64,000 nt of DNA, taken from the NCBI RefSeq assembly GCF_023544465.1, contig NZ_JALPVL010000002.1:558001-622000 (forward strand), read 5' to 3'. The DNA comes from Paractinoplanes maris. Lineage in GTDB: Bacteria > Actinomycetota > Actinomycetes > Mycobacteriales > Micromonosporaceae. Below, piece after piece: positions 1-64,000 of the stretch. How positions within the stretch are numbered: position 1 is the first letter of the stretch; each line of letters opens with the position of its first letter. Made by a program: the position numbers and the translations under genes. The notes beneath the pieces were generated by a model. The model saw nothing but the letters and a program-made list of their open reading frames with translations, had not been told where the DNA came from and did not search any database.

Positions 1-112
1 CTTCGGCGACGAGCCGATCTCGGTCCGCAAGCTCACCGACTGGCTCGCCGGCCGGCCCGAGCTGATCGAGCTGAACGCCCACGTCCTTCAGAAGGCCCTG
101 GTCCAGGCATAG
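1..112 (+). CDS. C-terminal end of a probable SpsF-like cytidylyltransferase (partial)
   Basis: Only the last 36 codons are in the window, ending in TAG at 110-112. The readable tail contains RPELIELNAHVLQKAL. This resembles the tail of actinobacterial cytidylyltransferase-family (spore coat polysaccharide, SpsF-like) proteins as I remember them. The stop lies 2 nt before the GTG of the SpsG/PseG-like gene, so the two are surely one operon, and SpsF-SpsG pairs are common. The family assignment is an inference from a short tail plus context; another nucleotide-sugar enzyme is possible. Confidence 0.45.
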   Translation, partial: FGDEPISVRKLTDWLAGRPELIELNAHVLQKALVQA

Positions 113-114
113 CG

Positions 115-1128
115 GTGACGATCGTCGGTATTCGCTGCGACGCCGGTGCCCGCACCGGCGTCGGCCATCTCGTCCGGTGCGTCGCGCTGGCCGAGGAGCT
201 CGTCTCCCGCGGCGCCGAGGTGCGCTTCCTGAGCGACCTCGGCGGCGTGGACTGGGCCGAGTCCCAGCTCACCCAGCGTGGCCTGCCCTGGCTGCCGCCA
301 CCGGCGGACGAGGCCGGGCTGGTCGCCGCCGTCGATCGGCTCGGGCTCGACGCGCTGGTCATCGACTCGTACACCCTGCCGCCGCGGCAGTCGGCGGCGG
401 TCCGCGAGACCGGCCTGCCCGTGCTCGCGATCGTGGACGGTGACTTCCGGGGCCAGACGGCCGACATCTACGTCGACCAGAACCTCGACGCCGTGATCGA
501 CGCCGAGGGCGCGCTCGGCCTGGCCGGCCTCGACTACGCCCTGCTGCGCAGCTCGGTGCGCAGCCTCCGGCCGCCGGCCCCGCCGGTGCACACCTCATCG
601 CGTACGCCGAAGGTCGTGGCCTTCTTCGGCGGCACCGACGCCTATCGGGCCGCGCCCGCGATCGCTGTCCTGCTGGCCCAGACCGGGGCCCCGTTCGAGG
701 CGACGATCATCGGCGCCGATCAGAGCCTGCGCGACGAGTTGCACGCGGTCGTGCCGGCCGAGGGGCAGCGCTTCGAGATCATCCCGCCCACCGACGACCT
801 GCCCAAGCTGCTGGCCGAGGCCGACCTCGCGGTGAGCGCGAGCGGCACGTCGACCTGGGAGTTGCTCTGCCTCGGGCTGCCGGCCGCGCTGGTCTGGGTC
901 GTCGACAATCAGATTCTCGGGTACGACCGGACCGTCGCCCGCGGATACGGGGCCGGGCTGGGCCGGCTCGGGCACCTGGGCGCCGACGCCGTCGAGACGC
1001 TGGGCGGCCTGCTCACCGACGCGGCCGCCCGCACCGAGCTGGCCCGGCGGGCCTGGTCGGCGGTGGACGGCCGCGGGGTGGAACGGGTGGCCGACGCGCT
1101 GCTGGTCAGGGCTGCGTCACCTCGATGA
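115..1128 (+). CDS. SpsG/PseG-like nucleotide-sugar hydrolase or glycosyltransferase-fold protein
   Basis: The 337-residue protein begins with the motif TGVGHLVRC near residues 14-22. This is the GxGHxxR loop of the GT-B fold PseG/SpsG family, whose conserved His acts in UDP-sugar hydrolysis in PseG. A second glycine-rich region (FFGGTDAY, near residue 168) and a C-terminal SGTSTWELLCLGLP segment match the nucleotide-binding half of MurG/PseG-type folds. Members remove UDP from, or transfer, modified amino-sugars for surface glycans, flagellin or spore coats. The GTG start at 115 sits 2 nt after the previous stop. The 3' end overlaps the convergent quinone reductase gene by 23 bp. The exact substrate cannot be read from sequence. 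Confidence 0.7.
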   Translation: MTIVGIRCDAGARTGVGHLVRCVALAEELVSRGAEVRFLSDLGGVDWAESQLTQRGLPWLPPPADEAGLVAAVDRLGLDALVIDSYTLPPRQSAAVRETGLPVLAIVDGDFRGQTADIYVDQNLDAVIDAEGALGLAGLDYALLRSSVRSLRPPAPPVHTSSRTPKVVAFFGGTDAYRAAPAIAVLLAQTGAPFEATIIGADQSLRDELHAVVPAEGQRFEIIPPTDDLPKLLAEADLAVSASGTSTWELLCLGLPAALVWVVDNQILGYDRTVARGYGAGLGRLGHLGADAVETLGGLLTDAAARTELARRAWSAVDGRGVERVADALLVRAASPR

Positions 1129-2122
1129 CGACCTTGCCCACGACGTGCTGCTCGACGGCCTCGTGGGCCTCGGCGACCCGCTCGAACGAGAACCGGACGA
1201 TCGGCAGCCCGGCCTCCTCCCCGACCCGGAAGGCGCCGCTGTTCACGGCCTCGGCCACCGCGGCCACCGCGTTGTCCTTCTCCTGCTCCGAAGTCGTGTA
1301 GGTCAGCACGAAGTCGAGGCTGGCGTTCTTGAGCATCGCCTTGAAACTGGGCACCGAGAACTTGCCGCCGACGTAGATCGCGATGTTGCCGCCGGGCGCG
1401 ATCACGTCGAGATCCGTCCCCAGGTTGTCGGTGTTGACCTCGACGATGACGTGCGGGCCGGTCTCACTGAGCTCGCGCACCCGGGCGGTCACGTCCTCCT
1501 CGCGATAGTTGATCGCCGCGTCGGCGCCGGCGGCCGCGGTCAGGTCGGCCTTCTCCTTCGACGAGACGGTGGTCAGCACGGTCGCCCCGGCCCACTTGGC
1601 AAGCTGGATCGCGGCGTTGCCGACCGCGCCCGCGCCCCCGGCGACCAGCACCGTGCGGCCCTCCAGCGCGCCCGGCGCCAGCCGGTCGGGGCCGTCACTG
1701 GCCAGCGTGAGGCAGCGGTGCGCGGTGAGTGCCGGGATGCCGAGCGCGGCGCCGACCTCGAACGGGACGTCCTCGTTCATCCGCACCACCTGGCGGCGGG
1801 GAAGCACGACGTACTCCTGCGCGGTGCCGTTCTCCCGCGCGTAGGAGGCGTCCCACACCCAGACGTGGTCGCCCGGCTCCAGGCCGGTCACACCGTCGCC
1901 GACCGCGTCCACCACGCCGGACCCGTCCTGGTTGGGCACGCGCGGCGGCGCCACCCCGTCCGGCACCCCGCGGCCGGCCCGGGTGCCGGTGTCGGTCGGG
2001 TTGACCGCCGACAGGACGATCCGCACCCGCACCTCCCCCGGTCCGGCAGGCGGCAGATCACGTTCGACGATCCGCAGAACGGACGCGGGACCGGGCTCTT
2101 GGAAGACGGCTGCACGCATCAT
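1106..2122 (-). CDS. NADPH:quinone reductase-like MDR oxidoreductase
   Basis: This medium-chain dehydrogenase/reductase (about 338 residues) begins MMRAAVFQEPG and has the GroES-like N-terminal half (PGEVRVRI, NPTDTGTRAG). Its Rossmann half contains VAGGAGAVGNAAIQLAK, the AxxGxVG nucleotide-binding turn of zeta-crystallin-type quinone reductases. I see no cluster of zinc-binding Cys residues, so a zinc-independent NADPH:quinone or enone reductase is likely. The ATG at 2122 was chosen over a longer reading because a TAGGGT hexamer lies 7 nt upstream (2130-2135), which suggests a leaderless transcript. It converges on the SpsG-like gene with a 23-bp overlap. Substrate unknown. Confidence 0.8.
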   Translation of the reverse strand: MMRAAVFQEPGPASVLRIVERDLPPAGPGEVRVRIVLSAVNPTDTGTRAGRGVPDGVAPPRVPNQDGSGVVDAVGDGVTGLEPGDHVWVWDASYARENGTAQEYVVLPRRQVVRMNEDVPFEVGAALGIPALTAHRCLTLASDGPDRLAPGALEGRTVLVAGGAGAVGNAAIQLAKWAGATVLTTVSSKEKADLTAAAGADAAINYREEDVTARVRELSETGPHVIVEVNTDNLGTDLDVIAPGGNIAIYVGGKFSVPSFKAMLKNASLDFVLTYTTSEQEKDNAVAAVAEAVNSGAFRVGEEAGLPIVRFSFERVAEAHEAVEQHVVGKVVIEVTQP

Positions 2123-2129
2123 GCATCTC

Positions 2130-2135
2130 ACCCTA
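2130..2135 (-). promoter_or_regulatory. Candidate -10 of a leaderless promoter (quinone reductase)
   Basis: TAGGGT on the minus strand lies 7 nt before the ATG at 2122, with no Shine-Dalgarno between them. This is the usual actinobacterial leaderless layout. It is inferred from spacing only. Confidence 0.4.
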
Positions 2136-2256
2136 CGGCGCGGGCGTCCGCCCAGCTCCGACCAGGCTCGGCCCCTCGTCTGTGACACTTCCGCGAAGTA
2201 GCGAGGCACACAGTGCGGCCAGTCGGCTGACCGATCCCAGACAGCTTGATCAGGGC

Positions 2257-2262
2257 TAATGT
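2257..2262 (+). promoter_or_regulatory. Candidate -10 of a leaderless promoter (DHA2 MFS gene)
   Basis: TAATGT lies 6 nt before the ATG at 2269, and no Shine-Dalgarno is visible. A TTGATC about 10 bp further upstream is too close to be a normal -35. Confidence 0.45.
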
Positions 2263-2268
2263 CGCTGC

Positions 2269-3750
2269 ATGGACCTCACCACCGGTCAACCGGTGCGCTA
2301 CAGCACGGCCGCCGGCCGGTGGGTGCTGCTCGCCACCGTTCTGGGCACGAGCCTGGCCTTCATCGACTCCACGGTTGTCAACATCGCGCTGCCCGAGATC
2401 GGCCGTGACCTCGGGTCCGATGCCGCGGGTCTGCAGTGGACGGTCAACGGATACGCGCTCAGCCTGGCCTCGCTGGTCCTGCTCGGCGGCTCGCTGGGTG
2501 ACCGTTACGGGCGTAAGCGGATCTTCCTCGTCGGGGTGGCCTGGTTCGCGGCCGCCTCGCTGCTGTGCGGGCTGTCGCCCAACATCGAGACGCTGATCTT
2601 CGCCCGGATCCTCCAGGGCATCGGCGGCGCGCTGCTCACCCCGGGCGCGCTGGCCATCCTCGAGGCCTCGTTCACCCGGGAGGACCGGAGCAAGGCGATC
2701 GGCGCCTGGTCGGGGCTGGGCGGCATCGGGGGCGCGCTCGGCCCGTTCCTCGGCGGCTGGCTGGTCGACATCGGCGACTGGCGCTACATCTTCCTGATCA
2801 ACGTGCCGCTGGCCGCCGTGGTGCTCTGGGTCGGGGCCAAGCACGTGCCCGAGTCCCGGAATCCGGAGGCCGCCCGGCAGCTCGACTACGTCGGGGTGCT
2901 CACCGGAGCGGCCGGGCTGGCCGGTCTCACCTACGGCTTCACGGCCTGGCCGGTGCACGGGCCCGGCGATCCGGTGGTGCTCACCTCGCTCGCCGTCGGC
3001 ATCGGCGCCCTCGTCGCCTTTGTGCTGTGGGAGCGGAGCTCGGCGCACCCGATGCTGCCCGTCCGGATCTTCAGGAACAAGGCGTTCAGCGGGGCCAACC
3101 TGGTCACCTTCGTGGCCTACGCGGCCAACGGCGGCGTGTTCTTCCTCTTCGTGATCAACCTCCAGGTCGTCTCCGGCTACTCCCCGCTGGCCAGCGGCAT
3201 CGCCCTGCTGCCGACGACCGCGATCATGCTGGTGCTGTCGGCCCGCGCCGGCGCGCTCTCGCAGCGCATCGGCCCGCGCATCCCGATGACCGTGGGCCCG
3301 CTCATCTGTGCCGCCGCCCTGGTGCTGATGTCCCGCATCGGGCCGGACGCGAACTACTGGACCGAGGTGCTGCCCGCGGTGCTGGTCTTCGGGCTGGGGT
3401 TGTCGGCCCTGGTCGCGCCGCTGACCGCGACGGCCCTGGGTGCGCTCGAGGACTCGTACGCCGGCATCGCCTCCGGGGTCAACAATGCCGTCGCCCGGGC
3501 CGCCGGGCTGCTGGCGGTCGCCGTCCTGCCCCTGGCGGCCGGTCTGGGCAGCGGCAACCTGACCGACGCGGCCCAGCTGCACCCGGTCTATCGCAACACG
3601 ATGATGATCTGCTCGGCCCTGATGGTGCTGGGTGCCGTGCTGGCCTTCCTGCTGGTGCCCAACCGGCTCGAGTCGCACACGCCGGCTCGCACCTTCTGCG
3701 ACCCCTGCGCCCCGCCCGTGCAGCCCCAGACGCCCGAGCGGGTCGCTTGA
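2269..3750 (+). CDS. DHA2-family MFS multidrug exporter (EmrB/QacA type)
   Basis: The 493-residue protein has about 14 hydrophobic segments, the length and topology of DHA2 (14-TM) drug:H+ antiporters. It shows the motif-A loop LGGSLGDRYGRKRIF after TM2, motif D1-like TVVNIALPEIGRDL after TM1, and the motif-C region LTPGALAILEASF in TM5. Such pumps export antibiotics, dyes or biocides through the cytoplasmic membrane. The gene is divergent from the quinone reductase and converges on the LD-carboxypeptidase gene, with 1 nt between the two stop codons. No dedicated regulator is adjacent, and the substrate is unknown. The hydrophilic C-terminus after residue 465 is short and Pro-rich. Confidence 0.85.
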   Translation: MDLTTGQPVRYSTAAGRWVLLATVLGTSLAFIDSTVVNIALPEIGRDLGSDAAGLQWTVNGYALSLASLVLLGGSLGDRYGRKRIFLVGVAWFAAASLLCGLSPNIETLIFARILQGIGGALLTPGALAILEASFTREDRSKAIGAWSGLGGIGGALGPFLGGWLVDIGDWRYIFLINVPLAAVVLWVGAKHVPESRNPEAARQLDYVGVLTGAAGLAGLTYGFTAWPVHGPGDPVVLTSLAVGIGALVAFVLWERSSAHPMLPVRIFRNKAFSGANLVTFVAYAANGGVFFLFVINLQVVSGYSPLASGIALLPTTAIMLVLSARAGALSQRIGPRIPMTVGPLICAAALVLMSRIGPDANYWTEVLPAVLVFGLGLSALVAPLTATALGALEDSYAGIASGVNNAVARAAGLLAVAVLPLAAGLGSGNLTDAAQLHPVYRNTMMICSALMVLGAVLAFLLVPNRLESHTPARTFCDPCAPPVQPQTPERVA

Positions 3751-3751
3751 T

Positions 3752-4795
3752 CTAGAAGTGCGCGATGATCCGGCGACCGGGGCCGTCGACGGTCATCCGG
3801 CCGCCGTAAGGAAGGATCCACTGCGGGGTCGTGTGTCCGAAATCGATCCCGAAGACGGCCATCGCGCCCGGGTTGTAGGCGGCCAGCGCCTCGAGCACCG
3901 CCGCCTGCTGCTCGTCGCGAAAGCGGGCCCGATCGGCCGCTGACGGCCGGTGGCCGATATTGCTCGCCTTGGCCGTGGCGACCAGCACCGCCGGGAACTG
4001 CTCGAGCAGGCCGCGCTCGCCGGCGTTACGCAGCATGCGGAAGACCTCCTCGGCCGGCGGTAGCTCCTCCGAGGTCTCGAGCAGCAGGATCGAGCCGGCG
4101 TAACGCTCGGGCGGCAGGATCCACCGCGAGGCGGCCAGATTCCAGTGCCAGATCTCCAGGTTGCCGCCCCAGGTCGGCGCGGTGACGACCGTGCCGGGCT
4201 GGTGCCAGTGCCATCCCGGGCTGGGCACCGTGGGTCCGGACGTGGTCAGCGAGGCCGGATCCTCCCAGCTCACCTCCTCGTCGCTGAACTCCCTGACTTC
4301 CGCGACCGGGAAGTCGCCGGTCTGGAAGAGGGCGGCCCGCAGCGACGACAGGTGCTGGGGGTCGATGCCACCACCGCGCGCGAGATGCACCATTGTGGAG
4401 CCGCCGTGATAACCGGCCACACCGTGCATCCACAGCCAGTTGAGCAGGTTCGTGTTGTCCGAGTAGCCGAAGAACGGCTTGGGATCGGCCACGAACGGCG
4501 CCGGGTCGAGGTGCGGCAGCACGGTGATCTGGTCGTCGCCACCGATGGTCGCGAAGACCGCCCGGATCGACGGGTCGGCGTAGGCGGCCATCAGGTCGGC
4601 CGCGCGGTCGGCGGGCGACGAGCCGAGCTTGCGGGTGGTGGGGAACTCGACCGGCTCGAGCCCGAGCTCCTCGCGGATGCGGTGCAGGGCCTGATCGTGC
4701 TGGACCGGGAAGACGCCGGGGCCGGCCCACGAGGGCGAGACGATGGCGACACGGTCGCCGGGTTCTACCTTGGGAGGGGCATCCATGCCCTCCAT
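3752..4795 (-). CDS. S66 family LD-carboxypeptidase / MccF-like peptidase
   Basis: The 347-residue protein has the S66 layout: N-terminal PGDRVAIVSPSWAGPG, an ATIGGDD segment near residues 82-88, and the nucleophile elbow FFGYSDNTN with candidate catalytic Ser112. The C-terminal domain contains ILLLETSEE and should supply the Glu and His of the Ser-Glu-His triad. The family includes L,D-carboxypeptidases that trim muropeptide tetrapeptides during wall recycling and MccF proteins that cleave peptide-nucleotide antibiotics. Sequence alone does not separate the two; the FGYSDNT form is reminiscent of the MccF branch. It lies 7 nt downstream of the LuxR-type gene on the same strand, probably co-transcribed. 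An internal ATG at 4786 is an alternative start. Confidence 0.8.
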   Translation of the reverse strand: MEGMDAPPKVEPGDRVAIVSPSWAGPGVFPVQHDQALHRIREELGLEPVEFPTTRKLGSSPADRAADLMAAYADPSIRAVFATIGGDDQITVLPHLDPAPFVADPKPFFGYSDNTNLLNWLWMHGVAGYHGGSTMVHLARGGGIDPQHLSSLRAALFQTGDFPVAEVREFSDEEVSWEDPASLTTSGPTVPSPGWHWHQPGTVVTAPTWGGNLEIWHWNLAASRWILPPERYAGSILLLETSEELPPAEEVFRMLRNAGERGLLEQFPAVLVATAKASNIGHRPSAADRARFRDEQQAAVLEALAAYNPGAMAVFGIDFGHTTPQWILPYGGRMTVDGPGRRIIAHF

Positions 4796-4802
4796 TGCAC
4801 CG

Positions 4803-5426
4803 CTAGATCATCCCCGCACGAAGCGCATATGCCACAGCGTGGGATCGGTTGCGGAGCTTGAGCCGGTGGGTGACTCCATAGATGACGTTCTTCACGGTCC
4901 GCTCCGAATAACACAGCTTGCCGGCGATCTCGTTGGTGTCGAACCCGTCGGCCATCAGCCGCAACACGTCGATCTCGCGCGGGGTCAGGCCGGAGGCGTT
5001 CAGCCCGTTCGGGGTGAGTACGTCACGCTGCATCCGCTCGACGTGTTTGAGCAGCTCACCGACCAGATTAGGGGGCAGCACGCCACCCCCGGTGGCGGCC
5101 GCCTTCACGCTGTGGGCCAGGCGCTCGGCCGACACCGCACCACGCGGCAGGATGGCGACCACGCGGCACTCGACCGCGGTCAGCAAGTCACCCTCGTCGA
5201 TCTCGCCGATCACCAGCACAACCGGAGCGCCGGTTTCGGAACCGGCCCGGCGCAGCGTCGCCACCACCTCGGTGCTGAGCCGCTCCGCCGCTACGACCAG
5301 CACGTCCGCTTCCGCACGCTGGGCATTGCGCACTACGGTGAGGTCGCCGCGGAACTGGAGCAACGCGGCGAGGCCGGCGTGGCTGAGTGGGTCGGTCGCC
5401 TGCACGGCGACGCGGATCTGTTCCAT
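4803..5426 (-). CDS. LuxR/NarL-type regulator with a degenerate receiver domain
   Basis: The 207-residue protein has a C-terminal LuxR HTH (SGLTPREIDVLRLMADG through SERTVKNVIYGVTHRL, about residues 145-195), the DNA-binding module of NarL/FixJ regulators. The N-terminal 120 residues have receiver-like length and spacing, but the strand that should end in the phospho-acceptor Asp reads DVLVVAAER. The Asp is missing, so classical phosphorylation is unlikely. Control is probably by ligand, protein contact or abundance. No sensor kinase is adjacent. It is divergent from the SARP-LAL gene across 218 bp containing three 11-bp-spaced repeats, and is followed 7 nt later by the S66 peptidase gene. 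Confidence 0.8.
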   Translation of the reverse strand: MEQIRVAVQATDPLSHAGLAALLQFRGDLTVVRNAQRAEADVLVVAAERLSTEVVATLRRAGSETGAPVVLVIGEIDEGDLLTAVECRVVAILPRGAVSAERLAHSVKAAATGGGVLPPNLVGELLKHVERMQRDVLTPNGLNASGLTPREIDVLRLMADGFDTNEIAGKLCYSERTVKNVIYGVTHRLKLRNRSHAVAYALRAGMI

Positions 5427-5471
5427 GGCGGCCTCCCCATAAAGGTCAGGGAGGTCAGTCTGCGAAAAGCG

Positions 5472-5499
5472 CCTTCAGGGAACCTTCACGGAACCTTCA
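5472..5499. repeat. Three direct CCTTCA repeats at 11-bp period (SARP- or PHO-box-like)
   Basis: CCTTCA occurs at 5472-5477, 5483-5488 and 5494-5499, exactly one helical turn apart, between the divergent LuxR-type and SARP-LAL genes. Short direct repeats at 11-bp spacing are typical of operators for SARP/AfsR proteins and for actinobacterial PhoP boxes. Which protein binds, if any, is inference. Confidence 0.5.
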
Positions 5500-5644
5500 T
5501 CGCGGACGGAAAGCCGATGAACCAGTTGAGCAGAGACCGGCGGCCGCACGGAAGTCCGGCCGACCAGGAGTGCCCCTCCGTGCGCTTTGTGTTATCCGTT
5601 GGCACCTCACGGCGTCCCCATTGACAACCGACCCGGGAGGACAC

Positions 5645-8600
5645 GTGCCGAACGTCTTGCGCGTCAGTGTGCTCGGCCCGGTGCGGGCCTGGCTGGGCGG
5701 GACCGAGCTCGACCTGGGTCCGGCCCGGCAGCGCGCGGTGTTCGCGGTGCTCGCCGCGCACGCCGGCCGGGTGGTGGGGCGCGATGAGCTGATCACCGCC
5801 ATCTGGGGCGACTCGCCGCCGGCCACGGCGGTGGGCAGCGTCTACACGTACGTCTCGGGACTGCGCCGGGTGCTCGAGCCGGAGAATCTGAGCTCCGGCT
5901 CCGGCGGCTACCTGCTGCGCGCCGAGGCCGACGAGCTCGACTCGGTCCGCTTCCACCGGTTGCGCAGCGCCGCCGCCGACCTGCTGGCCGCGGGCGACGC
6001 GGCCGGTGCCATCGCCCGGCTGGACGAGGCCCTGGCGCTGTGGCACGGCGACGCGTACGCCACCCTGGCCGGCCCCTTCCTCGAACTCGACCGTCAGCGG
6101 CTGGCCGAGTTGCGGCTGGCCGCGGCCGAGCAGCGGGCCCGGCTGCGGCTGGAGGCCGGCGGTGACGACGGGCTGATCGCCGAGCTCACCGGTCTCGTCC
6201 GCGACCACCCGCTGCACGAACCCCTGCACGAGTTGCTGATGCGCGCTCTGCACCGGGCCGGCCGGCACGGCGAGGCCCTCGAGGTCTTCCGGACGGCTCG
6301 GCGCACCCTCGTCGCCGAGCTGGGCATCGAGCCGGGCCCGGCACTGCGCTCGTTGCACCGCCAGTTGCTCTCCGGCTCGGCCGAGCGCAGCGCCCCACGT
6401 CCGCTGCCCCACGCCCGGACGGTCGTGCCCACACCCATCGCCAAGGCGCTCCGGGACGGTCTCGGCGGCCGGTCCTGGGTCGGGCGGGTGGCCGAGATTG
6501 ATCATCTGCGTGGTCTGGTCCGCGCGGTCGCGGCGGGCCAGGGCGGAGCCGTCTGGATCTCCGGTGAGCCCGGCATCGGCAAGACCGAGCTGCTCACCCA
6601 CGCCTTCGCCGACGCGGCCCGATTCGGCTGCCGGGTGGCCTGGGGGGCCGCCGATCAGCTCGGCTCGCGCGTCCCTCTGCAGGTGTTGTCGCGGGCCCTC
6701 GGGCTCGAGACGGCGTCCCGGCGGCCGGAGGCCGAGCCGGCCGAGGACCAGATCGTGGCGGCGGTGCGGTCGGCCTGCACGACCGCCCCGCTGGTGCTCG
6801 TGGTCGACGACATGCAGTGGGCCGACAGCGCGACCGTCCGGGCCTGGGAACGGCTGTTGACCCTGGTCGAGAAGCTTCCGCTGCTGCTGGTCGCCGCGGC
6901 CCGGCCGGACGCGCACCAGGCCGATCTGCGCCGCCGCATCCGGGCCCGGCAGCAGATGCCGCTGGACCTCGGCCCGCTCACCGCGGCCGACCTCGACCGG
7001 TTGGTGACCGCCCTGGTCGGCGCCCCGCCCGGCCCCAACCTGCGGGAGGTGACCGCCCGTTCCGGCGGCAACCCGCTCTTCGCCCGCGAGCTGGTCGCGG
7101 CCCTGCGCCAGCGCGACGCCGTCGCGATCAGCGGCGGTCGCGCCGAGATCGGCCCGGACGTGACCGTGGAGCCACCGCAGACCCTGCTCGACGCGGTGCA
7201 CGCCGCGCTCGACGTGCTCTCCCCCGAGACCCGCGAGGTGCTGCGACTGGCCGCGCTGCTCGGCTCGGAGTTCTCGGTGAGCGAGGTCGTGGCGGTCACC
7301 GGACGGTCGGCCCTCGACCTGGTCGGCGCGCTCGAGGAGGCGCTGGCCGCGGCGGTGCTGGTCGACAGCGGGACCGACCTGGCGTTCCGGCACCCGTTCC
7401 TGCGTCAGGTGCTGGTCGCGAGCGTGCCGCCGGCGCTGCGCTCGGGCCTGCACCGGCACGCGGCCGAGGTGCTGGCGGCCGGGGGCAGCCCGCTCACCCG
7501 GGTCGCCGAGCAGCTCAACGCCTCGGCTCCGCTGTCCGACTCGTGGGTGCTCAACTGGCTGGTCACCCATCATGCGGCGGTGGTGCGCCGGGCGCCCCAG
7601 ATCGCCGGCGACCTGATCCGGCGCACGCTGGCCACCGATCTGCCCTCGGCTGAGGAACGAGCCGTCCTGCTGGTCGCCCTCGTCCGGCTCGAATACCGGC
7701 GCGGGCGGGCGCCGCTGCACCAGGCGGAGGAGGCGATGAGCCTGGCCACGGCGCCGGGCGACCGGGCCGAGATGCGCCAGTTGCTCGCCACCATGCGCCA
7801 CCGCCGGGGCGAGACCGCGGAGGCCGAGGCGATGCTGCACGACGCCGTCCACGACGATCGGGTGCCGTCGATCTGGCGCTCGCGGCACCGGGTGCTGCTG
7901 GCCAACTTCCGCCGCGGCGACCTCGAGGATCTCGACGCGGCCGAGCGGCGGGCCCGGGCCGTCCACCACGACGCGGTGGCGGCCGGCCAGCCGTACGAGA
8001 CCGCCTTCGCCCTGCAGACGATCTGGCTGACCAGCTCGATCCGGCGCGACCACGAGCGCGCACTGGAGCATGTGGACCGGGCGCTGAACGTGGTGCGTGG
8101 CCGCCCGGGGCTGGCCGGGACGTATTTCGACCTGCTCGACAACCGGCTGTTCTCGCTGCAGAACCTCGACCGGCTCGACGAGGCGCAGGAGACGCTGCGC
8201 ATCGCGGCCGACTTCGCCGCCGAAGAGCGCCTGCCGGCCGGGCTGCAGGTGGCGACCGCGGTGCAGGACTACTGGCTCGGCCGCTGGGACGAGGCCCTGG
8301 CCGAGGTCGGCGCGGTGACCGAGGACGGCCCGGGCATCACGTTCCACGGTCAGCGCGAGCCGGGCGCGGTGACCATGCTGCTGCACGGTGTCGCCGCGTT
8401 GATCGCGCTGCACCGCGACGCGCGCGACCTGGCCGCGGCCCACCTGGGCGCGGCCGACGCCGTGCCGGCCAGCGAGGCCGAGCGCGAGAACTGCGACTTC
8501 CTGCTGGTGGCGCGGGCACTCGCGGCCGAGCAGCGGGACCGGCCGGACGAGGCCCTCGAACTGCTCGAGCCGCTGCTGCATCCGGCATATGCCCCGATGA

Positions 8601-8950
8601 TGCTGCGCCACCAGTGGCTGCCCGACGTGCTCCGGCTGGCCCGCCGGCACGACCGTCCGGAGGTCGCCGAGCAGGCCGCCGCGATCTGCGCCACCGAGGC
8701 CGCCCGCGAGGTGCGGCCGGCCCGGGCCTACGCGGCGAATCTGCGCTGCCAGGCCCTGCTGCTCGCCGATCCGGCTCCGGCCCTGGCCGCGGCCGCCCAC
8801 TACCGCAAGGTCGGTCGCACCTTCGAGCTGGCCGGGGCGCTGGAGGACGCCGCCGTCCTCAGCGGCGAGCGGCCCGAGGAGGCCCGCCGCCTGTACGCCT
8901 CGATGTCGGCGCGCTGGGACGTCGCGCGCACATCGACTCCCGTGGTTTGA
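5645..8950 (+). CDS. SARP-LAL hybrid transcriptional regulator (OmpR-type HTH, BTAD, NB-ATPase, TPR)
   Basis: The protein of about 1101 residues starts at GTG 5645, chosen for the GGGAGG Shine-Dalgarno at 5635-5640; an upstream extension of 86 codons lacks any domain. Residues 1-95 form the winged-helix DNA-binding domain (LRVSVLGPVRAWL, then AVGSVYTYVSGLRRVLE). Residues 100-250 form the BTAD domain, ending near ELGIEPGPALRSLHRQLL. An AAA/STAND ATPase follows, with Walker A GEPGIGKTEL near 306-314 and Walker B LVLVVDDMQWAD near 384-395. The C-terminal half is helical TPR-like repeats. Such proteins activate neighbouring pathway operons by binding 11-bp-spaced direct repeats. It lies directly upstream of, and on the same strand as, the furanoside hydrolase/ABC locus, so it is the obvious candidate activator. 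That link is inferred from position. Confidence 0.85.
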   Translation: MPNVLRVSVLGPVRAWLGGTELDLGPARQRAVFAVLAAHAGRVVGRDELITAIWGDSPPATAVGSVYTYVSGLRRVLEPENLSSGSGGYLLRAEADELDSVRFHRLRSAAADLLAAGDAAGAIARLDEALALWHGDAYATLAGPFLELDRQRLAELRLAAAEQRARLRLEAGGDDGLIAELTGLVRDHPLHEPLHELLMRALHRAGRHGEALEVFRTARRTLVAELGIEPGPALRSLHRQLLSGSAERSAPRPLPHARTVVPTPIAKALRDGLGGRSWVGRVAEIDHLRGLVRAVAAGQGGAVWISGEPGIGKTELLTHAFADAARFGCRVAWGAADQLGSRVPLQVLSRALGLETASRRPEAEPAEDQIVAAVRSACTTAPLVLVVDDMQWADSATVRAWERLLTLVEKLPLLLVAAARPDAHQADLRRRIRARQQMPLDLGPLTAADLDRLVTALVGAPPGPNLREVTARSGGNPLFARELVAALRQRDAVAISGGRAEIGPDVTVEPPQTLLDAVHAALDVLSPETREVLRLAALLGSEFSVSEVVAVTGRSALDLVGALEEALAAAVLVDSGTDLAFRHPFLRQVLVASVPPALRSGLHRHAAEVLAAGGSPLTRVAEQLNASAPLSDSWVLNWLVTHHAAVVRRAPQIAGDLIRRTLATDLPSAEERAVLLVALVRLEYRRGRAPLHQAEEAMSLATAPGDRAEMRQLLATMRHRRGETAEAEAMLHDAVHDDRVPSIWRSRHRVLLANFRRGDLEDLDAAERRARAVHHDAVAAGQPYETAFALQTIWLTSSIRRDHERALEHVDRALNVVRGRPGLAGTYFDLLDNRLFSLQNLDRLDEAQETLRIAADFAAEERLPAGLQVATAVQDYWLGRWDEALAEVGAVTEDGPGITFHGQREPGAVTMLLHGVAALIALHRDARDLAAAHLGAADAVPASEAERENCDFLLVARALAAEQRDRPDEALELLEPLLHPAYAPMMLRHQWLPDVLRLARRHDRPEVAEQAAAICATEAAREVRPARAYAANLRCQALLLADPAPALAAAAHYRKVGRTFELAGALEDAAVLSGERPEEARRLYASMSARWDVARTSTPVV

Positions 8951-9003
8951 TCAAGCACAGTTCTTGCTTCGCGTGCATTCGTGCGCGCCTATGGTGCGGA
9001 GTC

Positions 9004-9009
9004 TTGACA
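9004..9009 (+). promoter_or_regulatory. Candidate -35 (TTGACA) of the sugar-locus promoter
   Basis: A perfect TTGACA lies 79 bp before the ATG of the binding-protein gene, in the 137-bp gap after the SARP-LAL stop. No clear -10 follows at 16-18 bp, so activator dependence is plausible. This is a weak call. Confidence 0.35.
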
Positions 9010-9087
9010 GAAAAAGTTTGATAGTGCGTGAATGTGTTTCGAGGTGGTTACTCCCCGATGTCACATCCACCGCTAAGGAGCACTGTC

Positions 9088-10167
9088 ATGAGCGTTTCCC
9101 CCGGCCGTTGGCGGCCGGCGGCCGCCATCCTGGGTGCGGCTCTTCTCTTCACCAGCGCCTGCGCCAAGTCCGAGGACAGCGGCACGACCGCGAGCGACAC
9201 GCCCGCGTCGGCCGGTGCCCAGGTCGTGCAGTCGGCCGATCCCAGTGCCGCGACCTGCACCCTCGAAAAGTTCGGCGGCACCAAGTTCGACCTCAAGACC
9301 GCGAAGGTCGGCTTCTCCCAGTCGGAGAAGGAGGCGAACCCGTTCCGCATCGCCGAGACGCAGTCCATCAAGGACGAAGCCGGCAAACTGGGCATTACCC
9401 AGCTCACCACCACGAACGCCAACTCGCAGTTCAACAAACAGATCAGCGACGTCGAGCAGATGATCGACTCCGGTGTTCAGCTGCTGGTGATCGCGCCGCT
9501 CAACTCGGACGGCTGGGATTCCGTCTTTGCCAAGGCGTCGGCCAAGAAGGTCCCGATCATCACGATCGACCGCAAGATCAACGCTGACCCGTGCAAGGAC
9601 TACCTGACCTTCATCGGTTCGGACTTCGCCGAGCAGGGCAAGCGGGCCGCGGACGAGATGGCCAAGGCGATGGGCAACAAGGGCAAGGTCGCGATCCTGC
9701 TGGGCTCGCCCGGCAACAACGTGACCACGCTGCGGACGAGCGGTTTCAAGGACCAGATGACCAAGGTCGCGCCGGACATTCAGGTCGTCTTCGAACAGAC
9801 GGGCAACTTCGCCCGCGAGGAAGGGCAGAAAGTCACCGAGCAACTACTGCAGTCCAACCCGGACATCAATGGCATCTACGGCGAGAACGACGAGATGGCG
9901 CTCGGCGCGATCACGGCCCTGAAGGGCGCCGGCAAGAAAGCCGGCGACGTCAAGGTGGTGTCGATCGACGGCACCAAGGGCGCTGTGCAGGCCATCGTGG
10001 ACGGTTGGGCCTCCGCGGTGATCGAGTCGAACCCACGGTTCGGCCCGCTCGCCTTCGAGACCGCGCAGAAGTTCCTCGACGGTGAGCCGGTCGGCCAGGA
10101 CATCATCATCCAGGACCGGCAATACGGCACGGACAACGCCAAGACGGACATCAGTAGCGCGTACTGA
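9088..10167 (+). CDS. Sugar ABC transporter substrate-binding lipoprotein, YtfQ-like
   Basis: The 359-residue lipoprotein starts at ATG 9088 with Shine-Dalgarno AAGGAG about 7 nt upstream. Its signal peptide ends in a lipobox (FTSAC, lipidated Cys25). The mature part is a Peripla_BP_4 fold: KVGFSQSEKEANPFRIAET, LLVIAPLNSDGWD, PIITIDRKI, IGSDFAEQGK, IYGENDEMALGAI and VVSIDGTKGAVQAI. These segments line up closely, from memory, with E. coli YtfQ (VGFSQ, RAAET, IAPVVATGW, DRSID, NDDM.IGAIQAIKEAG, SIDG), the galactofuranose receptor, better than with RbsB or XylF. It delivers sugar to the two permeases encoded downstream. A strong hairpin follows the stop codon and may keep this gene's transcript in excess, as is usual for binding proteins. 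Confidence 0.85.
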   Translation: MSVSPGRWRPAAAILGAALLFTSACAKSEDSGTTASDTPASAGAQVVQSADPSAATCTLEKFGGTKFDLKTAKVGFSQSEKEANPFRIAETQSIKDEAGKLGITQLTTTNANSQFNKQISDVEQMIDSGVQLLVIAPLNSDGWDSVFAKASAKKVPIITIDRKINADPCKDYLTFIGSDFAEQGKRAADEMAKAMGNKGKVAILLGSPGNNVTTLRTSGFKDQMTKVAPDIQVVFEQTGNFAREEGQKVTEQLLQSNPDINGIYGENDEMALGAITALKGAGKKAGDVKVVSIDGTKGAVQAIVDGWASAVIESNPRFGPLAFETAQKFLDGEPVGQDIIIQDRQYGTDNAKTDISSAY

Positions 10168-10172
10168 GCACC

Positions 10173-10212
10173 GGGCCCGGCGACACGAACTAGGAAGCGC
10201 GTCGCCGGGCCC
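10173..10212 (+). terminator. GC-rich hairpin after the binding-protein gene
   Basis: GGGCCCGGCGAC (10173-10184) and GTCGCCGGGCCC (10201-10212) form a perfect 12-bp stem with a 16-nt loop and no U-tract. It could be a partial terminator or mRNA-stabilising element between the binding-protein gene and the GH2 gene. Confidence 0.6.
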
Positions 10213-10319
10213 GCTCCGGCCCATCGCTACATATTGAAGTTCGTCTATTGCTGACTGTGTGCGATCACGTCAGTATGTGTGCATCCCCGCACGGCTCACT
10301 CTTTCGAAGGAGAGAGAAC

Positions 10320-13058
10320 GTGACCGCACATCCCCGAAGACTGCTGGCCCTCGCGGCCGCGGCGCTGACCGCCACCGCCGGCACCGTCGTCGCCACCGCA
10401 TCCCCCGCTGCGGCGTTCGTCCCCAAGACGCCGCCGATGACCACGCCGTGGACCGGCCAGGTCAGCACGACCAACCCGCTTCCCGAATACCCCCGCCCCC
10501 AGCTGACGCGCACCGACTGGCAGAGCCTCAACGGCATCTGGCAGTTCGCCGGCGCCGCCAACCTCACCACCCCGCCGACGGGCCAGACCCTCGGCGAGGA
10601 AATCCTCGTGCCGTACCCGATCGAGAGCGCGCTCTCCGGGATCATGCGCCGCCAGGACTACTCGTACTACAAGCGCTCCTTCACGGTTCCGGCCGGCTGG
10701 TCGGGCAAGAACGTCCAGCTCAACTTCGGTGCCGTCGACTGGCAGTCCAAGGTCTGGGTGAACGGCACCCTGCTCGGCACGCACGAGGGCGGCTACGACA
10801 AGTTCTCGTACGACATCACCAGCGCCCTGCGCTCCGGCAGCAACGAGATCATCGTCGGCGTCTGGGATCCCACCGACAGCCAGGACATCCCGGTCGGCAA
10901 GCAGCGCATCAACCGCGGCGGCATCTTCTACACGCCGTACTCGGGCATCTGGCAGACCGTGTGGCTCGAGCCGACCAACCCGGCCCGCATCACCCGGCTC
11001 GACACCACGCCCAACGTCGCGGCCGGCGCTCTCGACCTGATCGTGCAGGCGGCCGGCGCGAGCGGCCAGCCGGTCACCGCCCAGGTGCTCTCGGGCGGCA
11101 CGGTTGTCGGCTCGGCCACCGGCACGGTCGGCTCGTCGTTCCGCGTCCCGGTGCCCAACGCTCGCTTGTGGACGCCCGACGACCCCTTCCTGTACGACCT
11201 CCGGGTCACCCTGGGCAGCGGTGACGCCGTCGGCGGCTACTTCGGCATGCGCTCGCTCGGCAAGGCGATGCTCGGCGGCGTGCTGCGGCCGACGCTCAAC
11301 GGCAAGTTCGTCTTCCAGCTCGGCACGCTCGACCAGGGCTACTGGCCGGACGGCATCTCGACCGCCCCGACCGACGCGGCGCTGCGGTTCGACCTCGAAC
11401 AGCAGAAGTCGCTGGGCTTCAACATGGTGCGCAAGCACATCAAGGTCGAGAACGACCGCTGGTTCTATCACGCCGACCGCCTCGGCCTGATGGTCTGGCA
11501 GGACATGCCCGCGCTGGCCAGCGGCCGCGAGCCGTCGGCGACCGGGCGCACCCGCTTCGAGAAGGAGCTGCGCGAGCTGGTCGACGAGCACAAGGGCATC
11601 ACGTCGATCGTCCAGTGGGTGCCGTTCAACGAGGGCTGGGGCGAGTACGACGCCGGCCGGATCGCCGATCTGGTCAAGAGCTGGGACCCGACCCGCATGG
11701 TCAACCACAACTCCGGCTCCAACTGCTGCGACTCCGATCCCGATCCGGGCAACGGCGACGTCATCGACGACCACCAGTACGTCGGCCCGGGCATCGGACG
11801 GGCGCCGACCGCGACCCGCTTCGTGGTCAACGGCGAGTACGGCGGCCTGGGCCTGCGCACCGGCCGCGAGTGGCCGACAGCCGGCAAGTTCGCGTACGAG
11901 TGGCTGCCCGACTCCACCGCGCTGACCAACCGCTACGTGCAGATCACCAGCCGGATGGTCGACCTGATCAACGCCAACGGGCTGTCCGGCTCGGTCTACA
12001 CCGAGCCGACCGACGTCGAGGAGGAGCTCAACGGCTTCTTCACCTACGACCGGCAACAGCAGAAGATGGACTTCGCCCGGGTCCGCGCGGTGCACCAGCA
12101 GGTGCTCGGGGCGGCCAACGGCAGCACCCTCTCGACCGGCAAGCTGGTCTCGCTGCGGGTCACCACACCCGGCTACACGAACCGCTACCTGCGGCACGCC
12201 GCCGGCGCCGCCCGCACCGACGTGCTCAGCACGAGCAGCTCCACCAGCGACCGGCAGGACGCGACCTTCTGGGTGCGCCCCGGCCTGTCCAATGCGGCCT
12301 GCTACTCGTTCGAGTCGCGCAACTTCCCCGGTCAGTATCTGCGGCACCGCAACAACCGGGTCTACCGCGAGGCCGGCACCGGCGGCACGTTCGCGGCCGA
12401 CGCCACCTATTGCGGCCGGACCGGTCTCTCCGGGGGCGGCACCTCGCTCGAGTCGGCCAACCTGCCCGGCTCCTACCTGCGCCACCGCGGCGAGGAGGTC
12501 TGGGTCGAACAGAACACCGGCGGATCCTTCGCCAACGACGCCACCTGGACGGTGGCCGCGCCGCTGTGGCGCAGCGGGGCCGACCTGACCACCGGTCAGA
12601 ACCGGTCGTTCCGGGTCACCACGGCCGGCTACGACACTCGTTACCTCCGGCACCGCGACAGCCTGGCCCGCACCGACGTGATCACCACCGGCAGCCCGGC
12701 CGCCGACCGGCAGGATGCCACCTTCACGGTCCGCGCCGGCCTGGCCGACACCAGCTGCTTCTCGTTCGAATCGGTCAACTACCCCGGTCGCTTCCTGCGG
12801 CACGCCAACTACCGCCTGCAGACGGCGACCAGCGACGGAACGGCGACGTTCCAGCAGGACGCCACGTTCTGCGCCCAGCCCGCCCGCAACGGCGGGGCGG
12901 GCAACCTCTCACTCGAATCGATCAACTACCCCGGCTACTTCTGGCGGCACTACGCCGAGGCGGTCTACATCGCCACCAACGGCGGTGGCAACACATGGGA
13001 CAGCGCCGGCAGCTACAACGCCGACGCGACTTGGAACAACGCCGCCCCCTTGGGGTAG
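10320..13058 (+). CDS. Secreted GH2 family glycoside hydrolase with two C-terminal AbfB (CBM42-like) domains
   Basis: The protein (about 912 residues) starts at GTG 10320, preceded by AAGGAG. It has an export signal with a twin Arg (HPRRLLALAA) ending near ASPAAAF. The GH2 sugar-binding jelly roll contains RRQDYSYYKRSF, followed by the Ig-like domain and a TIM barrel with acid/base Glu438 in WVPFNEGWGEYD and candidate nucleophile Glu506 in VNGEYGG. From about residue 608 and again from about 761 come two AbfB modules, each built of repeats ending in YLRHR and DATF/DATW, the family that binds arabinofuranose side chains. GH2 includes beta-galactosidases, glucuronidases, mannosidases and, as I recall, actinomycete exo-beta-galactofuranosidases. 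Placement inside a YtfQRT-YjfF-like transporter operon favours a furanoside substrate such as galactofuranosides or arabinofuranose-decorated glycans. Specificity is inferred. Confidence 0.82.
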   Translation: MTAHPRRLLALAAAALTATAGTVVATASPAAAFVPKTPPMTTPWTGQVSTTNPLPEYPRPQLTRTDWQSLNGIWQFAGAANLTTPPTGQTLGEEILVPYPIESALSGIMRRQDYSYYKRSFTVPAGWSGKNVQLNFGAVDWQSKVWVNGTLLGTHEGGYDKFSYDITSALRSGSNEIIVGVWDPTDSQDIPVGKQRINRGGIFYTPYSGIWQTVWLEPTNPARITRLDTTPNVAAGALDLIVQAAGASGQPVTAQVLSGGTVVGSATGTVGSSFRVPVPNARLWTPDDPFLYDLRVTLGSGDAVGGYFGMRSLGKAMLGGVLRPTLNGKFVFQLGTLDQGYWPDGISTAPTDAALRFDLEQQKSLGFNMVRKHIKVENDRWFYHADRLGLMVWQDMPALASGREPSATGRTRFEKELRELVDEHKGITSIVQWVPFNEGWGEYDAGRIADLVKSWDPTRMVNHNSGSNCCDSDPDPGNGDVIDDHQYVGPGIGRAPTATRFVVNGEYGGLGLRTGREWPTAGKFAYEWLPDSTALTNRYVQITSRMVDLINANGLSGSVYTEPTDVEEELNGFFTYDRQQQKMDFARVRAVHQQVLGAANGSTLSTGKLVSLRVTTPGYTNRYLRHAAGAARTDVLSTSSSTSDRQDATFWVRPGLSNAACYSFESRNFPGQYLRHRNNRVYREAGTGGTFAADATYCGRTGLSGGGTSLESANLPGSYLRHRGEEVWVEQNTGGSFANDATWTVAAPLWRSGADLTTGQNRSFRVTTAGYDTRYLRHRDSLARTDVITTGSPAADRQDATFTVRAGLADTSCFSFESVNYPGRFLRHANYRLQTATSDGTATFQQDATFCAQPARNGGAGNLSLESINYPGYFWRHYAEAVYIATNGGGNTWDSAGSYNADATWNNAAPLG

Positions 13059-13069
13059 CGGAGAGACCG

Positions 13070-13103
13070 CCGGGCCGGGTGGTGCCCTGACCACCCGGCC
13101 CGG
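13070..13103 (+). terminator. Hairpin between the GH2 gene and the transporter ATPase gene
   Basis: CCGGGCCGGGTGGT (13070-13083) and ACCACCCGGCCCGG (13090-13103) form a perfect 14-bp stem with a 6-nt loop. There is no U-run. It sits just before the Shine-Dalgarno of the ATPase gene and may attenuate or stabilise the transcript. Confidence 0.6.
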
Positions 13104-13121
13104 CACCGATAGGAGAGCTGC

Positions 13122-14642
13122 ATGGCGTTGCTGGAAGTCATCGACGTCTCGAAGATATTTCCGGGCGTCCGCGCCCTCGACCAGGTCTCCTTCACCCTGA
13201 AACCGGGTGAGGTGCACGCGCTCGTCGGGGAGAACGGCGCCGGCAAGTCCACTTTGATCAAGGTGTTGACCGGCGTCTACCAGCCGGACGGGGGCGAGCT
13301 CCGCTATCAGGACGAGCCGGCTCAGTTCGGCACTCCGATGGACGCTCAGCGGGCCGGCATCTCGACCATCTACCAGGAGGTCAACCTCGTCCCGCTGATG
13401 AGCGTGGCGCAGAACCTCTTCCTCGGCCGCGAACCTCGCCGCCTCGGCCTCATCGACCGCAAGCGGATGGACCGCGAGGCCGGCGAGATCCTCTCCGGCT
13501 ACGGCGTCACCACTGACGTCCGCCGCCAGCTCGGCACCCTCGCTCTCGGCGCGCAGCAGATGGTCGCCCTGGCCCGGGCCGTCATGATCGACGCCAAGGT
13601 CGTCATCATGGACGAGCCCACCTCGTCGCTGGAACCGCGCGAGGTGCAGACCTTGTTCGGCGTCATCCGCGATCTGCACGCCCGCGGCATCGGCATCATC
13701 TACGTCAGCCACCGGCTCGACGAGCTCTACCAGATCTGCGACACAGTCACGATCCTGCGCGACGGCCGGCTGGTGCACACCGGCCGGCTGGCCGACCTGG
13801 AACGCATCAAGCTGGTGTCGCTCATGCTCGGGCGTGACATGGCCGAGGTACGCCGGGAGGGGGCGACCGCCTTCTCCGGGGCGGCCACCGCCGACGCCGG
13901 CGCCGCGCCCGTGCTGCGGGTACGCGAACTGAACAGCCGGCACAAGCTGCACGACGTGAGCTTCGACGTGCGCCCCGGCGAGGTCGTCGGCCTGGGCGGC
14001 CTGCTCGGGGCCGGACGCAGCGAGACCATCAAGGCCATCGGCGGGGCTTACCACCTGGACAGCGGCGGCATCCAGGTCGACGGCAAGGATCTGAAGAAGC
14101 CCACCCCCGAACGCGCGGTGCGCTTCGGCATCGCGGTGCAACCCGAGGACCGCAAGGCCGAGGGGATCGTGCCCGGCCTGTCGGTCCGCGAGAACATCGC
14201 CCTCGCGGTGCTCCCCCGCGTGTCCCGGTTCGGGTTCGTCTCGGACGCCAAGGTCGACGAGATCGTCGACCGGTACATGAAGCGCCTGCGCATCAAGGCG
14301 TCCAGTCCCGATCAGGCGGTCGGCGACCTCTCCGGCGGCAACCAGCAGAAGGTGCTCCTGGCCCGGCTGCTCGCGACCGGCCCCAAGGTGCTGCTGCTGG
14401 ATGAGCCGACGCGCGGCATCGACATCGGCGCCAAGGCCGAGGTCCAGTCGCTGATCGACGAGCTGGCCGCCGAGGGTCTCGGCGTGGTGCTGGTCTCGTC
14501 GGACGCCGAGGAGCTGGTCGAAGGCTCGGACCGGGTGGTGGTGCTGCGCGACGGCGTCGTGGTCGGCACCCTCACCGGCGCCGAGGTGACCACCGAGGAC
14601 CTGATGTCCACCATCGCGACGGAGGCCCCGCGTGAGCACTGA
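13122..14642 (+). CDS. CUT2-type sugar ABC transporter double ATPase, YtfR/RbsA-like
   Basis: The 506-residue protein carries two fused ABC domains, the hallmark of CUT2 (RbsA/MglA/YtfR) importers. The first has Walker A GENGAGKST (near residues 36-44), a degenerate signature LALGAQQMV, and Walker B VVIMDEPTSSLEP. The second has the normal CUT2 degenerate Walker A GLLGAGRSE, signature LSGGNQQKV and Walker B LLLDEPTRGIDIG. It powers uptake through the two downstream permeases. The ATG start follows AGGAG, and its 3' end overlaps the next GTG by 11 bp, which indicates translational coupling. It shares no regulatory features of its own beyond the preceding hairpin. Confidence 0.92.
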   Translation: MALLEVIDVSKIFPGVRALDQVSFTLKPGEVHALVGENGAGKSTLIKVLTGVYQPDGGELRYQDEPAQFGTPMDAQRAGISTIYQEVNLVPLMSVAQNLFLGREPRRLGLIDRKRMDREAGEILSGYGVTTDVRRQLGTLALGAQQMVALARAVMIDAKVVIMDEPTSSLEPREVQTLFGVIRDLHARGIGIIYVSHRLDELYQICDTVTILRDGRLVHTGRLADLERIKLVSLMLGRDMAEVRREGATAFSGAATADAGAAPVLRVRELNSRHKLHDVSFDVRPGEVVGLGGLLGAGRSETIKAIGGAYHLDSGGIQVDGKDLKKPTPERAVRFGIAVQPEDRKAEGIVPGLSVRENIALAVLPRVSRFGFVSDAKVDEIVDRYMKRLRIKASSPDQAVGDLSGGNQQKVLLARLLATGPKVLLLDEPTRGIDIGAKAEVQSLIDELAAEGLGVVLVSSDAEELVEGSDRVVVLRDGVVVGTLTGAEVTTEDLMSTIATEAPREH

Positions 14643-15600
14643 AACGGTTGCCGCCCGGCCCGTCGTCGACTCCGCCAGACTCAAAGCCTGGCTGCCCAAG
14701 TACGGCGTCTACGCCGCCATCGTGCTGCTGGTCGTCTACAACATCTTCTTCACCCCGTATTTCGCGACCTGGAGCAACCTGCGCATCCAGCTGATCCAGG
14801 TGGCGCCGATCGTGATCGTGGCGCTCGGCATGGCGCTGGTGATCGGCACCGAGGGCATCGATCTCTCGGTCGGCTCGGTCATGGCCCTGGCCGCCGCCTT
14901 CATCCCCCTCTATCTCGGGTACGGGGTGGTGGCCGCGATCCTGGTCGCGCTGATGGCCGGGGTCGCGGTCGGGCTGATCAACGGCATCCTGGTGGCCAAG
15001 GTCGGGTTGCAGCCGATCGTTGCCACGCTGGCCCTGTTCGTGGGTGGTCGCGGCCTGGCCGTGGTGATCAGCGAGGGCAAGCTGGTCGACATCCGCAACG
15101 ACGACTTCCTCTACCTCGGCTCGGGTGACCTGCTCGGCATCCCGGTGCTGGTCTGGATCGCGGCGCTGCTGGTGCTGGTCGTGGCGTTCGTGGTGCGCCG
15201 TACGGTCTTCGGCCGGCGGCTGCTGGCGATCGGCGGCAACCGGCCGGCTGCCGAGCTGGCCGGTCTGCCGGTCAAGCGGGTCCTGATCACCGTCTACGTG
15301 GTCTGCGCGGTGCTCGCCTCGATCGCCGGGTTGCTCTCGGTGGCCCGCATCCAGTCCAGCGACGCCTCCTCCGTGGGCCTGCTCATCGAGCTCTCCGCGA
15401 TCACCGCCGTCGTGGTCGGCGGCACCCCGCTCACCGGCGGCAAGGTGCGCGTCCTGGGCACCGTGGCCGGCGCCCTGCTCATGCAGCTCGTGATCGCCAC
15501 GATGATCAAGCACAACCTGCAGCCCTCCACCACCGAGATGGTGCAGGCGGTCATCATTCTGATCGCCGTCTACGTGGCCCGAGAGAGGAAGACGCGGTGA
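14632..15600 (+). CDS. CUT2 sugar ABC transporter permease, YtfT-like
   Basis: The 322-residue polytopic protein has about 9-10 hydrophobic segments and the BPD_transp_2 signature region IVIVALGMALVIGTEGIDLSVGSVM. The coupling segment is near FGRRLLAIGGNRPAAELAGL. It is the first of two permeases that should form a heterodimeric channel with the ATPase and the YtfQ-like receptor, as in YtfT/YjfF. The GTG start overlaps the ATPase gene by 11 bp. The stop overlaps the next gene by 4 bp (GTGA). Confidence 0.9.
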   Translation: MSTETVAARPVVDSARLKAWLPKYGVYAAIVLLVVYNIFFTPYFATWSNLRIQLIQVAPIVIVALGMALVIGTEGIDLSVGSVMALAAAFIPLYLGYGVVAAILVALMAGVAVGLINGILVAKVGLQPIVATLALFVGGRGLAVVISEGKLVDIRNDDFLYLGSGDLLGIPVLVWIAALLVLVVAFVVRRTVFGRRLLAIGGNRPAAELAGLPVKRVLITVYVVCAVLASIAGLLSVARIQSSDASSVGLLIELSAITAVVVGGTPLTGGKVRVLGTVAGALLMQLVIATMIKHNLQPSTTEMVQAVIILIAVYVARERKTR

Positions 15601-16616
15601 CCATGGGAATCGCATCGGACCCGGAGACCCCGGCGATCGTCGTCGAGGACGTCCGCAAGGCCGAGCGCACCGACCGGATCGTCGGCACGATCCAGCGGCA
15701 AGGCGCGCTCGCCGTCCTGATCGTCCTCACGCTGATCGCGCTCGCCACCTTCCCCAACTTCCGCAGCTTCGACAACGCGGCCACCATCCTGGTCGCGGCC
15801 GCGCCGCCGATGCTGATCGCGCTGGGGATGACCTTCGTGATCATCACGGGTGGCATCGACCTGTCGGTCGGCTCGCTCTATGTGCTCGGCGGCGTGCTCG
15901 CTGCCTGGGCCTCGCAGTACGGGCTCCTGGCCGCGTTCGCGCTGCCGCTGGCCGTGTGCGGGACCATCGGCCTGGCCAACGGGCTCCTTATCGCGTACAC
16001 CCGGATGGCCCCCTTCATCGTGACGCTGGCCGCGCTGCTGGGCGCGCGCGGGCTCATGCGGGCGATCAGCTCCGAGGGCTCGAACACCTATCTGGTCCAG
16101 GACGACGCGTTCCGCAAGCTCGGCAACGGCTCGTTCCTCGACATCGGCTATCAGGTGTGGCTGGTCGCGGCGCTGGTCGTGATCGGCATGGTCGTGCTGG
16201 CCCGCAGCCGGTTCGGCCACTCGATCTACGCCGTCGGCGGCAGCGAGGACGCGGCCAGTCTGATGGGCGTGCCGGTGCGCCGCACCAAGGTCTGGGTCTA
16301 TGTGTTGTCGGGCCTGCTGGCCGGGCTGGCCGGCGCGATCAACGCGGCCAAGCTCGGCTCGGGCGTGACGGTGCTGGGCACCGGCATGGAGCTGGACGCG
16401 ATCGCGGCCGTGGTGATCGGCGGGACGCTGCTCACCGGAGGAGCCGGCACGATCGCCGGAACCATCGCCGGTGTGCTGCTGCTCGGCGTGATCCAGAACC
16501 TGATCAATCAGGTCGGCAACGTCAACAGCAACTGGCAACAGGTGATCAGCGGCGCGTTCCTCGCCCTGGTCGTGGTGGCCCAGACCTATCTCGTACGGCT
16601 GAGAAGGGTCACTTAA
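15597..16616 (+). CDS. CUT2 sugar ABC transporter permease, YjfF-like
   Basis: The 339-residue membrane protein is of the same BPD_transp_2 family as its neighbour, with LIALGMTFVIITGGIDLSVGSLYVLGG and the loop FGHSIYAVGGSEDAASLMGVPV. A hydrophilic N-terminal tail of about 35 residues precedes TM1. Two distinct permeases after one double ATPase is the arrangement of the E. coli galactofuranose importer (YtfT plus YjfF); ribose, xylose and galactose systems usually have one. The stop TAA (16614-16616) overlaps the stop of the convergent anti-sigma gene, so this is the end of the operon. Confidence 0.9.
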   Translation: MTMGIASDPETPAIVVEDVRKAERTDRIVGTIQRQGALAVLIVLTLIALATFPNFRSFDNAATILVAAAPPMLIALGMTFVIITGGIDLSVGSLYVLGGVLAAWASQYGLLAAFALPLAVCGTIGLANGLLIAYTRMAPFIVTLAALLGARGLMRAISSEGSNTYLVQDDAFRKLGNGSFLDIGYQVWLVAALVVIGMVVLARSRFGHSIYAVGGSEDAASLMGVPVRRTKVWVYVLSGLLAGLAGAINAAKLGSGVTVLGTGMELDAIAAVVIGGTLLTGGAGTIAGTIAGVLLLGVIQNLINQVGNVNSNWQQVISGAFLALVVVAQTYLVRLRRVT

Positions 16617-17323
16617 TCGACCTCGGCCGTGCCCAGCACGTGACCCTGGTGGTCCTGGACCTCGATCCGGCTGACATTACGCAGCTGGATCGAGGTCGCG
16701 CCGATCACCTTGGCGTTGCCGCTCGGTGTCGGCCCCCAGACCATGGCCTGCTCGACCTGGCCGGACGCACCGCGAACCTGGCAGTGGAACGGCCCGTCGC
16801 CGCTGAGCCGGCTGACGTCGAGCGCGACCGAGACACCCCACGTCTTGGGTGTGAGCACCGCCTGACCGGCCATGCCGCTGCCCTGGGCCGGCTCGAACCG
16901 GGCGGTCACCAGCTGCGGGCTCGGCAGCGCCTGGGGCCGGCGATCCTCGCGGTTGCCGCGCACCACCCCGATGCCGATGGCCACCGCCACCAGCACCACC
17001 GCCGCGGCGGCCAGCCAGCGCACGCCGGCCATCCGGCTCTGCCGGGAACGCTCGGCCCGCAGGCGGCGGATCAGCCCGTCGATGTTCTCCTGGCTCGGCC
17101 GAGCCGACATGCTGACCGGGGCCGGCGTGACCCCCTCGTCGGCCCGCTCGGCGTCGGGCAGGCGGCGCAGCAGCTCGGGAACGGCGGCGAGACGGTCGAG
17201 CTCGTCCCGGCAGCGGTCGCAGTCGCGCAGATGGGCGTCGAGCCGCTCGGTGTCGCCGTCGTCGAGCCCGCCGAGCAGATAGCCGCCGAGCAGGCGGTGC
17301 AGCTCATCGTGGTCGGTGCTCAC
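16613..17323 (-). CDS. Zinc-finger anti-sigma factor (zf-HC2, RskA-like C-terminus)
   Basis: The 236-residue protein starts at GTG 17323, overlapping the sigma-factor stop by 4 bp. The N-terminal anti-sigma domain carries the ZAS motif His31-x3-Cys35-x2-Cys38 (HLRDCDRC). One transmembrane helix lies at about residues 101-121 (LAAAAVVLVAVAIGIGVV). The extracytoplasmic C-terminal part resembles the RskA/anti-sigma-K domain (VSVALDVSRLSGDGPF). It should hold the co-encoded ECF sigma factor at the membrane until proteolysis or redox change releases it. The upstream in-frame extension is an artefact of high GC content. Confidence 0.85.
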   Translation of the reverse strand: MSTDHDELHRLLGGYLLGGLDDGDTERLDAHLRDCDRCRDELDRLAAVPELLRRLPDAERADEGVTPAPVSMSARPSQENIDGLIRRLRAERSRQSRMAGVRWLAAAAVVLVAVAIGIGVVRGNREDRRPQALPSPQLVTARFEPAQGSGMAGQAVLTPKTWGVSVALDVSRLSGDGPFHCQVRGASGQVEQAMVWGPTPSGNAKVIGATSIQLRNVSRIEVQDHQGHVLGTAEVD

Positions 17324-17841
17324 CGCAGCACCCCCATCTCCTCGAACACGGTGCGCAGGGCCCGCACCGCGTAATAGGCCCGGGACTTGACCGTGCCCTC
17401 GGGCACCGCGAGCTTGCGGGCCGCGTCGGCCACACTCTGACCCTCGTAATACATCGCCCGGACGACGGCCTGATGATCGGCCGAGAGCCGCTCGATCGCC
17501 TCGGCCACCAGCCAGCCCTCGACCATGCGGTCGACGTTGTCGGTCGACGGCATCGCGTTGACCGCGGCCTCGTCGGCCACCAGATGCGGGCGGCGCTGCT
17601 CGGCCCGCCACGCGTTGGTGACCACGTTGCGAGCAATCGTCAGCAGGTAGGAACGGGTGCGGCCGGGGTCGGGGTCGAGGTGGTCGATGTGCTTCCAGGC
17701 GCGCAGCAGAGTCTCCTGCACCAGATCCTCGGCCCGGTGCCGATCGTGCACATACCGCAGGACGAAGCTGAGCAGGACCGCGTAGTGCTCGGTGTAGAGC
17801 GCGGTCATCAGCTCCTCGTCGGGGCTCACCCGTCGCCTCAT
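17320..17841 (-). CDS. ECF-family RNA polymerase sigma factor
   Basis: The protein (about 173 residues from the ATG at 17841) has sigma region 2 (YTEHYAVLLSFVLRYVHD then AEDLVQETLLRAWK) and region 4 with its HTH (LSADHQAVVRAMYYEG, VPEGTVKSRAYYAVRAL), joined by a short linker and without regions 1 and 3, as in group IV sigmas. It is translated with the zinc-finger anti-sigma through a GTGA overlap. The start was chosen because MRRRVSPDEEL fits ECF proteins; a longer upstream reading to 17973 adds basic residues with no domain. Target promoters cannot be read here. The neprosin gene on the same strand is separated by a terminator hairpin. Confidence 0.88.
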   Translation of the reverse strand: MRRRVSPDEELMTALYTEHYAVLLSFVLRYVHDRHRAEDLVQETLLRAWKHIDHLDPDPGRTRSYLLTIARNVVTNAWRAEQRRPHLVADEAAVNAMPSTDNVDRMVEGWLVAEAIERLSADHQAVVRAMYYEGQSVADAARKLAVPEGTVKSRAYYAVRALRTVFEEMGVLR

Positions 17842-17940
17842 CCGCGCCCGCCCTCTCGACCTTCGTTCGCCACCGAGTTGTACACCGCGGCGGTGAACTC
17901 GGTTCGACCGGGCATTGGCGAGCACTGTGCAGAATAAGAA

Positions 17941-17975
17941 CGATGCCCGGTCCCCCTCGCCGGGACCGGGCATCG
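17941..17975 (-). terminator. Hairpin terminator downstream of the neprosin-family gene
   Basis: CGATGCCCGGTCCC (17941-17954) pairs perfectly with GGGACCGGGCATCG (17962-17975) over 14 bp with a 7-nt loop. It separates the secreted protein gene from the sigma-factor gene. There is no long U-tract. Confidence 0.7.
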
Positions 17976-17991
17976 CGTCACATGTCGGACC

Positions 17992-19131
17992 TCAGTCCTT
18001 ACAACCCGTCTCTCCCGGGCCGCCGTAGCGGAACGACCGGGTCGAATCCTTCACCGGGAGGACGTTGTAGATGCTGACCGGCGTCGGCCGCATGAAGAGG
18101 CTGACCGGCGGGCCGTCGACAAATCCGACGCTCGACATCCGCGCCGCCGCGTTGTCGTCGGTCGGGATCGTGCCGTTGCCCATCGCGGTGCACGGCTTGG
18201 CCCGGGTCGCCGCCACCTCGCCGAAGACCTGGACGAAACCGGAGCGGTTGAACGTGATGCCCTGGTCGTTCCAGATCTTCTCGGGGAAGTAACCGACCCA
18301 CTCGGAGTCGTATGCGACCCACCAGGCGTCCTTGAAATACTGGATGCCGAATTTCTTGGTGACGCCGTAGGTCAGCGTGTCGCCGGGCTTGACGCTCGTG
18401 CTGACCTGCTGGAAACCGCAGGTGTTGTAGCAGGTCGGCTCGTCGTTGACCCAGTGGAAGACGAACAGGTGCGGGTCGTCGTCGCCGTTGACCAGGCGGT
18501 CGACCGTCCAGCCGATCTCGACGATCTGCTTCTTGTCGGCCGACTGGAGCGCGACCTCGGCCAGCGAGTGGTAATCGTTCTTGTACAGATCGGGCTTGGC
18601 GATCGTCACGTTGGAGAAGATGCCGGTGGTGTCGGCGGCCTGCGACCCGACGTTGTAGAAGTACTTGACCTTGTTGTCCTCGGCCTTCACGCCCAGCGGT
18701 TTCGGCGGCACGGCGTCGGTCATCTCCGAGTGCAGCACATCGTTCTTGCCGTTGCTGCGGCCCTTCGGCCCGTATCGCCCGCGGGGCACCAGCGAGCCGC
18801 TGGCGTCCAGCGGCGCCGCCGAGAGCCCCTGCGCCCGCAGAGTGCTGCTGCTCGCGCCGCCGCGGCCCTTCTTGATCTTCCGAGGGCGCTCGCCCCAGGG
18901 CAGGACGGGCGGCGGGGTGAAGTTGGTGACGTCGGCGGCGGGAGTCTCGTCGGCCGCCGGCTCATCACCTGGAGCGTCGGCGGCATCATCGGCGGCAGCC
19001 GCGGACGAGCTCGCCTCGGGCGGGCCGGCGATCTGGTCGGCGCCCGCATTCACTGTGGAAACGACGCCGATGGCGCCGACCACGGCGACCGCTAGGCCGG
19101 CGGCTAGGAGACCGCGGCGTGACTTCAACAC
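17992..19131 (-). CDS. Secreted neprosin-family (DUF239-like) protein
   Basis: The 379-residue protein starts at GTG 19131, with GAGGAC upstream. A signal peptide (LLAAGLAVAVVGAIGVVSTV) is followed by an Ala/Pro/Asp-rich linker (about residues 35-75) and then the neprosin core. Features of that core are QIVEIGWTVD, PHLFVFHWVNDEPTCYNTCG, DAWWVAYDSEWVGYFPEKIW and VQVFGEVAA. Plant neprosins are glutamic prolyl endopeptidases whose two catalytic Glu residues lie in this domain. The Glu of FGEVA and an upstream Glu (EIGWT or DSEW) are candidates here, but I cannot assign them with certainty. Four Cys near the core and C-terminus (TCYNTC, KPCTA, TGCKD) may form disulfides. Role: extracellular proteolysis or wall-associated protein; unproven. 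Confidence 0.72.
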   Translation of the reverse strand: MLKSRRGLLAAGLAVAVVGAIGVVSTVNAGADQIAGPPEASSSAAAADDAADAPGDEPAADETPAADVTNFTPPPVLPWGERPRKIKKGRGGASSSTLRAQGLSAAPLDASGSLVPRGRYGPKGRSNGKNDVLHSEMTDAVPPKPLGVKAEDNKVKYFYNVGSQAADTTGIFSNVTIAKPDLYKNDYHSLAEVALQSADKKQIVEIGWTVDRLVNGDDDPHLFVFHWVNDEPTCYNTCGFQQVSTSVKPGDTLTYGVTKKFGIQYFKDAWWVAYDSEWVGYFPEKIWNDQGITFNRSGFVQVFGEVAATRAKPCTAMGNGTIPTDDNAAARMSSVGFVDGPPVSLFMRPTPVSIYNVLPVKDSTRSFRYGGPGETGCKD

Positions 19132-19770
19132 GTGTCCGTCCTCGTTGATCGGGGGGAGTCGGAGGAGGGGGCGAGGCTGCCTCCGGCACCGGTTCTCGGC
19201 GGCGAAGTCACCATATAGCTTTCTCGATTGCCGAGCGCCTGCGCAGCGTGATTTCCGCCTTAACGGCTGACGCGGTGAACCGATCCGGTGATGGTTCGGT
19301 GCAGTTTGTTTACGCAGCGTATTGGCATGACTCCGGAGGGCCGCACGAGTCCCTTGTGGGGAAAGAGGCTAACCGCCATGAGGTTCTTTCAGGTGGGGCG
19401 AGCGGGCAGCCCCTTGATCGATCCTGGCGGCCTGCGCCTCTGCCCTGCTCAGGCACGGAAAGCCTGGCGGCCGACGGAGTTCGGGGAACGAGGCGGCGAC
19501 ATGAATCGACATACCGACGGGTAGATTATTGACGCAACGTGACTTCAGGTAAGGGAATAGCGGGCCACCTGTCCGGATATATCCGCATCAGCGACCGACG
19601 ATCTTGCACGGTGCGGAGCGATTGCCGGTCAAGTTGGCGCGCTTTCCCGAGTCGATCAACTAATGGACCGGAAATACGTCGCCATTTGTTCCGCCGCCCC
19701 GCGGCGAGGGAGCGGGGCGGTGCTCTCAGATCCTGGACGTCGTTTGACGATCTCCCCCCGCCCCGCCAGC
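19132..19770. other. Long intergenic stretch without a convincing gene
   Basis: About 640 bp separate the neprosin gene from the leader peptide. GC content drops locally and stop codons occur in all frames. A 48-codon reading (ATG 19378 to TAG 19524, beginning MRFFQVGRAG) has AAAGAGG upstream but atypical third positions, and I do not recognise it. The rest may hold promoter and UTR sequence or an unknown RNA. I see no riboswitch family that I recognise here. Confidence 0.35.
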
Positions 19771-19860
19771 ATGGTGACCATGCAGCGGATGGGTACCCCT
19801 CTCATCGCCGACCTGGCGATCGATCTGGCGCACTGCGCCAGCGCCTGCTGTCCCAGCTGA
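19771..19860 (+). CDS. Putative cysteine-sensing leader peptide (29 aa)
   Basis: This short reading frame ends HCASACCPS, with three Cys codons within the last eight codons. A DL-x-x-x-S-A-C-like tail is typical of the small actinobacterial leader peptides placed before sulfur-metabolism genes, where ribosome stalling at Cys codons controls downstream expression. It lies 135 bp upstream of the cysteine dioxygenase gene on the same strand. Function is inferred from composition and position. No Shine-Dalgarno is obvious, and an internal ATG at 19780 could also serve. Confidence 0.55.
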   Translation: MVTMQRMGTPLIADLAIDLAHCASACCPS

Positions 19861-19953
19861 CCAGCACCTTCCGCGCGATTTCCGACATCGCGCGCCCCTG
19901 ATCGGCCGACCTCCCGCCACGCTCGCCGCTCAGGCGGTACTGTGGCCCTTAAC

Positions 19954-19970
19954 CTACTGGACTGATAGGC
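19954..19970. promoter_or_regulatory. Inverted repeat CCTA-N9-TAGG upstream of cysteine dioxygenase
   Basis: The 17-bp element CCTACTGGACTGATAGG, with perfect 4-bp outer arms and partly matching inner bases, lies 25 bp before the GTG at 19996. Candidate -10 sequences (CAATGT or TATATA) follow directly, so a bound regulator would overlap the promoter. Rrf2-like or other sulfur regulators are possible binders; this is inference. Confidence 0.45.
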
Positions 19971-19995
19971 AATGTATATAAAGCGAGGAGCTTCC

Positions 19996-20469
19996 GTGAC
20001 TGTCGTCGACACCCGTCTCGACCATCTCGCCGTGGCCACGCGCTTCGCCGCCGCCCCGGGCGAGTGGCCGGTGGTCCCGCGGTACAACCCCGTCGACCGC
20101 TGGTATCACCGCCTGCACGTCGCCGACGACCACGAGGTCTGGCTGCTGACCTGGCTGCCCGGTCAGGGCACCGAGTGGCACGACCACGGCGGCTCGGCCG
20201 GCGCGTTCCACGTCTTCGGCGGCACCCTCACCGAGGACACCGTGGCCGTCACCGACGGCCGTCCGCCCCGGGTCACCTCCCGCGAGCTGGGTGAGGGCGC
20301 CGGCCGCCGGTTCGGGAGCCACCACGTGCACCGGATGACCAACCGGTCGCACCAGCCCGCCGTCAGCATCCACGTCTACGGTCCGGCGCTGACCACGATG
20401 ACCAAGTACCGCCTCGGCGCCGGCGGCCTCGAGACCCTCACCATCGAGCGGGCCGGTGCGCAATGGTGA
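19996..20469 (+). CDS. Cysteine dioxygenase-type thiol dioxygenase
   Basis: The 157-residue cupin starts at GTG 19996 behind GAGGAG. The metal-binding His pair lies in EWHDHGGSAGAFHVFGGTL and the third His in the GSHHVHRMTN segment, matching the 3-His iron site of cysteine dioxygenases. The family oxidises L-cysteine (or 3-mercaptopropionate) to the sulfinate using O2 in the cytoplasm. It overlaps the rhodanese gene by 7 bp; this pairing is common in actinobacteria and suggests disposal of cysteine sulfur. The upstream leader peptide and inverted repeat point to sulfur- or cysteine-dependent control. Substrate preference (Cys versus 3-mercaptopropionate) is not settled by sequence. Confidence 0.85.
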   Translation: MTVVDTRLDHLAVATRFAAAPGEWPVVPRYNPVDRWYHRLHVADDHEVWLLTWLPGQGTEWHDHGGSAGAFHVFGGTLTEDTVAVTDGRPPRVTSRELGEGAGRRFGSHHVHRMTNRSHQPAVSIHVYGPALTTMTKYRLGAGGLETLTIERAGAQW

Positions 20470-20864
20470 CCGTCGCCCCGCCCGGCTCGCTGAGCATCGA
20501 CCAGATCCTGGCCAACGCGCGCGCCCGCCTGACCCGGGTCGGCCCCCGCGAGACCGCCGCGGCGCTGGGCCGCGGCGCGGTCCTCATCGACATCCGGCCG
20601 GCCGCCCAGCGCGCCGAGTTCGGCGAGATCCCCGGTGCCGTCGTCATCGAGCGCAACGTCCTCGAGTGGCGGCTCGACCCCCGCAGCGAGGCCCGGCTGC
20701 CCTTCGCGGGCAGCTACGACCTCGAGGTGATCGTGACCTGCCAGGAGGGCTACACCAGCAGCCTGGCCGCCGCGGCCCTGCTCGACCTGGGCCTCTGGCG
20801 CGCCACCGACCTGGCCGGTGGCTTCGCCGCCTGGCAGGCGGCCGGTCTGCCGACGATCTCCTGA
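20463..20864 (+). CDS. Single-domain rhodanese-like sulfurtransferase
   Basis: The 133-residue protein begins at ATG 20463, inside the end of the dioxygenase gene. It has the rhodanese fold markers VLIDIRPAAQRAEFGEIPGA and the active-site loop TCQEGYTSS with persulfide-forming Cys93. The domain ends with DLAGGFAAWQAAGLP. It transfers sulfane sulfur between thiols, cyanide or other acceptors. Its tight coupling with the dioxygenase suggests handling of sulfur species released in cysteine catabolism. Confidence 0.85.
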   Translation: MVTVAPPGSLSIDQILANARARLTRVGPRETAAALGRGAVLIDIRPAAQRAEFGEIPGAVVIERNVLEWRLDPRSEARLPFAGSYDLEVIVTCQEGYTSSLAAAALLDLGLWRATDLAGGFAAWQAAGLPTIS

Positions 20865-20962
20865 CGACTTCCCGGCTCCGCCGAGCAGCTCGGACGGGTA
20901 CGCGACACCCCCGTCCTGAGATAAGTCGACGTCCCCCATAGTTGATCGCACCGTCCAGTGTT

Positions 20963-20968
20963 GATACT
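20963..20968 (+). promoter_or_regulatory. Candidate -10 of a leaderless promoter (GGDEF gene)
   Basis: GATACT lies 6 nt before the ATG at 20975, with no Shine-Dalgarno. The spacing matches the other leaderless candidates in this window. Confidence 0.35.
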
Positions 20969-20974
20969 GGGACG

Positions 20975-22531
20975 ATGGAGGGCGAGATCGATGCGGGTGC
21001 GCGCCTGCCGGTGCCGGTCACGGTGTTCGGTCCGCTGCACCTGCTGGCGCTCCGCGTCCACCGCCTGGCCGACACCGGCCACGGTCATGAGGCGCTGATC
21101 GCGGCCGACGCCTATCTCGCCATCGCCCACGCCGTGGGTGACGACCGCACCGTCCCGTTCCTGGTGCAGGGTCAGATGTATGCCAACCTCCACATGGGAC
21201 GGCTGACCGAGGCCACCGAGCTCGGCGAGCGGTTGCTCCGGCTGCAGCAGGAGTCCGGCTCGGCGCTCGGCGAGGCCAAGGTCCTCTGCGATCTGGCCCA
21301 GGTCGACGTCCTTCGCGGGCGGTATTTCCTGGCCATGCGCAACCTGGCCCGGGCCGCCGTCCTGCTCGATCAGCCCTACACCGATGTCGACCGGCGCATC
21401 TCGGCCCTGTGCTCGTTCGCCGAGGCGGCGACGGCCGCCGAGATGTACGAGACCGCGGCCACCACCTACGAGCAGCTCAGCATCGCCCACGCCGGCTTCG
21501 GCCTGGTGCACGCGGCCACGCTGCTGCACTGGGGCCTGCGGCTCGGCCACGTCGGCCGGCACGACGAGGGCGCGAACCGGTTGCGGCGCAGCGCCGAGAT
21601 CACCCGGCGTCAGGTCGAGCAGCGCCCCGACGACATGGTCGCGGGCGCGATGCTGGCCCTGGCCCTGGCCAAGCTGGGCGACGTGGTGCCGGCCGAGAAA
21701 CTGGCCCGCGAGGCGGTGATGCCGCTGCGCCAGGCCGAGAACTACCGGTACGCCCGGATGGCTCACCTGGCCCTCGGCATCAGCCTGCGCACCCAGGGCG
21801 CGCTGGCCGAGGCCCGGACCGAGTTCGTGGCCGCCCGTGAGCTGTGCATGTTCGGTCCGCGCCCCGACGAGAAACCGGTCATCCGGTTCGAGATGGCGCT
21901 GACCGCGCTGGCCACCGACGACGGCCAGGCCGGGCGGGACATGTTCGAGGCGGTCGAGGGCCAGACCCGCGAACTCTGGCGGCTCCGCATGCAGCGACTG
22001 GCCATGCTGCGCCAGGCCCGCCAGCGCGAGGAGTCCGAGGCCGCCCGGGCCCGGGCCGAGCGCGAGGTGCTGCGGGATCCGCTCACCGGGCTGGACAACC
22101 GGCGCCGCTTCGACCTGTTGATGGACCGCATCGACCGCGGGCGGGTCCGGACCCCGCTGGTGCTGCTGCTCGTCGACGTCGACCACTTCAAGGCCATCAA
22201 CGACGCGTATTCGCACGTCACCGGCGACCGCGCGCTGCGCGAGGTGGCCCGCATCCTGCGCGCCCACTGCCGCGCCGAGGACATCCCGGTCCGTTACGCG
22301 GGTGACGAGTTCACCGTCTTTCTCCACGGTGATCTGGCCGTCGGCCGCGAGGTGGCCGAGCGCATCCGAGCCGCCGTGGCCCGCACCGACATCCTCCCCG
22401 GCGTCCGGATCACGGTCAGCGTCGGCCTGGCCGTGCTGGCCGAGGGCATGTCCGGCGAGACGCTCTTCCGCGCGGCCGACGATCGTCTCTACGCGGCCAA
22501 GTGGAGTGGCCGCAACACCATCGCGTCATAG
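20975..22531 (+). CDS. TPR-containing GGDEF protein (putative diguanylate cyclase)
   Basis: The 518-residue soluble protein has an N-terminal helical repeat region (about residues 20-350) with TPR-like periodicity, a short coiled linker, and a C-terminal GGDEF domain beginning RDPLTGLDNRRRFD. The signature reads YAGDEF instead of GGDEF; an Ala in the first position is found in some active enzymes. An inhibitory I-site RxxD (RAED) sits exactly five residues upstream. No EAL domain or membrane segment is present. Likely role: cyclic-di-GMP synthesis controlled by protein contacts through the TPR region. Loss of activity cannot be excluded. Its stop overlaps the convergent lipoprotein gene by 6 bp. 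Confidence 0.8.
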   Translation: MEGEIDAGARLPVPVTVFGPLHLLALRVHRLADTGHGHEALIAADAYLAIAHAVGDDRTVPFLVQGQMYANLHMGRLTEATELGERLLRLQQESGSALGEAKVLCDLAQVDVLRGRYFLAMRNLARAAVLLDQPYTDVDRRISALCSFAEAATAAEMYETAATTYEQLSIAHAGFGLVHAATLLHWGLRLGHVGRHDEGANRLRRSAEITRRQVEQRPDDMVAGAMLALALAKLGDVVPAEKLAREAVMPLRQAENYRYARMAHLALGISLRTQGALAEARTEFVAARELCMFGPRPDEKPVIRFEMALTALATDDGQAGRDMFEAVEGQTRELWRLRMQRLAMLRQARQREESEAARARAEREVLRDPLTGLDNRRRFDLLMDRIDRGRVRTPLVLLLVDVDHFKAINDAYSHVTGDRALREVARILRAHCRAEDIPVRYAGDEFTVFLHGDLAVGREVAERIRAAVARTDILPGVRITVSVGLAVLAEGMSGETLFRAADDRLYAAKWSGRNTIAS

Positions 22532-23074
22532 CGGCTTCACGACGTCGGAGCGGCCGCTGTAGAGGCTGCGCGAGTTGTCCGGGCCGCGTGGCGTGTCCGG
22601 GGCGTCGAGCCAGACCACGTACGCCGCTCCGGACTTCAGCCCGCTGATGGTGGCGCTGCCGGTGCATCCACCGGCGGTGGTCACCGTCTTCCACACCGGC
22701 TCGGGCTGAGCGCCGCTGACGATCTCCTGCGGCACGGCGGCGACCCGGTAGACGTTGCCGTAGCGGGCCGGCCACTGCACCTTGAGCGAGCGCGCCGCCG
22801 GCGTCACGATCATCGGGATCAGGACCCGGCCGATGTCCTGGTTCCAGGCGATGGCGCACTGCTCGCTGGTCGGCAGGAACGACACCGGGGGCAGGGCGGG
22901 CGGGAAGGTGCCGGTGCGCTTGGCCACCGTGCTCGGCGTCGCCCGGCCGGGCTCGACGTTCACGTACGCCTCACCGGCCGCCGCCGTGGGGCTCGCGCTG
23001 GTCGACGGGCTCGAGCCGTCGCCGCAGGCGCCCAGCAGGAACGGCAGCACCGCGAGGGCCAGTCCTCGGCGCAT
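22526..23074 (-). CDS. Small secreted lipoprotein, Fn3-like
   Basis: The 182-residue protein has a lipoprotein signal peptide (RRGLALAVLPFLLGACGD, lipidated Cys near residue 17), a Ser/Thr/Ala-rich linker and a beta-rich domain. Elements such as WPARYGNVYRVAAV and ATISGLKSGAAYVVWLDA look like fibronectin-type-III strands. Two Cys (EQCAI, GGCTG) may pair. I do not recognise a specific family, and the function is unknown. It is on the same strand as, and about 100 bp downstream of, the lacI-type gene, but tandem repeats lie between them. Confidence 0.6.
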   Translation of the reverse strand: MRRGLALAVLPFLLGACGDGSSPSTSASPTAAAGEAYVNVEPGRATPSTVAKRTGTFPPALPPVSFLPTSEQCAIAWNQDIGRVLIPMIVTPAARSLKVQWPARYGNVYRVAAVPQEIVSGAQPEPVWKTVTTAGGCTGSATISGLKSGAAYVVWLDAPDTPRGPDNSRSLYSGRSDVVKPL

Positions 23075-23103
23075 CTTCCCCCCTTTCCCTCCCGTTCGGC
23101 GGA

Positions 23104-23190
23104 AAGGCGGCGAGGCTTAGTCGGCCGTCGGTAAGGCGGCGAGGCTTGGTCGGCCGTCGGAAAGGTGGCCGGGCCTAGTCGGGCGGCGGG
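23104..23190. repeat. 29-bp tandem repeat, three copies
   Basis: Units begin AAGGCGGCGAGGCTTAGTCG at 23104, 23133 and 23162, exactly 29 bp apart. The first two differ at two positions and the third is degenerate. The third unit covers the stop codon of the lacI-type gene (TAG, complement of 23175-23177), so the repeat grew out of the gene's 3' end. Confidence 0.75.
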
Positions 23191-24176
23191 CCGGTGGTGC
23201 CCCGGACCACCAGGCGGGGCGGGATCACCACTTCGCGGTGGGCGACCTGCGCGCCGTCGATGCGCTCGACGGCGCGGGCCACGGCCAGCGTCGCCATGGT
23301 GTCGATGTCCTGCGCGACGGTGGTCAGGTCGATGTGCCCAAGCCGGCTGAAGCTGCTGTCGTCATAGCCCACCACGCTGATGTCCTCCGGCACCGTCATC
23401 CCCTCCCGGCGCAGCACGGTGAGCAGGCCGGTGGCGCTCAGGTCGTTGAACATGGTCACCGCGGTCGGCCGGTGGCGGAGCAGCTCACCAGCCGCCCGGG
23501 CTCCGTCGTCCTCGCCGAAACCCCCGGTCACGACCCTTTCGTACGCCTCCAGGCCGTGCCGTCGCATGGCGTCGCGATAGCCCTGGCGCCGTTCCGCCGA
23601 GGAGAGCCAGCGGCCGCCGTCGACGTGCGCGATGTCCCGGTGGCCCAGCGCGACCAGGTGGTCGACCGCGAGGTGCAGCCCCCGCCCGTCGTCGGTGCGC
23701 ACCACGTCGACCTGGCGTTGCCGCACCGTCCGCATCATCGCCACGACCGGCAGCCGCCCGGCCAGCGTGGCCAGCTCGGCCGTCGGGAGCTGCGGGCCCA
23801 GCAGCACCAGGGCGGCGCACCGGTCCTGGAGCAGACCCGCGACCGCCGTCCGCTCGTCGCGCCGCGGAGTGACGGCGCTGAGCGTCAGTTCGTAGCCGAT
23901 CTTCTCCGCCGCGTCGTAGAGACCGGTCAGCAGATCGTCGTGGAACGGGTGCTGCACCCCGAAGACGACGCCGAGCAGCCGGCTCTGCCCGCTGCGCAGG
24001 AGCCGGGCCCGGCTGTCCGGCTGGTAGTCGAGGCGCCGGGCCACTTCGAGCACCCGCGCCCGGGTGGCCGCACTGGCTCCGGGGGCGTCGCGCATCACGA
24101 TCGACACCAGGGCCACCGACACGGAGGCCTCGGCCGCCACGTCGGCCAGTGTCGGCCGTCGTTCTCCCCCGCTCAT
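23175..24176 (-). CDS. LacI-family transcriptional repressor
   Basis: The 333-residue protein has an N-terminal LacI HTH (TLADVAAEASVSVALVSIVM, residues 9-28) with hinge helix SRARLLRSG and a periplasmic-binding-protein-like effector domain (LLGVVFGVQHPFHDDLLTGL, GYDDSSFSRLGHIDLTTV). It is divergent from an MFS exporter gene. Two identical 14-bp palindromes fill the 73-bp gap, so it very likely represses both genes. Its own start ATG 24176 has TAGATT 8 nt upstream on the minus strand, consistent with a leaderless mRNA. The inducer is unknown; the regulated gene is an exporter rather than a sugar enzyme. Confidence 0.88.
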   Translation of the reverse strand: MSGGERRPTLADVAAEASVSVALVSIVMRDAPGASAATRARVLEVARRLDYQPDSRARLLRSGQSRLLGVVFGVQHPFHDDLLTGLYDAAEKIGYELTLSAVTPRRDERTAVAGLLQDRCAALVLLGPQLPTAELATLAGRLPVVAMMRTVRQRQVDVVRTDDGRGLHLAVDHLVALGHRDIAHVDGGRWLSSAERRQGYRDAMRRHGLEAYERVVTGGFGEDDGARAAGELLRHRPTAVTMFNDLSATGLLTVLRREGMTVPEDISVVGYDDSSFSRLGHIDLTTVAQDIDTMATLAVARAVERIDGAQVAHREVVIPPRLVVRGTTGPPPD

Positions 24177-24184
24177 GTCACCGG

Positions 24185-24190
24185 AATCTA
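24185..24190 (-). promoter_or_regulatory. Candidate -10 of a leaderless promoter (lacI-type gene)
   Basis: TAGATT on the minus strand lies 8 nt before the ATG at 24176. The palindrome at 24201-24214 sits just upstream of it, in the -35 to -10 region. Confidence 0.4.
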
Positions 24191-24200
24191 CCTGTGATCA

Positions 24201-24214
24201 CTAGAACGTTCTAG
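24201..24214. promoter_or_regulatory. LacI-type operator 1 (CTAGAACGTTCTAG)
   Basis: A perfect 14-bp palindrome with the central CG step typical of LacI-family operators. It is identical to the second copy 25 bp away, between the divergent lacI-type and MFS genes. Confidence 0.8.
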
Positions 24215-24225
24215 GGTGGCGTGCC

Positions 24226-24239
24226 CTAGAACGTTCTAG
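24226..24239. promoter_or_regulatory. LacI-type operator 2 (CTAGAACGTTCTAG), overlapping the MFS -10
   Basis: The second perfect copy of the palindrome. A TAGAGT hexamer (24237-24242) overlaps its end and lies 7 nt before the GTG at 24250, so repressor binding would directly block the promoter of the exporter gene. Confidence 0.8.
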
Positions 24240-24249
24240 AGTCGAACGG

Positions 24250-25485
24250 GTGGAGAACCTCACCGCCGGCCGCCGCTGGGCGGCCCTGCTGGCCCTGGCC
24301 CTGGGCGGCTTCGGCCTCGGCCTGACCGAGTTCGTGGCCATGGGCCTGCTGCCCGACCTGGCGCAGGACCTGCTGCCCGAGGCGTATGCCCGCTCGGCGC
24401 CGGACGCGGTGGCCACGGCGGGCTGGATGATCACGGTTTACGCCCTCGGCGTGGTCGTCGGGGCACCCACGATCGCCGCTCTGACCGCCCGGCTGCCGCG
24501 CCGCCGCCTGGTGATTCTTCTGCTCACGCTGTTCGTCACCGGCACGGTCGCCTCGGCTCTGGCCCCGACCTTCGCCCTGGTGCTGACCGGCCGGTTCGTG
24601 GCCGCCCTGGCCCACGGCGCCTATTTCGGCGCCGCCGGCCTGCTGGCCGCCTCGATGCTGGGCCCCGGCAGCCAGGGCAAGGGCTTCGCCGTCGTGCTGG
24701 GTGGGCTGACCGCCGCCAACGTCTTCGGCGTCCCGTTGATCACCGCGCTGGGTCAGGCGGCCGGCTGGCGCGCGGCCTATCTGGCGGTGGCCGCTGTCTT
24801 CGCCTTCACGCTGCTTTTCGTGTTGTTCACCGTGCCCGAGGTGGCCGCCGCCCCGGGCGGCTCGCCCCGCGCCGAGCTGGCCGCCTTCAAGTCCCCGCAC
24901 GTGTGGCTGGCCGCCGCGGTGGCCGCCGTCGGTTTCGGCGGCTTCTTCGCCGTGAACAGCTACATCGCCCCGGTCACGACCCACGTGACCGGTCTCGCCG
25001 AGTCGTGGGTGCCGTGGGTGCTGGCCGTCATGGGCATCGGCATGACGCTCGGCAACGCGGTGGGTGGCTTGACCGCCGACCGCAACCTGCGGCGCAGCAT
25101 CCTGCTGGGCTTCGTCGCCATGATCAGCACGATCACGCTGTTCGGCATCGTCGCCGCGCACCCGGTCGGCCTCTTCGCCGGCGCGTTCCTGGTCGGCTTC
25201 GCCGCCCTCTTCATCGGCCCGGCCCTGCAGGCCCGCCTGATCGCCGTGGCGCCCGGCGCCCAGCTCATGGGGGCCGCGGTCAATCAGTCCGCCTCGAATG
25301 TCGCCAACAGCGCCGGGGCCGCCCTGGGCGGCGTCGTGATCGCCGCCGGCTGGGGCTACCTCTCCTCGGTGTGGATCGGCGTGGCCCTCGCCGTCTCCGG
25401 CCTCGCCCTCGCTGTCCTCAGCTTCCGCCTGGACCACCATCGCGCTCCGGACGAGGCCGCGCGCCCCGAGCCGGTCACGGTCTGA
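24250..25485 (+). CDS. DHA1-type MFS exporter (AraJ/Cmx-like)
   Basis: The 411-residue protein has 12 predicted membrane segments. It opens with WAALLALALGGFGLGLTEFVAMGLLP, the TEF motif typical of the AraJ/YdhP/Cmx group of drug or sugar effluxers. The motif-A-like loop LTARLPRRRLVI follows TM2, and NQSASNVANSAGAALGG is in TM11. The GTG start has no Shine-Dalgarno but a TAGAGT -10 7 nt upstream, inside a LacI operator. Substrate unknown; control by the divergent LacI protein is strongly suggested by the twin palindromes. Confidence 0.85.
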   Translation: MENLTAGRRWAALLALALGGFGLGLTEFVAMGLLPDLAQDLLPEAYARSAPDAVATAGWMITVYALGVVVGAPTIAALTARLPRRRLVILLLTLFVTGTVASALAPTFALVLTGRFVAALAHGAYFGAAGLLAASMLGPGSQGKGFAVVLGGLTAANVFGVPLITALGQAAGWRAAYLAVAAVFAFTLLFVLFTVPEVAAAPGGSPRAELAAFKSPHVWLAAAVAAVGFGGFFAVNSYIAPVTTHVTGLAESWVPWVLAVMGIGMTLGNAVGGLTADRNLRRSILLGFVAMISTITLFGIVAAHPVGLFAGAFLVGFAALFIGPALQARLIAVAPGAQLMGAAVNQSASNVANSAGAALGGVVIAAGWGYLSSVWIGVALAVSGLALAVLSFRLDHHRAPDEAARPEPVTV

Positions 25486-25491
25486 GCCGGC

Positions 25492-25842
25492 TCAGCCGGC
25501 CCGTCCGAGGCGGTGGCCGGCCATTTCGAGCACGTCGTTGCCGACCGCCACCGGCGTGCGCAGTCCGGACGCATCGCTGAGGGTCAAAGTGCGGCCCGCG
25601 AGGTCATAGGTGCCGTGCGCCCGGCGCTTGCGTCCCGCCACCTTCCCCGCGTACGTTCCGTCAGTCTTGATGTCCAGACGAACCGTGCCATCCGCGCTGA
25701 GCCAGACACCGACCGGCGCCGAGACCGTCATCTTCGAGGGCCTTCGCCCCGGGGGGCCGGGCTGCTCGGCGGCCTGCCCGCCCATGGCGATCGCGAAGAG
25801 GGCGGCCGCGTCCAGAACGGCGGTGTCCACGTGCTTTTGCAT
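25492..25842 (-). CDS. Atu4866-like small protein
   Basis: This 116-residue protein has a core (GVWLSADGTVRLDIKTDGTY then GRKRRAHGTYDLAGRTL) that resembles the beta-barrel Atu4866 family: W-x-x-DG near the start and a D-x-G-Y repeat pattern. Family function is not established. The first 35 residues are Ala-rich but not a clear signal peptide. It lies 63 bp downstream of a tetR-type gene on the same strand and may be its target. It converges with the MFS gene with 6 bp between stops. Confidence 0.55.
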   Translation of the reverse strand: MQKHVDTAVLDAAALFAIAMGGQAAEQPGPPGRRPSKMTVSAPVGVWLSADGTVRLDIKTDGTYAGKVAGRKRRAHGTYDLAGRTLTLSDASGLRTPVAVGNDVLEMAGHRLGRAG

Positions 25843-25905
25843 GACGGGTCCTTCGGCAGTTCTGCGTCCGCCTCGCGCCCTTCCACCGGTGCAACCCGGT
25901 TGCGG

Positions 25906-26508
25906 TCAGCCCGCCGTGCTGCGCAGCGCCGCCGTGACCGCCGCCATCAGCTTCTCGAGGTATTCCCCGTCCGGTTTGGTCCGCGAGACGGCCAGGCGCC
26001 AATACAGCGGGCCCAGGATCAGGTCGACGGCGAGGTCCGGATCGGTGCCCTGGGGCAGCTCGCCCCGGGCCACGGCCTGACCGACCAGCTTCTCGCCGAC
26101 GGCCTGCTGGTGGGTGCGCAGAGCCTTCTGGAGGGTCTCGGCGATCTGCGGGTTGCGCGCGGCCTCGGCCATCAGGTCCGGGATGATCTGGGACGCGATC
26201 CGGTGTTGCAGGGCCCGGCTCACGATCATCATGATCAGCTGGAGGTCGCCGGCGAAGCTGCCGGTGTCGGGCAGCGGGACGCTGCGGCCCGCCACGTCCG
26301 ACACGATCTCGAGCACCATCTCGAGCTTGTTGCTCCACCGGCGGTAGATCGCCGTCTTGCCGACACCGGCGCGACGGGCCACCGCCTCGATGGAAAGCCG
26401 GCCGTAACCCACCTCGGCCAGCTCATACATGACTGCGTCGCGGATCGCCACGGTGATGTCGCTCCGCAGGACGGCCGCTCCGGCAGGTGCTCGCTTTCCT
26501 GTCGCCAC
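25906..26508 (-). CDS. TetR-family transcriptional regulator
   Basis: The 200-residue protein has an N-terminal HTH (LSIEAVARRAGVGKTAIYRRW, about residues 38-58) and a TetR_C-type ligand domain with PQGTDPDLAVDLILGPLYWRL, a motif of the AcrR-like C-terminal family. It starts at GTG 26508. It is divergent from the polysaccharide ABC exporter genes (178 bp gap) and upstream of the Atu4866-like gene. I see no clear palindrome in the gap, so its target is uncertain. Confidence 0.85.
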   Translation of the reverse strand: MATGKRAPAGAAVLRSDITVAIRDAVMYELAEVGYGRLSIEAVARRAGVGKTAIYRRWSNKLEMVLEIVSDVAGRSVPLPDTGSFAGDLQLIMMIVSRALQHRIASQIIPDLMAEAARNPQIAETLQKALRTHQQAVGEKLVGQAVARGELPQGTDPDLAVDLILGPLYWRLAVSRTKPDGEYLEKLMAAVTAALRSTAG

Positions 26509-26686
26509 CCGGTCACTATACGCCAGGACGTAACGGTTGCGTTCCGCCGTTTGGTCGGATAACCTCTCCGGACGTCGATACGAAGCCGTTCCATCGGCAG
26601 CGACTTGACATCCTGCTTAAGTGTTCTCGCCTAAGGAACCAGGGCCCAGCACCCCTCACGGGCCGACGAGATCGGAGCACCACCCC

Positions 26687-27583
26687 ATGGCTCAGACGGC
26701 GGTTGCCGATTCCGACACCGGGCCATCGCTCACCGAGCTGGCCAGGAGTCACGGCCTGACGAAGGCGGGGCGCCTGCCCCGTCTGCCGGAATACACCCGG
26801 CATCTGTGGTCGTACCGTCACTTCATAGCCGCCTTCGCCAACGCGAAGGTGAGTGCCTCGCTGGGCAGCACCAAGCTGGGCGTCGTCTGGCAGCTCCTCA
26901 CCCCGCTGATCAACGCCGGCGTCTATTACCTGATCTTCGGCGTTCTGATCAACACCAAGCAGGACGTGGACAACTTCATCGCGTACCTCTGCGCCGGTGT
27001 CTTCGTTTTCGGCTTCACCCAGTCGGTGGTGCAGGCCGGCTCGCAGTCGATCACCGCCAACATCGCTCTGATCCGGGCGCTGCACTTCCCCCGGGCCAGC
27101 CTGCCGATCGCGGTCAGCCTGGTCGAGGTGCGCAACATGATCGCCTCGATGATCGTGCTGGTCGCGATCGTGCTGCTCACCGGCGAGCCGCTCACGGCCC
27201 AGTGGCTGCTGCTGATCCCGGCCCTGGTACTCCAGACGATCTTCAACACGGGCCTGGCGCTGTTCGTGTCGCGCCTGATCTCCAAGGTCACCGACATCCG
27301 CCAGCTCATCCCCTACATCCTGCGCATCTGGATGTACGGGTCGGCCGTGCTCTACCCGGTCACGTTCTTCGCCGAGCGGATCCACGGCTGGCAGCTCACG
27401 CTGGTCGAGTCCAACCCGATGCTGATCTACATCGAGCTGGTCCGGCACGCGCTGATGGAAAACGTCGATCTCGCCCAGCCGGCACCGCTGCTGTGGCTCC
27501 AGGCCGCGATCTGGACCGTGCTCGTCGGGTTCGGCGGCTACGTCTACTTCTGGCGCGGAGAGAAGGGTTACGGCCGTGGCTGA
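26687..27583 (+). CDS. Polysaccharide/teichoic-acid ABC-2 exporter permease (Wzm/TagG-like)
   Basis: From ATG 26687 the protein has 298 residues. It carries an N-terminal cytoplasmic helix and six hydrophobic segments of the ABC2_membrane type, with the typical SLGSTKLGVVWQLLTPLINAG before TM1 and the SNPMLIYIELVRHALM segment near the end. Such permeases flip lipid-linked wall polymers (teichoic acid, O-antigen, or arabinogalactan galactan as in Rv3783). The 3' end overlaps its ATPase gene by 8 bp. A longer reading upstream adds a Pro-rich stretch without support. Confidence 0.88.
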   Translation: MAQTAVADSDTGPSLTELARSHGLTKAGRLPRLPEYTRHLWSYRHFIAAFANAKVSASLGSTKLGVVWQLLTPLINAGVYYLIFGVLINTKQDVDNFIAYLCAGVFVFGFTQSVVQAGSQSITANIALIRALHFPRASLPIAVSLVEVRNMIASMIVLVAIVLLTGEPLTAQWLLLIPALVLQTIFNTGLALFVSRLISKVTDIRQLIPYILRIWMYGSAVLYPVTFFAERIHGWQLTLVESNPMLIYIELVRHALMENVDLAQPAPLLWLQAAIWTVLVGFGGYVYFWRGEKGYGRG

Positions 27584-28349
27584 CCAGCGGCAACCAACCG
27601 TCATCGCGGACAACGCGAACATCGTCTACCGCATCTACGGGTCGGTCGCCCCGGGCGCGAACAGCCCGCTGGCCAGCCTCAGGCGGATCGTGACGGGCAA
27701 GAAGAGCGCGGCCGTGCGCGAGGTGCACGCGGTCAAGGGCGCCAGCTTCGTCGCCTACCGGGGCGAGGCGATCGGCCTGATCGGCACCAACGGCTCCGGC
27801 AAGTCGACGCTGCTCCGGGCGATCGCCGGGCTGCTCCCGGTCGAGCGGGGCGGCGGCATCTACGCGGCCGGCCAGCCGTCCCTCCTCGGGGTGAACGCGG
27901 CTCTGATGAACGATCTCTCCGGCGAGCGGAACGTCGAGCTGGGCTGCCTGGCCATGGGCATGTCCCCGGCTGAGGTCAAGGAGCAGGCGCCCGGCATCAT
28001 CGAGTTCTCCGGCATCAACGACCGGGGCGACTTCAGCTCACTGCCGATGAAGACGTATTCGTCCGGCATGGCGGCCCGGCTGCGGTTCTCGATCGCCGCG
28101 GCCAAGAAGCACGACGTCCTGCTGATCGACGAGGCGCTGGCCACCGGTGACGCCAAATTCCGCAAGCGCAGTGAGCAGCGGGTGCGCGACCTGCGCAAGG
28201 AGGCCGGCACGGTCTTCCTGGTGAGCCACAGCGAGCAGTCGATCCGGGACACGTGCGAGCGCAGCATCTGGCTCGAGTCCGGTGTCATCCGGGCCGACGG
28301 CCCGACCGACGACGTGCTCAAGGAGTACGAGACCTACGTCAACAAGTAG
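27576..28349 (+). CDS. Polysaccharide/teichoic-acid ABC exporter ATPase (Wzt/TagH-like)
   Basis: The 257-residue ATPase has Walker A GTNGSGKSTL, a signature in the TYSSGMAARLRFSIA segment (the degenerate form typical of Wzt/TagH/RfbE), Walker B VLLIDEAL, and H-switch VSHS. It lacks the C-terminal carbohydrate-binding extension of long Wzt proteins, so it resembles the short galactan-exporter ATPase Rv3781 or TagH core. It pairs with the permease through an 8-bp overlap. The exported polymer is unknown; the GT2-TagF fusion 9 kb downstream makes a glycerol- or polyol-phosphate polymer plausible. Confidence 0.9.
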   Translation: MADQRQPTVIADNANIVYRIYGSVAPGANSPLASLRRIVTGKKSAAVREVHAVKGASFVAYRGEAIGLIGTNGSGKSTLLRAIAGLLPVERGGGIYAAGQPSLLGVNAALMNDLSGERNVELGCLAMGMSPAEVKEQAPGIIEFSGINDRGDFSSLPMKTYSSGMAARLRFSIAAAKKHDVLLIDEALATGDAKFRKRSEQRVRDLRKEAGTVFLVSHSEQSIRDTCERSIWLESGVIRADGPTDDVLKEYETYVNK

Positions 28350-28375
28350 GCAGGTCCCGCACTCCTTCGCCGGAG

Positions 28376-29434
28376 CTACCGCACCGAGAGGTGCACGTGG
28401 TTCGTGTGGTCGCTGGAAGGGTCCCCGTTGCCCCGGGAGTACGCCTTCCAGCCGCTGCTCGGCAGCCAGATGCGCCGGAACCAGATGACGTAGAGCACGC
28501 CCAGCCGGCTCGAGTTGCTGATGAAGTAGTTGGCCAGCCGGGTGCCGTAGGCCTTGTCACCACCGGATGCGACCCCGCCGAAGCCCTTCTTCTCGGCCGC
28601 GAAGTCGCACGCCTTGCCCTTGGGGTGCTCACCGCTGTTCTGTTCGCGGAAGCAGGCCGCGTACCGGGTGAAGCCATCGGCCCGCGACTGCTCGAGAGCG
28701 TGCAGCATGCGCGGGCTGATGCACCCGTTGGTGGTGGGGTCCTCGGCCGTGCACCCCTCGGAGGGCAGTGACCCGTCCGAATTGCGCCGGGCCGGGCTGG
28801 CCTTGTCACTCGAACTGGCCTGGCTGTCGGACGGCTCGTCGGCGTCCTCACCGGTCTTGTCCGGACCGCCGGTGTTGGCGGCCTTCAGCGCGGTCTCGGC
28901 CTGCAGCTTGCGCTTGGCCATGAGGTTGACCTGCTTCGTCTGGTTGCGCACCTCGGCGTCGATGGCCAGTTTGGCCCGCTGCTGCCCGTCCCGGTTCGCC
29001 TTGAGGTCGGCGATCACGGCGTTCTCCTTGACCGCCACGGTCTCGAGCGTCTCGGCCCGGTCGAGGAAGCCACCGGCCGAGTCCGCCGTGAGCAACGCGG
29101 TCATCGGGCCGAGCCGGCCGGTCCGGTACGACTTCTGGATGATCTCGTCGATCGCCACCTGCCGCGGAGCCAGTTCGGCGTCGAGCTGCTTGACCTTCGC
29201 GGCGAGCTGAGCTTGCCGCTTGCGGGAGAGCTCGAGCGCCTCCTTGGCCTCGACGAAGCCCTTGGAGGCCACCTGGAGCTGCTGGATCAGAGTTTTCGGA
29301 GCGCCCTCGCCGTCGTCGCCGTTGTCACCGGGCGCCGCGCCGGCCGGACCGGCCACCGCGACCACGAGGCCGGAGATCGCGACGAGCAGTGCCATCAGGG
29401 ACGCCAGTCTTCGCCGCACAGAGTTGTGCCGCAC
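28376..29434 (-). CDS. Secreted coiled-coil protein with M15/VanY-like (LAS-type) peptidase domain, copy A
   Basis: The 352-residue protein starts at GTG 29434 behind GGAAGGAA. After a signal peptide (ASLMALLVAISGLVVAVAGPAGAA) comes a long coiled-coil (about residues 48-190), a Ser/Asp-rich linker, and a C-terminal domain. There EHPKGKACDF and DHTNHVHLSV supply the H-x6-D and H-x-H zinc ligands of LAS-type D,D-peptidases or their lytic relatives. Conserved Cys in GCTAEDPTTNGC and ACF/ACD may form disulfides. It should cut peptidoglycan stem peptides outside the cell, with the coiled coil acting as a tether or activator. It is divergent from a paralogue (29918-30949), and both are preceded by ydaO-type riboswitches. 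Confidence 0.8.
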   Translation of the reverse strand: MRHNSVRRRLASLMALLVAISGLVVAVAGPAGAAPGDNGDDGEGAPKTLIQQLQVASKGFVEAKEALELSRKRQAQLAAKVKQLDAELAPRQVAIDEIIQKSYRTGRLGPMTALLTADSAGGFLDRAETLETVAVKENAVIADLKANRDGQQRAKLAIDAEVRNQTKQVNLMAKRKLQAETALKAANTGGPDKTGEDADEPSDSQASSSDKASPARRNSDGSLPSEGCTAEDPTTNGCISPRMLHALEQSRADGFTRYAACFREQNSGEHPKGKACDFAAEKKGFGGVASGGDKAYGTRLANYFISNSSRLGVLYVIWFRRIWLPSSGWKAYSRGNGDPSSDHTNHVHLSVR

Positions 29435-29446
29435 ATCTGTTCCTTC

Positions 29447-29593
29447 CGTCGGCCGCCGACCGAGTTAGCTGACGGGTTCGGGACGGAAGTGATCCCTACC
29501 GCTTGCGCGGATTCACCCCGGAAAGATTGGTTCCCCGGCTCGCCCGAAGGCGATTAGGCGGCGGCCTCCGGGGGATGGAGACCGCCACCGACC
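29447..29593 (-). promoter_or_regulatory. ydaO-type cyclic-di-AMP riboswitch upstream of peptidase copy A
   Basis: Read on the minus strand, the leader contains GAGCCGGGGAACCA, GGGGTGAATCC, GCGGTAGGGATC and CCGAACCCGTCAGCTAAC in the order and spacing of the ydaO/c-di-AMP aptamer. Outer bases near both ends can form the closing stem. The 3' end is about 10 nt before the Shine-Dalgarno. In actinobacteria this class usually controls wall hydrolases. Confidence 0.9.
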
Positions 29594-29731
29594 ATACCGA
29601 ACTCATCGACCGATCGACAGTTGTGATACGGACCGCAATTTGTCCACAACCAACGGTCACCGCTATTACGGAATGTGTTGGCACGACTACGAAATTGCCT
29701 TTTCACCGGCGCTGAAGCAACGCGAACTCTC

Positions 29732-29904
29732 GGGTAAACTGGCCGCCGGTTCTGCCACCGTGGCACCGCCCCCGAGGTGCCGGCAGGCCACCGCCCAATC
29801 GCCGCGAGGCGAGCCGGGGAACCAGGTCAGTGGGGTGCATCCGCGCAAGCGGTAGGGATCGCTTCCGTCCCGAACCCGTCAGCTAACCCGGTCGGCGGTT
29901 TACC
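29732..29904 (+). promoter_or_regulatory. ydaO-type cyclic-di-AMP riboswitch upstream of peptidase copy B
   Basis: It has the same conserved blocks as the divergent copy: GAGCCGGGGAACCA, GGGGTGCATCC (one base changed from GTGAATCC), GCGGTAGGGATC and CCGAACCCGTCAGCTAAC. The closing stem pairs GGTAAAC (29732-29738) with GTTTACC (29898-29904). The Shine-Dalgarno GGAAGGAA follows immediately, so folding could mask translation as well as control termination. Confidence 0.9.
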
Positions 29905-29917
29905 GGAAGGAACTGCT

Positions 29918-30949
29918 TTGACCGTACGACCCCGTCGGTGGCTGACCCTTGCCCTGGCGCCGCTCGTAGCCCTGTCGATCCTGGCCGCTCCCGCTTCCCC
30001 GGCGAGCGCCGAGCCTGGTGAGGGCTCGTCGGCCACCCCCGACGAGACGGGCGGCTCCGTCGCCAAGAACGCGACGCTCGACGATGTCATCGAGTCGTCC
30101 AACCGGCGTTTCGTCGCCGCCCGGGCCGCTGTGGCGAAATCGACGACCGCGCAGAAGAAGCTGGCCGCTGACATCAAGGTGGCCGAGGGCCGGCGCATCG
30201 CGCTGCTGCCCGAGGTCAACGCGATCGCCGCGCAGCAGTACCGCACCGGCCACCTCGGCACAGCCAGCTTCCTGCTCGGCAGCCAGGGCTCGGACGACTT
30301 CCTGCACAAGGCGGTCTCCCTCGAGGAGATCAACACCCTGCAGGACCGCAAGCTGGCCGAGCTCAACAAGGCGATCGCGACGGTCAATTCGAAGAAGGCC
30401 GCGCTCGACGCCGAGGTCAAGAAGCAGCAGACCAACCTGGTCGCGATGCGCAAGCAGAAAGAGGCCGCCAACAAGGCGCTCTCGCTGGTCGGCGGTCAGA
30501 GCCTGACCGAGGGCGTCGTGCTGGCCAAGTCCCCGGTCGCCGCGCCCGCACCACGCGACTCCAACGGCGGCTTCTCGAGCTTGCCCTGCAACGTCGACGA
30601 CCCGACGACCGGCGGCTGCATCACCGCGCGCACCCTGCACATGTACAAAGAGACAAAGAAGGCCGGCTTCGACAGATTCGTCGGCTGTCACCGCGACGGC
30701 GGGCCCTTCGAACATCCCAAGGGCCGGGCGTGCGACTGGTCACTGCAGGACCGGGGCTTCGCGGTCGCGCACAACGCGGACATGAAGACCTACGGCAACA
30801 ACCTGATGGCCTTCCTCGTGCGCAATGCCGACCGGCTCGGCATCTATTACGTGATCTGGTACAAGCAGATCTGGTTCCCCACGCGCGGGTGGAGCGCTTA
30901 TCACGGGCCGAGCGCGCACACCGACCACGTGCACGTCTCGATGCTTTAG
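29918..30949 (+). CDS. Secreted coiled-coil protein with M15/VanY-like (LAS-type) peptidase domain, copy B
   Basis: The 343-residue paralogue of the divergent gene starts at TTG 29918, chosen because GGAAGGAA (29905-29912) precedes it and the signal peptide (RRWLTLALAPLVALSILAAP) then begins correctly. It has a coiled-coil over about residues 45-190, then DDPTTGGCITARTLH, FEHPKGRACDW and DHVHVSML with the zinc-ligand pattern. Domain order matches copy A, indicating an old duplication with inversion. The gene ends 26 bp before a very strong hairpin. Its riboswitch implies repression or activation by c-di-AMP, linking wall remodelling to osmotic or turgor state. The exact bond cut is unknown. 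Confidence 0.8.
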   Translation: MTVRPRRWLTLALAPLVALSILAAPASPASAEPGEGSSATPDETGGSVAKNATLDDVIESSNRRFVAARAAVAKSTTAQKKLAADIKVAEGRRIALLPEVNAIAAQQYRTGHLGTASFLLGSQGSDDFLHKAVSLEEINTLQDRKLAELNKAIATVNSKKAALDAEVKKQQTNLVAMRKQKEAANKALSLVGGQSLTEGVVLAKSPVAAPAPRDSNGGFSSLPCNVDDPTTGGCITARTLHMYKETKKAGFDRFVGCHRDGGPFEHPKGRACDWSLQDRGFAVAHNADMKTYGNNLMAFLVRNADRLGIYYVIWYKQIWFPTRGWSAYHGPSAHTDHVHVSML

Positions 30950-30975
30950 CCGAGCACAGCTTCAGCCGAGCACAG

Positions 30976-31020
30976 CGACAGAAAGGGCCCCGGGACGTCA
31001 TCCCGGGGCCCTTTCTGTCG
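30976..31020. terminator. Strong bidirectional terminator (20-bp perfect stem)
   Basis: CGACAGAAAGGGCCCCGGGA (30976-30995) pairs perfectly with 31001-31020 around a 5-nt loop. It ends in CTTTCTGTCG on either strand. It lies between the convergent peptidase B and GH65 genes. Confidence 0.9.
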
Positions 31021-31029
31021 TACGGGTCC

Positions 31030-33393
31030 TTACGAAGTGGCTCGCCGCACCGGGGCACGACCGGCCGGCTGGACCGGTGCCGGACCGGCCGGGTGGGCCG
31101 CCGGGATCGGCACGGTCACCGGCTTCACCTGGGTGACCTCGACGTCCTTGCCGTGGTGCACGAGCACCAGGCGGGCCGAGCCGCCGCCGTTGCGCAGCGA
31201 ATAGGTCACCTCGTCGGCGGTCACGTTCACCCGCAACCGCAGCCCCCGCCAGAGCAGCGAGAACTCCAGGTTGTTGATGCGGCTGGGCAGACGCGGCGCG
31301 AAGGTCAGCTGACCGTTGAAGTCACGCATGCCACCCAGACCGGCGACCAGCGAGATCCAGGTGCCGGCCAGCGACGCGATGTGCAGGCCGTCCCGCGAGT
31401 TCTGGTGCAGGTCGTGCAGGTCCATCAGGGCGGCCTCGCCCAGATAGTCGTGCGCCAGCTCGAGGTGACCCACCTCGGCCGCCAGCACGGCCTGCACACA
31501 GGCCGACAGCGACGAGTCCCGGACGGTCCGCGCGTCGTAGTAGGCGAAGTTGCGCGCCTTCTCCTCCGGCGTGAACGCGTCACCGCGGATGTACATCGCC
31601 ATGACCATGTCGGCCTGCTTGACCACCTGCTTGCGGTACAGGTCGAAATACGGGTAGTTGAGCAGCAGCGGGTAGGCCTCGGGCGGGGTGTTCTCGAAGT
31701 CCCACTCCTGGAGCCGGGTGAAGCCCTCGGACTGCTGGTGGACGCCCAGTTCCTTGTCGAACGGGATGTGCACCGAGGCCGCCGCGTCCCGCCAGCTCGC
31801 CGTCTCCTCGTCGTCCACGCCCAGCTTGCGGGCCAGGTCGGGGTGACGCTTGGCCGCGTCGGCCGCGGTCAGGAAGTTCTGCTGGGCCAGCAGGTTGGTG
31901 TAGATGTTGTCGTTGACCACCGCGGTGTACTCGTCGGGGCCGGTCACCCCGTCGATGTGGAAGCGCCCGTGCCGGTCGTGGTGCCCCAGCGAGCGCCACA
32001 GCCGCGCGGTCTCGACCAGCAGCTCGAGGCCGACCTCGCGCTCGAAGTCGTAGTCGCCGGTGGCCTGCACGTAACGGCGGACCGCGTCGGCGATGTCGGC
32101 GCCGATGTGGAAGCCCGCCGTGCCGGCCGGCCAGTAGGCCGAGCACTCCTGCCCGCGGATGGTGCGCCACGGGAACGCGGCACCCTGCAGCCCGAGCGTC
32201 TGGGCCCGCTCCCGGGCCAGGTCGAGCGTCGAGTGCCGCCAGCGCAGCACGTCCGCCGCCGCGGACGGCTGGGTGTACGTGAGGGCGGGCAGCACGAAGG
32301 TCTCGGAGTCCCAGAACGTGTGACCGTCGTAGCCGGGACCGGACAGGCCCTTGGAGCCGATCGGGCGCTGCTCGGCCCGCGCGCCGGCCTGCAGCGTGTG
32401 GAAGAGGCCGAAGCGAACCGCCTGCTGCACCTCGGGGTCGCCCTCGACCTTGACGTCGGAGTGGTCCCAGAAGGCGTCCAGGTATTCGCGCTGAGCCTCG
32501 ACGAGGCCCTCCCAGCCGTCCAGCCGGGCGCTGGCGAGCGCCGCGCCGACCTGGTCGCGCACGGCGGGCAGCGAGCGGTGGCTGGACCAGCCGTACGCGG
32601 CCAGCTTGACCACGCGCAACTTCTGCCCCGGCTCGAGCTTGCAGGCCACGGTCGTCCGCAGCCAGTCGGCGTGCCCCTCGGTGGTCACCGCGTGCTTGCC
32701 CGGCGTCTCGACGAGGTGCTCCATGGCCGCCGCCATGCGCAGGTCGCTGGCCTTGGTCCGGTGCACCAGCAGACCGCCCGTGCGCTGCTCGAGCATCTCC
32801 TCGGCCTGCAGCGGGTGGTCGAGCACGGCCGCGACCCGCGGGTCCTTGCTCGACGTGGGTAGCTGCTCGTTGGCGACCAGCTCGGACTGCAGGATCAGCC
32901 GGGCCGAGTCGTCGAGCGGCTCGACCTCGTAGAGGAACGCCACGACCGAGCGCTGGGTGAAGGAGACCAGGCGCACACTGCGCACCCGGATCGCCTGGCC
33001 GGACGGGGAGACCCACTCGACGATGCGCTCGAGCGTGCCGGCCCGCAGGTCGAGCACCCGCTCGTGCGACCGCAGCTCGCCGTAACGCACGTCGAAGGGC
33101 TCGTCGTCGACCAGCAGCCGCATGAGCTTGGCGTTGGTGACGTTGACCATCGTCTGACCGGACTCGGGGAAGCCGTAACCGGCCTCCGCGTACGGCAGCG
33201 GGCGGAGTTCGTAGAACGAGTTCAGATAGGTGCCCGGCAGGCCGTGGGGCTCGCCCTCGTCCAGGTTTCCGCGTATCCCGATGTGACCGTTGGCCAGCGC
33301 GAACACGGACTCCGACTGGGCCAGCAGGTCCAGGTCGAGCCGGGTCTCGCGGATGTGCCAGGGGTCGACGGGATAGGCCCGTTCACGGATCAC
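31030..33393 (-). CDS. Glycoside hydrolase family 65 protein (disaccharide phosphorylase or trehalase)
   Basis: The 787-residue protein begins at GTG 33393 and shows the GH65 N-terminal beta-sandwich (FALANGHIGIRGNLDEG), the (alpha/alpha)6 catalytic barrel and the catalytic acid Glu in VTGPDEYTAVVNDNIYTN. Members phosphorolyse or hydrolyse alpha-linked disaccharides such as maltose, kojibiose, nigerose or trehalose. The gene immediately downstream of a beta-phosphoglucomutase-like HAD gene argues for a phosphorylase releasing beta-glucose-1-phosphate, the same pairing as Rv3401-Rv3400. Substrate is not determined by motif. The C-terminal tail is Pro/Ala-rich and basic. Confidence 0.88.
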   Translation of the reverse strand: MIRERAYPVDPWHIRETRLDLDLLAQSESVFALANGHIGIRGNLDEGEPHGLPGTYLNSFYELRPLPYAEAGYGFPESGQTMVNVTNAKLMRLLVDDEPFDVRYGELRSHERVLDLRAGTLERIVEWVSPSGQAIRVRSVRLVSFTQRSVVAFLYEVEPLDDSARLILQSELVANEQLPTSSKDPRVAAVLDHPLQAEEMLEQRTGGLLVHRTKASDLRMAAAMEHLVETPGKHAVTTEGHADWLRTTVACKLEPGQKLRVVKLAAYGWSSHRSLPAVRDQVGAALASARLDGWEGLVEAQREYLDAFWDHSDVKVEGDPEVQQAVRFGLFHTLQAGARAEQRPIGSKGLSGPGYDGHTFWDSETFVLPALTYTQPSAAADVLRWRHSTLDLARERAQTLGLQGAAFPWRTIRGQECSAYWPAGTAGFHIGADIADAVRRYVQATGDYDFEREVGLELLVETARLWRSLGHHDRHGRFHIDGVTGPDEYTAVVNDNIYTNLLAQQNFLTAADAAKRHPDLARKLGVDDEETASWRDAAASVHIPFDKELGVHQQSEGFTRLQEWDFENTPPEAYPLLLNYPYFDLYRKQVVKQADMVMAMYIRGDAFTPEEKARNFAYYDARTVRDSSLSACVQAVLAAEVGHLELAHDYLGEAALMDLHDLHQNSRDGLHIASLAGTWISLVAGLGGMRDFNGQLTFAPRLPSRINNLEFSLLWRGLRLRVNVTADEVTYSLRNGGGSARLVLVHHGKDVEVTQVKPVTVPIPAAHPAGPAPVQPAGRAPVRRATS

Positions 33394-33454
33394 GGTGGTG
33401 CCCCTTGAAAATGAGAAAGGAGAAAGTCTTGAAGATATAAACGCTGATACGTGC

Positions 33455-34222
33455 TCAGCGCGTCAGGAGTTCGGACAGGTCGGTGACCACGATGTCGGCG
33501 CCGTTGTCCAGAAGGGCCTGAGTCTGACCCACGCGGTCAACCCCGATCGTGATCCCGAACTTGCCCGCGTGACCCGCGGCCACGCCGGCCAGCGCGTCCT
33601 CGTAGACCGCGCAGTTCTCCGGCGCGACGCCGAGCTGCTGGGCGGCGTAGAGGAACGTGTCGGGTGCGGGCTTGCCCGGCAAGTTTTGCTCGCGGGCGGT
33701 GATGCCGTCCACGCGTACCTCTATGAGGTCCGCGATACCGGCCGCCTCGAGGACGTCCTTGCAGTTGGCGCTGGCGGACACGACCGCGCGGCGCAGGCCG
33801 GCGTCCTTGGCCGCCTTGAGGTAGGCGACCGAGCCGTCGTAGACCTGGACCGCGCCCTCCTGGATCTTCTGGAGGACGAGCAGGTTCTTCCGGTTGCCGA
33901 TGCCGTTCACGGTCTGCTGGTCGGGACCGTCGTCCGGGGTGCCCTCGGGCAGGGTGATGTGCCGCGAGGCCAGGAAGGTGCGAACGCCATCGGCGCGGGG
34001 CCGGCCGTCGACATAGAGGTGGTAGTCGGCGCCGGAGTCGAACGGGACGAACTCTTGCCCGTGCTGCGCCGACCACGCCTCGAGGAACGTGTCGAACGTC
34101 TGCTTCCAGGCGGCATTGTGCACAAGGGCGGTCTGGGTGAGCACACCGTCGAGATCGAAGAGGCAAGCGGTCACATGAGGAGGTAGTCCGAGCACGCGCC
34201 CAATGTAGTCGCCCCCGGGCAC
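33455..34222 (-). CDS. HAD-family beta-phosphoglucomutase-like protein
   Basis: The 255-residue HAD protein has the nucleophile motif CLFDLDGVLTQT (first Asp about residue 23), a cap domain, motif II VVSASAN, and motif IV in AVYEDALAGVAAG. The DLDGVLT context and size match beta-phosphoglucomutases, which convert beta-glucose-1-phosphate to glucose-6-phosphate. It is 61 bp upstream of the GH65 gene on the same strand, fitting an operon for disaccharide phosphorolysis. The reading may start at GTG 34195 (VLGLPPHV) instead of 34222. Confidence 0.85.
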   Translation of the reverse strand: MPGGDYIGRVLGLPPHVTACLFDLDGVLTQTALVHNAAWKQTFDTFLEAWSAQHGQEFVPFDSGADYHLYVDGRPRADGVRTFLASRHITLPEGTPDDGPDQQTVNGIGNRKNLLVLQKIQEGAVQVYDGSVAYLKAAKDAGLRRAVVSASANCKDVLEAAGIADLIEVRVDGITAREQNLPGKPAPDTFLYAAQQLGVAPENCAVYEDALAGVAAGHAGKFGITIGVDRVGQTQALLDNGADIVVTDLSELLTR

Positions 34223-34282
34223 CCATGAGTCCGGAAGGGCGCCTTCACGTTTCGACGACGTGTTAACGCCCTGTTCAAAGTG

Positions 34283-34831
34283 CTATTTCCGGCCCGTTTC
34301 GCCCGGTGCGGCGAGCAAGATCCGCAACCCGATCGTGGTACCGATCGGGCCGGTGGCCACGGTGACCTCGTCGCACAGCTGGTAGGCCAGCCAGATGCCC
34401 CGGCCACCCACCTCGAACGCCTCGGGCACCTCGGGCGAGGCCAGGTAGCGCGCCGGGATGCCGGGGCCGGAGTCGGTCACCGTGCACCACGCCGAGTCGT
34501 CGGCGAGCCGGAGCAGCAGCCGCCCGTTGCCCCCGGCGTGGAGCACGACGTTGGTGACGACCTCGTTGAGCGCGAGGATGAAGCCGTGCAGGCGGTCCCC
34601 GCCGAGCCCCGCCTCGCGGAGCCGGGCCGACGCCTCGTGGCGCACCAGGGTGATGTCGTCGCGGCCGAACCGGCGATCGAGCAGCCGGCCGGAGCCTCTC
34701 GACGACGACTCGGCCGAGGCCGCCTCCGCTGCCGGAGCCGGTCGCACACCCTGCTTCACTGTGTCCTCCACCGTGGTGCAGCCTACGCGGTGTGCCACCT
34801 CGGTGGCACCACGCGTCCACGATAAGCCCAA
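34283..34831 (-). CDS. Anti-sigma-factor-type serine kinase / HATPase_c_2 ATP-binding protein
   Basis: The 182-residue protein has an N-box-like helix (FILALNEVVTNVVLHAGG), G1 DSGPGIPARY and G2 GGRGIWLAYQL, forming a GHKL ATPase fold without a dimerisation domain, as in RsbW/SpoIIAB-like proteins. The first 45 residues are low-complexity. Actinobacteria carry many such orphan genes, which act in partner-switching networks or bind sigma factors. No anti-anti-sigma gene is adjacent. The start is uncertain, with ATG 34831 or a GTG about 20 codons in. It lies 7 nt downstream of the membrane protein gene. Confidence 0.75.
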   Translation of the reverse strand: MGLSWTRGATEVAHRVGCTTVEDTVKQGVRPAPAAEAASAESSSRGSGRLLDRRFGRDDITLVRHEASARLREAGLGGDRLHGFILALNEVVTNVVLHAGGNGRLLLRLADDSAWCTVTDSGPGIPARYLASPEVPEAFEVGGRGIWLAYQLCDEVTVATGPIGTTIGLRILLAAPGETGRK

Positions 34832-34838
34832 CGATCGG

Positions 34839-35783
34839 CTAGAACAGATCGGCGATCGTACGGAAAATTTCCGCGTAGAAATTGCCGTCGATGTCCCGGT
34901 ACAGGCTGAAATCCTTGTCCGGGCTGCCGAAGAACGGCCGCAGCGTCCACGCCAGCTGGGTGCCGACGAAGCCGAACAGCAGGATCCAGATGTAGAGCAG
35001 CGTCATGCTGGGCGGCGTCGGCGGCCCGGCCGGCTGAAGCGGGCGCTGGCGCGGGTGCTGCGACGCGAAACCGGGCGGCGGGATGTGCACGACCGGCGGC
35101 TGGACCGGCATCGGGACCGGAGCCGGCCCCGCGGCGGCCGGCGGCGCGGCACCGTTCGCGGTGCCCTCGGCGGGCGCACCGGCGGTGACGAGCTCCTTGG
35201 CCGGCTCGGCGGCCGGCGCGACGACGGGAGCAACGGCCGGAGCGAGCAGCCCGTGCTCGTTGAGCACCCGCATGCCGCCGGTCAGGAAGCGCAACCCGAC
35301 CAGCGCCGACAGCGCCAGGATGACCACGTTGAGCAGCTTGAAGAAGGCGTAGTCAGGCGCGGTGATCAGGAAGAACAGACTGATCGGGGCGAAGGCCAGC
35401 GCCAGCATGGCCGTCACGGTCAGCGCCACCATCACCAGCGAGAGCGACTGCCGGATCGACAACCGGGCGCCGAACACCAGGTTGAAGAGGTAGAGCGTCG
35501 GCAGACAGATCGTGAGGGTGGCCAGGAACAGCAGCGGCAGCTTGACCGCCGAGGTGAGCGCCATCAGCACGCCGTGGAAGGAGCCGAGCACCGCGCCGTA
35601 GACGGCGAGGGCGGCCATCGAGCTGATCATCATCTGGCCGGTGAGCCGGGGCAGGTCGCGATCGTCCACGATCTGCTGCCAGATTCCTTGCCGGTCGCGC
35701 AGGATGCGTTCGATAACCAAGAGTCCGGACGCGTTCGCCACGTTCCTACCCCCAAGGTCGGGTCCGTATCGTCGATACGCCAT
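34839..35783 (-). CDS. Multi-pass membrane protein of unknown function
   Basis: The 314-residue protein has an amphipathic N-terminus (VIERILRDRQGIWQQI), about five hydrophobic segments, and a cytoplasmic Ala/Pro-rich insert at about residues 185-255. A last helix is followed by WTLRPFFGSPDKDFSLYRD and NFYAEIF, a C-terminal signature shared by a widespread but uncharacterised bacterial membrane family. I can name no function. It sits between the MalK/MsiK-like ATPase gene and the anti-sigma-type ATPase gene on the same strand. A GTG about 15 codons in is an alternative start. Confidence 0.6.
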   Translation of the reverse strand: MAYRRYGPDLGGRNVANASGLLVIERILRDRQGIWQQIVDDRDLPRLTGQMMISSMAALAVYGAVLGSFHGVLMALTSAVKLPLLFLATLTICLPTLYLFNLVFGARLSIRQSLSLVMVALTVTAMLALAFAPISLFFLITAPDYAFFKLLNVVILALSALVGLRFLTGGMRVLNEHGLLAPAVAPVVAPAAEPAKELVTAGAPAEGTANGAAPPAAAGPAPVPMPVQPPVVHIPPPGFASQHPRQRPLQPAGPPTPPSMTLLYIWILLFGFVGTQLAWTLRPFFGSPDKDFSLYRDIDGNFYAEIFRTIADLF

Positions 35784-35849
35784 CGCACCGACGTGTGGGC
35801 GGAACGGTACGCCATGGGAGCAAGCGGGGAAAGAGCCGCGTGCGAAGCG

Positions 35850-37151
35850 TCAGCGCCAGCCGACGTCGATCCGATCGCCGCGCTCGTCGAAGAAGTGCAG
35901 CGCGTCCATCCGGACGGCCACCGAGAGCGGGTGCCCGGCCGTGACCGGCGGGTACGGCGCCAGCCGTACGCCCAGCTCAGCCGGCCGCCGCTGATGGCGC
36001 CCCGGGTCGCTCAGGACGCTTTGGCTCTCGGTCCCGCGTGGCCGGTCGGCCAAGCCGCCGGACCGCCCGGCGAGCCGCTGGAGGGCACCGCCGAACCGCT
36101 TGAGCGGCCCGCCCGGAGGCACCTCGTCGTCGCGGACCCGGGCGGCCGGGTCGTCGAGGTGGATCGCGGTCGCGCCGATGTCGAGATACGCCAGCGACTC
36201 GTGCCCGTGGTGCTCCAGATAGCGGATGCGGCCGCGCAGGACGTCGCCCGGCACGTCGGGGGCGACCGGGGTGAGCGCCTCGGCCCGCATCCCGACCACG
36301 ATCCGCTCACCGTGGTAGTGCGACACCGCCCGCGCCCGGATGTCGTTCCAGGGCAGATAGAGCGCCTGCTCGCCGAAGTTGAGCTCGATGTAGCGCTCGA
36401 GGTGCACATAGACCGACGCCTCGAGCAGGTTCATCCGCGGGGCGCCGAGGAAGGCGGCCACATAGAGGGTGGCCGGCCGGCCGTACACCTCGGTGGGCGT
36501 ACCGATGTCCTGCAGCACGCCCTTGCGCATGATCGCCACCCGGTCGGCCATCGTGAGCGCCTCGGCCTGGTCGTGGGTCACATACATGGTGGTGACGCCG
36601 AGCTCGCGGGTCAGCCCGGTGATCTCGGCCCGCAGCTCGGCCCGGAGCCCGCTGTCGAGGTTGGAGAGCGGCTCGTCCATCAGGAAGAGGCCGGGGCGGC
36701 GCACGATCGCGCGGCCCATCGCCACCCGCTGCCGCTGGCCGCCGGAGAGCTGGCTGGGCTTGCGCCGCAGCACGTCGCCGATGCCGAGCGCGGCCGCCAC
36801 GTCGCCGACCCGCTCGATGCGGGGGACGGGCTCGATGCCGGAGAGCTTCAGCGGGAAGCCGATGTTGTCGCCGACCGTCATGTGCGGATACAGCGCGAAG
36901 TCCTGGAAGACCATGGCGATGCTGCGGTCGCGCGGCGCCAGCTCGAGCACCGGGTCACCGTTGAGCAGGATGTCGCCCTCGCTGGGATCCTCGAGCCCGG
37001 CGATCATCCGCAGGATCGTGGACTTTCCGCAGCCCGACGGCCCGAGGAGAACCAGGAACTCACCGTCGTCGACGTCCAGGCTGACGTGGTTGACGGCCAC
37101 CGTGCCGTCCGGCCACACCTTGGAGACGTCCTTCAGCGAGACGGTCGACAC
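35850..37151 (-). CDS. MalK/UgpC/MsiK-like ABC transporter ATPase with extended C-terminus
   Basis: The 433-residue ATPase has Walker A GPSGCGKST, Q-loop VFQDFALYPHM, signature LSGGQRQRV, Walker B LFLMDEPLSNLD and H-loop VTHDQAEAL. A C-terminal OB-type regulatory domain follows (GMRAEALTPV, SVAVRMDALHFFDERG). It is about 60 residues longer than typical MsiK, because of an insert near residues 340-390 (GPLKRFGGALQRLAGRSGG). No permease or binding-protein genes are nearby, so it is probably a shared ATPase energising several carbohydrate importers, as MsiK does in Streptomyces. Sugar specificity therefore cannot be inferred. Confidence 0.85.
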   Translation of the reverse strand: MSTVSLKDVSKVWPDGTVAVNHVSLDVDDGEFLVLLGPSGCGKSTILRMIAGLEDPSEGDILLNGDPVLELAPRDRSIAMVFQDFALYPHMTVGDNIGFPLKLSGIEPVPRIERVGDVAAALGIGDVLRRKPSQLSGGQRQRVAMGRAIVRRPGLFLMDEPLSNLDSGLRAELRAEITGLTRELGVTTMYVTHDQAEALTMADRVAIMRKGVLQDIGTPTEVYGRPATLYVAAFLGAPRMNLLEASVYVHLERYIELNFGEQALYLPWNDIRARAVSHYHGERIVVGMRAEALTPVAPDVPGDVLRGRIRYLEHHGHESLAYLDIGATAIHLDDPAARVRDDEVPPGGPLKRFGGALQRLAGRSGGLADRPRGTESQSVLSDPGRHQRRPAELGVRLAPYPPVTAGHPLSVAVRMDALHFFDERGDRIDVGWR

Positions 37152-37284
37152 CGCCTACCTCCCCTGCCGGGCAACATCAATGTGATCCCGGTCCCACGAT
37201 GGCCGGCGATCGGCCTAATTTGACGAGGAGTATCGATGTAACACCATCGGGTGAACGTGCCATTTGCGCAGGGTAACGACGCAG

Positions 37285-39435
37285 TTACTGCTTTTTATCG
37301 AGGAAAACCCGGCGAACTACGCGTTCCGCCGCATGCCCGTCCTCCAGCGAACAGAACCGGGCCCGGAACCCGGCCCGGGCCGCGGCGGCTTCAGCACCGG
37401 CGTACGCCCCTCCGGTGAACAGTCCGATCAGCGCCGCGTAGTCGGTGGCGACCGCGCCCGGCGGCTCGGTCAGCAGGTCGAAGTACACGCCGCGGACGTC
37501 GCGGTACACGGGCCAGTCCGGCGCGAAGATCACCATCGGCCGGTCCAGCACGGCGAAGTCGAACATGGCCGACGAGTAGTCGGTGACCAGCACGTCGGCC
37601 GCGAGGTAAAGCTCCTCGACCACCGGGTGGCCGGAGACGTCGATGGCCGCCCCGCCGACCGGCTCGGCCGGCGTGGTGAAGTAGTGCTCGCGGACCAGCA
37701 AAGTCGAGCCCGGGCCGAGTTCCTCGCCGAAGCGCTCGATGTCGAGCACCCGGCGGCCCTCCGGCAGCCACTCGCGGTGCGTCGGCATGTAGAGCACCAC
37801 GCGCCGGCCGGCCGGGATACCGAGCCGTTCCCGCGCCGCGGCGCGGTCCGCGGCCGTCGCGGTGGCCAGGCGGTCGTTGCGGGGGTAACCGACCTCCAGC
37901 GTCTCGTGTGAGCTCGGGTAGGCCGACTCCCACGCGACAGTGGTGAACGGGTTGGCCGTCACGCTGAAGTCCCAGCGGTCGGCGCGACGCATCTGCGCGG
38001 CGAAATCGGCGTCCTTCACCCCCGCCGGATGGTCGGCCTGGTCGACGCCCATCTTCTTCAACGGGGTGCCGTGGTGGGTCATGACGTGCGTGGTGCCGCG
38101 CCGCTTGACCAGGCGGTTCGGCCAGTTCACGTTGTTGACCAGGTAACGGGCCCGGGCGATGGCCCGGTAGTAGGCGAGCGTGCCCGCCACCACGTGCTCG
38201 GTGCCCGGTGGCATCGATTTCGCGTACGGCTCCGCGACCACCCACACCGGACGCAGATGCGGCGCGAGCTCGGCCGCCTTGGCCGCGATGGCCGCCGGGT
38301 TGCACGTCACCCCGCGGAACCAGTACGCCCCGTAGAGCGCGAGCGACTGGTCGACCGGCAGCCTCAGCTGCACCCGGTAATAGACCTGGCCCGCGACCTG
38401 CCGGGTACGCCGCTTGACCCACTCACCGGCCCGGCCCACCAGCCTCTTGCCCCGGCGGGCCTTCCCGATCGCGAAGTCGAACAGGCGCATCGACCGATAG
38501 GAGCCGCGCGCCACCATGCGGTAGCGCACGCCCTCGGCCCCGTCGGGCTGCGGGTAGCCGCCGGGCGGAAGGTGATTTTTGTACATCTCGGACATGCGCC
38601 CGAAGAACCGGGCCCTCGACTCGCGGGGCACCCGGGCGTCGTGCCTCAGCACCCGCAGGAAATGCCAGATCATCCGGCGGAAGAGCAGACCGCGCACCTC
38701 GTCGGTGGGCGACGCGTACTTGGCGGCCAGCGCGAGCGCGTGCTCCCAGTGGTCGAAGACCTCGAAGTGCCGGTCGCCCACCGTACGGGTGATCGCGCCG
38801 GTCCGCCGCTGCCGGTAGTGCACGCAAGTGCGCGGCAGGGTGCTGATCCGCGGCGCGGCCAGCATCACCGGGAAGGAGAACGAGACGTCCTCATACCACC
38901 CGGCCTCGAACACGAAGCCCAGGCGCAGCAGGAACTCCCGCCGGACGACCTTGTTCCAGGCGACGTGCAGGATGTTGAGGACCGGGGGCCACTGCTCGAC
39001 CGAGAAGACGTCCGGCGCCGCGGCCAGCGACTTACGGGCCGTCCCGGCCTGCACCCGGCCGTCCCAGTGCACCCTGTCCCAGCCGACGATGAGCAGGTCG
39101 GCATCGGTCTCGCGCAGGCGCTCGGCCGCCGCGGCCAGGGTGCCCTCGGTGAGCCAGTCGTCGGAGTCCACGAACCAGACGTACTCGCCGGTGGCGTGCT
39201 CGAGGCCGAGGTTGCGGGCCCGTCCCAGGCCGAGGTTCTCGGGGGCGGTCACCACCCGTACGCGGGGGTCGCGCGCGGCGTACTCGGCCAGGATGGCCCC
39301 GCTGTAGTCGGGCGAGCGGTCGTCGACCGCGACGATCTCGAAGTCGGTGAACGACTGGCTGAGCATCGAGTCGAGGCATTGCCGCAGGTAGCCCTGCACC
39401 TTGTAAACCGGAAGGACGATGCTGAGGAAGGTCAC
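37285..39435 (-). CDS. GT2 glycosyltransferase fused to TagF-like CDP-glycerol glycerophosphotransferase
   Basis: The 716-residue protein starts at GTG 39435, overlapping the upstream gene stop by 4 bp. Residues 1-280 form a GT-A family 2 domain (LSIVLPVYKVQGYLRQCLDS, FEIVAVDDRSPD, WFVDSDDWLTEG). Residues about 350-710 form a Glyphos_transf domain with MTHHGTPLKKMG and VLVTDYSSAMFDFAVLDRP, the two motifs around the catalytic His residues and CDP site of TagF. It should add a sugar and polymerise glycerol-phosphate or a related polyol-phosphate, i.e. a teichoic-acid-type polymer. Coupling with a CDP-alcohol phosphotransferase gene supports this. Confidence 0.85.
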   Translation of the reverse strand: MTFLSIVLPVYKVQGYLRQCLDSMLSQSFTDFEIVAVDDRSPDYSGAILAEYAARDPRVRVVTAPENLGLGRARNLGLEHATGEYVWFVDSDDWLTEGTLAAAAERLRETDADLLIVGWDRVHWDGRVQAGTARKSLAAAPDVFSVEQWPPVLNILHVAWNKVVRREFLLRLGFVFEAGWYEDVSFSFPVMLAAPRISTLPRTCVHYRQRRTGAITRTVGDRHFEVFDHWEHALALAAKYASPTDEVRGLLFRRMIWHFLRVLRHDARVPRESRARFFGRMSEMYKNHLPPGGYPQPDGAEGVRYRMVARGSYRSMRLFDFAIGKARRGKRLVGRAGEWVKRRTRQVAGQVYYRVQLRLPVDQSLALYGAYWFRGVTCNPAAIAAKAAELAPHLRPVWVVAEPYAKSMPPGTEHVVAGTLAYYRAIARARYLVNNVNWPNRLVKRRGTTHVMTHHGTPLKKMGVDQADHPAGVKDADFAAQMRRADRWDFSVTANPFTTVAWESAYPSSHETLEVGYPRNDRLATATAADRAAARERLGIPAGRRVVLYMPTHREWLPEGRRVLDIERFGEELGPGSTLLVREHYFTTPAEPVGGAAIDVSGHPVVEELYLAADVLVTDYSSAMFDFAVLDRPMVIFAPDWPVYRDVRGVYFDLLTEPPGAVATDYAALIGLFTGGAYAGAEAAAARAGFRARFCSLEDGHAAERVVRRVFLDKKQ

Positions 39436-41282
39436 GGTCGGGGGCCACCTGTCCGCCAGTCGGCGATCGTGTTGACGAGGAACATGCCGCCGACCAGCGC
39501 CGCCAGCACCACCATGCCGCCGGTCGAGAAGCCGGCCAATGCGGCCGCGGTCAGCAGCACGACCCGGCCGTCCCAGCCGAGCGGGTCCCCGGTGGCCCGC
39601 CCGGCCGGTGTGCCCTTCTCCATCCGGGCCACCAGGTCGTAGTGGTGCAGGGTCAGCATGAAGATCAGCAGGTAGACCACCGGTGTCGGCACCGAGCCGG
39701 ACAGACCGACGGCCACCACGAAGAGGTACTCGGCCGCGCGCAGGGCGGCCGGGATCAGCCAATCGAGCGGGCCGCCGTGCCGGGCCCGGGCCGGCAGCCC
39801 GGCGCCGAGGACGACCAGCGCCAGCACGATCAGGGACACCGTGGCCGGCGGCTCGATCCAGCCGGCGAGCAGCGCCACGACCAGCGCCAGGGCCGCGACA
39901 GCGGCCGTCGCGGCGAAGGCGAGCGGGGCCGGCAGCGTGGCCCGCCCGATCAGCTCACGAACCAGCAGACCGTCGTCGCGGAAACGGGCGGTGTCCACCT
40001 TGTCGAGCACGCCGACCCGCATGCTGAGCGCCCGCAAAGATCGCAACCCCAGCGTGTACGCCAGGGCGAAGAGACCGCAGACAACCGCGCCGGCCAGCGC
40101 GATCCGCCCGTTGGAGAAGATCGCCAGCACCGAGAGCAGCGCCCAGCGCTCGCCGATCGGGAAGACGACGATCCGCTTCAACCAGTAGGCCGCCGAGCCC
40201 GTGTCGCCCTGCACCCGGGTCGACGCCGCACTCAGCCGGGCGCCGACCCCACCGGCCGCCTGCGGGCGCGGGTGGGCGGTGGCCTCGTCGTGCAGCGCGC
40301 CGTACCAGGCGTCGGTCATGTGGCGCACGGTCTGCAGGACGATCGCGGTGATCGCGAGCGGCCAGGCGTACGGCAGTCCGACGCGCTCGGCCCCGGCGGC
40401 CAGCCCGGCATACGCCGCGTACTCCTTCGCCCGGTCGGCCATCGTGTCGAGCCAGCCGCCGAAGGCCCCGAACCGCCGCGTGTAGCGGGCCAGCTGCCCG
40501 TCCACGCAGTCGAGCACGAAGCCCAGGTAGAGCAGGATGCCGCCGGCGATCATGGCCGGCCGCGAGGCCTGCCAGAACGCGAGCGCGGCGGCGACCGCGA
40601 ACAGCACTGAGATCGCGGTGACGCCGCTCGGGGTCAGCCGTAGCCGCGCCGAGGCCTTGGTGACGAGCGGCGACCAGGTGCTGACGGCGTACGTCGTGAA
40701 GAAGTCGTCCTTCTCCTTCACCGCCATGCGCAGGCGCGCCTTGTCCTCGTCGACCGCGGCCACCTCGGCCCGGGCCCGGGTCAGCTCGGCGGCGTCGTGC
40801 ACCAGCTCGGCCCGCAGCAGGCGCACCGGCGTGGCCACCGGCACCAGACCGGCCTCGAGCAGCGCCGGCAGCGGGTCGTCCCGATCGGCCACCTTGACCA
40901 GCAGCGGAACGTCGGCCGGGGCCACCCAGATCGCGCCGCCGTAACGCACGGTGCCCGGTCCGCCGAGCGCCGGCAGCACCTTGCCGCGGTCGTCGCGCAG
41001 ATCGCCGGCGGGGTCGGGGACGACCAGCGCGGTGCTGCGACCGGCCGGCTCGGTGGCCAGCATCCACAGCAGGCTGGGATGGGCGACCAGGTTGCCCGCG
41101 CAGACCAGGACGGCCTGGTGCGACTGCTGAGCTCGCTCGGCCACCTCACGCAGGGCGGACGGCCCGGACTCGACCGTGCTCGCCCCGGCTGCGCGCAGGG
41201 CCGCCGACAGGTCCTCGGCGAGCCGGGCGGTGGCGGCCGGGTCGAGGGCGTCACCGGCCGGGGTCAGGACGGCCAGCGTCAC
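39432..41282 (-). CDS. CDP-alcohol phosphatidyltransferase with N-terminal extension (DUF5941-like)
   Basis: The 616-residue protein carries a complete CDP-alcohol phosphotransferase motif, DCVDGQLARYTRRFGAFGGW followed by LDTMADR (D-x2-D-G-x2-A-R-x8-G-x3-D-x3-D), within a membrane segment array. The first 190 residues are soluble, with a Rossmann-like pattern (AVLVCAGNLVAHPSLLW), possibly a degenerate nucleotidyltransferase as in IPCT-DIPPS fusions. Further hydrophobic segments follow. It would transfer a phospho-alcohol from a CDP-alcohol to a second alcohol, making a lipid or a linkage unit. The GTGA overlap with the GT2-TagF gene puts both in one envelope-polymer operon. The actual product is unknown. 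Confidence 0.75.
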   Translation of the reverse strand: MTLAVLTPAGDALDPAATARLAEDLSAALRAAGASTVESGPSALREVAERAQQSHQAVLVCAGNLVAHPSLLWMLATEPAGRSTALVVPDPAGDLRDDRGKVLPALGGPGTVRYGGAIWVAPADVPLLVKVADRDDPLPALLEAGLVPVATPVRLLRAELVHDAAELTRARAEVAAVDEDKARLRMAVKEKDDFFTTYAVSTWSPLVTKASARLRLTPSGVTAISVLFAVAAALAFWQASRPAMIAGGILLYLGFVLDCVDGQLARYTRRFGAFGGWLDTMADRAKEYAAYAGLAAGAERVGLPYAWPLAITAIVLQTVRHMTDAWYGALHDEATAHPRPQAAGGVGARLSAASTRVQGDTGSAAYWLKRIVVFPIGERWALLSVLAIFSNGRIALAGAVVCGLFALAYTLGLRSLRALSMRVGVLDKVDTARFRDDGLLVRELIGRATLPAPLAFAATAAVAALALVVALLAGWIEPPATVSLIVLALVVLGAGLPARARHGGPLDWLIPAALRAAEYLFVVAVGLSGSVPTPVVYLLIFMLTLHHYDLVARMEKGTPAGRATGDPLGWDGRVVLLTAAALAGFSTGGMVVLAALVGGMFLVNTIADWRTGGPRP

Positions 41283-41513
41283 CGGGAAGTCACTGCCTGC
41301 CTCCTAGGGCGCCATCACAGTCCACCGTGCGCATTCACGCCGGGAGGCCGGAAATCGGCACTCAGGTTAACAGCGGACAGCGCGGGGGTACGGGTCACCC
41401 TTACGGGAGCCGAGCCACCGTTCTCCACCTGGGGACCGAGGGCGGACGGTCACCGCGCCCATACCGTTGATGAGGAGCCGGCGGACAGCCGGACCTCTCA
41501 GATAAGGAGTGAA

Positions 41514-41702
41514 GTGACCGTGACTCGCCGTCTCGCTCGCCCCCGGGACGACCGCTGGATCGCCGGTGTCTGTTCCGGCCTGGCCCGTCGCTTCGGCGTC
41601 TCGCCCGGCATCATGCGCCTGATCTTCGTGATCTCCTGCCTGCTTCCCGGCCCGCAGTTCATCATCTATCTCGTCCTCTGGGCGCTGCTGCCCAACGAGT
41701 GA
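41514..41702 (+). CDS. Small PspC-domain membrane protein
   Basis: The 62-residue protein starts at GTG 41514 with AAGGAG 4 nt before it. The sequence RLARPRDDRWIAGVCSGLAR, then FGVSPGIMRLIFV and YLVLWALLP, is a complete PspC domain: a short basic helix and one membrane helix. PspC proteins act in membrane-stress responses or as small membrane anchors. A second GTG at 41520 is an alternative start. A hairpin follows the gene. Confidence 0.88.
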   Translation: MTVTRRLARPRDDRWIAGVCSGLARRFGVSPGIMRLIFVISCLLPGPQFIIYLVLWALLPNE

Positions 41703-41738
41703 CGACCGCTCCGTTGAACTGCCGAGCCCGCTGAACTG

Positions 41739-41775
41739 CCGAGCGTCGTCCCCGCCCCCGGGCCGGCGCTCGGCG
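41739..41775. terminator. Hairpin between the convergent PspC and DUF4230 genes
   Basis: GCCGAGCG (41739-41746) and CGCTCGGC (41768-41775) form an 8-bp stem. Just upstream, TGAACTGCCGAGC occurs twice in tandem (41715-41727 and 41733-41745). Confidence 0.55.
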
Positions 41776-41782
41776 CGCGCGT

Positions 41783-42583
41783 CTACGGTTTGTCGAAGGT
41801 GACCGTGACCGTGGAATAGCCCAGCCGCGTGAACAGGCTCTCGAGCATGCGCTCGGTGTTCTGCCGGGCGCGCTCGTCCAGCCCGCTCGAGCGGGCGGCC
41901 TCGGTGATCCGCTGCTGAGCCAGCGCATAGACCTGCTGCTGTTTGCCTGGATCGCTGCGGAAGGCGTCGCCGATGCGGTTGAAGAGCCCCCGCTCCTCGG
42001 CCACGACGTAGCTCTTCTGCATGTCGAGCGCGGCGGTCGACTGCTGCGGCGGCGGCAGGGTGATCGTTACCGTCTTGTTGTCCTCGTCGACCTGGAGCGC
42101 GCCCTCGGCCAGCGAGCCGAACTCGACATATTGCTCGACGGTGCCCGAGCCGACGAAGAGCGTGCGCCGGTTGACCAGGAAGTCGGGGATGTTCTCCTTG
42201 CTCTCCTGCAGGTCGACGATGACCTGGAAGGTGCCGTCGGCCGCCACGTATCGGCTGAGGTCGCGCATCGACTGCAGCAGCACGGGCTGACTGCGGTCAG
42301 TGGTCTTGTCGGCGAACGGGTTGTCGAAGCTGGGCAGCACGTTGACCGCGCGGAGGCCGAGGCACGCCGCGACCATCAGCGCGAACACGAAGAACGTGAA
42401 GATCAGCAGGCGGGCGAAGCCGCTGACCCTGGTCGGCGAGGGCTGCTCGGGCCCGGACGCGGGCGGCTGGGCCGGCGCGGTCGCGGGCGGCTCCGGCGGC
42501 AGGGCCGGATATTCACGCGTCGGCTCGGCTACGCCGTCGCGCGCGGAGACATCGGTGGAGACATCGTCCGGTGACTGGGCCAT
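41783..42583 (-). CDS. DUF4230 family single-pass membrane protein
   Basis: The 266-residue protein has a Pro-rich cytoplasmic N-terminus (about residues 20-52), one membrane helix (LLIFTFFVFALMVAACLGL, about 58-76) and an outside domain. That domain contains YVAADGTFQVIVDLQE, VGSGTVEQYVEFGSL and ITLPPPQ, the pattern of DUF4230. A helical tail follows. The function of the family is unknown. It is convergent with pspC and preceded on the same strand by the acyl-CoA dehydrogenase gene 42 bp away. Confidence 0.75.
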   Translation of the reverse strand: MAQSPDDVSTDVSARDGVAEPTREYPALPPEPPATAPAQPPASGPEQPSPTRVSGFARLLIFTFFVFALMVAACLGLRAVNVLPSFDNPFADKTTDRSQPVLLQSMRDLSRYVAADGTFQVIVDLQESKENIPDFLVNRRTLFVGSGTVEQYVEFGSLAEGALQVDEDNKTVTITLPPPQQSTAALDMQKSYVVAEERGLFNRIGDAFRSDPGKQQQVYALAQQRITEAARSSGLDERARQNTERMLESLFTRLGYSTVTVTFDKP

Positions 42584-42625
42584 GGCATCACCGTACGAGG
42601 AGGGTGCGACATTTGCAGCCGACCC

Positions 42626-43792
42626 TCAGGCGAAGGCGTTCAATCCGGTCAATTTCTGGCCGATCACCAACTGGTGGATCTCGGAAGTGCCCTCGTACGT
42701 GAGCACGCTCTCCAGATTGTTCGCATGGCGCATAACGGGATATTCCCCACTGATCCCGTTACCGCCGAGGATCGTCCGGCAGGTGCGGGCGATCGCGATC
42801 GCCTCGCGCACGTTGTTGAGCTTGCCCACGCTGACCTGCTCGGGCCGCAGCGCCCCGGCCGAGTCACGCAGCCGGCCCAGATGCAACGCCAGCAGGAAGC
42901 CCTTCTGCAACTCGAGCGTCATGTCGGCCAGCTTGGCCTGAGTCAGCTGGAAACCGCCGATCGGCCGGCCGAACTGCTCCCGGGTCGTCGCGTAGTCGAT
43001 CGCCACCCGCAGGCAGTCACGGGCCGCCCCCATCGAACCCCAGATGATGCCGAACCGCGCCTCGGTCAGGCAGGACAGCGGCGCCTTGAGGCCGCGCGCC
43101 TCGGGCAGCCGGGCACTGTCGGGCAGCCGGACGTCATCGAGCGTGATCTCGCCGGTGCTGGACGCCCGCAGCGACATCTTCTTCTTGATCTCGCGGGCGG
43201 CGAAACCGGGGGTGTCGGTCGGCACGGCGAAGCCGTACACACCCTCCTCGGCTCGCGCCCAGATCACCGCGACGTCGGCCAGCGGGGCATTGGTGATCCA
43301 CATCTTGCCGCCGTCGAGCACCCAGTCGTCGCCGTCGCGCCGGGCCCGCGTGCTCATGTTGGCCGGGTCGGAGCCGTGGTCGGGCTCGGTCAGCCCGAAG
43401 CAGCCGATCAGCTCGCCGGCCGCCATGCCGGGCAGCCAGCGCTGTTTCTGCTCCTCCGAGCCGTACTTCCAGATCGCGTACATCGCCAGCGAGCCCTGCA
43501 CGCTGACCAGCGACCGGACGCCCGAGTCGGCGGCCTCGAGCTCCATGCAGGCCACGCCGTAGGAGACGGCGGACGCGCCGGCACAGCCGTAGCCGGTCAG
43601 ATGCATGCCGAGCAGGCCGAGCTTGCCGAACTCGAGGGCCAGCTCGCGCACCGGGACGTTGCCGTTCTCGTACCAGTCGGCGACGTGCGGGCGGACCCGA
43701 TCGTCGGCGACCCGGCGCACGACCGCGCGGATGTCGCGCTCCTCGTCGGTCAAAAGCGTGTCGAGGTCGAGAAGATCCAGCGGAGCCACCAT
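42626..43792 (-). CDS. Acyl-CoA dehydrogenase, glutaryl-CoA dehydrogenase-like
   Basis: The protein has 388 residues from ATG 43792. FAD-binding and substrate motifs include FGLTEPDHGSDPANM, KMWITNAPLADVAVIWAR and GGNGISGEYPVMRH. The catalytic Glu lies in TYEGTSEIHQLVIGQKLTG, placed as in glutaryl-CoA dehydrogenase near the C-terminus. Such enzymes oxidise and decarboxylate glutaryl-CoA from Lys/Trp catabolism; other short- or branched-chain acyl-CoAs are possible. No partner electron-transfer flavoprotein genes are nearby. Confidence 0.85.
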   Translation of the reverse strand: MVAPLDLLDLDTLLTDEERDIRAVVRRVADDRVRPHVADWYENGNVPVRELALEFGKLGLLGMHLTGYGCAGASAVSYGVACMELEAADSGVRSLVSVQGSLAMYAIWKYGSEEQKQRWLPGMAAGELIGCFGLTEPDHGSDPANMSTRARRDGDDWVLDGGKMWITNAPLADVAVIWARAEEGVYGFAVPTDTPGFAAREIKKKMSLRASSTGEITLDDVRLPDSARLPEARGLKAPLSCLTEARFGIIWGSMGAARDCLRVAIDYATTREQFGRPIGGFQLTQAKLADMTLELQKGFLLALHLGRLRDSAGALRPEQVSVGKLNNVREAIAIARTCRTILGGNGISGEYPVMRHANNLESVLTYEGTSEIHQLVIGQKLTGLNAFA

Positions 43793-43810
43793 GGACCTCA
43801 ACCTAACCGG

Positions 43811-44104
43811 TCAGGCGACGACGAGCACCCGCGCGTGGATCTGATTGCGCTGCTGCAGCGCCGCCCGGAGCGCGCGGTGCAGGCCGTCCTCGAGGTAGAG
43901 GGCGCCGTGATACTCCACCACGTGCGGGAACAGGTCGCCGTAGAACGTCGAGTCCTCGGCGAGCAGCTTGTCCAGCGCGAGCTCACGTTTCGTGGTGATC
44001 AGATCGGCCAGCCGGATCGGCCGGGGCGGGATCTCGGCCCACGCCTTCAGGGTGGTGTGGTGATCGGGATACGGGGCGCCGTCCCGGACCGCCTTGAAGA
44101 TCAC
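43811..44104 (-). CDS. Conserved small actinobacterial protein (often labelled VapB-like)
   Basis: The 97-residue protein starts at GTG 44104 with GAGAGGGGG upstream, beginning VIFKAVRDGAPYPDH. It contains PRPIRLADLITTKRELALDK and DSTFYGDLFPHVVEYHG, then LYLEDGLHRALRAALQQR. This highly conserved actinobacterial protein is often auto-labelled type II antitoxin VapB, but no PIN-domain toxin is adjacent. The LEDGLHR pattern recalls ParB/sulfiredoxin-type nucleotide-binding loops. True function unknown. Confidence 0.65.
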   Translation of the reverse strand: MIFKAVRDGAPYPDHHTTLKAWAEIPPRPIRLADLITTKRELALDKLLAEDSTFYGDLFPHVVEYHGALYLEDGLHRALRAALQQRNQIHARVLVVA

Positions 44105-44148
44105 GGCCGATCCCCCTCTCCGGAGCTTATGAGATTGCTTTCGCCAGC

Positions 44149-44781
44149 CTAGCCCGCGGCCCATCGGCCATGATGCACCACATCGTCCACCGGGCGGTGT
44201 CCGCGCTTGAGTGACGGAGACCTCTTGTCCGGTGCCCGATAGCCGACGGTCAGGGTGCCGATCGGCGTGTACTGCTCCGGGACGCCGAACGCGTCCTTGA
44301 ACGCCTGGACCTTCGGCACCGGGATGCCGAAGAAGCAGGACGCCAGTTCCTCGTTGACCGCGCTGAGGTGCATGAGCAGCGCGGCGAAGCCGGTGTCGAT
44401 GTCCCAGTACGGCACCGGCCAGTGCGACTCGCTGCGGTCGGTCCAGCCCTTGTCGGGCTGGGCGTACCGCTCGAGGTAGGCCGACTTGTTGGACAGGCAG
44501 ACGACGATCGCCGGGGCGGTCCGCATCCGGGTCAGCCAGTCACCCTTCCACGCCTCGTCGGTCTTGGCGTCGCCCAGGTCGCCCTCGGTCGTCGACTCCC
44601 AGTAGAGGTCGCGGTCCTTCTGCTCGGTGAGCACGAGGAAGCCCCAGCCCTGCGAGAACCCGGCACTGGGCGCGCGCAGGCCGTGCTGGACGACCTTGTC
44701 GAGGATCTCGGCCGGGACCGGCCGGTCGGGGTCGTAGCTGCGAATCATCCGCCGGCGGCGGACCACCTCGTCGAACTCCAT
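44149..44781 (-). CDS. Nitroreductase-family flavoprotein
   Basis: From ATG 44781 the protein has 210 residues. FDEVVRRRRMIRSYDPDRPV, LRAPSAGFSQGWGFLVL and the C-terminal PIGTLTVGYRAPDKR match FMN-binding nitroreductases, including the RRR-x-R N-terminal FMN-phosphate clamp. It overlaps the stop of the aldose-epimerase gene by one base (TGATG), so translation is coupled. Substrates may include nitroaromatics, quinones or F420/FMN-linked intermediates; sequence does not decide. Confidence 0.82.
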   Translation of the reverse strand: MEFDEVVRRRRMIRSYDPDRPVPAEILDKVVQHGLRAPSAGFSQGWGFLVLTEQKDRDLYWESTTEGDLGDAKTDEAWKGDWLTRMRTAPAIVVCLSNKSAYLERYAQPDKGWTDRSESHWPVPYWDIDTGFAALLMHLSAVNEELASCFFGIPVPKVQAFKDAFGVPEQYTPIGTLTVGYRAPDKRSPSLKRGHRPVDDVVHHGRWAAG

Positions 44782-45701
44782 CAGCCCTTGATCCCCCACG
44801 AGGCGGTCCAGCGCTCGCCCGGCGCCAGCACGATCAGGTCACGCCCGGTCCGGAAGGCGTCCGGCGGGCAGGTCATCGGCTCGATCGCGACCGAGCGGCG
44901 GAACCGCTCCCCGTGCAGGGTGTCGCCCGTGAAGACCTGCCAGTACTTGAACTTGTCGTCGGCCCAGACCACGACCCGGCGGTCGGCGGAAGGATCGGCG
45001 ATGGTCACCTCGGTGATCCCGTCGGCGCCGTGCGTGATCTCGCCGTAGGTGGTGTCCAGCACCAGGTCACCGATCTTGCGGGGCTCGGTGAAGTCGTACT
45101 CCGTGCCGGCGATCTCGACGGCGCCGATCGGCAGCAGCCGGGCGTCGGCCACGATCCGCTTCGCCGCCGGCACCCGCAGCAGCGTGTCGTTCACGCTGAC
45201 CCCGGGCAGCTGCACGTACGGGTGCACCGAGTAACCCCAGGGGGCGTTGGACGGCGAGTTGTTGACGACCTCCTGGTCGCAGCGCAGGCCCGCGGCCGAG
45301 ACCGACCAGGTGGTGCGCAGCGTCAGCGACCACGGGTAACCGATCTGGGCCGGCAGCTCGAACTCCAGCGTCACCGCCGACGCGCTCTGCTCGGCCGGCG
45401 TCCAGCGGCTCCAGTTGACCAGGCCGTGGATGGCGTTGTGCCGGGCCGGCTCGGTCAGCGAGAGCTGGTATTTCTGGTCCTCGAAGGTGTATTGCCCGTC
45501 GCGGACGCGGTTGGGCCACGGGGCCAGGATCTGGCCGGCCGAGGCCGGGGAGAGCTCGTCCGCCTCGAAGCCGTCGAGCACCGCCACGTCGCCGGCGGAG
45601 TAGCCGCGCAGCACGCCGCCGACCTCCACGACGACGGCGCTCTGCCCGTCCGCCTCGATGGACCACTGGGTGCCGGACTTCGCGGCAACGACACTCGTCA
45701 T
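44781..45701 (-). CDS. Aldose 1-epimerase family protein
   Basis: The 306-residue protein starts at ATG 45701, where TAATGT sits 7 nt upstream on the minus strand (leaderless). It has the galactose mutarotase-like beta-sandwich: AGQILAPWPNRVRDGQYTFE, the catalytic-type His in HNAIHGLVNWSRW, GYSVHPYVQLPG with a second His, and AIEPMTCPPDAF near the end. It should interconvert anomers of an aldose or hexose-6-phosphate. It is co-transcribed with the nitroreductase gene. A longer reading upstream overlaps the MFS gene and is not credible. Confidence 0.85.
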   Translation of the reverse strand: MTSVVAAKSGTQWSIEADGQSAVVVEVGGVLRGYSAGDVAVLDGFEADELSPASAGQILAPWPNRVRDGQYTFEDQKYQLSLTEPARHNAIHGLVNWSRWTPAEQSASAVTLEFELPAQIGYPWSLTLRTTWSVSAAGLRCDQEVVNNSPSNAPWGYSVHPYVQLPGVSVNDTLLRVPAAKRIVADARLLPIGAVEIAGTEYDFTEPRKIGDLVLDTTYGEITHGADGITEVTIADPSADRRVVVWADDKFKYWQVFTGDTLHGERFRRSVAIEPMTCPPDAFRTGRDLIVLAPGERWTASWGIKG

Positions 45702-45708
45702 GGCTTGG

Positions 45709-45714
45709 ACATTA
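45709..45714 (-). promoter_or_regulatory. Candidate -10 of a leaderless promoter (aldose epimerase)
   Basis: TAATGT on the minus strand lies 7 nt before the ATG at 45701. It overlaps the stop codon of the upstream MFS gene (45712-45714). Confidence 0.45.
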
Positions 45715-47022
45715 TCGGTTCGCGTCGTCGCCGGTGGCGGCCGGTGGCCGGTACTTGAGCAGCGCCGGGAAGGCCGCGGCGAGGATGACTGCCAGACCGG
45801 CCGCCGCGAAGCCACCGCCGGCCCACGAGGCGGTCGTCGACGTGAAGTCGGCGGTGGTGCCGGCCCGCAGGTCGCCCAGGCGCGGTCCGCCCGCGACGAC
45901 CACCGTGAAAACACCCTGCAGGCGGCCGCGAAGCCGGTCCGGTGCGTAGACCTGCAGGATCGACTGGCGATAGACGGCGCTCACCAGGTCGGCCGCTCCA
46001 CCCACGGCCAGCAGCAGCACCATGAGCCACAGGCTGTGGGCCAGGCCGGACAGCCCGATCGCCACGCCCCAGGCCACCACGGCGATCACCAGCGCCACCC
46101 CCTGCCGCTTGACCCGGCCGATCCAGCCCGAGGTCAGACCGCCGATCACCGAGCCGATGGCGATCGCGCTGAACAGCCAGCCGACCGCCCAGTCACCGCC
46201 GAACCGGTCGGCCGCCACCTCGGGGAACAGGGCCCGGGGCATGGCGAAGACCATCGCGATGAGGTCGACCGCGAAGGAGAGCAGCAGCACCGGCTGGGTG
46301 ACCAGGAACCGCAGGCCGACCGCGATGCCCCGCAGACCGGCGGTGGGCTTGGCCTCGGCCGGGTCGTGCTCGACGGGCGGGATGGGCGGCAGCTTCCAGG
46401 TCGCCCAGAGCGAGATCGAGAACAGCAGCGCGTCGACCAGGTAGGCCACTGTGATGCCGGCGCCGGTGCTGGCCAGCGCGAAGATCAGACCGGCGGCCAG
46501 CGGGCCCAGCACGCCGCCCGCGGTCGAGGTCGTGTAGGCCAGGGTGTTCGCGGCCGGCACGAGCCGCAGCGGCACGATCCGCGGGATGATGGCCTGCCGG
46601 GTCGGCGAGCTGATCGCGAAGCCGGCCGACTGCACCGCGGTCAGCGCGAGCAGCAGCCAGCCGCTGTTCACGTGCAGCAACGCCTGGATCAGGAAGCCCA
46701 GCGTGCCCAGCCAGGCCAGGACCGAGCTGGCCAGCAGCAGCTTGCGCCGGTCGATGACGTCGGCCGCGGCGCCGCCCCAGAGCCCGAAGATCAGCAGCGG
46801 GACCAGGCCGGCGATGCCGAGCAGACCGACCCAGGCCGACGAGTGGGTGATCGAGTACATCTCGACCGGCACGGCCACCGAGGTGAACTGGAAGCCGAAG
46901 AACGAGAGCCCGTTGCCGATCCACATCCGCCGGTAGGCGACCACCTTGAGCGGCCGGATGTCGATCACCCAGGACTTGCGCTCGACCACTTCCTCGGTGG
47001 ATTCGACGGCGTCCTGACTCAC
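45712..47022 (-). CDS. DHA3-type MFS transporter
   Basis: The protein has 436 residues from GTG 47022. After a hydrophilic N-terminus of about 25 residues, the sequence [20 protein letters not shown] introduces TM1. Motif A is [17 protein letters not shown], and [12 protein letters not shown] lies in the TM4-TM5 region, both typical of the DHA3 (EntS/macrolide-efflux-like) family. Twelve hydrophobic segments are visible. The GTGA overlap with pdxH makes them one transcript, though a functional tie is unclear. Substrate unknown. Confidence 0.82.
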
Positions 47023-47675
47023 GGTGCGAGCCTTTCCACGGCCCAGACCCCGTTCTCCGTACGCCGGTAACGCAGTCGATCGTGCAGACGGCTGCTCCGG
47101 CCCTGCCAGAACTCGACCGTCCCGGGCCGGACCCGGAACCCGCCCCAGTGCTCGGGAGCCGGCACCGGCCCGTCGCCGAAGCGCTCCTCGGCGGCGGCGT
47201 AGGCCGCGTCGACCGCCGCCCGATCCGGCACCACCGACGACTGCGGGCTGGCCCACGCGCCCAGCTGCGAGCCGCGTGGCCGGGAGCCGAAGTAGGCCTC
47301 GGTCTCGGCCCGGCTCACCCGCTCGACGGTCCCGCTCACCAGCACCTGGCGCTGCATCGGGAACCAGGGGAAGACGATGCTCGCGTACGGGTTGGCGGTC
47401 AGCTCGCCCCCCTTGCGCGACTCGTAGTTGGTGAAGAAGACGAATCCGCGCTCGTCGAAGTCCTTGAGCAGCACCGTGCGCGCCGAGGGCCGGCCGTCCG
47501 GGGTCGAGGTCGCCACGATCATCGCGTTCGGCTCGGGCAGTCCGAACCCGGCGGCGTCGGTGAACCAGGCCTCGAACTGGGTGCGCCAGTCCGCGGCGAG
47601 ATCCGTCTCGAGCAGGGCTCCACGCGCGGTGTAGTCACGCCGCATGCTCGCGGGCGAGGGTGGTTCGAGGGTCAC
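47019..47675 (-). CDS. pdxH: Pyridoxamine 5'-phosphate oxidase
   Basis: From GTG 47675 the protein has 218 residues. Features of PdxH are [83 protein letters not shown] and the C-terminal [16 protein letters not shown] with the PLP-contacting Arg-His. It oxidises PNP or PMP to pyridoxal 5'-phosphate with FMN and O2. It is divergent from the citrate synthase gene, and its stop overlaps the MFS start. Confidence 0.95.
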
Positions 47676-47848
47676 GTGCTCGCTCCCGTACCGATCGTTA
47701 GGACTGCTAAAGACCGTAAGTCGCTTCGGACCATCCGTCAGGTCGGTGAGGATGGGTGTCGCGGAGAGCACATCCCGGTGGGTCGACCCGCCGTTACCCG
47801 GCGAGCAAGATGAAACACCTACAGCAACGCGGAGCCCCAGGGAGGGTC

Positions 47849-48949
47849 GTGACCGACTTCAAGCCCGGGCTCGAGGACGTCGTCGCCTTCGAGACCGAGA
47901 TCGCCGAGCCCGACGAGGACGGTGGCGCGCTGCGTTACCGCGGCGTCGACATCGAGGACCTGATCGGTCAGGTGTCCTTCGGCGACGTCTGGGGACTGCT
48001 CGTCGACGGGCGGTTCGGGCCAGGGCTGCCGCCGGCCGAGCCGTTCCCGGTGCCGGTGCACTCGGGTGACATCCGGGTCGACGTGCAGTCGGCGGTCGCG
48101 ATGCTGGCGCCGTACTGGGGGCTGGCCCAGCTGCTCGACATCGACGACGAGCAGGCCCGCAGCGATCTGGCCCGGGTGTCGGTCACCGCACTGTCCTTCG
48201 TCGCCCAGGCCGCCCGCGGGCTGGGCCTGCCGGCCGTGCCGCAGAAAGACATCGACAAGGCGTCGTCGATCGTCGAGCGGTTCATGCGGCGCTGGCGCGG
48301 CGAGCCCGACCCGCGGCACGTCAAGGCGGTCGACGCCTACTTCATCTCGGCCGCCGAGCACGGCATGAGCGCCTCCACGCTGACCACCCGGGTGGTCGCC
48401 TCCACCGGCGCCGACGTGGCCGCGTGCATCTCCTCCGGGATCGGGGCCCTCTCCGGCCCGCTCGACGGCGGTGCACCGTCGCGGGTGCTGACCATGCTGG
48501 AGGACGTCGAGCGGGGCGGTGACGCCCGGGCGTACGTGAAGGGTGTCCTCGACCGGGGCGAGCGCCTGATGGGCTTCGGGCACCGGCTCTACCGCACCGA
48601 GGACCCGCGGGCCCGGGTGCTGCGGCGCACCGCTCGCGAGCTGGGCGCCCCGCGCTTCGACGTGGCGGTGGCGCTCGAGCAGGCCGCGCTGGCCGAGCTG
48701 GCCGAGCGCAAGCCCGACCGGCCGCTGCCGACCAATGTCGAGTTCTGGTCGGCCGTCGTGCTCGATTTCGCCGAGGTGCCGGGCCACATGTTCAGCTCGA
48801 TGTTCACCTGCGCCCGGGTGGCCGGCTGGAGCGCCCACGTGCTGGAGCAGAAGCGCTTCGGCCGGGTCGTGCACCCCGCGGTCCGCTATGTGGGACCAGG
48901 ACACCGCAAGCCGCAGCAGGTCGAGGGCTGGCCCGAGCTGAGCGCATAA
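47849..48949 (+). CDS. Citrate synthase 2-like protein
   Basis: The 366-residue protein starts at GTG 47849 with GGGAGG just upstream. It has the small-type citrate synthase layout with [13 protein letters not shown], the oxaloacetate/CoA His in [11 protein letters not shown], and a second His in [28 protein letters not shown] supplies the region of the catalytic Asp. A lineage of such citrate synthases (CitA/citrate synthase 2) is common in actinobacteria beside a main GltA. The enzyme condenses acetyl-CoA with oxaloacetate; a methylcitrate role cannot be excluded. The stop TAA at 48947-48949 lies inside the candidate -10 of serC. Confidence 0.88.
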
Positions 48950-48950
48950 T
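48945..48950 (+). promoter_or_regulatory. Candidate -10 of a leaderless serC promoter, overlapping the upstream stop codon
   Basis: CATAAT lies 6 nt before the GTG at 48957, and its TAA is the stop codon of the citrate synthase gene. Confidence 0.45.
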
Positions 48951-48956
48951 GCTCCG

Positions 48957-50072
48957 GTGACTGACATCCGGATCCCAGACACGATCAAGCCGGTCGACGG
49001 ACGGTTCGGCTCCGGGCCGAGCAAGGTGCGTCCCGAGGGTGTCGAGTCGCTGTCCGCGGTTTCGCGCACGTTCCTCGGCACCTCCCACCGGCAGCGCACG
49101 GTCAAGGATCAGGTCGCCCGTCTGCGGCGTGGGCTGGCCGAGTTCTTCTCGATGCCCGAGGGCTACGAGGTGGTCGTCGCCAACGGCGGCACCAGCGCGT
49201 TCTGGGAGGTCGCGACGTTCGGCCTGGTGCGCGACCGGGCCCAGTTCGCCGAGTTCGGCGAGTTCGGGGCGAAATTCGTCAAGGCCGTCCGGGACGCGCC
49301 GTTCCTGGCCGAGCCGACGGTGCACCACGCGCCGGGCGGGCAGGCGGCGTTCCTCGAGGCCGAGGCGGGCATCGACGTGTATGCCTCGGTGCAGAACGAG
49401 ACGTCGACCGGGGTCGCCGTGCCCGTGCGGCGGGTTCCCGGCGCCGATCAGGGCGCGCTGCTGCTCACCGACGCCACGTCCGGCGGTGGCAGCCTCGACG
49501 TCGACCTGCGCGAGACCGATGTCTATTACCTGGCCCCGCAGAAGGCGCTGGGCTCCGACGGCGGCCTGTGGATGGCGCTGATGTCGCCGGCCGCGATCGA
49601 GCGGGCCTTCGAGATCAAGCGGAGTGGCCGCTACATCCCCCAGTTCCTCGATCTGGTCACCGCGATCGAGCAGTCCCGGCTGGAGCAGACCTACAACACC
49701 CCGGCCCTGGCCACGGTGTTCCTGGCGGCCGAGCAACTCGACTGGATGAACTCGCAGGGTGGTCTCCCGTGGGCGGTCAAGCGCAGCGCCGAGAGCGCCG
49801 CCGCCGTCTACGGCTGGGCCGAGCGGTCGGCGTATGCGACACCGTTCGTGACCGACCCGGCGATCCGGTCGGCCGCGGTGGCCACGATCGACTTCGAGGG
49901 GGTCGACGCGGCCGCGATCGCCAAGGTGCTGCGGGCCAACGACATCGTGGACACCGAGCCCTACCGCAAGCTGGGCCGCAACCAGTTGCGGGTCGCTCTC
50001 TACCCCACGATCGAGCCGTCCGACGTGGCCGCGCTGACCGCCTGTGTCGACTACGTGGCCGAGCGCCTCTGA
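48957..50072 (+). CDS. serC: Phosphoserine aminotransferase
   Basis: The 371-residue class-V aminotransferase begins near DGRFGSGPSKVRPEGVESL, the actinobacterial SerC signature. The PLP-binding Lys lies in YYLAPQKALGSDGGLW, and the fold continues to YRKLGRNQLRVALYPTIEPSDV. It converts 3-phosphohydroxypyruvate and glutamate to phosphoserine in serine biosynthesis. There is no Shine-Dalgarno; a CATAAT hexamer is 6 nt upstream of the GTG. Confidence 0.93.
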   Translation: MTDIRIPDTIKPVDGRFGSGPSKVRPEGVESLSAVSRTFLGTSHRQRTVKDQVARLRRGLAEFFSMPEGYEVVVANGGTSAFWEVATFGLVRDRAQFAEFGEFGAKFVKAVRDAPFLAEPTVHHAPGGQAAFLEAEAGIDVYASVQNETSTGVAVPVRRVPGADQGALLLTDATSGGGSLDVDLRETDVYYLAPQKALGSDGGLWMALMSPAAIERAFEIKRSGRYIPQFLDLVTAIEQSRLEQTYNTPALATVFLAAEQLDWMNSQGGLPWAVKRSAESAAAVYGWAERSAYATPFVTDPAIRSAAVATIDFEGVDAAAIAKVLRANDIVDTEPYRKLGRNQLRVALYPTIEPSDVAALTACVDYVAERL

Positions 50073-50263
50073 GTGCTTTCGGTCACGCTCACCGGCGTAC
50101 GGATGCGGTTGACGTCTCTGAATTCAAGATCATCGCAGCTCAGCGACTTTGACGGCGTGGCATGCCACCATTAGGTGACCAAGGCGCGTACCGTATTCCG
50201 AAACGCGCCCGGGTGGCTCACTCTCGCCGAGCGCAGGCCAACGCGACGGGACGGAGGCAACGC

Positions 50264-51346
50264 ATGCGGCCGGTACGCTTCGTCGCCCTTTCCGAGGACG
50301 GTCAGGCCATGGTGCTCGCCGACGAGGTCGGCCGGCTCCTGGCTCTCCCCATCGACGACCGGGTCTCCGGCGCCATCGCCCATGACGGGCACCCGGTGTC
50401 CCCCGGGTCCATGGTCGCCGTGATGTCACCCGACGCCCCGCCGTCGCTCTCCCCGCGCGACATCCAGTCCCGCATCCGGTCCGGCGAGTCCGCCGAAGAC
50501 GTCGCCCGCATCGCCGGCGTCCCGGTCGACCGGGTGTTGCGTTATGCGGGCCCGGTGCTGCAGGAGCGGGCCATGCTGGCCCAGCACGCCCGCCGCACCC
50601 GGCTCAAGACCTCCGACTCCGGCGCCGCCCTGGCCGAGGTGGTCGACAGCCGCCTGTCCCAGCACGGCATCGACACCGAAAAGATCTCGTGGGACGCGTT
50701 CCGCCGCGAGGACGGCACCTGGCGCATCGTCGCCACCTGGCCGTCCGGCAAGGCGACGGCCCAGGCGATCTGGGATCTCGACAAGGGACGCCAGGTCGTC
50801 TCGCCGCACGACGACATGGCGCAATACCTGTGCGCCGAGCGGCCCACCCAGATCCTGGGTCAGGAGCCCGCTCCCGAGCGCGCCATGACCGAGCGCGGTG
50901 GCCACGGCCTGCCCGGTCCGGCCCGCCCGGCCGAGCCGGCGCGCGGCAGCCGCGGCCTGCCCGCCCCCGCCGAGACGCAGCAGCGTCCGACCCGCGACCC
51001 GATCCGGGCCGGCCGTGACGCGCTGCTGGCCTCACTCGATCGTCCACTCAGCCCGTCCGGTGGTCGCAGCCTCGACGCCGGCCCGTCCGAGACGCCTCGC
51101 CGCCCGGTCGCCGGTGGCGCCGCCGCCCTGCTCGGCGGTGGCTCGGGTTCGGCCTTCGACGAGGATGCCGACCTGCCCAAGGAGGTGCCGGCCGTGCCCT
51201 CGCTGGCCGTCCTGCGCCCCCGGCGCACGGTGGGTCAGGGTGGTCAGCAGCCGAGCGAGACCGACGAGGCCAAGCCCCGCAAGCGACTCCCCAGCTGGGA
51301 CGACGTCTTGTTCGGCGGCGGTCCTGCGGCCCGCGAGTCGTCCTGA
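50264..51346 (+). CDS. sepH: Septation protein SepH
   Basis: The 360-residue protein starts at ATG 50264 with GGAGG at 50253-50257. The conserved N-terminal DUF3071 domain (RPVRFVALSEDGQAMVLADE) contains an HTH-like segment (SPRDIQSRIRSGESAEDVARIAGVPVDRV). The C-terminal half is disordered and rich in Pro, Arg and Ser. In Streptomyces, SepH binds FtsZ and promotes septum assembly. It is followed by a 2H phosphodiesterase gene whose probable start overlaps its stop. Confidence 0.9.
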   Translation: MRPVRFVALSEDGQAMVLADEVGRLLALPIDDRVSGAIAHDGHPVSPGSMVAVMSPDAPPSLSPRDIQSRIRSGESAEDVARIAGVPVDRVLRYAGPVLQERAMLAQHARRTRLKTSDSGAALAEVVDSRLSQHGIDTEKISWDAFRREDGTWRIVATWPSGKATAQAIWDLDKGRQVVSPHDDMAQYLCAERPTQILGQEPAPERAMTERGGHGLPGPARPAEPARGSRGLPAPAETQQRPTRDPIRAGRDALLASLDRPLSPSGGRSLDAGPSETPRRPVAGGAAALLGGGSGSAFDEDADLPKEVPAVPSLAVLRPRRTVGQGGQQPSETDEAKPRKRLPSWDDVLFGGGPAARESS

Positions 51347-51822
51347 CGCGACTCTTTGTCGGCGTCTTCCCGCCGGCGCCTCACCTCGAGGCGCTGCGCG
51401 GTGCCCTACCGGCCGATTCACGGCTGACGCCGATCGAGAAATGGCACCTCACCCTGGTCTTCCTGGGCGAGGTCCCGACCTCGGCGGTGATGCCGCTCCT
51501 GGCCGACGTGCCGTCACCCGGCCCGTTCCAGCTGCGCCTCAGCGGCGGCGGCCAGTTCGGCACCGCGGCCTGGGCCGGGGTGGACGGTGACGTGACCCAG
51601 CTGTCCGAGCTGCGCGAGGACGTCCGCGAAGCCCTGACCCTGGGCGGCTTCCCCAGCGACGACCGCCCGTTCCGCCCCCACCTCACCGTCTCCTACAAAT
51701 CAGACGGCGCCATCCGGCGGGCCCTGGCCGGCTACCAGGGCGAACCGTGGCCGGTGACGTCCTTCGCCCTGGTGAGCAGCGCCGAGGGCCGCTACGACGA
51801 AGTGGCTTCCTGGCCGCTCTGA
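51343..51822 (+). CDS. thpR: RNA 2',3'-cyclic phosphodiesterase (2H family)
   Basis: The protein has about 159 residues. The reading LTRLFVGVFPPAPHLEALRG shows that homology begins at CTG 51343, well before the first ATG at 51487. No ATG, GTG or TTG in this frame sits between the sepH end and this segment in a plausible place. Both catalytic motifs are present, WHLTLVFLGEVP and HLTVSYKSD (HxTL/HxTV), with about 90 residues between them, as in ThpR/LigT. CTG 51343 overlaps the sepH stop as CTGA, implying coupled translation. The family opens 2',3'-cyclic phosphates or ligates tRNA halves. The last 31 bp overlap the convergent tetR gene. Confidence 0.85.
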   Translation: MTRLFVGVFPPAPHLEALRGALPADSRLTPIEKWHLTLVFLGEVPTSAVMPLLADVPSPGPFQLRLSGGGQFGTAAWAGVDGDVTQLSELREDVREALTLGGFPSDDRPFRPHLTVSYKSDGAIRRALAGYQGEPWPVTSFALVSSAEGRYDEVASWPL

Positions 51823-52421
51823 ACCCGGCCTGCCTGCGCCGCGCGCTCGCCCTCCAGGCGGATGCCGTTGAGCAGGAGCCGCAGGCCGTAGTCGAACTGC
51901 TCGGCCGAGCCGACCACCGGCAGCTGATCACCGGGCCCGTCCAGCATCCCGCTCACCTGCTGCCAGCGCGCGTCCCGCTCCCCCGCGTCGACCGCCATCC
52001 GCAGACCGGCCGCCGCATAGGCCATCAACGCCTGGAACGCGCGGACCACATCGGCCGGCGGCAACCCGGCCTCGGCCAGCGCCCCGGACAACACCCCGGC
52101 CACCCGGCGACCGCGCGGGCCCAGGGGCGGCCGCGAGGCGACATGGCCGGCAATGCCGGGATGCCGGAGAGCCACCGTACGCATGCCGGTGAGCACGCCT
52201 CGGATCCGCTCGTCCCACGGCTGATCACCGCCCGGCACCGCGACCTCCTCGACCACCGCGTCAGCCACCGCGTCGAGCAGGGCCTCCCGGTTGGGAAAGT
52301 GCCGGTAGATCGCCATCGGGTCGCAGCCGAGCTCGGTCGCGATCCGGCGCATGGACATCGCCTGGGCCCCCTCGCGGTCCCCGAGAGCAAGCGTGGCCTG
52401 GGTGATCGAAGCGGGACTCAT
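51792..52421 (-). CDS. TetR-family transcriptional repressor
   Basis: From ATG 52421 the protein has 209 residues. The N-terminal HTH reads MRRIATELGCDPMAIYRHFP, the form seen in TetR_C_1 (tetracycline-repressor-like) proteins. The remaining helices form the ligand domain, with RAFQALMAYAAAGLRM. It is divergent from a small membrane protein gene across 60 bp containing two near-identical 15-bp palindromes, the probable operators for itself and that gene. It converges with thpR with a 31-bp overlap. Confidence 0.88.
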   Translation of the reverse strand: MSPASITQATLALGDREGAQAMSMRRIATELGCDPMAIYRHFPNREALLDAVADAVVEEVAVPGGDQPWDERIRGVLTGMRTVALRHPGIAGHVASRPPLGPRGRRVAGVLSGALAEAGLPPADVVRAFQALMAYAAAGLRMAVDAGERDARWQQVSGMLDGPGDQLPVVGSAEQFDYGLRLLLNGIRLEGERAAQAGRVQSGQEATSS

Positions 52422-52436
52422 CGGCACAGCGGGGAA

Positions 52437-52451
52437 GTCTACGCCGTAGAC
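52437..52451. promoter_or_regulatory. TetR operator 1 (GTCTACGCCGTAGAC)
   Basis: A palindrome with perfect 6-bp arms around a 3-bp centre (GTCTAC/GTAGAC). It lies 16 bp upstream of the tetR ATG on the minus strand and shares both arms with operator 2. Confidence 0.75.
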
Positions 52452-52466
52452 ATCGGTGGCCGGCTT

Positions 52467-52481
52467 GTCTACGGTGTAGAC
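52467..52481. promoter_or_regulatory. TetR operator 2 (GTCTACGGTGTAGAC), abutting the ATG of the membrane protein gene
   Basis: It has the same arms as operator 1, centred 30 bp away. It ends at the base before ATG 52482. TACGGT (52470-52475), 6 nt before the ATG, is a candidate -10 within the operator, so repression and leaderless start coincide. Confidence 0.75.
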
Positions 52482-52814
52482 ATGCGACTCCTCCGGTGGG
52501 GCCGGCTCGCGGCGGCCATTCTCAGCCTGACCACACTCGTCTTCCTCTTTGTGCATGACTCGTGGCGCGCGGACAACCTCTTCCTGGTGCCCGACCTGAT
52601 CCTGATCACCGCTTTGGTCATCGCGGCGGTGCTACCGGATCGACTCGCTCGAGTGGCGTTGCCGGTCGCCTTCGCCTATACCGCCGGCGTGCTCGCGACC
52701 TCGGTGTCTTCCTATGCCGTGCAGAGCGAATTCGGCCTGCCGAGCACGGCGGGAGCCCTGATCGCGCTCACACTGGCGGCCTCGATGACCGCGCGGCGCA
52801 CTCAGCCCGACTAG
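52482..52814 (+). CDS. Small four-helix membrane protein under TetR control
   Basis: The 110-residue protein has about four hydrophobic segments: LAAAILSLTTLVFLFV, FLVPDLILITALVIAAVLP, ALPVAFAYTAGVLATSV and TAGALIALTLAASM. It has short basic ends. There is no Shine-Dalgarno, because the TetR palindrome directly abuts the ATG, which implies a leaderless mRNA. Size and topology resemble small DoxX-like or SMR-like membrane proteins, but I see no diagnostic motif. Being the sole divergent neighbour of a TetR repressor, it may respond to, or move, the repressor's ligand. Confidence 0.7.
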   Translation: MRLLRWGRLAAAILSLTTLVFLFVHDSWRADNLFLVPDLILITALVIAAVLPDRLARVALPVAFAYTAGVLATSVSSYAVQSEFGLPSTAGALIALTLAASMTARRTQPD

Positions 52815-52830
52815 CGGCGGCACCGCATGG

Positions 52831-53280
52831 TCAGCGCAACTGCAGGCCGGCGGCCTCGAGGGCGCCCTCGACCCGTACCCTCTCGATCTCGCGGTCGAGA
52901 CCGTCGAGCGGACGCAGATTCTCGGTGACGCCCAGACACTCGCAGGCCAGGCAGAGCCGCTCGTCGTAGGCGCGCATGACCGCCGCCTGCCAGCGCACCG
53001 ACTCGAGCGTCACCCCGCCCCGGCGCTGGCGGTCGAGACGGCGCAGGTCACGCGCCAGCCACTCGATCGGCGCGGGCCCGAGGCGAGCCGGCAGGACGGC
53101 CGGATCGGTGTCGCGGAGCTTCTCGTCCAGGCGGATCAGGGCGCCGGCCTGGCCGGGCCGATCGGCGCACGAACGTCTGCGCCGGAACTCGTCACGCCGC
53201 AGAGCGACCGCCACCGCGTAGGGCACGGTCAAAGGGAGCACGAGCGCCGCCGAGAGCACAACCATGTGCGCGAGGGCCAC
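52831..53280 (-). CDS. Conserved actinobacterial protein with an N-terminal membrane helix
   Basis: The 149-residue protein has one N-terminal hydrophobic segment (MVVLSAALVLPLTVPYAVAVAL) and a helical cytoplasmic part. Its conserved-looking stretches are PIEWLARDLRRLDRQR, SVRWQAAVMRAYDERLCLAC and EIERVRVEGALEAAGL. I recall similar uncharacterised proteins in many actinobacteria, with no known function. The start may be GTG 53280 or ATG 53265. Confidence 0.6.
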   Translation of the reverse strand: MALAHMVVLSAALVLPLTVPYAVAVALRRDEFRRRRSCADRPGQAGALIRLDEKLRDTDPAVLPARLGPAPIEWLARDLRRLDRQRRGGVTLESVRWQAAVMRAYDERLCLACECLGVTENLRPLDGLDREIERVRVEGALEAAGLQLR

Positions 53281-53340
53281 GCCATGACGCTAATTCGAAA
53301 CGTCCCTGATCCGGAATACTCTTTATCTGCCAAATACCCG

Positions 53341-54666
53341 TCAGGCCGCTTCGCGGATCTTGGTCATCGGCACCTCCACGGCTTCCGTCTCGGCCGCGGG
53401 CGGCGCGACGAGGCGCAGCCGGGGCCGTGGCCGCAGGGAGAGCGAGAGCCGTTCCCCGCTGGCCCGCAGCTGCCACACGAGGGCGGCCACCGAGGCGACG
53501 AAGCAGATCACCCCGGCGCCGGAGATGCTCGACGGCACCCCGAACCGCTCGCCCCACCAGCCGGCCAGCGATGCCCCGATCGGGGTCGTGCCCAGGAAGA
53601 CCAGCACGTAGAGCGCCATCACCCGGCCCCGGAACTCGGGGTCGACGCCCATCTGCACGCGGTGGTTGGCCGCCTGAGCCAGATAGATCGAGAAGAATCC
53701 GGTCGGCACCAGCAACAGCATCGCCACCACGAAGGTCGGCGCGAAGCCGACCACGAACTCGAGCACGCTGAACGCGAGCGCGGCCCCGATCACCACGTAG
53801 GCGCCGGGCCGGGCCCGGCGTGCGCTGCCGGCCAGGGCCCCGCCGAGCGCCCCGACCGCCAGCGCGGTGGTGAGCAACCCGAAAGTGGAGGGGCCGGCGT
53901 TGAAGTCGATCTTCGCCAGCGCAGCCAGGGTGACCGGGAAGTTGAAGCCGATCATGCCGACCACGAACATCAGGGCGATCGGCAGCACCAGGTCGGAGCG
54001 CCGGCCGACATACCGGAGGCCGTCCATGATGCGGGCGTCCTTCTTGGCCTGCCGTTCGGCCGGCCGCAACTCGGCGGCGCGCATGCGGGTGTAGCTGAAG
54101 ATCGGTGCGATGGCCAGCACCGTCGCGATCAGGAAGACCGGACCGGTGTCGAAGAGCGCCAGCGCCACGCCGGCCAGGGCCGGTCCGCCGATCCGGGCGA
54201 CGTTGAAGGTGGCCGCCGAGAGGGCGAGCGCGTTCGGCAGCAGCGGCAGTTCGACCAGCTCGGAGACGAACGACTGCCGCACCGGGGTCTCGACCGCGTT
54301 GGCGATGCCGAGCAGGCCGGCGAAGAGGAAGACGTGCCAGAGCTGCACGTGACCCGAGGCGACCAGGACCGCGAAGGTGATCGCCGTGATCGCGAAGGCG
54401 GAGTTGGCCGCCACCAGCAGGCGGCGCTTGTCGAAGCGGTCGGCGAGCTTGCCGGCATAGAGGGTGAGCAGCAGCACCGGGACGAACTGCAGCGAGGCCA
54501 CCGCCCCGAGCGCGGCCGGCGAGTTGCCAGACAGGTCGAGCACCAGCCAGTCCTGCGCGGTGAACATCATCCACACGCCGACCAGCTTCACCAGCTGACC
54601 GGTGGTGAAGAGCCGGTAATTGCGAACTCGCAGGGAGTGGAAGGTTGTGTTCAGCACTGACCGCAC
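53341..54666 (-). CDS. MFS transporter, EntS-like (DHA3)
   Basis: The 441-residue protein starts at GTG 54666 with AGGAGG upstream. It opens FHSLRVRNYRLFTTGQLVKL before TM1 and has motif A LYAGKLADRFDKRRLLV, with AVETPVRQSFVSELVE after TM4, all typical of the EntS/enterobactin-exporter and macrolide-efflux group. About 12 membrane segments are visible, then a basic C-terminal tail (LSLRPRPRLRLV). It lies 67 bp downstream of a marR-type gene on the same strand, and so is probably controlled by that regulator. Confidence 0.85.
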   Translation of the reverse strand: MRSVLNTTFHSLRVRNYRLFTTGQLVKLVGVWMMFTAQDWLVLDLSGNSPAALGAVASLQFVPVLLLTLYAGKLADRFDKRRLLVAANSAFAITAITFAVLVASGHVQLWHVFLFAGLLGIANAVETPVRQSFVSELVELPLLPNALALSAATFNVARIGGPALAGVALALFDTGPVFLIATVLAIAPIFSYTRMRAAELRPAERQAKKDARIMDGLRYVGRRSDLVLPIALMFVVGMIGFNFPVTLAALAKIDFNAGPSTFGLLTTALAVGALGGALAGSARRARPGAYVVIGAALAFSVLEFVVGFAPTFVVAMLLLVPTGFFSIYLAQAANHRVQMGVDPEFRGRVMALYVLVFLGTTPIGASLAGWWGERFGVPSSISGAGVICFVASVAALVWQLRASGERLSLSLRPRPRLRLVAPPAAETEAVEVPMTKIREAA

Positions 54667-54733
54667 GCGGCTGCGCCTCCTGTTCGGTCGTACGCGTCAT
54701 CGTCACGTGACGAAGCACCGCGTAGCCGAACCC

Positions 54734-55180
54734 TCAGGCGCGGGAGATCTTCTGCAGGATCTCCGAGGCCCGGGCCAGTGTCTCCCGTTCCTCGGGTGCC
54801 AGCGCGACCAGCTGGGTGGCCAGCCACTCGTTGCGCGCCCTCTCGAACTGGGCGTGGACTGCCTGCCCCAGCTCCGTGGCCGACAGGATGACCTGCCGGC
54901 CGTCGGTCGGGTGCGGGGTCCGCGCCACCAGGCCGCGATCCTCCAGCTTCCCGACGATCTTGGTCATCGTCGGGGGCTGCACGCGTTCCACATCGGCGAG
55001 CTCACGCGGAGTCAGCGCGCCGGCCAGCTGGAGGCTGGTCAGCGCGGACAACTGACTGAAGGTGAGATCACCGACCGGACGGGCCTGCCGGACCCGCCGA
55101 TTCAGCCGCATGATCGACTCGCGCAGTGTCTTGGCCAGCTCGTCCGCTGTCCCTGGCTCCGCCACGGGCCACTCCATCAC
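54734..55180 (-). CDS. MarR-family transcriptional regulator
   Basis: The 148-residue winged-helix protein has DLTFSQLSALTSLQLAGALT, the recognition region ERVQPPTMTKIVGKLEDRGL and wing RTPHPTDGRQVILSAT, the classical MarR set. The N- and C-terminal helices would dimerise. The GTG start at 55180 (ATG 55177 also possible) has TAAGCT 7 nt upstream inside a perfect 15-bp palindrome, implying autoregulation of a leaderless transcript. The downstream MFS exporter gene is the likely target. Confidence 0.88.
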   Translation of the reverse strand: MMEWPVAEPGTADELAKTLRESIMRLNRRVRQARPVGDLTFSQLSALTSLQLAGALTPRELADVERVQPPTMTKIVGKLEDRGLVARTPHPTDGRQVILSATELGQAVHAQFERARNEWLATQLVALAPEERETLARASEILQKISRA

Positions 55181-55184
55181 GATT

Positions 55185-55199
55185 ATTAGCTTAGCTAAT
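55185..55199. promoter_or_regulatory. MarR-type operator (ATTAGCTTAGCTAAT) over the -10
   Basis: A perfect 7+1+7 palindrome 4 bp upstream of the marR GTG. On the minus strand the candidate -10 TAAGCT (55188-55193) lies within it. Confidence 0.75.
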
Positions 55200-55238
55200 G
55201 AGCATGGCTAACGACATTCGAACAGGTCATGACCGCGG

Positions 55239-56663
55239 TCACAGGATCCAAGCCTCCAGCGGACCCCGCAAGAAGTACAGGACGAAAAGCACAGCCACGC
55301 CGTACAGGATGGGGTGGATCTCCCTTGCCCGGCCGGTGGCGACCTTCAGGACGACGTACGAGATGACGCCGGCGCCGATCCCGTTGGAGATCGAATAGGT
55401 GAACGGCATCAGCGTGACGGTAAGGAAGGCCGGCACCGCGATGGTGTAGTCGGTCCAGTCGATCTGCCGGATGGCCGTCAGCATCAGGAAGCCGACCACC
55501 ACGAGCGCGGTCGACGCCGCCTCGAACGGAACCACCGCGACCAGCGGCGTCAGGAACATCGCGAGCAGGAAGAGACCGCCGGTGACCAGGTTGGCCGCAC
55601 CGGTGCGGGCGCCCTCACCGACTCCGGCCGCGCTTTCGATGTACGCCGTGTTGCTCGACACGCTGGCCGCGCCACCCGCGGCGGCCGCGACCGAGTCGAC
55701 GAGCAGGATCTCCCGCGTACGCGGCGGCATGCCCCGCTCGTCGAGGAGCCCACCCTCCTGGCCGACCGCGACCATCGTCCCCATCGTGTCGAAGAAGTCG
55801 GTGATCAGCAGGCTGAAGATGAACATCAGCACGACCAGCCAGCCGGCCCGCGACCACGAGTCGAGCACGTTGAAGTGACCGATCAGCGACAGGTCGGGCG
55901 TGCTCACGATCTTTTCGGGCAGCTTGGGGACGTTCAGCGACCAGCCCTTGGGGTGCGCGATCGCCTCGACGATGATCGCCAGCACGGTCGTGCCCAGGAT
56001 GCCGATGAGGATCGCCCCGCGCACCTTGCGGACGAACAGGATCAGCGTGAAGAGCAGGCCGATCACGAACACCGCGGCCGGCCACGTGGCGAGCTTGCCG
56101 CCGAGACCGAGCTCGACCGGCACCGTCGTGTTGGCCGCGTCCGGCACCCGGTTGACAAACCCGGCGTCGACCAAGCCGATGATCATCAGGAACAGGCCGA
56201 TGCCCACCCCGATCGCCGTCTTGAGCTGCGTCGGCACCGCCCGGAAGACCAGCTCGCGCAGACCGGTGAGCACCAGGATGGCGATGAGCACACCCTCGAT
56301 GACCACCAGACCCATGGCGTCGGCCCAGGTCATCTCCGGCGCGATCTCGTACGCCACCAGGGCGTTGACACCGAGCCCGGCCGCCAGGGCGAGCGGGAAG
56401 CGAGCCACGACGCCCATCAGGATCGTCATCACACCGGCCACCAGGGCGGTGCCCGCGGCCAGCGCGGCGATCGGCAGCTGGGCGCCGTCGGCGTCCATCC
56501 CGTTGCCGATGATCAGCGGGTTGAGCACCACGATGTAGGCCATCGTGAAGAAGGTGGCCAGGCCACCGCGGACCTCCCGGCCCAGGGTCGAGCCCCGCGC
56601 CGAGATCTCAAAGAACCGATCGAAACCATTCTTCGACGTACGTGTATCGGCTGCGGTGGACAT
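55239..56663 (-). CDS. NCS2/AzgA-type purine permease
   Basis: The 474-residue protein has about 12-14 hydrophobic segments. It starts with RFFEISARGSTLGREVRGGLATFFTMAYIVVLNPLI, the signature opening of AzgA-type hypoxanthine/guanine/adenine transporters, and contains LAAGLGVNALVAYE, LLITDFFDTMGTMVAVGQEG and SVSSNTAYIESAAGVGEGAR. It imports purine bases by H+ symport. It is divergent from the DUF2530 gene. No purine-degradation genes are adjacent, so salvage is the simplest role. Confidence 0.9.
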   Translation of the reverse strand: MSTAADTRTSKNGFDRFFEISARGSTLGREVRGGLATFFTMAYIVVLNPLIIGNGMDADGAQLPIAALAAGTALVAGVMTILMGVVARFPLALAAGLGVNALVAYEIAPEMTWADAMGLVVIEGVLIAILVLTGLRELVFRAVPTQLKTAIGVGIGLFLMIIGLVDAGFVNRVPDAANTTVPVELGLGGKLATWPAAVFVIGLLFTLILFVRKVRGAILIGILGTTVLAIIVEAIAHPKGWSLNVPKLPEKIVSTPDLSLIGHFNVLDSWSRAGWLVVLMFIFSLLITDFFDTMGTMVAVGQEGGLLDERGMPPRTREILLVDSVAAAAGGAASVSSNTAYIESAAGVGEGARTGAANLVTGGLFLLAMFLTPLVAVVPFEAASTALVVVGFLMLTAIRQIDWTDYTIAVPAFLTVTLMPFTYSISNGIGAGVISYVVLKVATGRAREIHPILYGVAVLFVLYFLRGPLEAWIL

Positions 56664-56782
56664 GCGGCTCTCTCCGGTTCACGGGGTATAGGTCGCCGGA
56701 ATGTTCTCAGCCCTCGATGACCTGCGCAAAACCGAGGGATGTCGGCCCTGTCACAGGGGCGTACCCGCGATCTCCACGGACC

Positions 56783-56788
56783 TATCCT
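56783..56788 (+). promoter_or_regulatory. Candidate -10 of a leaderless promoter (DUF2530 gene)
   Basis: TATCCT lies 6 nt before the GTG at 56795, and no Shine-Dalgarno is present. Confidence 0.45.
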
Positions 56789-56794
56789 GTCGGT

Positions 56795-57049
56795 GTGAGT
56801 GAACCGAAGCCCCGGGTCGAGCCGCTGGACCCACCCATGGTCCCGTTCGCCGTCGGCGGGCTGGCCGCCTTCGCCGTCGCCGCGCTGATCGTGCTGCTGG
56901 CCGACGGCCCCGATCGCTGGCTGCAGATCTGCGTCGCGGGTTTCCTGGCCGGCATCCCGGGCCTGATCACGATGATCGTGCACGACCGCCACCGCAAACG
57001 CCGCCGCCTGCTGACGCACCCCGAGTTCACGGTGACGTCGCAGTCCTGA
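56795..57049 (+). CDS. DUF2530 family small membrane protein
   Basis: The 84-residue protein starts at GTG 56795. It has two membrane helices (FAVGGLAAFAVAALIVLLA and LQICVAGFLAGIPGLITMIV) followed by the basic tail HDRHRKRRRLL. It matches the actinobacterial DUF2530 pattern EPLDPPMVPFAVGG. Function is unknown. It is convergent with the DUF3027 gene (7 bp between stops), an arrangement that recurs in actinobacteria. Confidence 0.8.
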   Translation: MSEPKPRVEPLDPPMVPFAVGGLAAFAVAALIVLLADGPDRWLQICVAGFLAGIPGLITMIVHDRHRKRRRLLTHPEFTVTSQS

Positions 57050-57056
57050 CAGGGGC

Positions 57057-57878
57057 TCAGCTGTGGCCGTAATCCTCGGCCGGCTCGCTCTCCTCGACCG
57101 AGCCGTGGCCCCGGCTGACCGCGACCGACTCGACCTCGCTGTCGTCATAAACCGTCGGCAGCTCCTCGACCGGCTGCTCAGCCGTGCCGAGCATGGCCTC
57201 GGAGTGAGCGCCACAACCGTGGTCGGCGCTCACCGCGCGGCCGTCGTCGGGCGCATAGAGGTTGCCGCAGACGCCGAACATCGCGCGCAGTGAACCGGCC
57301 AGCGACAGATAGAAGCCACAGGTGCCGCAGCGGGCATTGCGCGGGGCCGCCACCGAGATCGGCGCCTCGGGTCCGGCCTCGCCGTCATACCACCGCTGGG
57401 CGGCGTCGATGCGGCCCTCGCGGGACATCACCCGGGCCCGGCCGAGGCCGATTTCCCAGCTGACCTCCTCGACCGCCGGGTCGTCGCTGAGCACATAGCC
57501 CTGGGCGAGACGCTCGTCGTCGGGCGCGGTCGGCATGAGGTCGCCCACGCCGAGGTCACCGGGCTGCAGGCGCTCGTTCCACGGCACCCAGCCCGGGGCG
57601 AGCAGCGCATCGGGACCGGGCAGCAGCACGGTCTCGCAGACGGTGACGTGCCGGCTGCGCGGGACGCGGGTGACCGTGACCGCCCAGCGCCAGCCGCGGT
57701 AGCCCGCGAGGTGGCTCTCGAAGAGGTGGGTCACGAGGCGGTCGCCCTCGGCGATCGCCTCGAGGTGATCCCCGATGTCAGCCGGATCCACATCGGTGAT
57801 CGCGCCGCGCGCGACCCCGACCGCATCGGCACAAACCTGGTCGAGGCGGGCAGCACGCGTCGTGGTCCGAGTCGTCAC
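57057..57878 (-). CDS. DUF3027 family protein
   Basis: From GTG 57878 the protein has 273 residues. The conserved core has HLFESHLAGYRGWRWAVTVTR, ETVLLPGPDALLAPGWVPW and ERLQPGDLGVGDLMP, then SWEIGLGRARVMSREGR. CGTCGFYLSLAGSLRAMFGVCGN contributes Cys pairs, probably a zinc or metal site. It is a well-conserved actinobacterial protein of unknown function. The acidic C-terminal tail is low-complexity. The start follows from the N-terminal conservation I recall (TTRTTRAARLD). Confidence 0.8.
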   Translation of the reverse strand: MTTRTTTRAARLDQVCADAVGVARGAITDVDPADIGDHLEAIAEGDRLVTHLFESHLAGYRGWRWAVTVTRVPRSRHVTVCETVLLPGPDALLAPGWVPWNERLQPGDLGVGDLMPTAPDDERLAQGYVLSDDPAVEEVSWEIGLGRARVMSREGRIDAAQRWYDGEAGPEAPISVAAPRNARCGTCGFYLSLAGSLRAMFGVCGNLYAPDDGRAVSADHGCGAHSEAMLGTAEQPVEELPTVYDDSEVESVAVSRGHGSVEESEPAEDYGHS

Positions 57879-57982
57879 ATATTCATTGTCCCCCACCGCC
57901 ACGGGCGTTCCGCACCGACTCCCCCACATCCGGCCGTCGCGGAAGAGGACAGCGCTCGACTGGATCAGTCAGGATGGGAGCC

Positions 57983-59998
57983 ATGCCGTTGCTTCCCTCC
58001 CTCGGACGCACCCTCGGCACCAGCATCAAGGCGGCCCGCCTGCTGGTGCGGGGCTCGGTGCGCGGTGGAGCGTGGGCGACCCGCCGGGTCGGCACGGCGC
58101 GGGCCAAGGGGGCGGCCAACGAGACCGGCATGATCCGGCTCTTCGACCTGCACGCGCTCTCCTGCGCCGGTGACACGCTGATCGCGATCGGGCTGGCCGG
58201 CACCATCTTCTTCAACGTCCCACTGGGCGAGGCGCGCAGCAAGGTGGCGCTCTACCTGCTCATCACGATGGTGCCGTTCGCCCTGCTGGCGCCGGTGGTG
58301 GGCCCGCTGCTCGACCATTTCCGGCACGGCCGGCGCTATGCGCTGGCGGCCACCATGCTGGGCCGGGCCTTCCTGGCCTATGTGATCTCCGATCACCTCT
58401 TCGGCTGGGGGCTCTATCCGGCGGCTTTCGGGGTGCTGGCGCTTTCCCGGGCGTACGGGGTGGCTCGCTCGGCCGCCGTGCCCCGGCTGCTGCCCGAGGG
58501 CATCGGCCTGTCCCAGGTCGGCGCCCGGGCCAGCGTCTACGGCACCTTCGCGGGCGCGGTGGTCGCGCCGATCGGCCTGCTCGCGTTCAAGTTCGGCCCG
58601 CAGTGGCCCCTGCGCGTGGCCATGATCATTTTCATCGTCGGCATGGTGGTGTCGCTCAGGCTTCCGCCGCGAGCCGACTCCGAGCCGCCCGAGGCGGTGC
58701 CGCGCCCGTGGCGCGCGATGCTGCGCCTGGGCCGCGGGGAAGACAGGCCGCTCTCCGGCAAGCTGGTGGTCGCGGCCCTGGTCGGCAGCGCCAGCCTGCG
58801 CCTGCTCTACGGCTTCATGCTGCTCTTCCTAGCCTTCGTCATCATGGCCGACCAGCTCAGCACCACAGTCCTCGGCAACGACATCGGCCGCCGGGGCGCG
58901 GTCGGCCTGATCGGCGGCGCGCTGGCCGTCGGCACCTTCGTGTCCACCGCCGTCGGCACGAGACTGCGCATCCGCCGCCCGCTGGCGCTGCAATCCACCG
59001 GCCTGGCCGTGGTGGCCGCGGCCGGCGTACTCACCACGCTGTTCTACAGCCTGGCCACCGTCACCCTGCTGGCCCTGCTCGTCGCGATCTTCAGCGGCAT
59101 CGCGAAGCTGGCCGTCGACGCCAGCATCCAGGAACGCGTCCCCGAACGCCTGCGGGCCAGCGCCTTCGCCCACTCCGAAACGGTCCTGATGATCGCCTGG
59201 GTCCTCGGCGGCGGCATCGGCATCATCCCGCTCCCCGGCCGCCTGGGCATCGCTCTGGCCACCGTCCTGGCCGTCCTGGCCGCCGCCCGAGCCGCCTACG
59301 TAGCCACCCGCCTCAACAACGAACGCCTCAGCGGCCGAGCAGACGACCCCACCACCACCGACCCCACCTCCGACTCCACGCCCAGGTTCACCGCCGGCTC
59401 CCCAGCCGAAGCCACGTCGGGCTCCCCACCCGGGCCCACGTCGGGCTCCCCAGCCAGGGCAGCGGCCGGCCCCAACCGGGAGTCCGGACCGGTCCGCGCT
59501 GCAACGACTACCGACCGGGCCGCCCCACCGTGGTCTCGTCCGAGCCCAGAGACATCGGCGGAGCCGACTGACCCGTGGCCGGAAGCCCCGACTGTCCCGA
59601 CGCGCACGCGCTCCAACAACGCCCCACCGCGCCGCAGCACACCGCCGCCGACCCAGCCCACGCGCACCGGCCGTTCCGAGCCTGCCCGCCCGGCCGAGGA
59701 TGGCACAGGCGGCAGCCCCGCCCGTGACAGCCGCCCAGTGAGTGACGGCCCACCCACCCGCATTGATTCCGGCGAGCCCAAGAAGAGCTGGTTCGGCCGC
59801 CGCAAGGACAAACGCGCCGCCGCCGAGCCGCCACCACCACGTGCGGGCCAGCCACCCGTGTCCCCTCGGGCGCCCATCCCGGCCGACCAGCCCAAGCCTG
59901 ACGCCGCGCTCGCGCCGCCTGGATTCCACGTCTATCGGCCGTCCTCAGCCGACCACCCGACCAACGGCACCACCTCCTCCGAAGACCAGGATCGCTGA
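57983..59998 (+). CDS. MFS transporter with a long disordered C-terminal tail
   Basis: The 671-residue protein starts at ATG 57983 behind GGGAG. The first about 60 residues are basic and soluble. About 12 membrane segments follow (residues 60-440), including LHALSCAGDTLIAIGLAGTI and LDHFRHGRRYALAATMLGRA as the motif-A-like loop. Residues after about 450 are hydrophilic, rich in Pro, Ser, Thr and Arg, with short repeats of the TSGSPPGP type encoded by tandem DNA repeats near 59395-59460, ending with WFGRRKDKR and PPGFHVYRP. Many actinobacteria carry this protein beside the DUF3027 and mqn genes. Transport role unproven. Confidence 0.78.
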   Translation: MPLLPSLGRTLGTSIKAARLLVRGSVRGGAWATRRVGTARAKGAANETGMIRLFDLHALSCAGDTLIAIGLAGTIFFNVPLGEARSKVALYLLITMVPFALLAPVVGPLLDHFRHGRRYALAATMLGRAFLAYVISDHLFGWGLYPAAFGVLALSRAYGVARSAAVPRLLPEGIGLSQVGARASVYGTFAGAVVAPIGLLAFKFGPQWPLRVAMIIFIVGMVVSLRLPPRADSEPPEAVPRPWRAMLRLGRGEDRPLSGKLVVAALVGSASLRLLYGFMLLFLAFVIMADQLSTTVLGNDIGRRGAVGLIGGALAVGTFVSTAVGTRLRIRRPLALQSTGLAVVAAAGVLTTLFYSLATVTLLALLVAIFSGIAKLAVDASIQERVPERLRASAFAHSETVLMIAWVLGGGIGIIPLPGRLGIALATVLAVLAAARAAYVATRLNNERLSGRADDPTTTDPTSDSTPRFTAGSPAEATSGSPPGPTSGSPARAAAGPNRESGPVRAATTTDRAAPPWSRPSPETSAEPTDPWPEAPTVPTRTRSNNAPPRRSTPPPTQPTRTGRSEPARPAEDGTGGSPARDSRPVSDGPPTRIDSGEPKKSWFGRRKDKRAAAEPPPPRAGQPPVSPRAPIPADQPKPDAALAPPGFHVYRPSSADHPTNGTTSSEDQDR

Positions 59999-60018
59999 CC
60001 CGCGGCCTGGTCCGGCAG

Positions 60019-60044
60019 TTGTCCACATTTCCGAGTTGTCCACA
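60019..60044 (+). promoter_or_regulatory. Two DnaA boxes (TTGTCCACA)
   Basis: Exact TTGTCCACA at 60019-60027 and 60036-60044, in the 170-bp gap before mqnB. They belong to a wider cluster with the boxes at 60606-60795. Confidence 0.6.
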
Positions 60045-60168
60045 GCGAAGAGCGCGCCCGGAAGCAGAGATCCACAATTTCCGTCAGCATTGCCGGTGGT
60101 GGGGGCTCCCCCCAGGGAGGGTGGGTTCTGTGTTGGGTGCGTCAACTGATCAGCGGGGGCTGTGAGCG

Positions 60169-60795
60169 ATGACCCTGCCCCTTCTCGTTGTCACCGCGGT
60201 GGCCGCTGAGGCGGAAGCCGTGCGGGCCGGTGCCGACCCCGCTCATGTCGTGGTCGAGCCGGTCGGGGTGGGGCCCGCCGCGGCCGCCGCCGGCACCGCG
60301 CGCCTGCTGGCCACCGGCCGATACCGCGCCGTCGTCTCCGCCGGGATCGCCGGCGGCTTCCCCGGCCGGGCCCCAGTCGGCGCCGTCGTGCTCGGCGCCC
60401 GCAGCATCGCCGCCGACCTCGGCGCCGAGACCCCCGACGGCTTCCTCCCGGTCGAGGAGCTCGGCTTCGGCACCAGCGTGGTCCCAGCCGATCCCGCACT
60501 CCTGAAGGCGCTCGCCACCGAGCTTCCCCACGCCATCGTCGGCGACGTCGTGACCCTGAGCACGGTCACCGGCACCCAGTCGACCGCCGACCGCCTGGCC
60601 GCGAGTTATCCACAGGCTGTGGCCGAAGCCATGGAGGGTTACGGCGTCGCCGTGGCCGCCGCCGGCTTCCCCTTCGCCGAGCTGCGCACCATCTCCAACG
60701 CGATCGGCCCGCGAGACCGGTCGGCGTGGCGGCTCAAGGAGGCCTTCGCCGCGTTATCCACAGCTTCTGGGCGGTTGTGGACAGCCTGTGGATAA
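60169..60795 (+). CDS. mqnB: Futalosine hydrolase
   Basis: The 208-residue nucleoside-phosphorylase-fold protein begins MTLPLLVVTAVAAEAEAVRA. It contains VVSAGIAGGFPGRAPVGAVVLG and the purine-binding MEGYGVAVAAAG, with Glu in the ME position typical of MTAN/futalosine hydrolases, then RTISNAIGPRDRSAW. It splits futalosine to dehypoxanthinyl futalosine and hypoxanthine in the alternative menaquinone pathway. The mqnD gene 71 bp downstream supports this. Unusually, its last codons (STASGRLWTACG) are written in DnaA-box sequence. Confidence 0.88.
   Translation: MTLPLLVVTAVAAEAEAVRAGADPAHVVVEPVGVGPAAAAAGTARLLATGRYRAVVSAGIAGGFPGRAPVGAVVLGARSIAADLGAETPDGFLPVEELGFGTSVVPADPALLKALATELPHAIVGDVVTLSTVTGTQSTADRLAASYPQAVAEAMEGYGVAVAAAGFPFAELRTISNAIGPRDRSAWRLKEAFAALSTASGRLWTACG
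60606..60795. promoter_or_regulatory. DnaA-box cluster inside the 3' part of mqnB
   Basis: TTATCCACA occurs at 60606-60614 and 60754-60762 on the plus strand and at 60787-60795 on the minus strand. A one-mismatch box (CTGTCCACA) is at 60776-60784 on the minus strand. The last box contains the mqnB stop codon. With the two upstream boxes there are five exact sites in under 800 bp. Confidence 0.6.
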
Positions 60796-60853
60796 CTTCA
60801 CCGTGTGGGATGAGAGACAGCGGCGGCAATGCCTGTTGACCATGCGCACCCTC

Positions 60854-60859
60854 TAGCGT
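60854..60859 (+). promoter_or_regulatory. Candidate -10 of a leaderless mqnD promoter
   Basis: TAGCGT lies 7 nt before the GTG at 60867, with no Shine-Dalgarno. The nearly identical TAGCGTTGA precedes the gene at 63180. Confidence 0.45.
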
Positions 60860-60866
60860 TGACGCC

Positions 60867-61703
60867 GTGGCGCTCTCACTCGCGGTCTCCCCGTGCCCCA
60901 ACGACACGTTCGTCTTCCATGCTCTCGTGCATGGGCTCATCCCCGGCGCTCCCGAGGTCGATCTGACCTTCGCCGACGTCGACGTGACCAACACGGCCGC
61001 CGAGCGGGGCGAGTTCGATCTGGTGAAGGTCAGCTACGCGGCGCTGCCCTGGCTGCTCGACGACTACGAGCTGCTGCCCACCGGCGGCGCCCTCGGCCGG
61101 GGCTGCGGTCCGCTGGTGCTGGCCCGCGAGCCCGGCCTCGACCTGGCCGGCAAGACCGTGGCCGTGCCGGGTGACCGCACGACGGCCTATCTGCTTTTCC
61201 GCCTCTGGTCGGCCGACCGCGCCCCGGGCCGCATCGAGGTCGTGCCGTTCCACCAGATCATGCCCGGTGTCGCCGACGGCACGTTCGACGCCGGCCTGGT
61301 CATCCACGAGGCCCGGTTCACTTACCAGCGCTTCGGGCTCACGTCGCTGGCCGACCTGGGCGAGTGGTGGGAGTCCGACACCGGCCTGCCCATCCCGCTG
61401 GGCGCGATCCTGGCCAGGAAGGGTGTGGTCGACCCGGTCGAGGCGACCGAGTGGATCCGCAATTCGGTGAGCATGGCCTGGGCCAACCCGGACGCGAGCC
61501 GCGAGTTCATCCTGGCCAACGCGCAGGAGATGGAGCCCGAGGTCGTCCGGCAGCACATCGAGCTGTATGTCAACGAGTTCACTCTGGAGCTGGGCCGAGA
61601 CGGTTTCGCCGCCGCCGACGCCCTGTTGCAGCGTGCAGCGGCGGCGAACTTGACGCCGAGTCTGATGGCTCCGCTTCGCTCCGCGGGCGTAGGCGCCTTT
61701 TAA
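60867..61703 (+). CDS. mqnD: 1,4-dihydroxy-6-naphthoate synthase
   Basis: The 278-residue protein has a periplasmic-binding-protein-like fold and the MqnD opening LAVSPCPNDTFVFHALVHG. DLVKVSYAALPWLLDDYELL, GRGCGPLVLA, DRTTAYLLFRLW and GLVIHEARFTYQRFGL follow, the last with the catalytic-type His. It converts cyclic dehypoxanthinyl futalosine to dihydroxynaphthoate in the futalosine route to menaquinone. It follows mqnB on the same strand. A very large hairpin lies right after the stop. Confidence 0.93.
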   Translation: MALSLAVSPCPNDTFVFHALVHGLIPGAPEVDLTFADVDVTNTAAERGEFDLVKVSYAALPWLLDDYELLPTGGALGRGCGPLVLAREPGLDLAGKTVAVPGDRTTAYLLFRLWSADRAPGRIEVVPFHQIMPGVADGTFDAGLVIHEARFTYQRFGLTSLADLGEWWESDTGLPIPLGAILARKGVVDPVEATEWIRNSVSMAWANPDASREFILANAQEMEPEVVRQHIELYVNEFTLELGRDGFAAADALLQRAAAANLTPSLMAPLRSAGVGAF

Positions 61704-61791
61704 GTCGATGAGGGGACAGTCGATTTTCCGCCGTCCGCAAACCCGGCGGCCGTCGAAAAATCGTCTGTCCCCTCATCGACGACGCCTACGC
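61687..61791. repeat. Large imperfect inverted repeat between mqnD and the cold-shock gene
   Basis: Inner arms GTCGATGAGGGGACAG (61704-61719) and its exact complement (61765-61780) give a 16-bp stem, extended inward by a partly paired TCGATTTT/AAAAATCG region. Outer arms GCGTAGGCG (61687-61695) and CGCCTACGC (61783-61791) add 9 bp. It could act as a bidirectional terminator; its size suggests a mobile palindromic element. Confidence 0.7.
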
Positions 61792-61814
61792 GTGACGGCT
61801 CACAGTCGGACCCG

Positions 61815-62201
61815 TCAGACCTCGAATTCCTTGGCGACGGCGTGGACGAGTTGCGCGATCTTCTGGCCGACTCGCTTGTCGGGGTAGCGGCCGCGGCTCA
61901 GGCCCGGCTGCACCTGCGACTCCAGCAGCTTGATCATGTCTTCGACCATGCTGTGCAGCTCCTCGGCCGGCCGACGCCGCAACTCGGCCAGCGACGGCGG
62001 CGCGTCGATCAGCTTGAGGCCCATCGCCTGCGCGCCCTTGCGGCTGTCGACCACGCCGAACTCGACGCGCTGACCCGTCTTCAGCTCGGTCACCCCGGCC
62101 GGCAGCGCGCCCTTGGGCAGGAACACGTCGCCGCCCTCATCGCTGGTGACGAACCCGAATCCCTTCGTCGTGTCGTACCACTTCACTCGACCCGTGGGCA
62201 C
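61815..62201 (-). CDS. Cold-shock domain protein with C-terminal helical extension
   Basis: The protein has 128 residues from GTG 62201, which has GAGG 6 nt upstream; a GTG at 62219 lacks a Shine-Dalgarno. The cold-shock domain has GRVKWYDTTKGFGFVTSDEG with RNP1 (KGFGFV). The RNP2 region reads DVFLPKGAL instead of the usual VFVHxSA, and VEFGVVDSRKGAQAMGL closes the barrel. Residues 70-128 are helical (SLAELRRRPAEELHSMVEDM), about twice the usual CspA length. It binds single-stranded nucleic acid; the tail may mediate oligomerisation. Confidence 0.88.
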   Translation of the reverse strand: MPTGRVKWYDTTKGFGFVTSDEGGDVFLPKGALPAGVTELKTGQRVEFGVVDSRKGAQAMGLKLIDAPPSLAELRRRPAEELHSMVEDMIKLLESQVQPGLSRGRYPDKRVGQKIAQLVHAVAKEFEV

Positions 62202-62251
62202 CGCTGACCTCAACTTCACTCAATGGAAACAACCGCTCACCGCAAGGCTAC

Positions 62252-62875
62252 TTAGCCGCGGGCTCCGGGCCCAACTGCAATTTCCCGCAGCAGCGCCGGC
62301 AGCCCGGTGAGATCCTTCAACACGTACGACGCCCCGGCCTGTTCCAGCTCGCCCGGTGAGCACGGTCCGGTGGCCACGCCGATGCCCGGCACGCCGGCTG
62401 TCCGCGCGGCCACCATGTCCGCCACGTGATCTCCGACATACCAGCCGGCACCGTGCTCGATCAGCGCCGTCGCCTTGCCCTCGGCGAAGAGGTCACCGGC
62501 CAGTTCGTCGGCGACCAGGCCCAGGTGTTCGAGGTGCAGGGCGGCCAACCGGCCCAGTTTCGACGTGACGACCACGACACGGAGACCCATCTCACGCACC
62601 GCCGCCAGCGCCTCGACCGCGCCCGGCAGCGGCACGGCCGGGGTGATCGCGTAGTCGGGGTAGAGAGCCCGATAGGTGGTCACCGCCTCCTCGACCTGAT
62701 CGGCCGGGAACCAGTGGGCCAGCTCGGTCCGCAGCGGCGGCCCGAGCCGGGTGACCGCCAGGTCGGCGTCGACGAAGACGCCCGTTTTCGCGGTCAGCGC
62801 ACGATAGGCGGCTCGGATGCCCGGCCGGGAGTCGATCAGGGTCATATCCAGGTCGAACCCGACCGCATCGCTCAC
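62252..62875 (-). CDS. HAD-family phosphatase (phosphoglycolate phosphatase-like)
   Basis: The 207-residue protein starts at GTG 62875. HAD motif I is GFDLDMTLIDS, motif II is VVVVTSK, the conserved Lys lies near AEGKATAL, and motif IV is YVGDHVADMVAARTAG. The alpha-helical cap matches the Gph/pyrophosphatase-type HAD-IA group. Substrate is not determined by motif. The start overlaps the stop of the small upstream gene by 4 bp (GTGA), indicating co-translation. Confidence 0.85.
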   Translation of the reverse strand: MSDAVGFDLDMTLIDSRPGIRAAYRALTAKTGVFVDADLAVTRLGPPLRTELAHWFPADQVEEAVTTYRALYPDYAITPAVPLPGAVEALAAVREMGLRVVVVTSKLGRLAALHLEHLGLVADELAGDLFAEGKATALIEHGAGWYVGDHVADMVAARTAGVPGIGVATGPCSPGELEQAGASYVLKDLTGLPALLREIAVGPGARG

Positions 62876-63075
62876 GCGGGCGTGGACGGGATGTAGTGCA
62901 GCTCCTCGACCGGCAGCGGGAAGGTCTGGTCGTCACCGAAGGGCGACGGCGCCGCGGCCCGGTCGGAGAGGATCTCGGAGACGTTCATGTGTTCCTCGGG
63001 TCCGCGCGGCTGGGTCTGGCGGTCGGCGGCGCCGCCCTTGACGTCGGTTCCCGGCAGTGTGTTCTTCGCGGCCAC
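62872..63075 (-). CDS. Small acidic protein of unknown function
   Basis: The 67-residue soluble protein starts at GTG 63075 with AAGGGGA upstream. The central RQTQPRGPEEHMNVSEILSD and the terminal FPLPVEELHYIPSTPA look conserved rather than random, with acidic and Pro-rich composition. It is coupled to the HAD gene through GTGA and divergent from the helicase-like gene. I do not recognise the family. Confidence 0.6.
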   Translation of the reverse strand: MAAKNTLPGTDVKGGAADRQTQPRGPEEHMNVSEILSDRAAAPSPFGDDQTFPLPVEELHYIPSTPA

Positions 63076-63165
63076 GGATGTCCCCTTCAGTGTCCTTGCG
63101 AACTGTGTCCCGACAAGATCCCCGGCCCGGACGAGCCGGGCACTCCAATATCGTCCCACGGTCGC

Positions 63166-63171
63166 TAGCGT
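63166..63171 (+). promoter_or_regulatory. Candidate -10 of a leaderless promoter (helicase-like gene)
   Basis: TAGCGT lies 8 nt before the ATG at 63180, and no Shine-Dalgarno is present. The same TAGCGTTGA sequence precedes mqnD. Confidence 0.45.
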
Positions 63172-63179
63172 TGAACACG

Positions 63180-64000
63180 ATGGCCACCACATTCGCCGAT
63201 CACCTGCGGTCGCTGACGGACGAGGCGCTGAGCGCGCTCGTTCAGCTGCGCCCTGACCTAGTCGTGCCCGTGCCGGCCGACATCTCCGCCCTCGCCGTGC
63301 GGGCGCAGTCCCGCGGCTCGGTCGCGCGCTGCCTCGACGGCCTCGACGAGTTCACCCTGGCCATCCTCGATGCGGCCCGGCTCAGCCGGTCCCCCGAGAC
63401 CGCTCTGACCTCGGTCGACGCGATCCTCGAGCTGGCCGTGGACGTCGCTGGGGACGACGTCCGCATCGCGATCGACCGCCTCCGGGTCCGCTTCCTGCTC
63501 TTCGGCGGCGAGGAGGCGCTCCACCTGGTCGCCGCGATCGACGAGGTCACCTCGCCCTATCCGGCCGGTCTGGGCCGGCCCGCCGACTTCCTCGACCCGC
63601 AGGCGGCCGCGCTCTGCTCCGACAAGGCCAAGCTGCGCCGGACGGTGCTGGCCGCCCCCGCGGGGGCCCGGGCCGTACTCGACCGGCTCGCGGCCGGCCC
63701 GCCGATCGGCGCCCTGCGCCGCGAGTCGGTCGCCGAGCCCGTGCAGTGGCTGGTCGACAATCACGTCCTGGTGCCGATCAGTGAGGCCGGCCGGGCCCCG
63801 CGGGCCGACGGTGAGCTGGTCGAGCTGCCCCGCGAGGTCGGCCTGCTGCTGCGCCGGGACACTGGTCCGCTGGGTGCGCTGCGGCCCTTCCCGCCGATTC
63901 CCGAGGGCACCGTCCGCGACCCGAAATCGATCGACTCGGCGGGCGCCGGGCAGGTCATGGAGGCCGTCCGCAGCACGGAGGCCTTGCTCGAGGCGCTCGC
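63180..64000 (+). CDS. Helicase-associated (XPB/Ssl2 N-terminal-like) domain protein, 5' part
   Basis: The reading frame starts at ATG 63180 (MATTFADHLRSLTDEALSAL) and runs open to the end of the window, so only the first about 273 residues are visible. The N-terminal segment LLQLRPDL-like (ALVQLRPDLVVPVPADISAL), the helical DEFTLAILDAARLS block, and later winged-helix-like parts (PIGALRRESVAEPVQWLVDN) match the actinobacterial helicase-associated/XPB_DRD family that accompanies the XPB-type DNA repair helicase. No helicase motif has been reached yet. The function, probably in DNA repair or transcription, is inferred. Confidence 0.7.
   Translation, partial: MATTFADHLRSLTDEALSALVQLRPDLVVPVPADISALAVRAQSRGSVARCLDGLDEFTLAILDAARLSRSPETALTSVDAILELAVDVAGDDVRIAIDRLRVRFLLFGGEEALHLVAAIDEVTSPYPAGLGRPADFLDPQAAALCSDKAKLRRTVLAAPAGARAVLDRLAAGPPIGALRRESVAEPVQWLVDNHVLVPISEAGRAPRADGELVELPREVGLLLRRDTGPLGALRPFPPIPEGTVRDPKSIDSAGAGQVMEAVRSTEALLEAL

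What the first reader, a model, noticed from the sequence alone, without database searches (positions are those of the whole stretch)
5645..16616. A candidate galactofuranose/arabinofuranose scavenging locus
The transporter has one receptor, one double ATPase and two different permeases, and the receptor reads like E. coli YtfQ (galactofuranose) rather than RbsB. Inserted between receptor and ATPase is a secreted GH2 enzyme carrying two AbfB modules of the arabinofuranose-binding kind, and a SARP-LAL regulator precedes the set. Some actinomycete exo-beta-galactofuranosidases are, as I recall, GH2 enzymes. The simplest reading is a self-contained unit that frees furanose sugars from polymers such as fungal galactomannan, mycobacterial galactan or arabinan and imports them as furanoses. 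I know of no described locus combining these parts under a SARP-LAL regulator.
Basis: partly seen in the sequence, partly recalled or inferred. Interest (0 to 1): 0.75.

Follow-up and report, generated by a model that had tools for sequence, protein, structure and literature searches.

The report
Galactofuranose-freeing enzyme with dedicated importer
A soil actinomycete carries side by side a secreted enzyme predicted to clip the rare sugar galactofuranose from polymers and an importer likely to take up the freed sugar, and the same pairing recurs in different gene orders across many actinobacteria, which gives this sugar a testable route from foreign polymer to cell metabolism.

Summary
In detail: SARP-type regulator, receptor lipoprotein, secreted GH2 with two AbfB modules, double ATPase and two permeases lie at 5645-16616. 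The GH2 is closest by far to a crystallised Streptomyces JHA19 beta-D-galactofuranosidase (702 bits, 59% identity), keeping 17 of the 18 acids mutated there. The receptor is not a strict YtfQ/GafA (168 bits, cut-off 510) but belongs to a sister clade of GafA; grouping with RbsB is rejected (AU p 0.005). Of the 80 nearest GH2 relatives kept, 45 carry this transporter within 10 kb; of 43 receptor loci in the family, 27 carry the GH2; four arrangements occur. Seven of 88 transporter loci hold galT or galK, none of 123 loci matched araB, and the same genome has a separate canonical Gaf operon beside araB. So the sugar is most likely D-galactose released as galactofuranose, not arabinofuranose; import as furanose is inferred. 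The SARP gene adjoins the receptor in 20 of 47 same-genus loci; LacI or DeoR regulators often stand there elsewhere. New variant of a known kind.

The parts
5645..8950 (+). SARP-type regulator (Trans_reg_C + BTAD + AAA ATPase), 1101 aa; regulatory role at this locus inferred
   Evidence: adjacency in near relatives
9004..9036 (+). conserved upstream element TTGACA...GATAGTGCGTGAATGTG, putative promoter/operator of the receptor gene
   Evidence: alignment; similar element in 21 of 82 loci; single site in own genome within 3 mismatches; 0 in 100 shuffles of the window. The sigma-70 consensus scan found no promoter
9088..10167 (+). receptor lipoprotein (CUT2 substrate-binding protein), sister clade of GafA
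10165..10225 (.). strong hairpin between receptor and GH2 genes (possible attenuation or mRNA end; function inferred)
   Evidence: -35.8 kcal/mol, z -4.2, 0 of 200 shuffles as stable
10320..13058 (+). secreted GH2 enzyme, predicted exo-beta-D-galactofuranosidase (GH2_18-like)
12156..12548 (+). first AbfB module (residues 613-743), 50% identical to the second
12612..13037 (+). second AbfB module (residues 765-906)
13122..14642 (+). double ATPase, best NCBIfam model YtfR (583 bits, cut-off 850)
14632..15600 (+). permease A (AraH/YtfT/RbsC-like)
15597..16616 (+). permease B, best NCBIfam model YjfF (234 bits, cut-off 363)

Best explanation
This is likely a D-galactofuranose scavenging module, in which a secreted GH2_18-type enzyme is predicted to clip terminal beta-D-galactofuranose from foreign polymers and the adjacent CUT2 ABC transporter would import the freed galactose, probably still in furanose form. 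Inside the cell the sugar would close to galactopyranose spontaneously and enter the Leloir pathway (galK and galT are present elsewhere in the genome). Shown by calls: gene content, enzyme homology with conserved catalytic-region acids, the receptor's place beside GafA, repeated linkage of enzyme and transporter, linkage of the same transporter clade to galT/galK in some relatives, and no UDP-galactopyranose mutase match over the cut-off in this genome. Inferred: enzyme activity, substrate polymer (fungal galactomannan or another beta-Galf glycan), ligand and ring form at import, and control by the SARP regulator.
For: Enzyme: best PDB match 9j6n/9j6m beta-D-galactofuranosidase, 702 bits over residues 29-604, next 441 and 265; 338 of 569 aligned positions identical, 59%. 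Of 18 acids mutated in ORF1110 (Table 2 of PMC4560423, passages), 17 fit the chain at one offset and all 17 are identical here; the 18th, D336, whose mutant kept full activity, does not fit. D395 and E438 are kept in 80 of 80 relatives. ORF1110 released galactose from A. fumigatus galactomannan and showed no arabinofuranosidase activity. Receptor: joined to GafA with 99/96 support and 100/99 in a reduced set, RbsB grouping rejected at p-AU 0.005; Arg38 and Asp111 of YtfQ, the salt bridge that makes room for galactofuranose (PMC10191376, passages), kept in 73 of 73 clade rows; the six best Foldseek rows are GafA structures, the first with bound beta-D-Galf. Linkage: 45 of 80 GH2 loci carry transporter genes; 27 of 43 receptor loci in the family carry the GH2; 34 of 47 in the genus, window included; four arrangements, at least 16 changes of arrangement/presence state on a quick 82-row tree. 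Galactose: DeoR-galT-galK beside the transporter in L170-L175 and galT in L058, i.e. 7 of 88 transporter loci; in L172 these stand beside transporter plus GH2-2xAbfB, GalK and GalT over their TIGRFAM cut-offs. Own genome: galK, galT found, no UDP-galactopyranose mutase over cut-off, separate Gaf operon with araB.
Against: The receptor misses the YtfQ equivalog cut-off (168 of 510 bits) and is only 33-37% identical to three GafA proteins and the own-genome GafA (42% to a Paenibacillus one) against 35-36% to ribose receptors. The Trp37 of YtfQ is Phe in 73 of 73 clade rows, as in RbsB. The clade itself has only moderate support as one group (87/75, 90/97), and long branches are present in both trees. 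VIA-align cannot separate GafA from ribose receptors: 7e7m 37.1, 2vk2 36.9, 2ioy 36.2, 6hbd 36.2. 35 of 80 GH2 loci lack the transporter, 10 of them with less than full flanks; 16 of 43 receptor loci lack the GH2. Five receptor loci without GH2 (L170, L171, L173-L175) stand next to an alpha-galactosidase, which would free galactopyranose. No binding or activity was measured.
Confidence: 0.62

Rival explanations
1. The transporter imports D-galactopyranose (or both ring forms): Galf released outside mutarotates first, and the clade is a general galactose importer that pairs with whichever galactosidase is at hand.
For: Five of 43 receptor-anchored loci, all without GH2, carry a close alpha-galactosidase plus galT-galK; Trp37 replaced by Phe; structure scores do not separate furanose from pyranose receptors.
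Against: Sister to GafA with RbsB excluded; Arg38/Asp111 kept; 22% identity to MglB; 27 of the same 43 loci pair with the GH2, against 5 with the close alpha-galactosidase (weaker or partial matches in L162 and L200).
Confidence: 0.22
2. The locus scavenges L-arabinofuranose (or both furanoses), as the AbfB modules and the GafA kinship might suggest.
For: AbfB modules; GH2_18/19 include arabinofuranosidases and galactofuranosidases (PMC12243196, passages); GafAMs binds both sugars (PMC10191376, passages).
Against: ORF1110 cleaved Galf but not Araf, and its AbfB was dispensable; own-genome araB matched in 0 of 123 loci (araA, araD not searched); galT/galK in 7 of 88; araB lies beside the separate canonical Gaf operon of the same genome.
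Confidence: 0.1
3. The set is a ribose or other CUT2 sugar operon into which an unrelated GH2 gene happened to insert.
For: In this locus the GH2 sits between receptor and ATPase, and ribose receptors are about as similar as GafA by identity.
Against: Pairing recurs in four arrangements over many genera; ribose grouping rejected.
Confidence: 0.04

Closest known systems
Gaf ABC transporters (E. coli YtfQRT-YjfF, M. smegmatis MSMEG_1712, Shewanella GafABCD)
   Same: One receptor, one double ATPase, two permeases; receptor sister to GafA; Arg38/Asp111 and the DR motif kept
   Different: 33-37% identity to three of them and to the own-genome GafA; Trp37 to Phe with one added residue (EANPFR against ESGWR); a Cys pair present in 34 of 36 rows and absent from the two GafA rows; linked to a galactofuranosidase and in some loci to galT/galK, whereas the Gaf study reports no direct link to galactose catabolic genes and frequent links to arabinose genes (PMC10191376, section read)
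GH2_18 beta-D-galactofuranosidase of Streptomyces sp. JHA19 (PDB 9j6m/9j6n; ORF1110 by my inference from residue positions)
   Same: 59% identity over 569 aligned positions, 17 of 18 tested acids kept; ORF1110 also has AbfB at the C-terminus
   Different: Two AbfB modules here; the JHA19 report names an adjacent second GH2 hydrolase and, in the passages I read, no transporter
AfsR/SARP-LAL regulators
   Same: Trans_reg_C + BTAD + AAA domain order
   Different: Far under the AfsR equivalog cut-off (217 of 1430 bits); lies beside a sugar module

Membership tests
GH2_18 beta-D-galactofuranosidase | GH2 fold with NE catalytic motif and the acids needed by ORF1110 | tested here: met
   Pfam GH2 N-terminal domains; NEGWG at 437-441; 17 of 18 mutated positions fit and are identical; D336 (mutant fully active) does not fit the chain
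GH2_18 beta-D-galactofuranosidase | closer to GH2_18 than to GH2_19 | tested here: met
   9j6m (GH2_18) 701 bits against 7xyr (GH2_19) 265 bits (subfamily labels from PMC12243196, passages). CAZy subfamily profiles were not available
GH2_18 beta-D-galactofuranosidase | releases Galf from pNP-beta-D-Galf or polymer | not testable with these tools
   needs assay
Gaf (YtfQ) transporter | one receptor, double ATPase, two permeases | tested here: met
Gaf (YtfQ) transporter | YtfQ equivalog score (NF041827, 510 bits) | tested here: not met
   168 bits
Gaf (YtfQ) transporter | 45% or more identity used to collect GafA proteins in PMC10191376 | tested here: not met
   33-37% to YtfQ, GafAMs, GafASw and the own-genome GafA; 42% to the Paenibacillus GafA
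Gaf (YtfQ) transporter | Arg38-Asp111 pair | tested here: met
   window and 73 of 73 clade rows
Gaf (YtfQ) transporter | stacking Trp37 | tested here: not met
   Phe in window and 73 of 73 clade rows. That Trp37 is the stacking Trp named in the paper is my inference
Ribose (RbsB) receptor | groups with RbsB in a tree | tested here: not met
   p-AU 0.005
SARP-LAL regulator | SARP N-terminus plus large AAA ATPase half | tested here: met
SARP-LAL regulator | controls this operon | not testable with these tools
   adjacent within 1.3 kb in 20 of 47 same-genus loci, window included

The most novel reading that the evidence does not exclude
An unnamed clade of actinobacterial CUT2 transporters is the dedicated D-galactofuranose importer that catches the furanose as the partner GH2_18 enzyme frees it, before it mutarotates, while the same genome keeps a second, canonical Gaf transporter for L-arabinofuranose: two furanose importers with split labour.
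Probability: 0.5. Interest if true: 0.66.

Novelty: new variant of a known kind. Interest (0 to 1): 0.56.

Why it matters
Galactofuranose is absent from mammals but common in fungi and mycolata (recalled). [quoted passage not shown] A conserved enzyme-importer pair, sometimes beside galT-galK, gives a physiological reason for furanose-specific transport and a source of galactofuranosidases chosen by gene context.

Tried and rejected
Self-recycling of the organism's own Galf: no UDP-galactopyranose mutase over the cut-off in the genome, four weak partial matches only, so the sugar is more likely foreign. Chance insertion of GH2: disfavoured by recurrence in four arrangements. Fold comparison as arbiter: VIA-align ties GafA and ribose receptors, so the claim rests on the trees. 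Other shared neighbours: clustering of 1088 called ORFs in the 80 loci gave the module, a LacI group, a DeoR group, GH127 and GH92 as the main recurrent ones, plus sets confined to Streptomyces-type loci; a Pfam scan of 107 neighbouring proteins from 22 of the 45 transporter loci (my choice; one protein per cluster, so it cannot show recurrence) gave mixed families. The sigma-70 scan found no promoter in 8900-16700. Literature: searches (open-licence PMC papers only) listed no paper that I recognised as describing a galactofuranosidase-transporter locus; passages of PMC10115798 and PMC8035080 gave none. The structure paper PMC11627007 was not held.

Rows dropped or limits: five receptor loci (L198-L202) did not match my signature search and are absent from the tree; they lack GH2. 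L032 and L041 show only the two permeases and L011 only the receptor; they are counted among the 45. The 80 GH2 loci are the best of 585 confirmed relatives. Flanks are 10 kb and 59 of 80 loci have them in full, so absences are lower bounds. L026 and L197 have identical receptors, so the named and unnamed sets overlap. Some own-genome paralogues were read on the wrong strand and re-read (own_L134 may still be off). My ORF caller misread some genes (e.g. in L176), so presence was scored by tblastn.
Full report
OBSERVATION. Domains are as described: Trans_reg_C-BTAD-AAA regulator; Peripla_BP_4 receptor; GH2 with two AbfB stretches; double ABC_tran ATPase; two BPD_transp_2 permeases. ATPase and permease genes overlap; a 61-nt hairpin (z -4.2) follows the receptor. 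The receptor has a lipobox TSAC. The GH2 reads as secreted (hydrophobic N-terminus ending ASPAAA, printed; no predictor was run).

ENZYME. Against solved structures the catalytic part (residues 29-604) matches the Streptomyces JHA19 beta-D-galactofuranosidase chain 9j6n with 702 bits, then 441 (7sf2) and 265 (7xyr, GH2_19), with beta-galactosidases under 100. Identity is 338 of 569 aligned positions, 59%. Mutagenesis of ORF1110 in PMC4560423 (passages) tested 18 acids. At one numbering offset 17 of them fit the chain, and all 17 are identical here, including D423 and E464, whose loss left 1.8% and 2.6% activity; the 18th, D336, whose mutant was fully active, does not fit, so that the chain is ORF1110 itself is my inference. 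The equivalents of D423 and E464, D395 and E438, are kept in 80 of 80 relatives. ORF1110 cleaved Galf but not Araf substrates and freed galactose from A. fumigatus galactomannan; its AbfB domain was dispensable (PMC5391426, whole text). The GH2 subfamily study places furanosidases in GH2_18/19 (PMC12243196, passages).

RECEPTOR. Best PDB hits are MSMEG_1712 structures; the best NCBIfam model is YtfQ, but at 168 of 510 bits. Identity is 33-37% to three GafA proteins and the own-genome one, 42% to a Paenibacillus GafA, and 35-36% to ribose receptors. In a 47-row tree the receptors of these loci group with GafA at 99/96, RbsB outside; in a 30-row tree at 100/99, and placing them with RbsB is rejected (p-AU 0.005), as is GafA with RbsB (0.017). 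The clade itself is moderately supported (87/75 and 90/97), and both trees warn of long branches. In 73 of 73 clade rows Arg38 and Asp111 of YtfQ are kept, the residues of the space-making salt bridge (PMC10191376, passages), and Trp37 is Phe: EANPFR (TAAFR in one) where GafA has ESGWR. A Cys pair (model residues 28 and 140) occurs in 34 of 36 aligned rows, the two exceptions being the canonical GafA rows. The AlphaFold2 model is confident (pLDDT 92.5). Foldseek puts six GafA structures first, but VIA-align ties them with ribose receptors, so the fold does not settle the ligand.

LINKAGE. From the enzyme side, the best 80 of 585 confirmed GH2 relatives in named genomes were searched within 10 kb: 45 hold transporter genes of this clade, 35 do not, 10 of these with cut flanks. 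From the receptor side, 40 of 150 family genomes have a receptor at E 1e-60; of the 43 loci other than the window, 27 hold the GH2 and 16 do not. In the genus (60 genomes, window included) 34 of 47 receptors have a GH2 within 12 kb, and 29 of 31 GH2 orthologues over 80% identity have a receptor beside them; of 18 GH2 rows at 57-60% only 5 do. With 0-5 GH2 matches per roughly 10 Mb genome, chance proximity would be about 1% (my arithmetic). GH2 stands inside the operon, after it, before it, or divergent to it; the five states (with 'no GH2') need at least 16 changes on a quick 82-row tree. Paenibacillus L087 has a GH2 relative, a GH127 and a canonical GafA within about 11 kb.

WHICH SUGAR. In L170-L175 a DeoR-galT-galK set lies beside the transporter and in L058 a galT: 7 of 88 transporter loci. 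A search with the own-genome araB matched none of 123 loci; araA and araD were not searched. L172 combines DeoR-galT-galK, the transporter and a GH2 with two AbfB modules; GalK 308.8 bits (cut-off 226.65), GalT 130.9 (cut-off 102.1). The window's genome holds galK and galT, has no UDP-galactopyranose mutase over cut-off, and has a separate canonical gaf operon with two LacI regulators and L-ribulokinase (783 bits, cut-off 583). Against the furanose reading: L170, L171 and L173-L175 lack GH2 and carry an alpha-galactosidase. Hence D-galactose is well supported; the ring form at import is not proven.

REGULATION. The SARP gene lies within 1.3 kb of the receptor in 20 of 47 same-genus loci; of 19 SARP orthologues at 79% identity or more, 15 lie near the locus and 4 do not. 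Elsewhere LacI (23 of 80 and 18 of 43 loci) or DeoR (15 of 80 and 15 of 43) regulators occur. An upstream element at 9004-9036 is similar in 21 of 82 loci, all of the window's arrangement or near kin, with or without SARP, and occurs once in the genome. So the SARP is a candidate local regulator, unproven.

POLYMER. GH92 (mannosidase family, recalled) is near 9 of 80 GH2 loci, but 8 of those 9 lack the transporter; GH127 is near 9 of 80 and 6 of 43. Fungal galactomannan is plausible, not shown.

VERDICT. A real, conserved pairing of a predicted galactofuranosidase with a sister clade of Gaf transporters, for which my searches found no description. The parts are of known kinds, so I rate it a new variant of a known kind.

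Noticed in passing
L035:12416-14896, L087:14249-18358 and other loci: A GH127 (beta-L-arabinofuranosidase family) gene recurs near the galactofuranosidase in 9 of 80 named and 6 of 43 family loci and in Paenibacillus; since beta-L-Araf and alpha-D-Galf share ring stereochemistry (recalled), an alpha-galactofuranosidase is conceivable.
   Followed up: partly
L170, L171, L173, L174, L175: Transporter of this clade beside DeoR-galT-galK and an alpha-galactosidase (with NPCBM domains in L170), without the GH2.
   Followed up: partly
window 9175-10164 (receptor), model residues 28 and 140: A Cys pair in 34 of 36 rows, absent from the two canonical GafA rows, could join an N-terminal stretch to the body of the receptor by a disulfide; distance not measured.
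   Followed up: partly
G000:C22:477246-478925 (L204): Second GH2 relative in the same genome (50% identity) with PA14 and laminin-G domains, near a GH5-like gene and without a CUT2 transporter of this kind in the 20 kb fetched.
   Followed up: partly
L165, L166, L168, L013: Two SARP-like genes in tandem upstream of the locus.
   Followed up: no
window 17992-19131 (-) and 16613-17611 (-): A Neprosin-domain protein and a zf-HC2 protein lie just downstream of the locus on the other strand.
   Followed up: no
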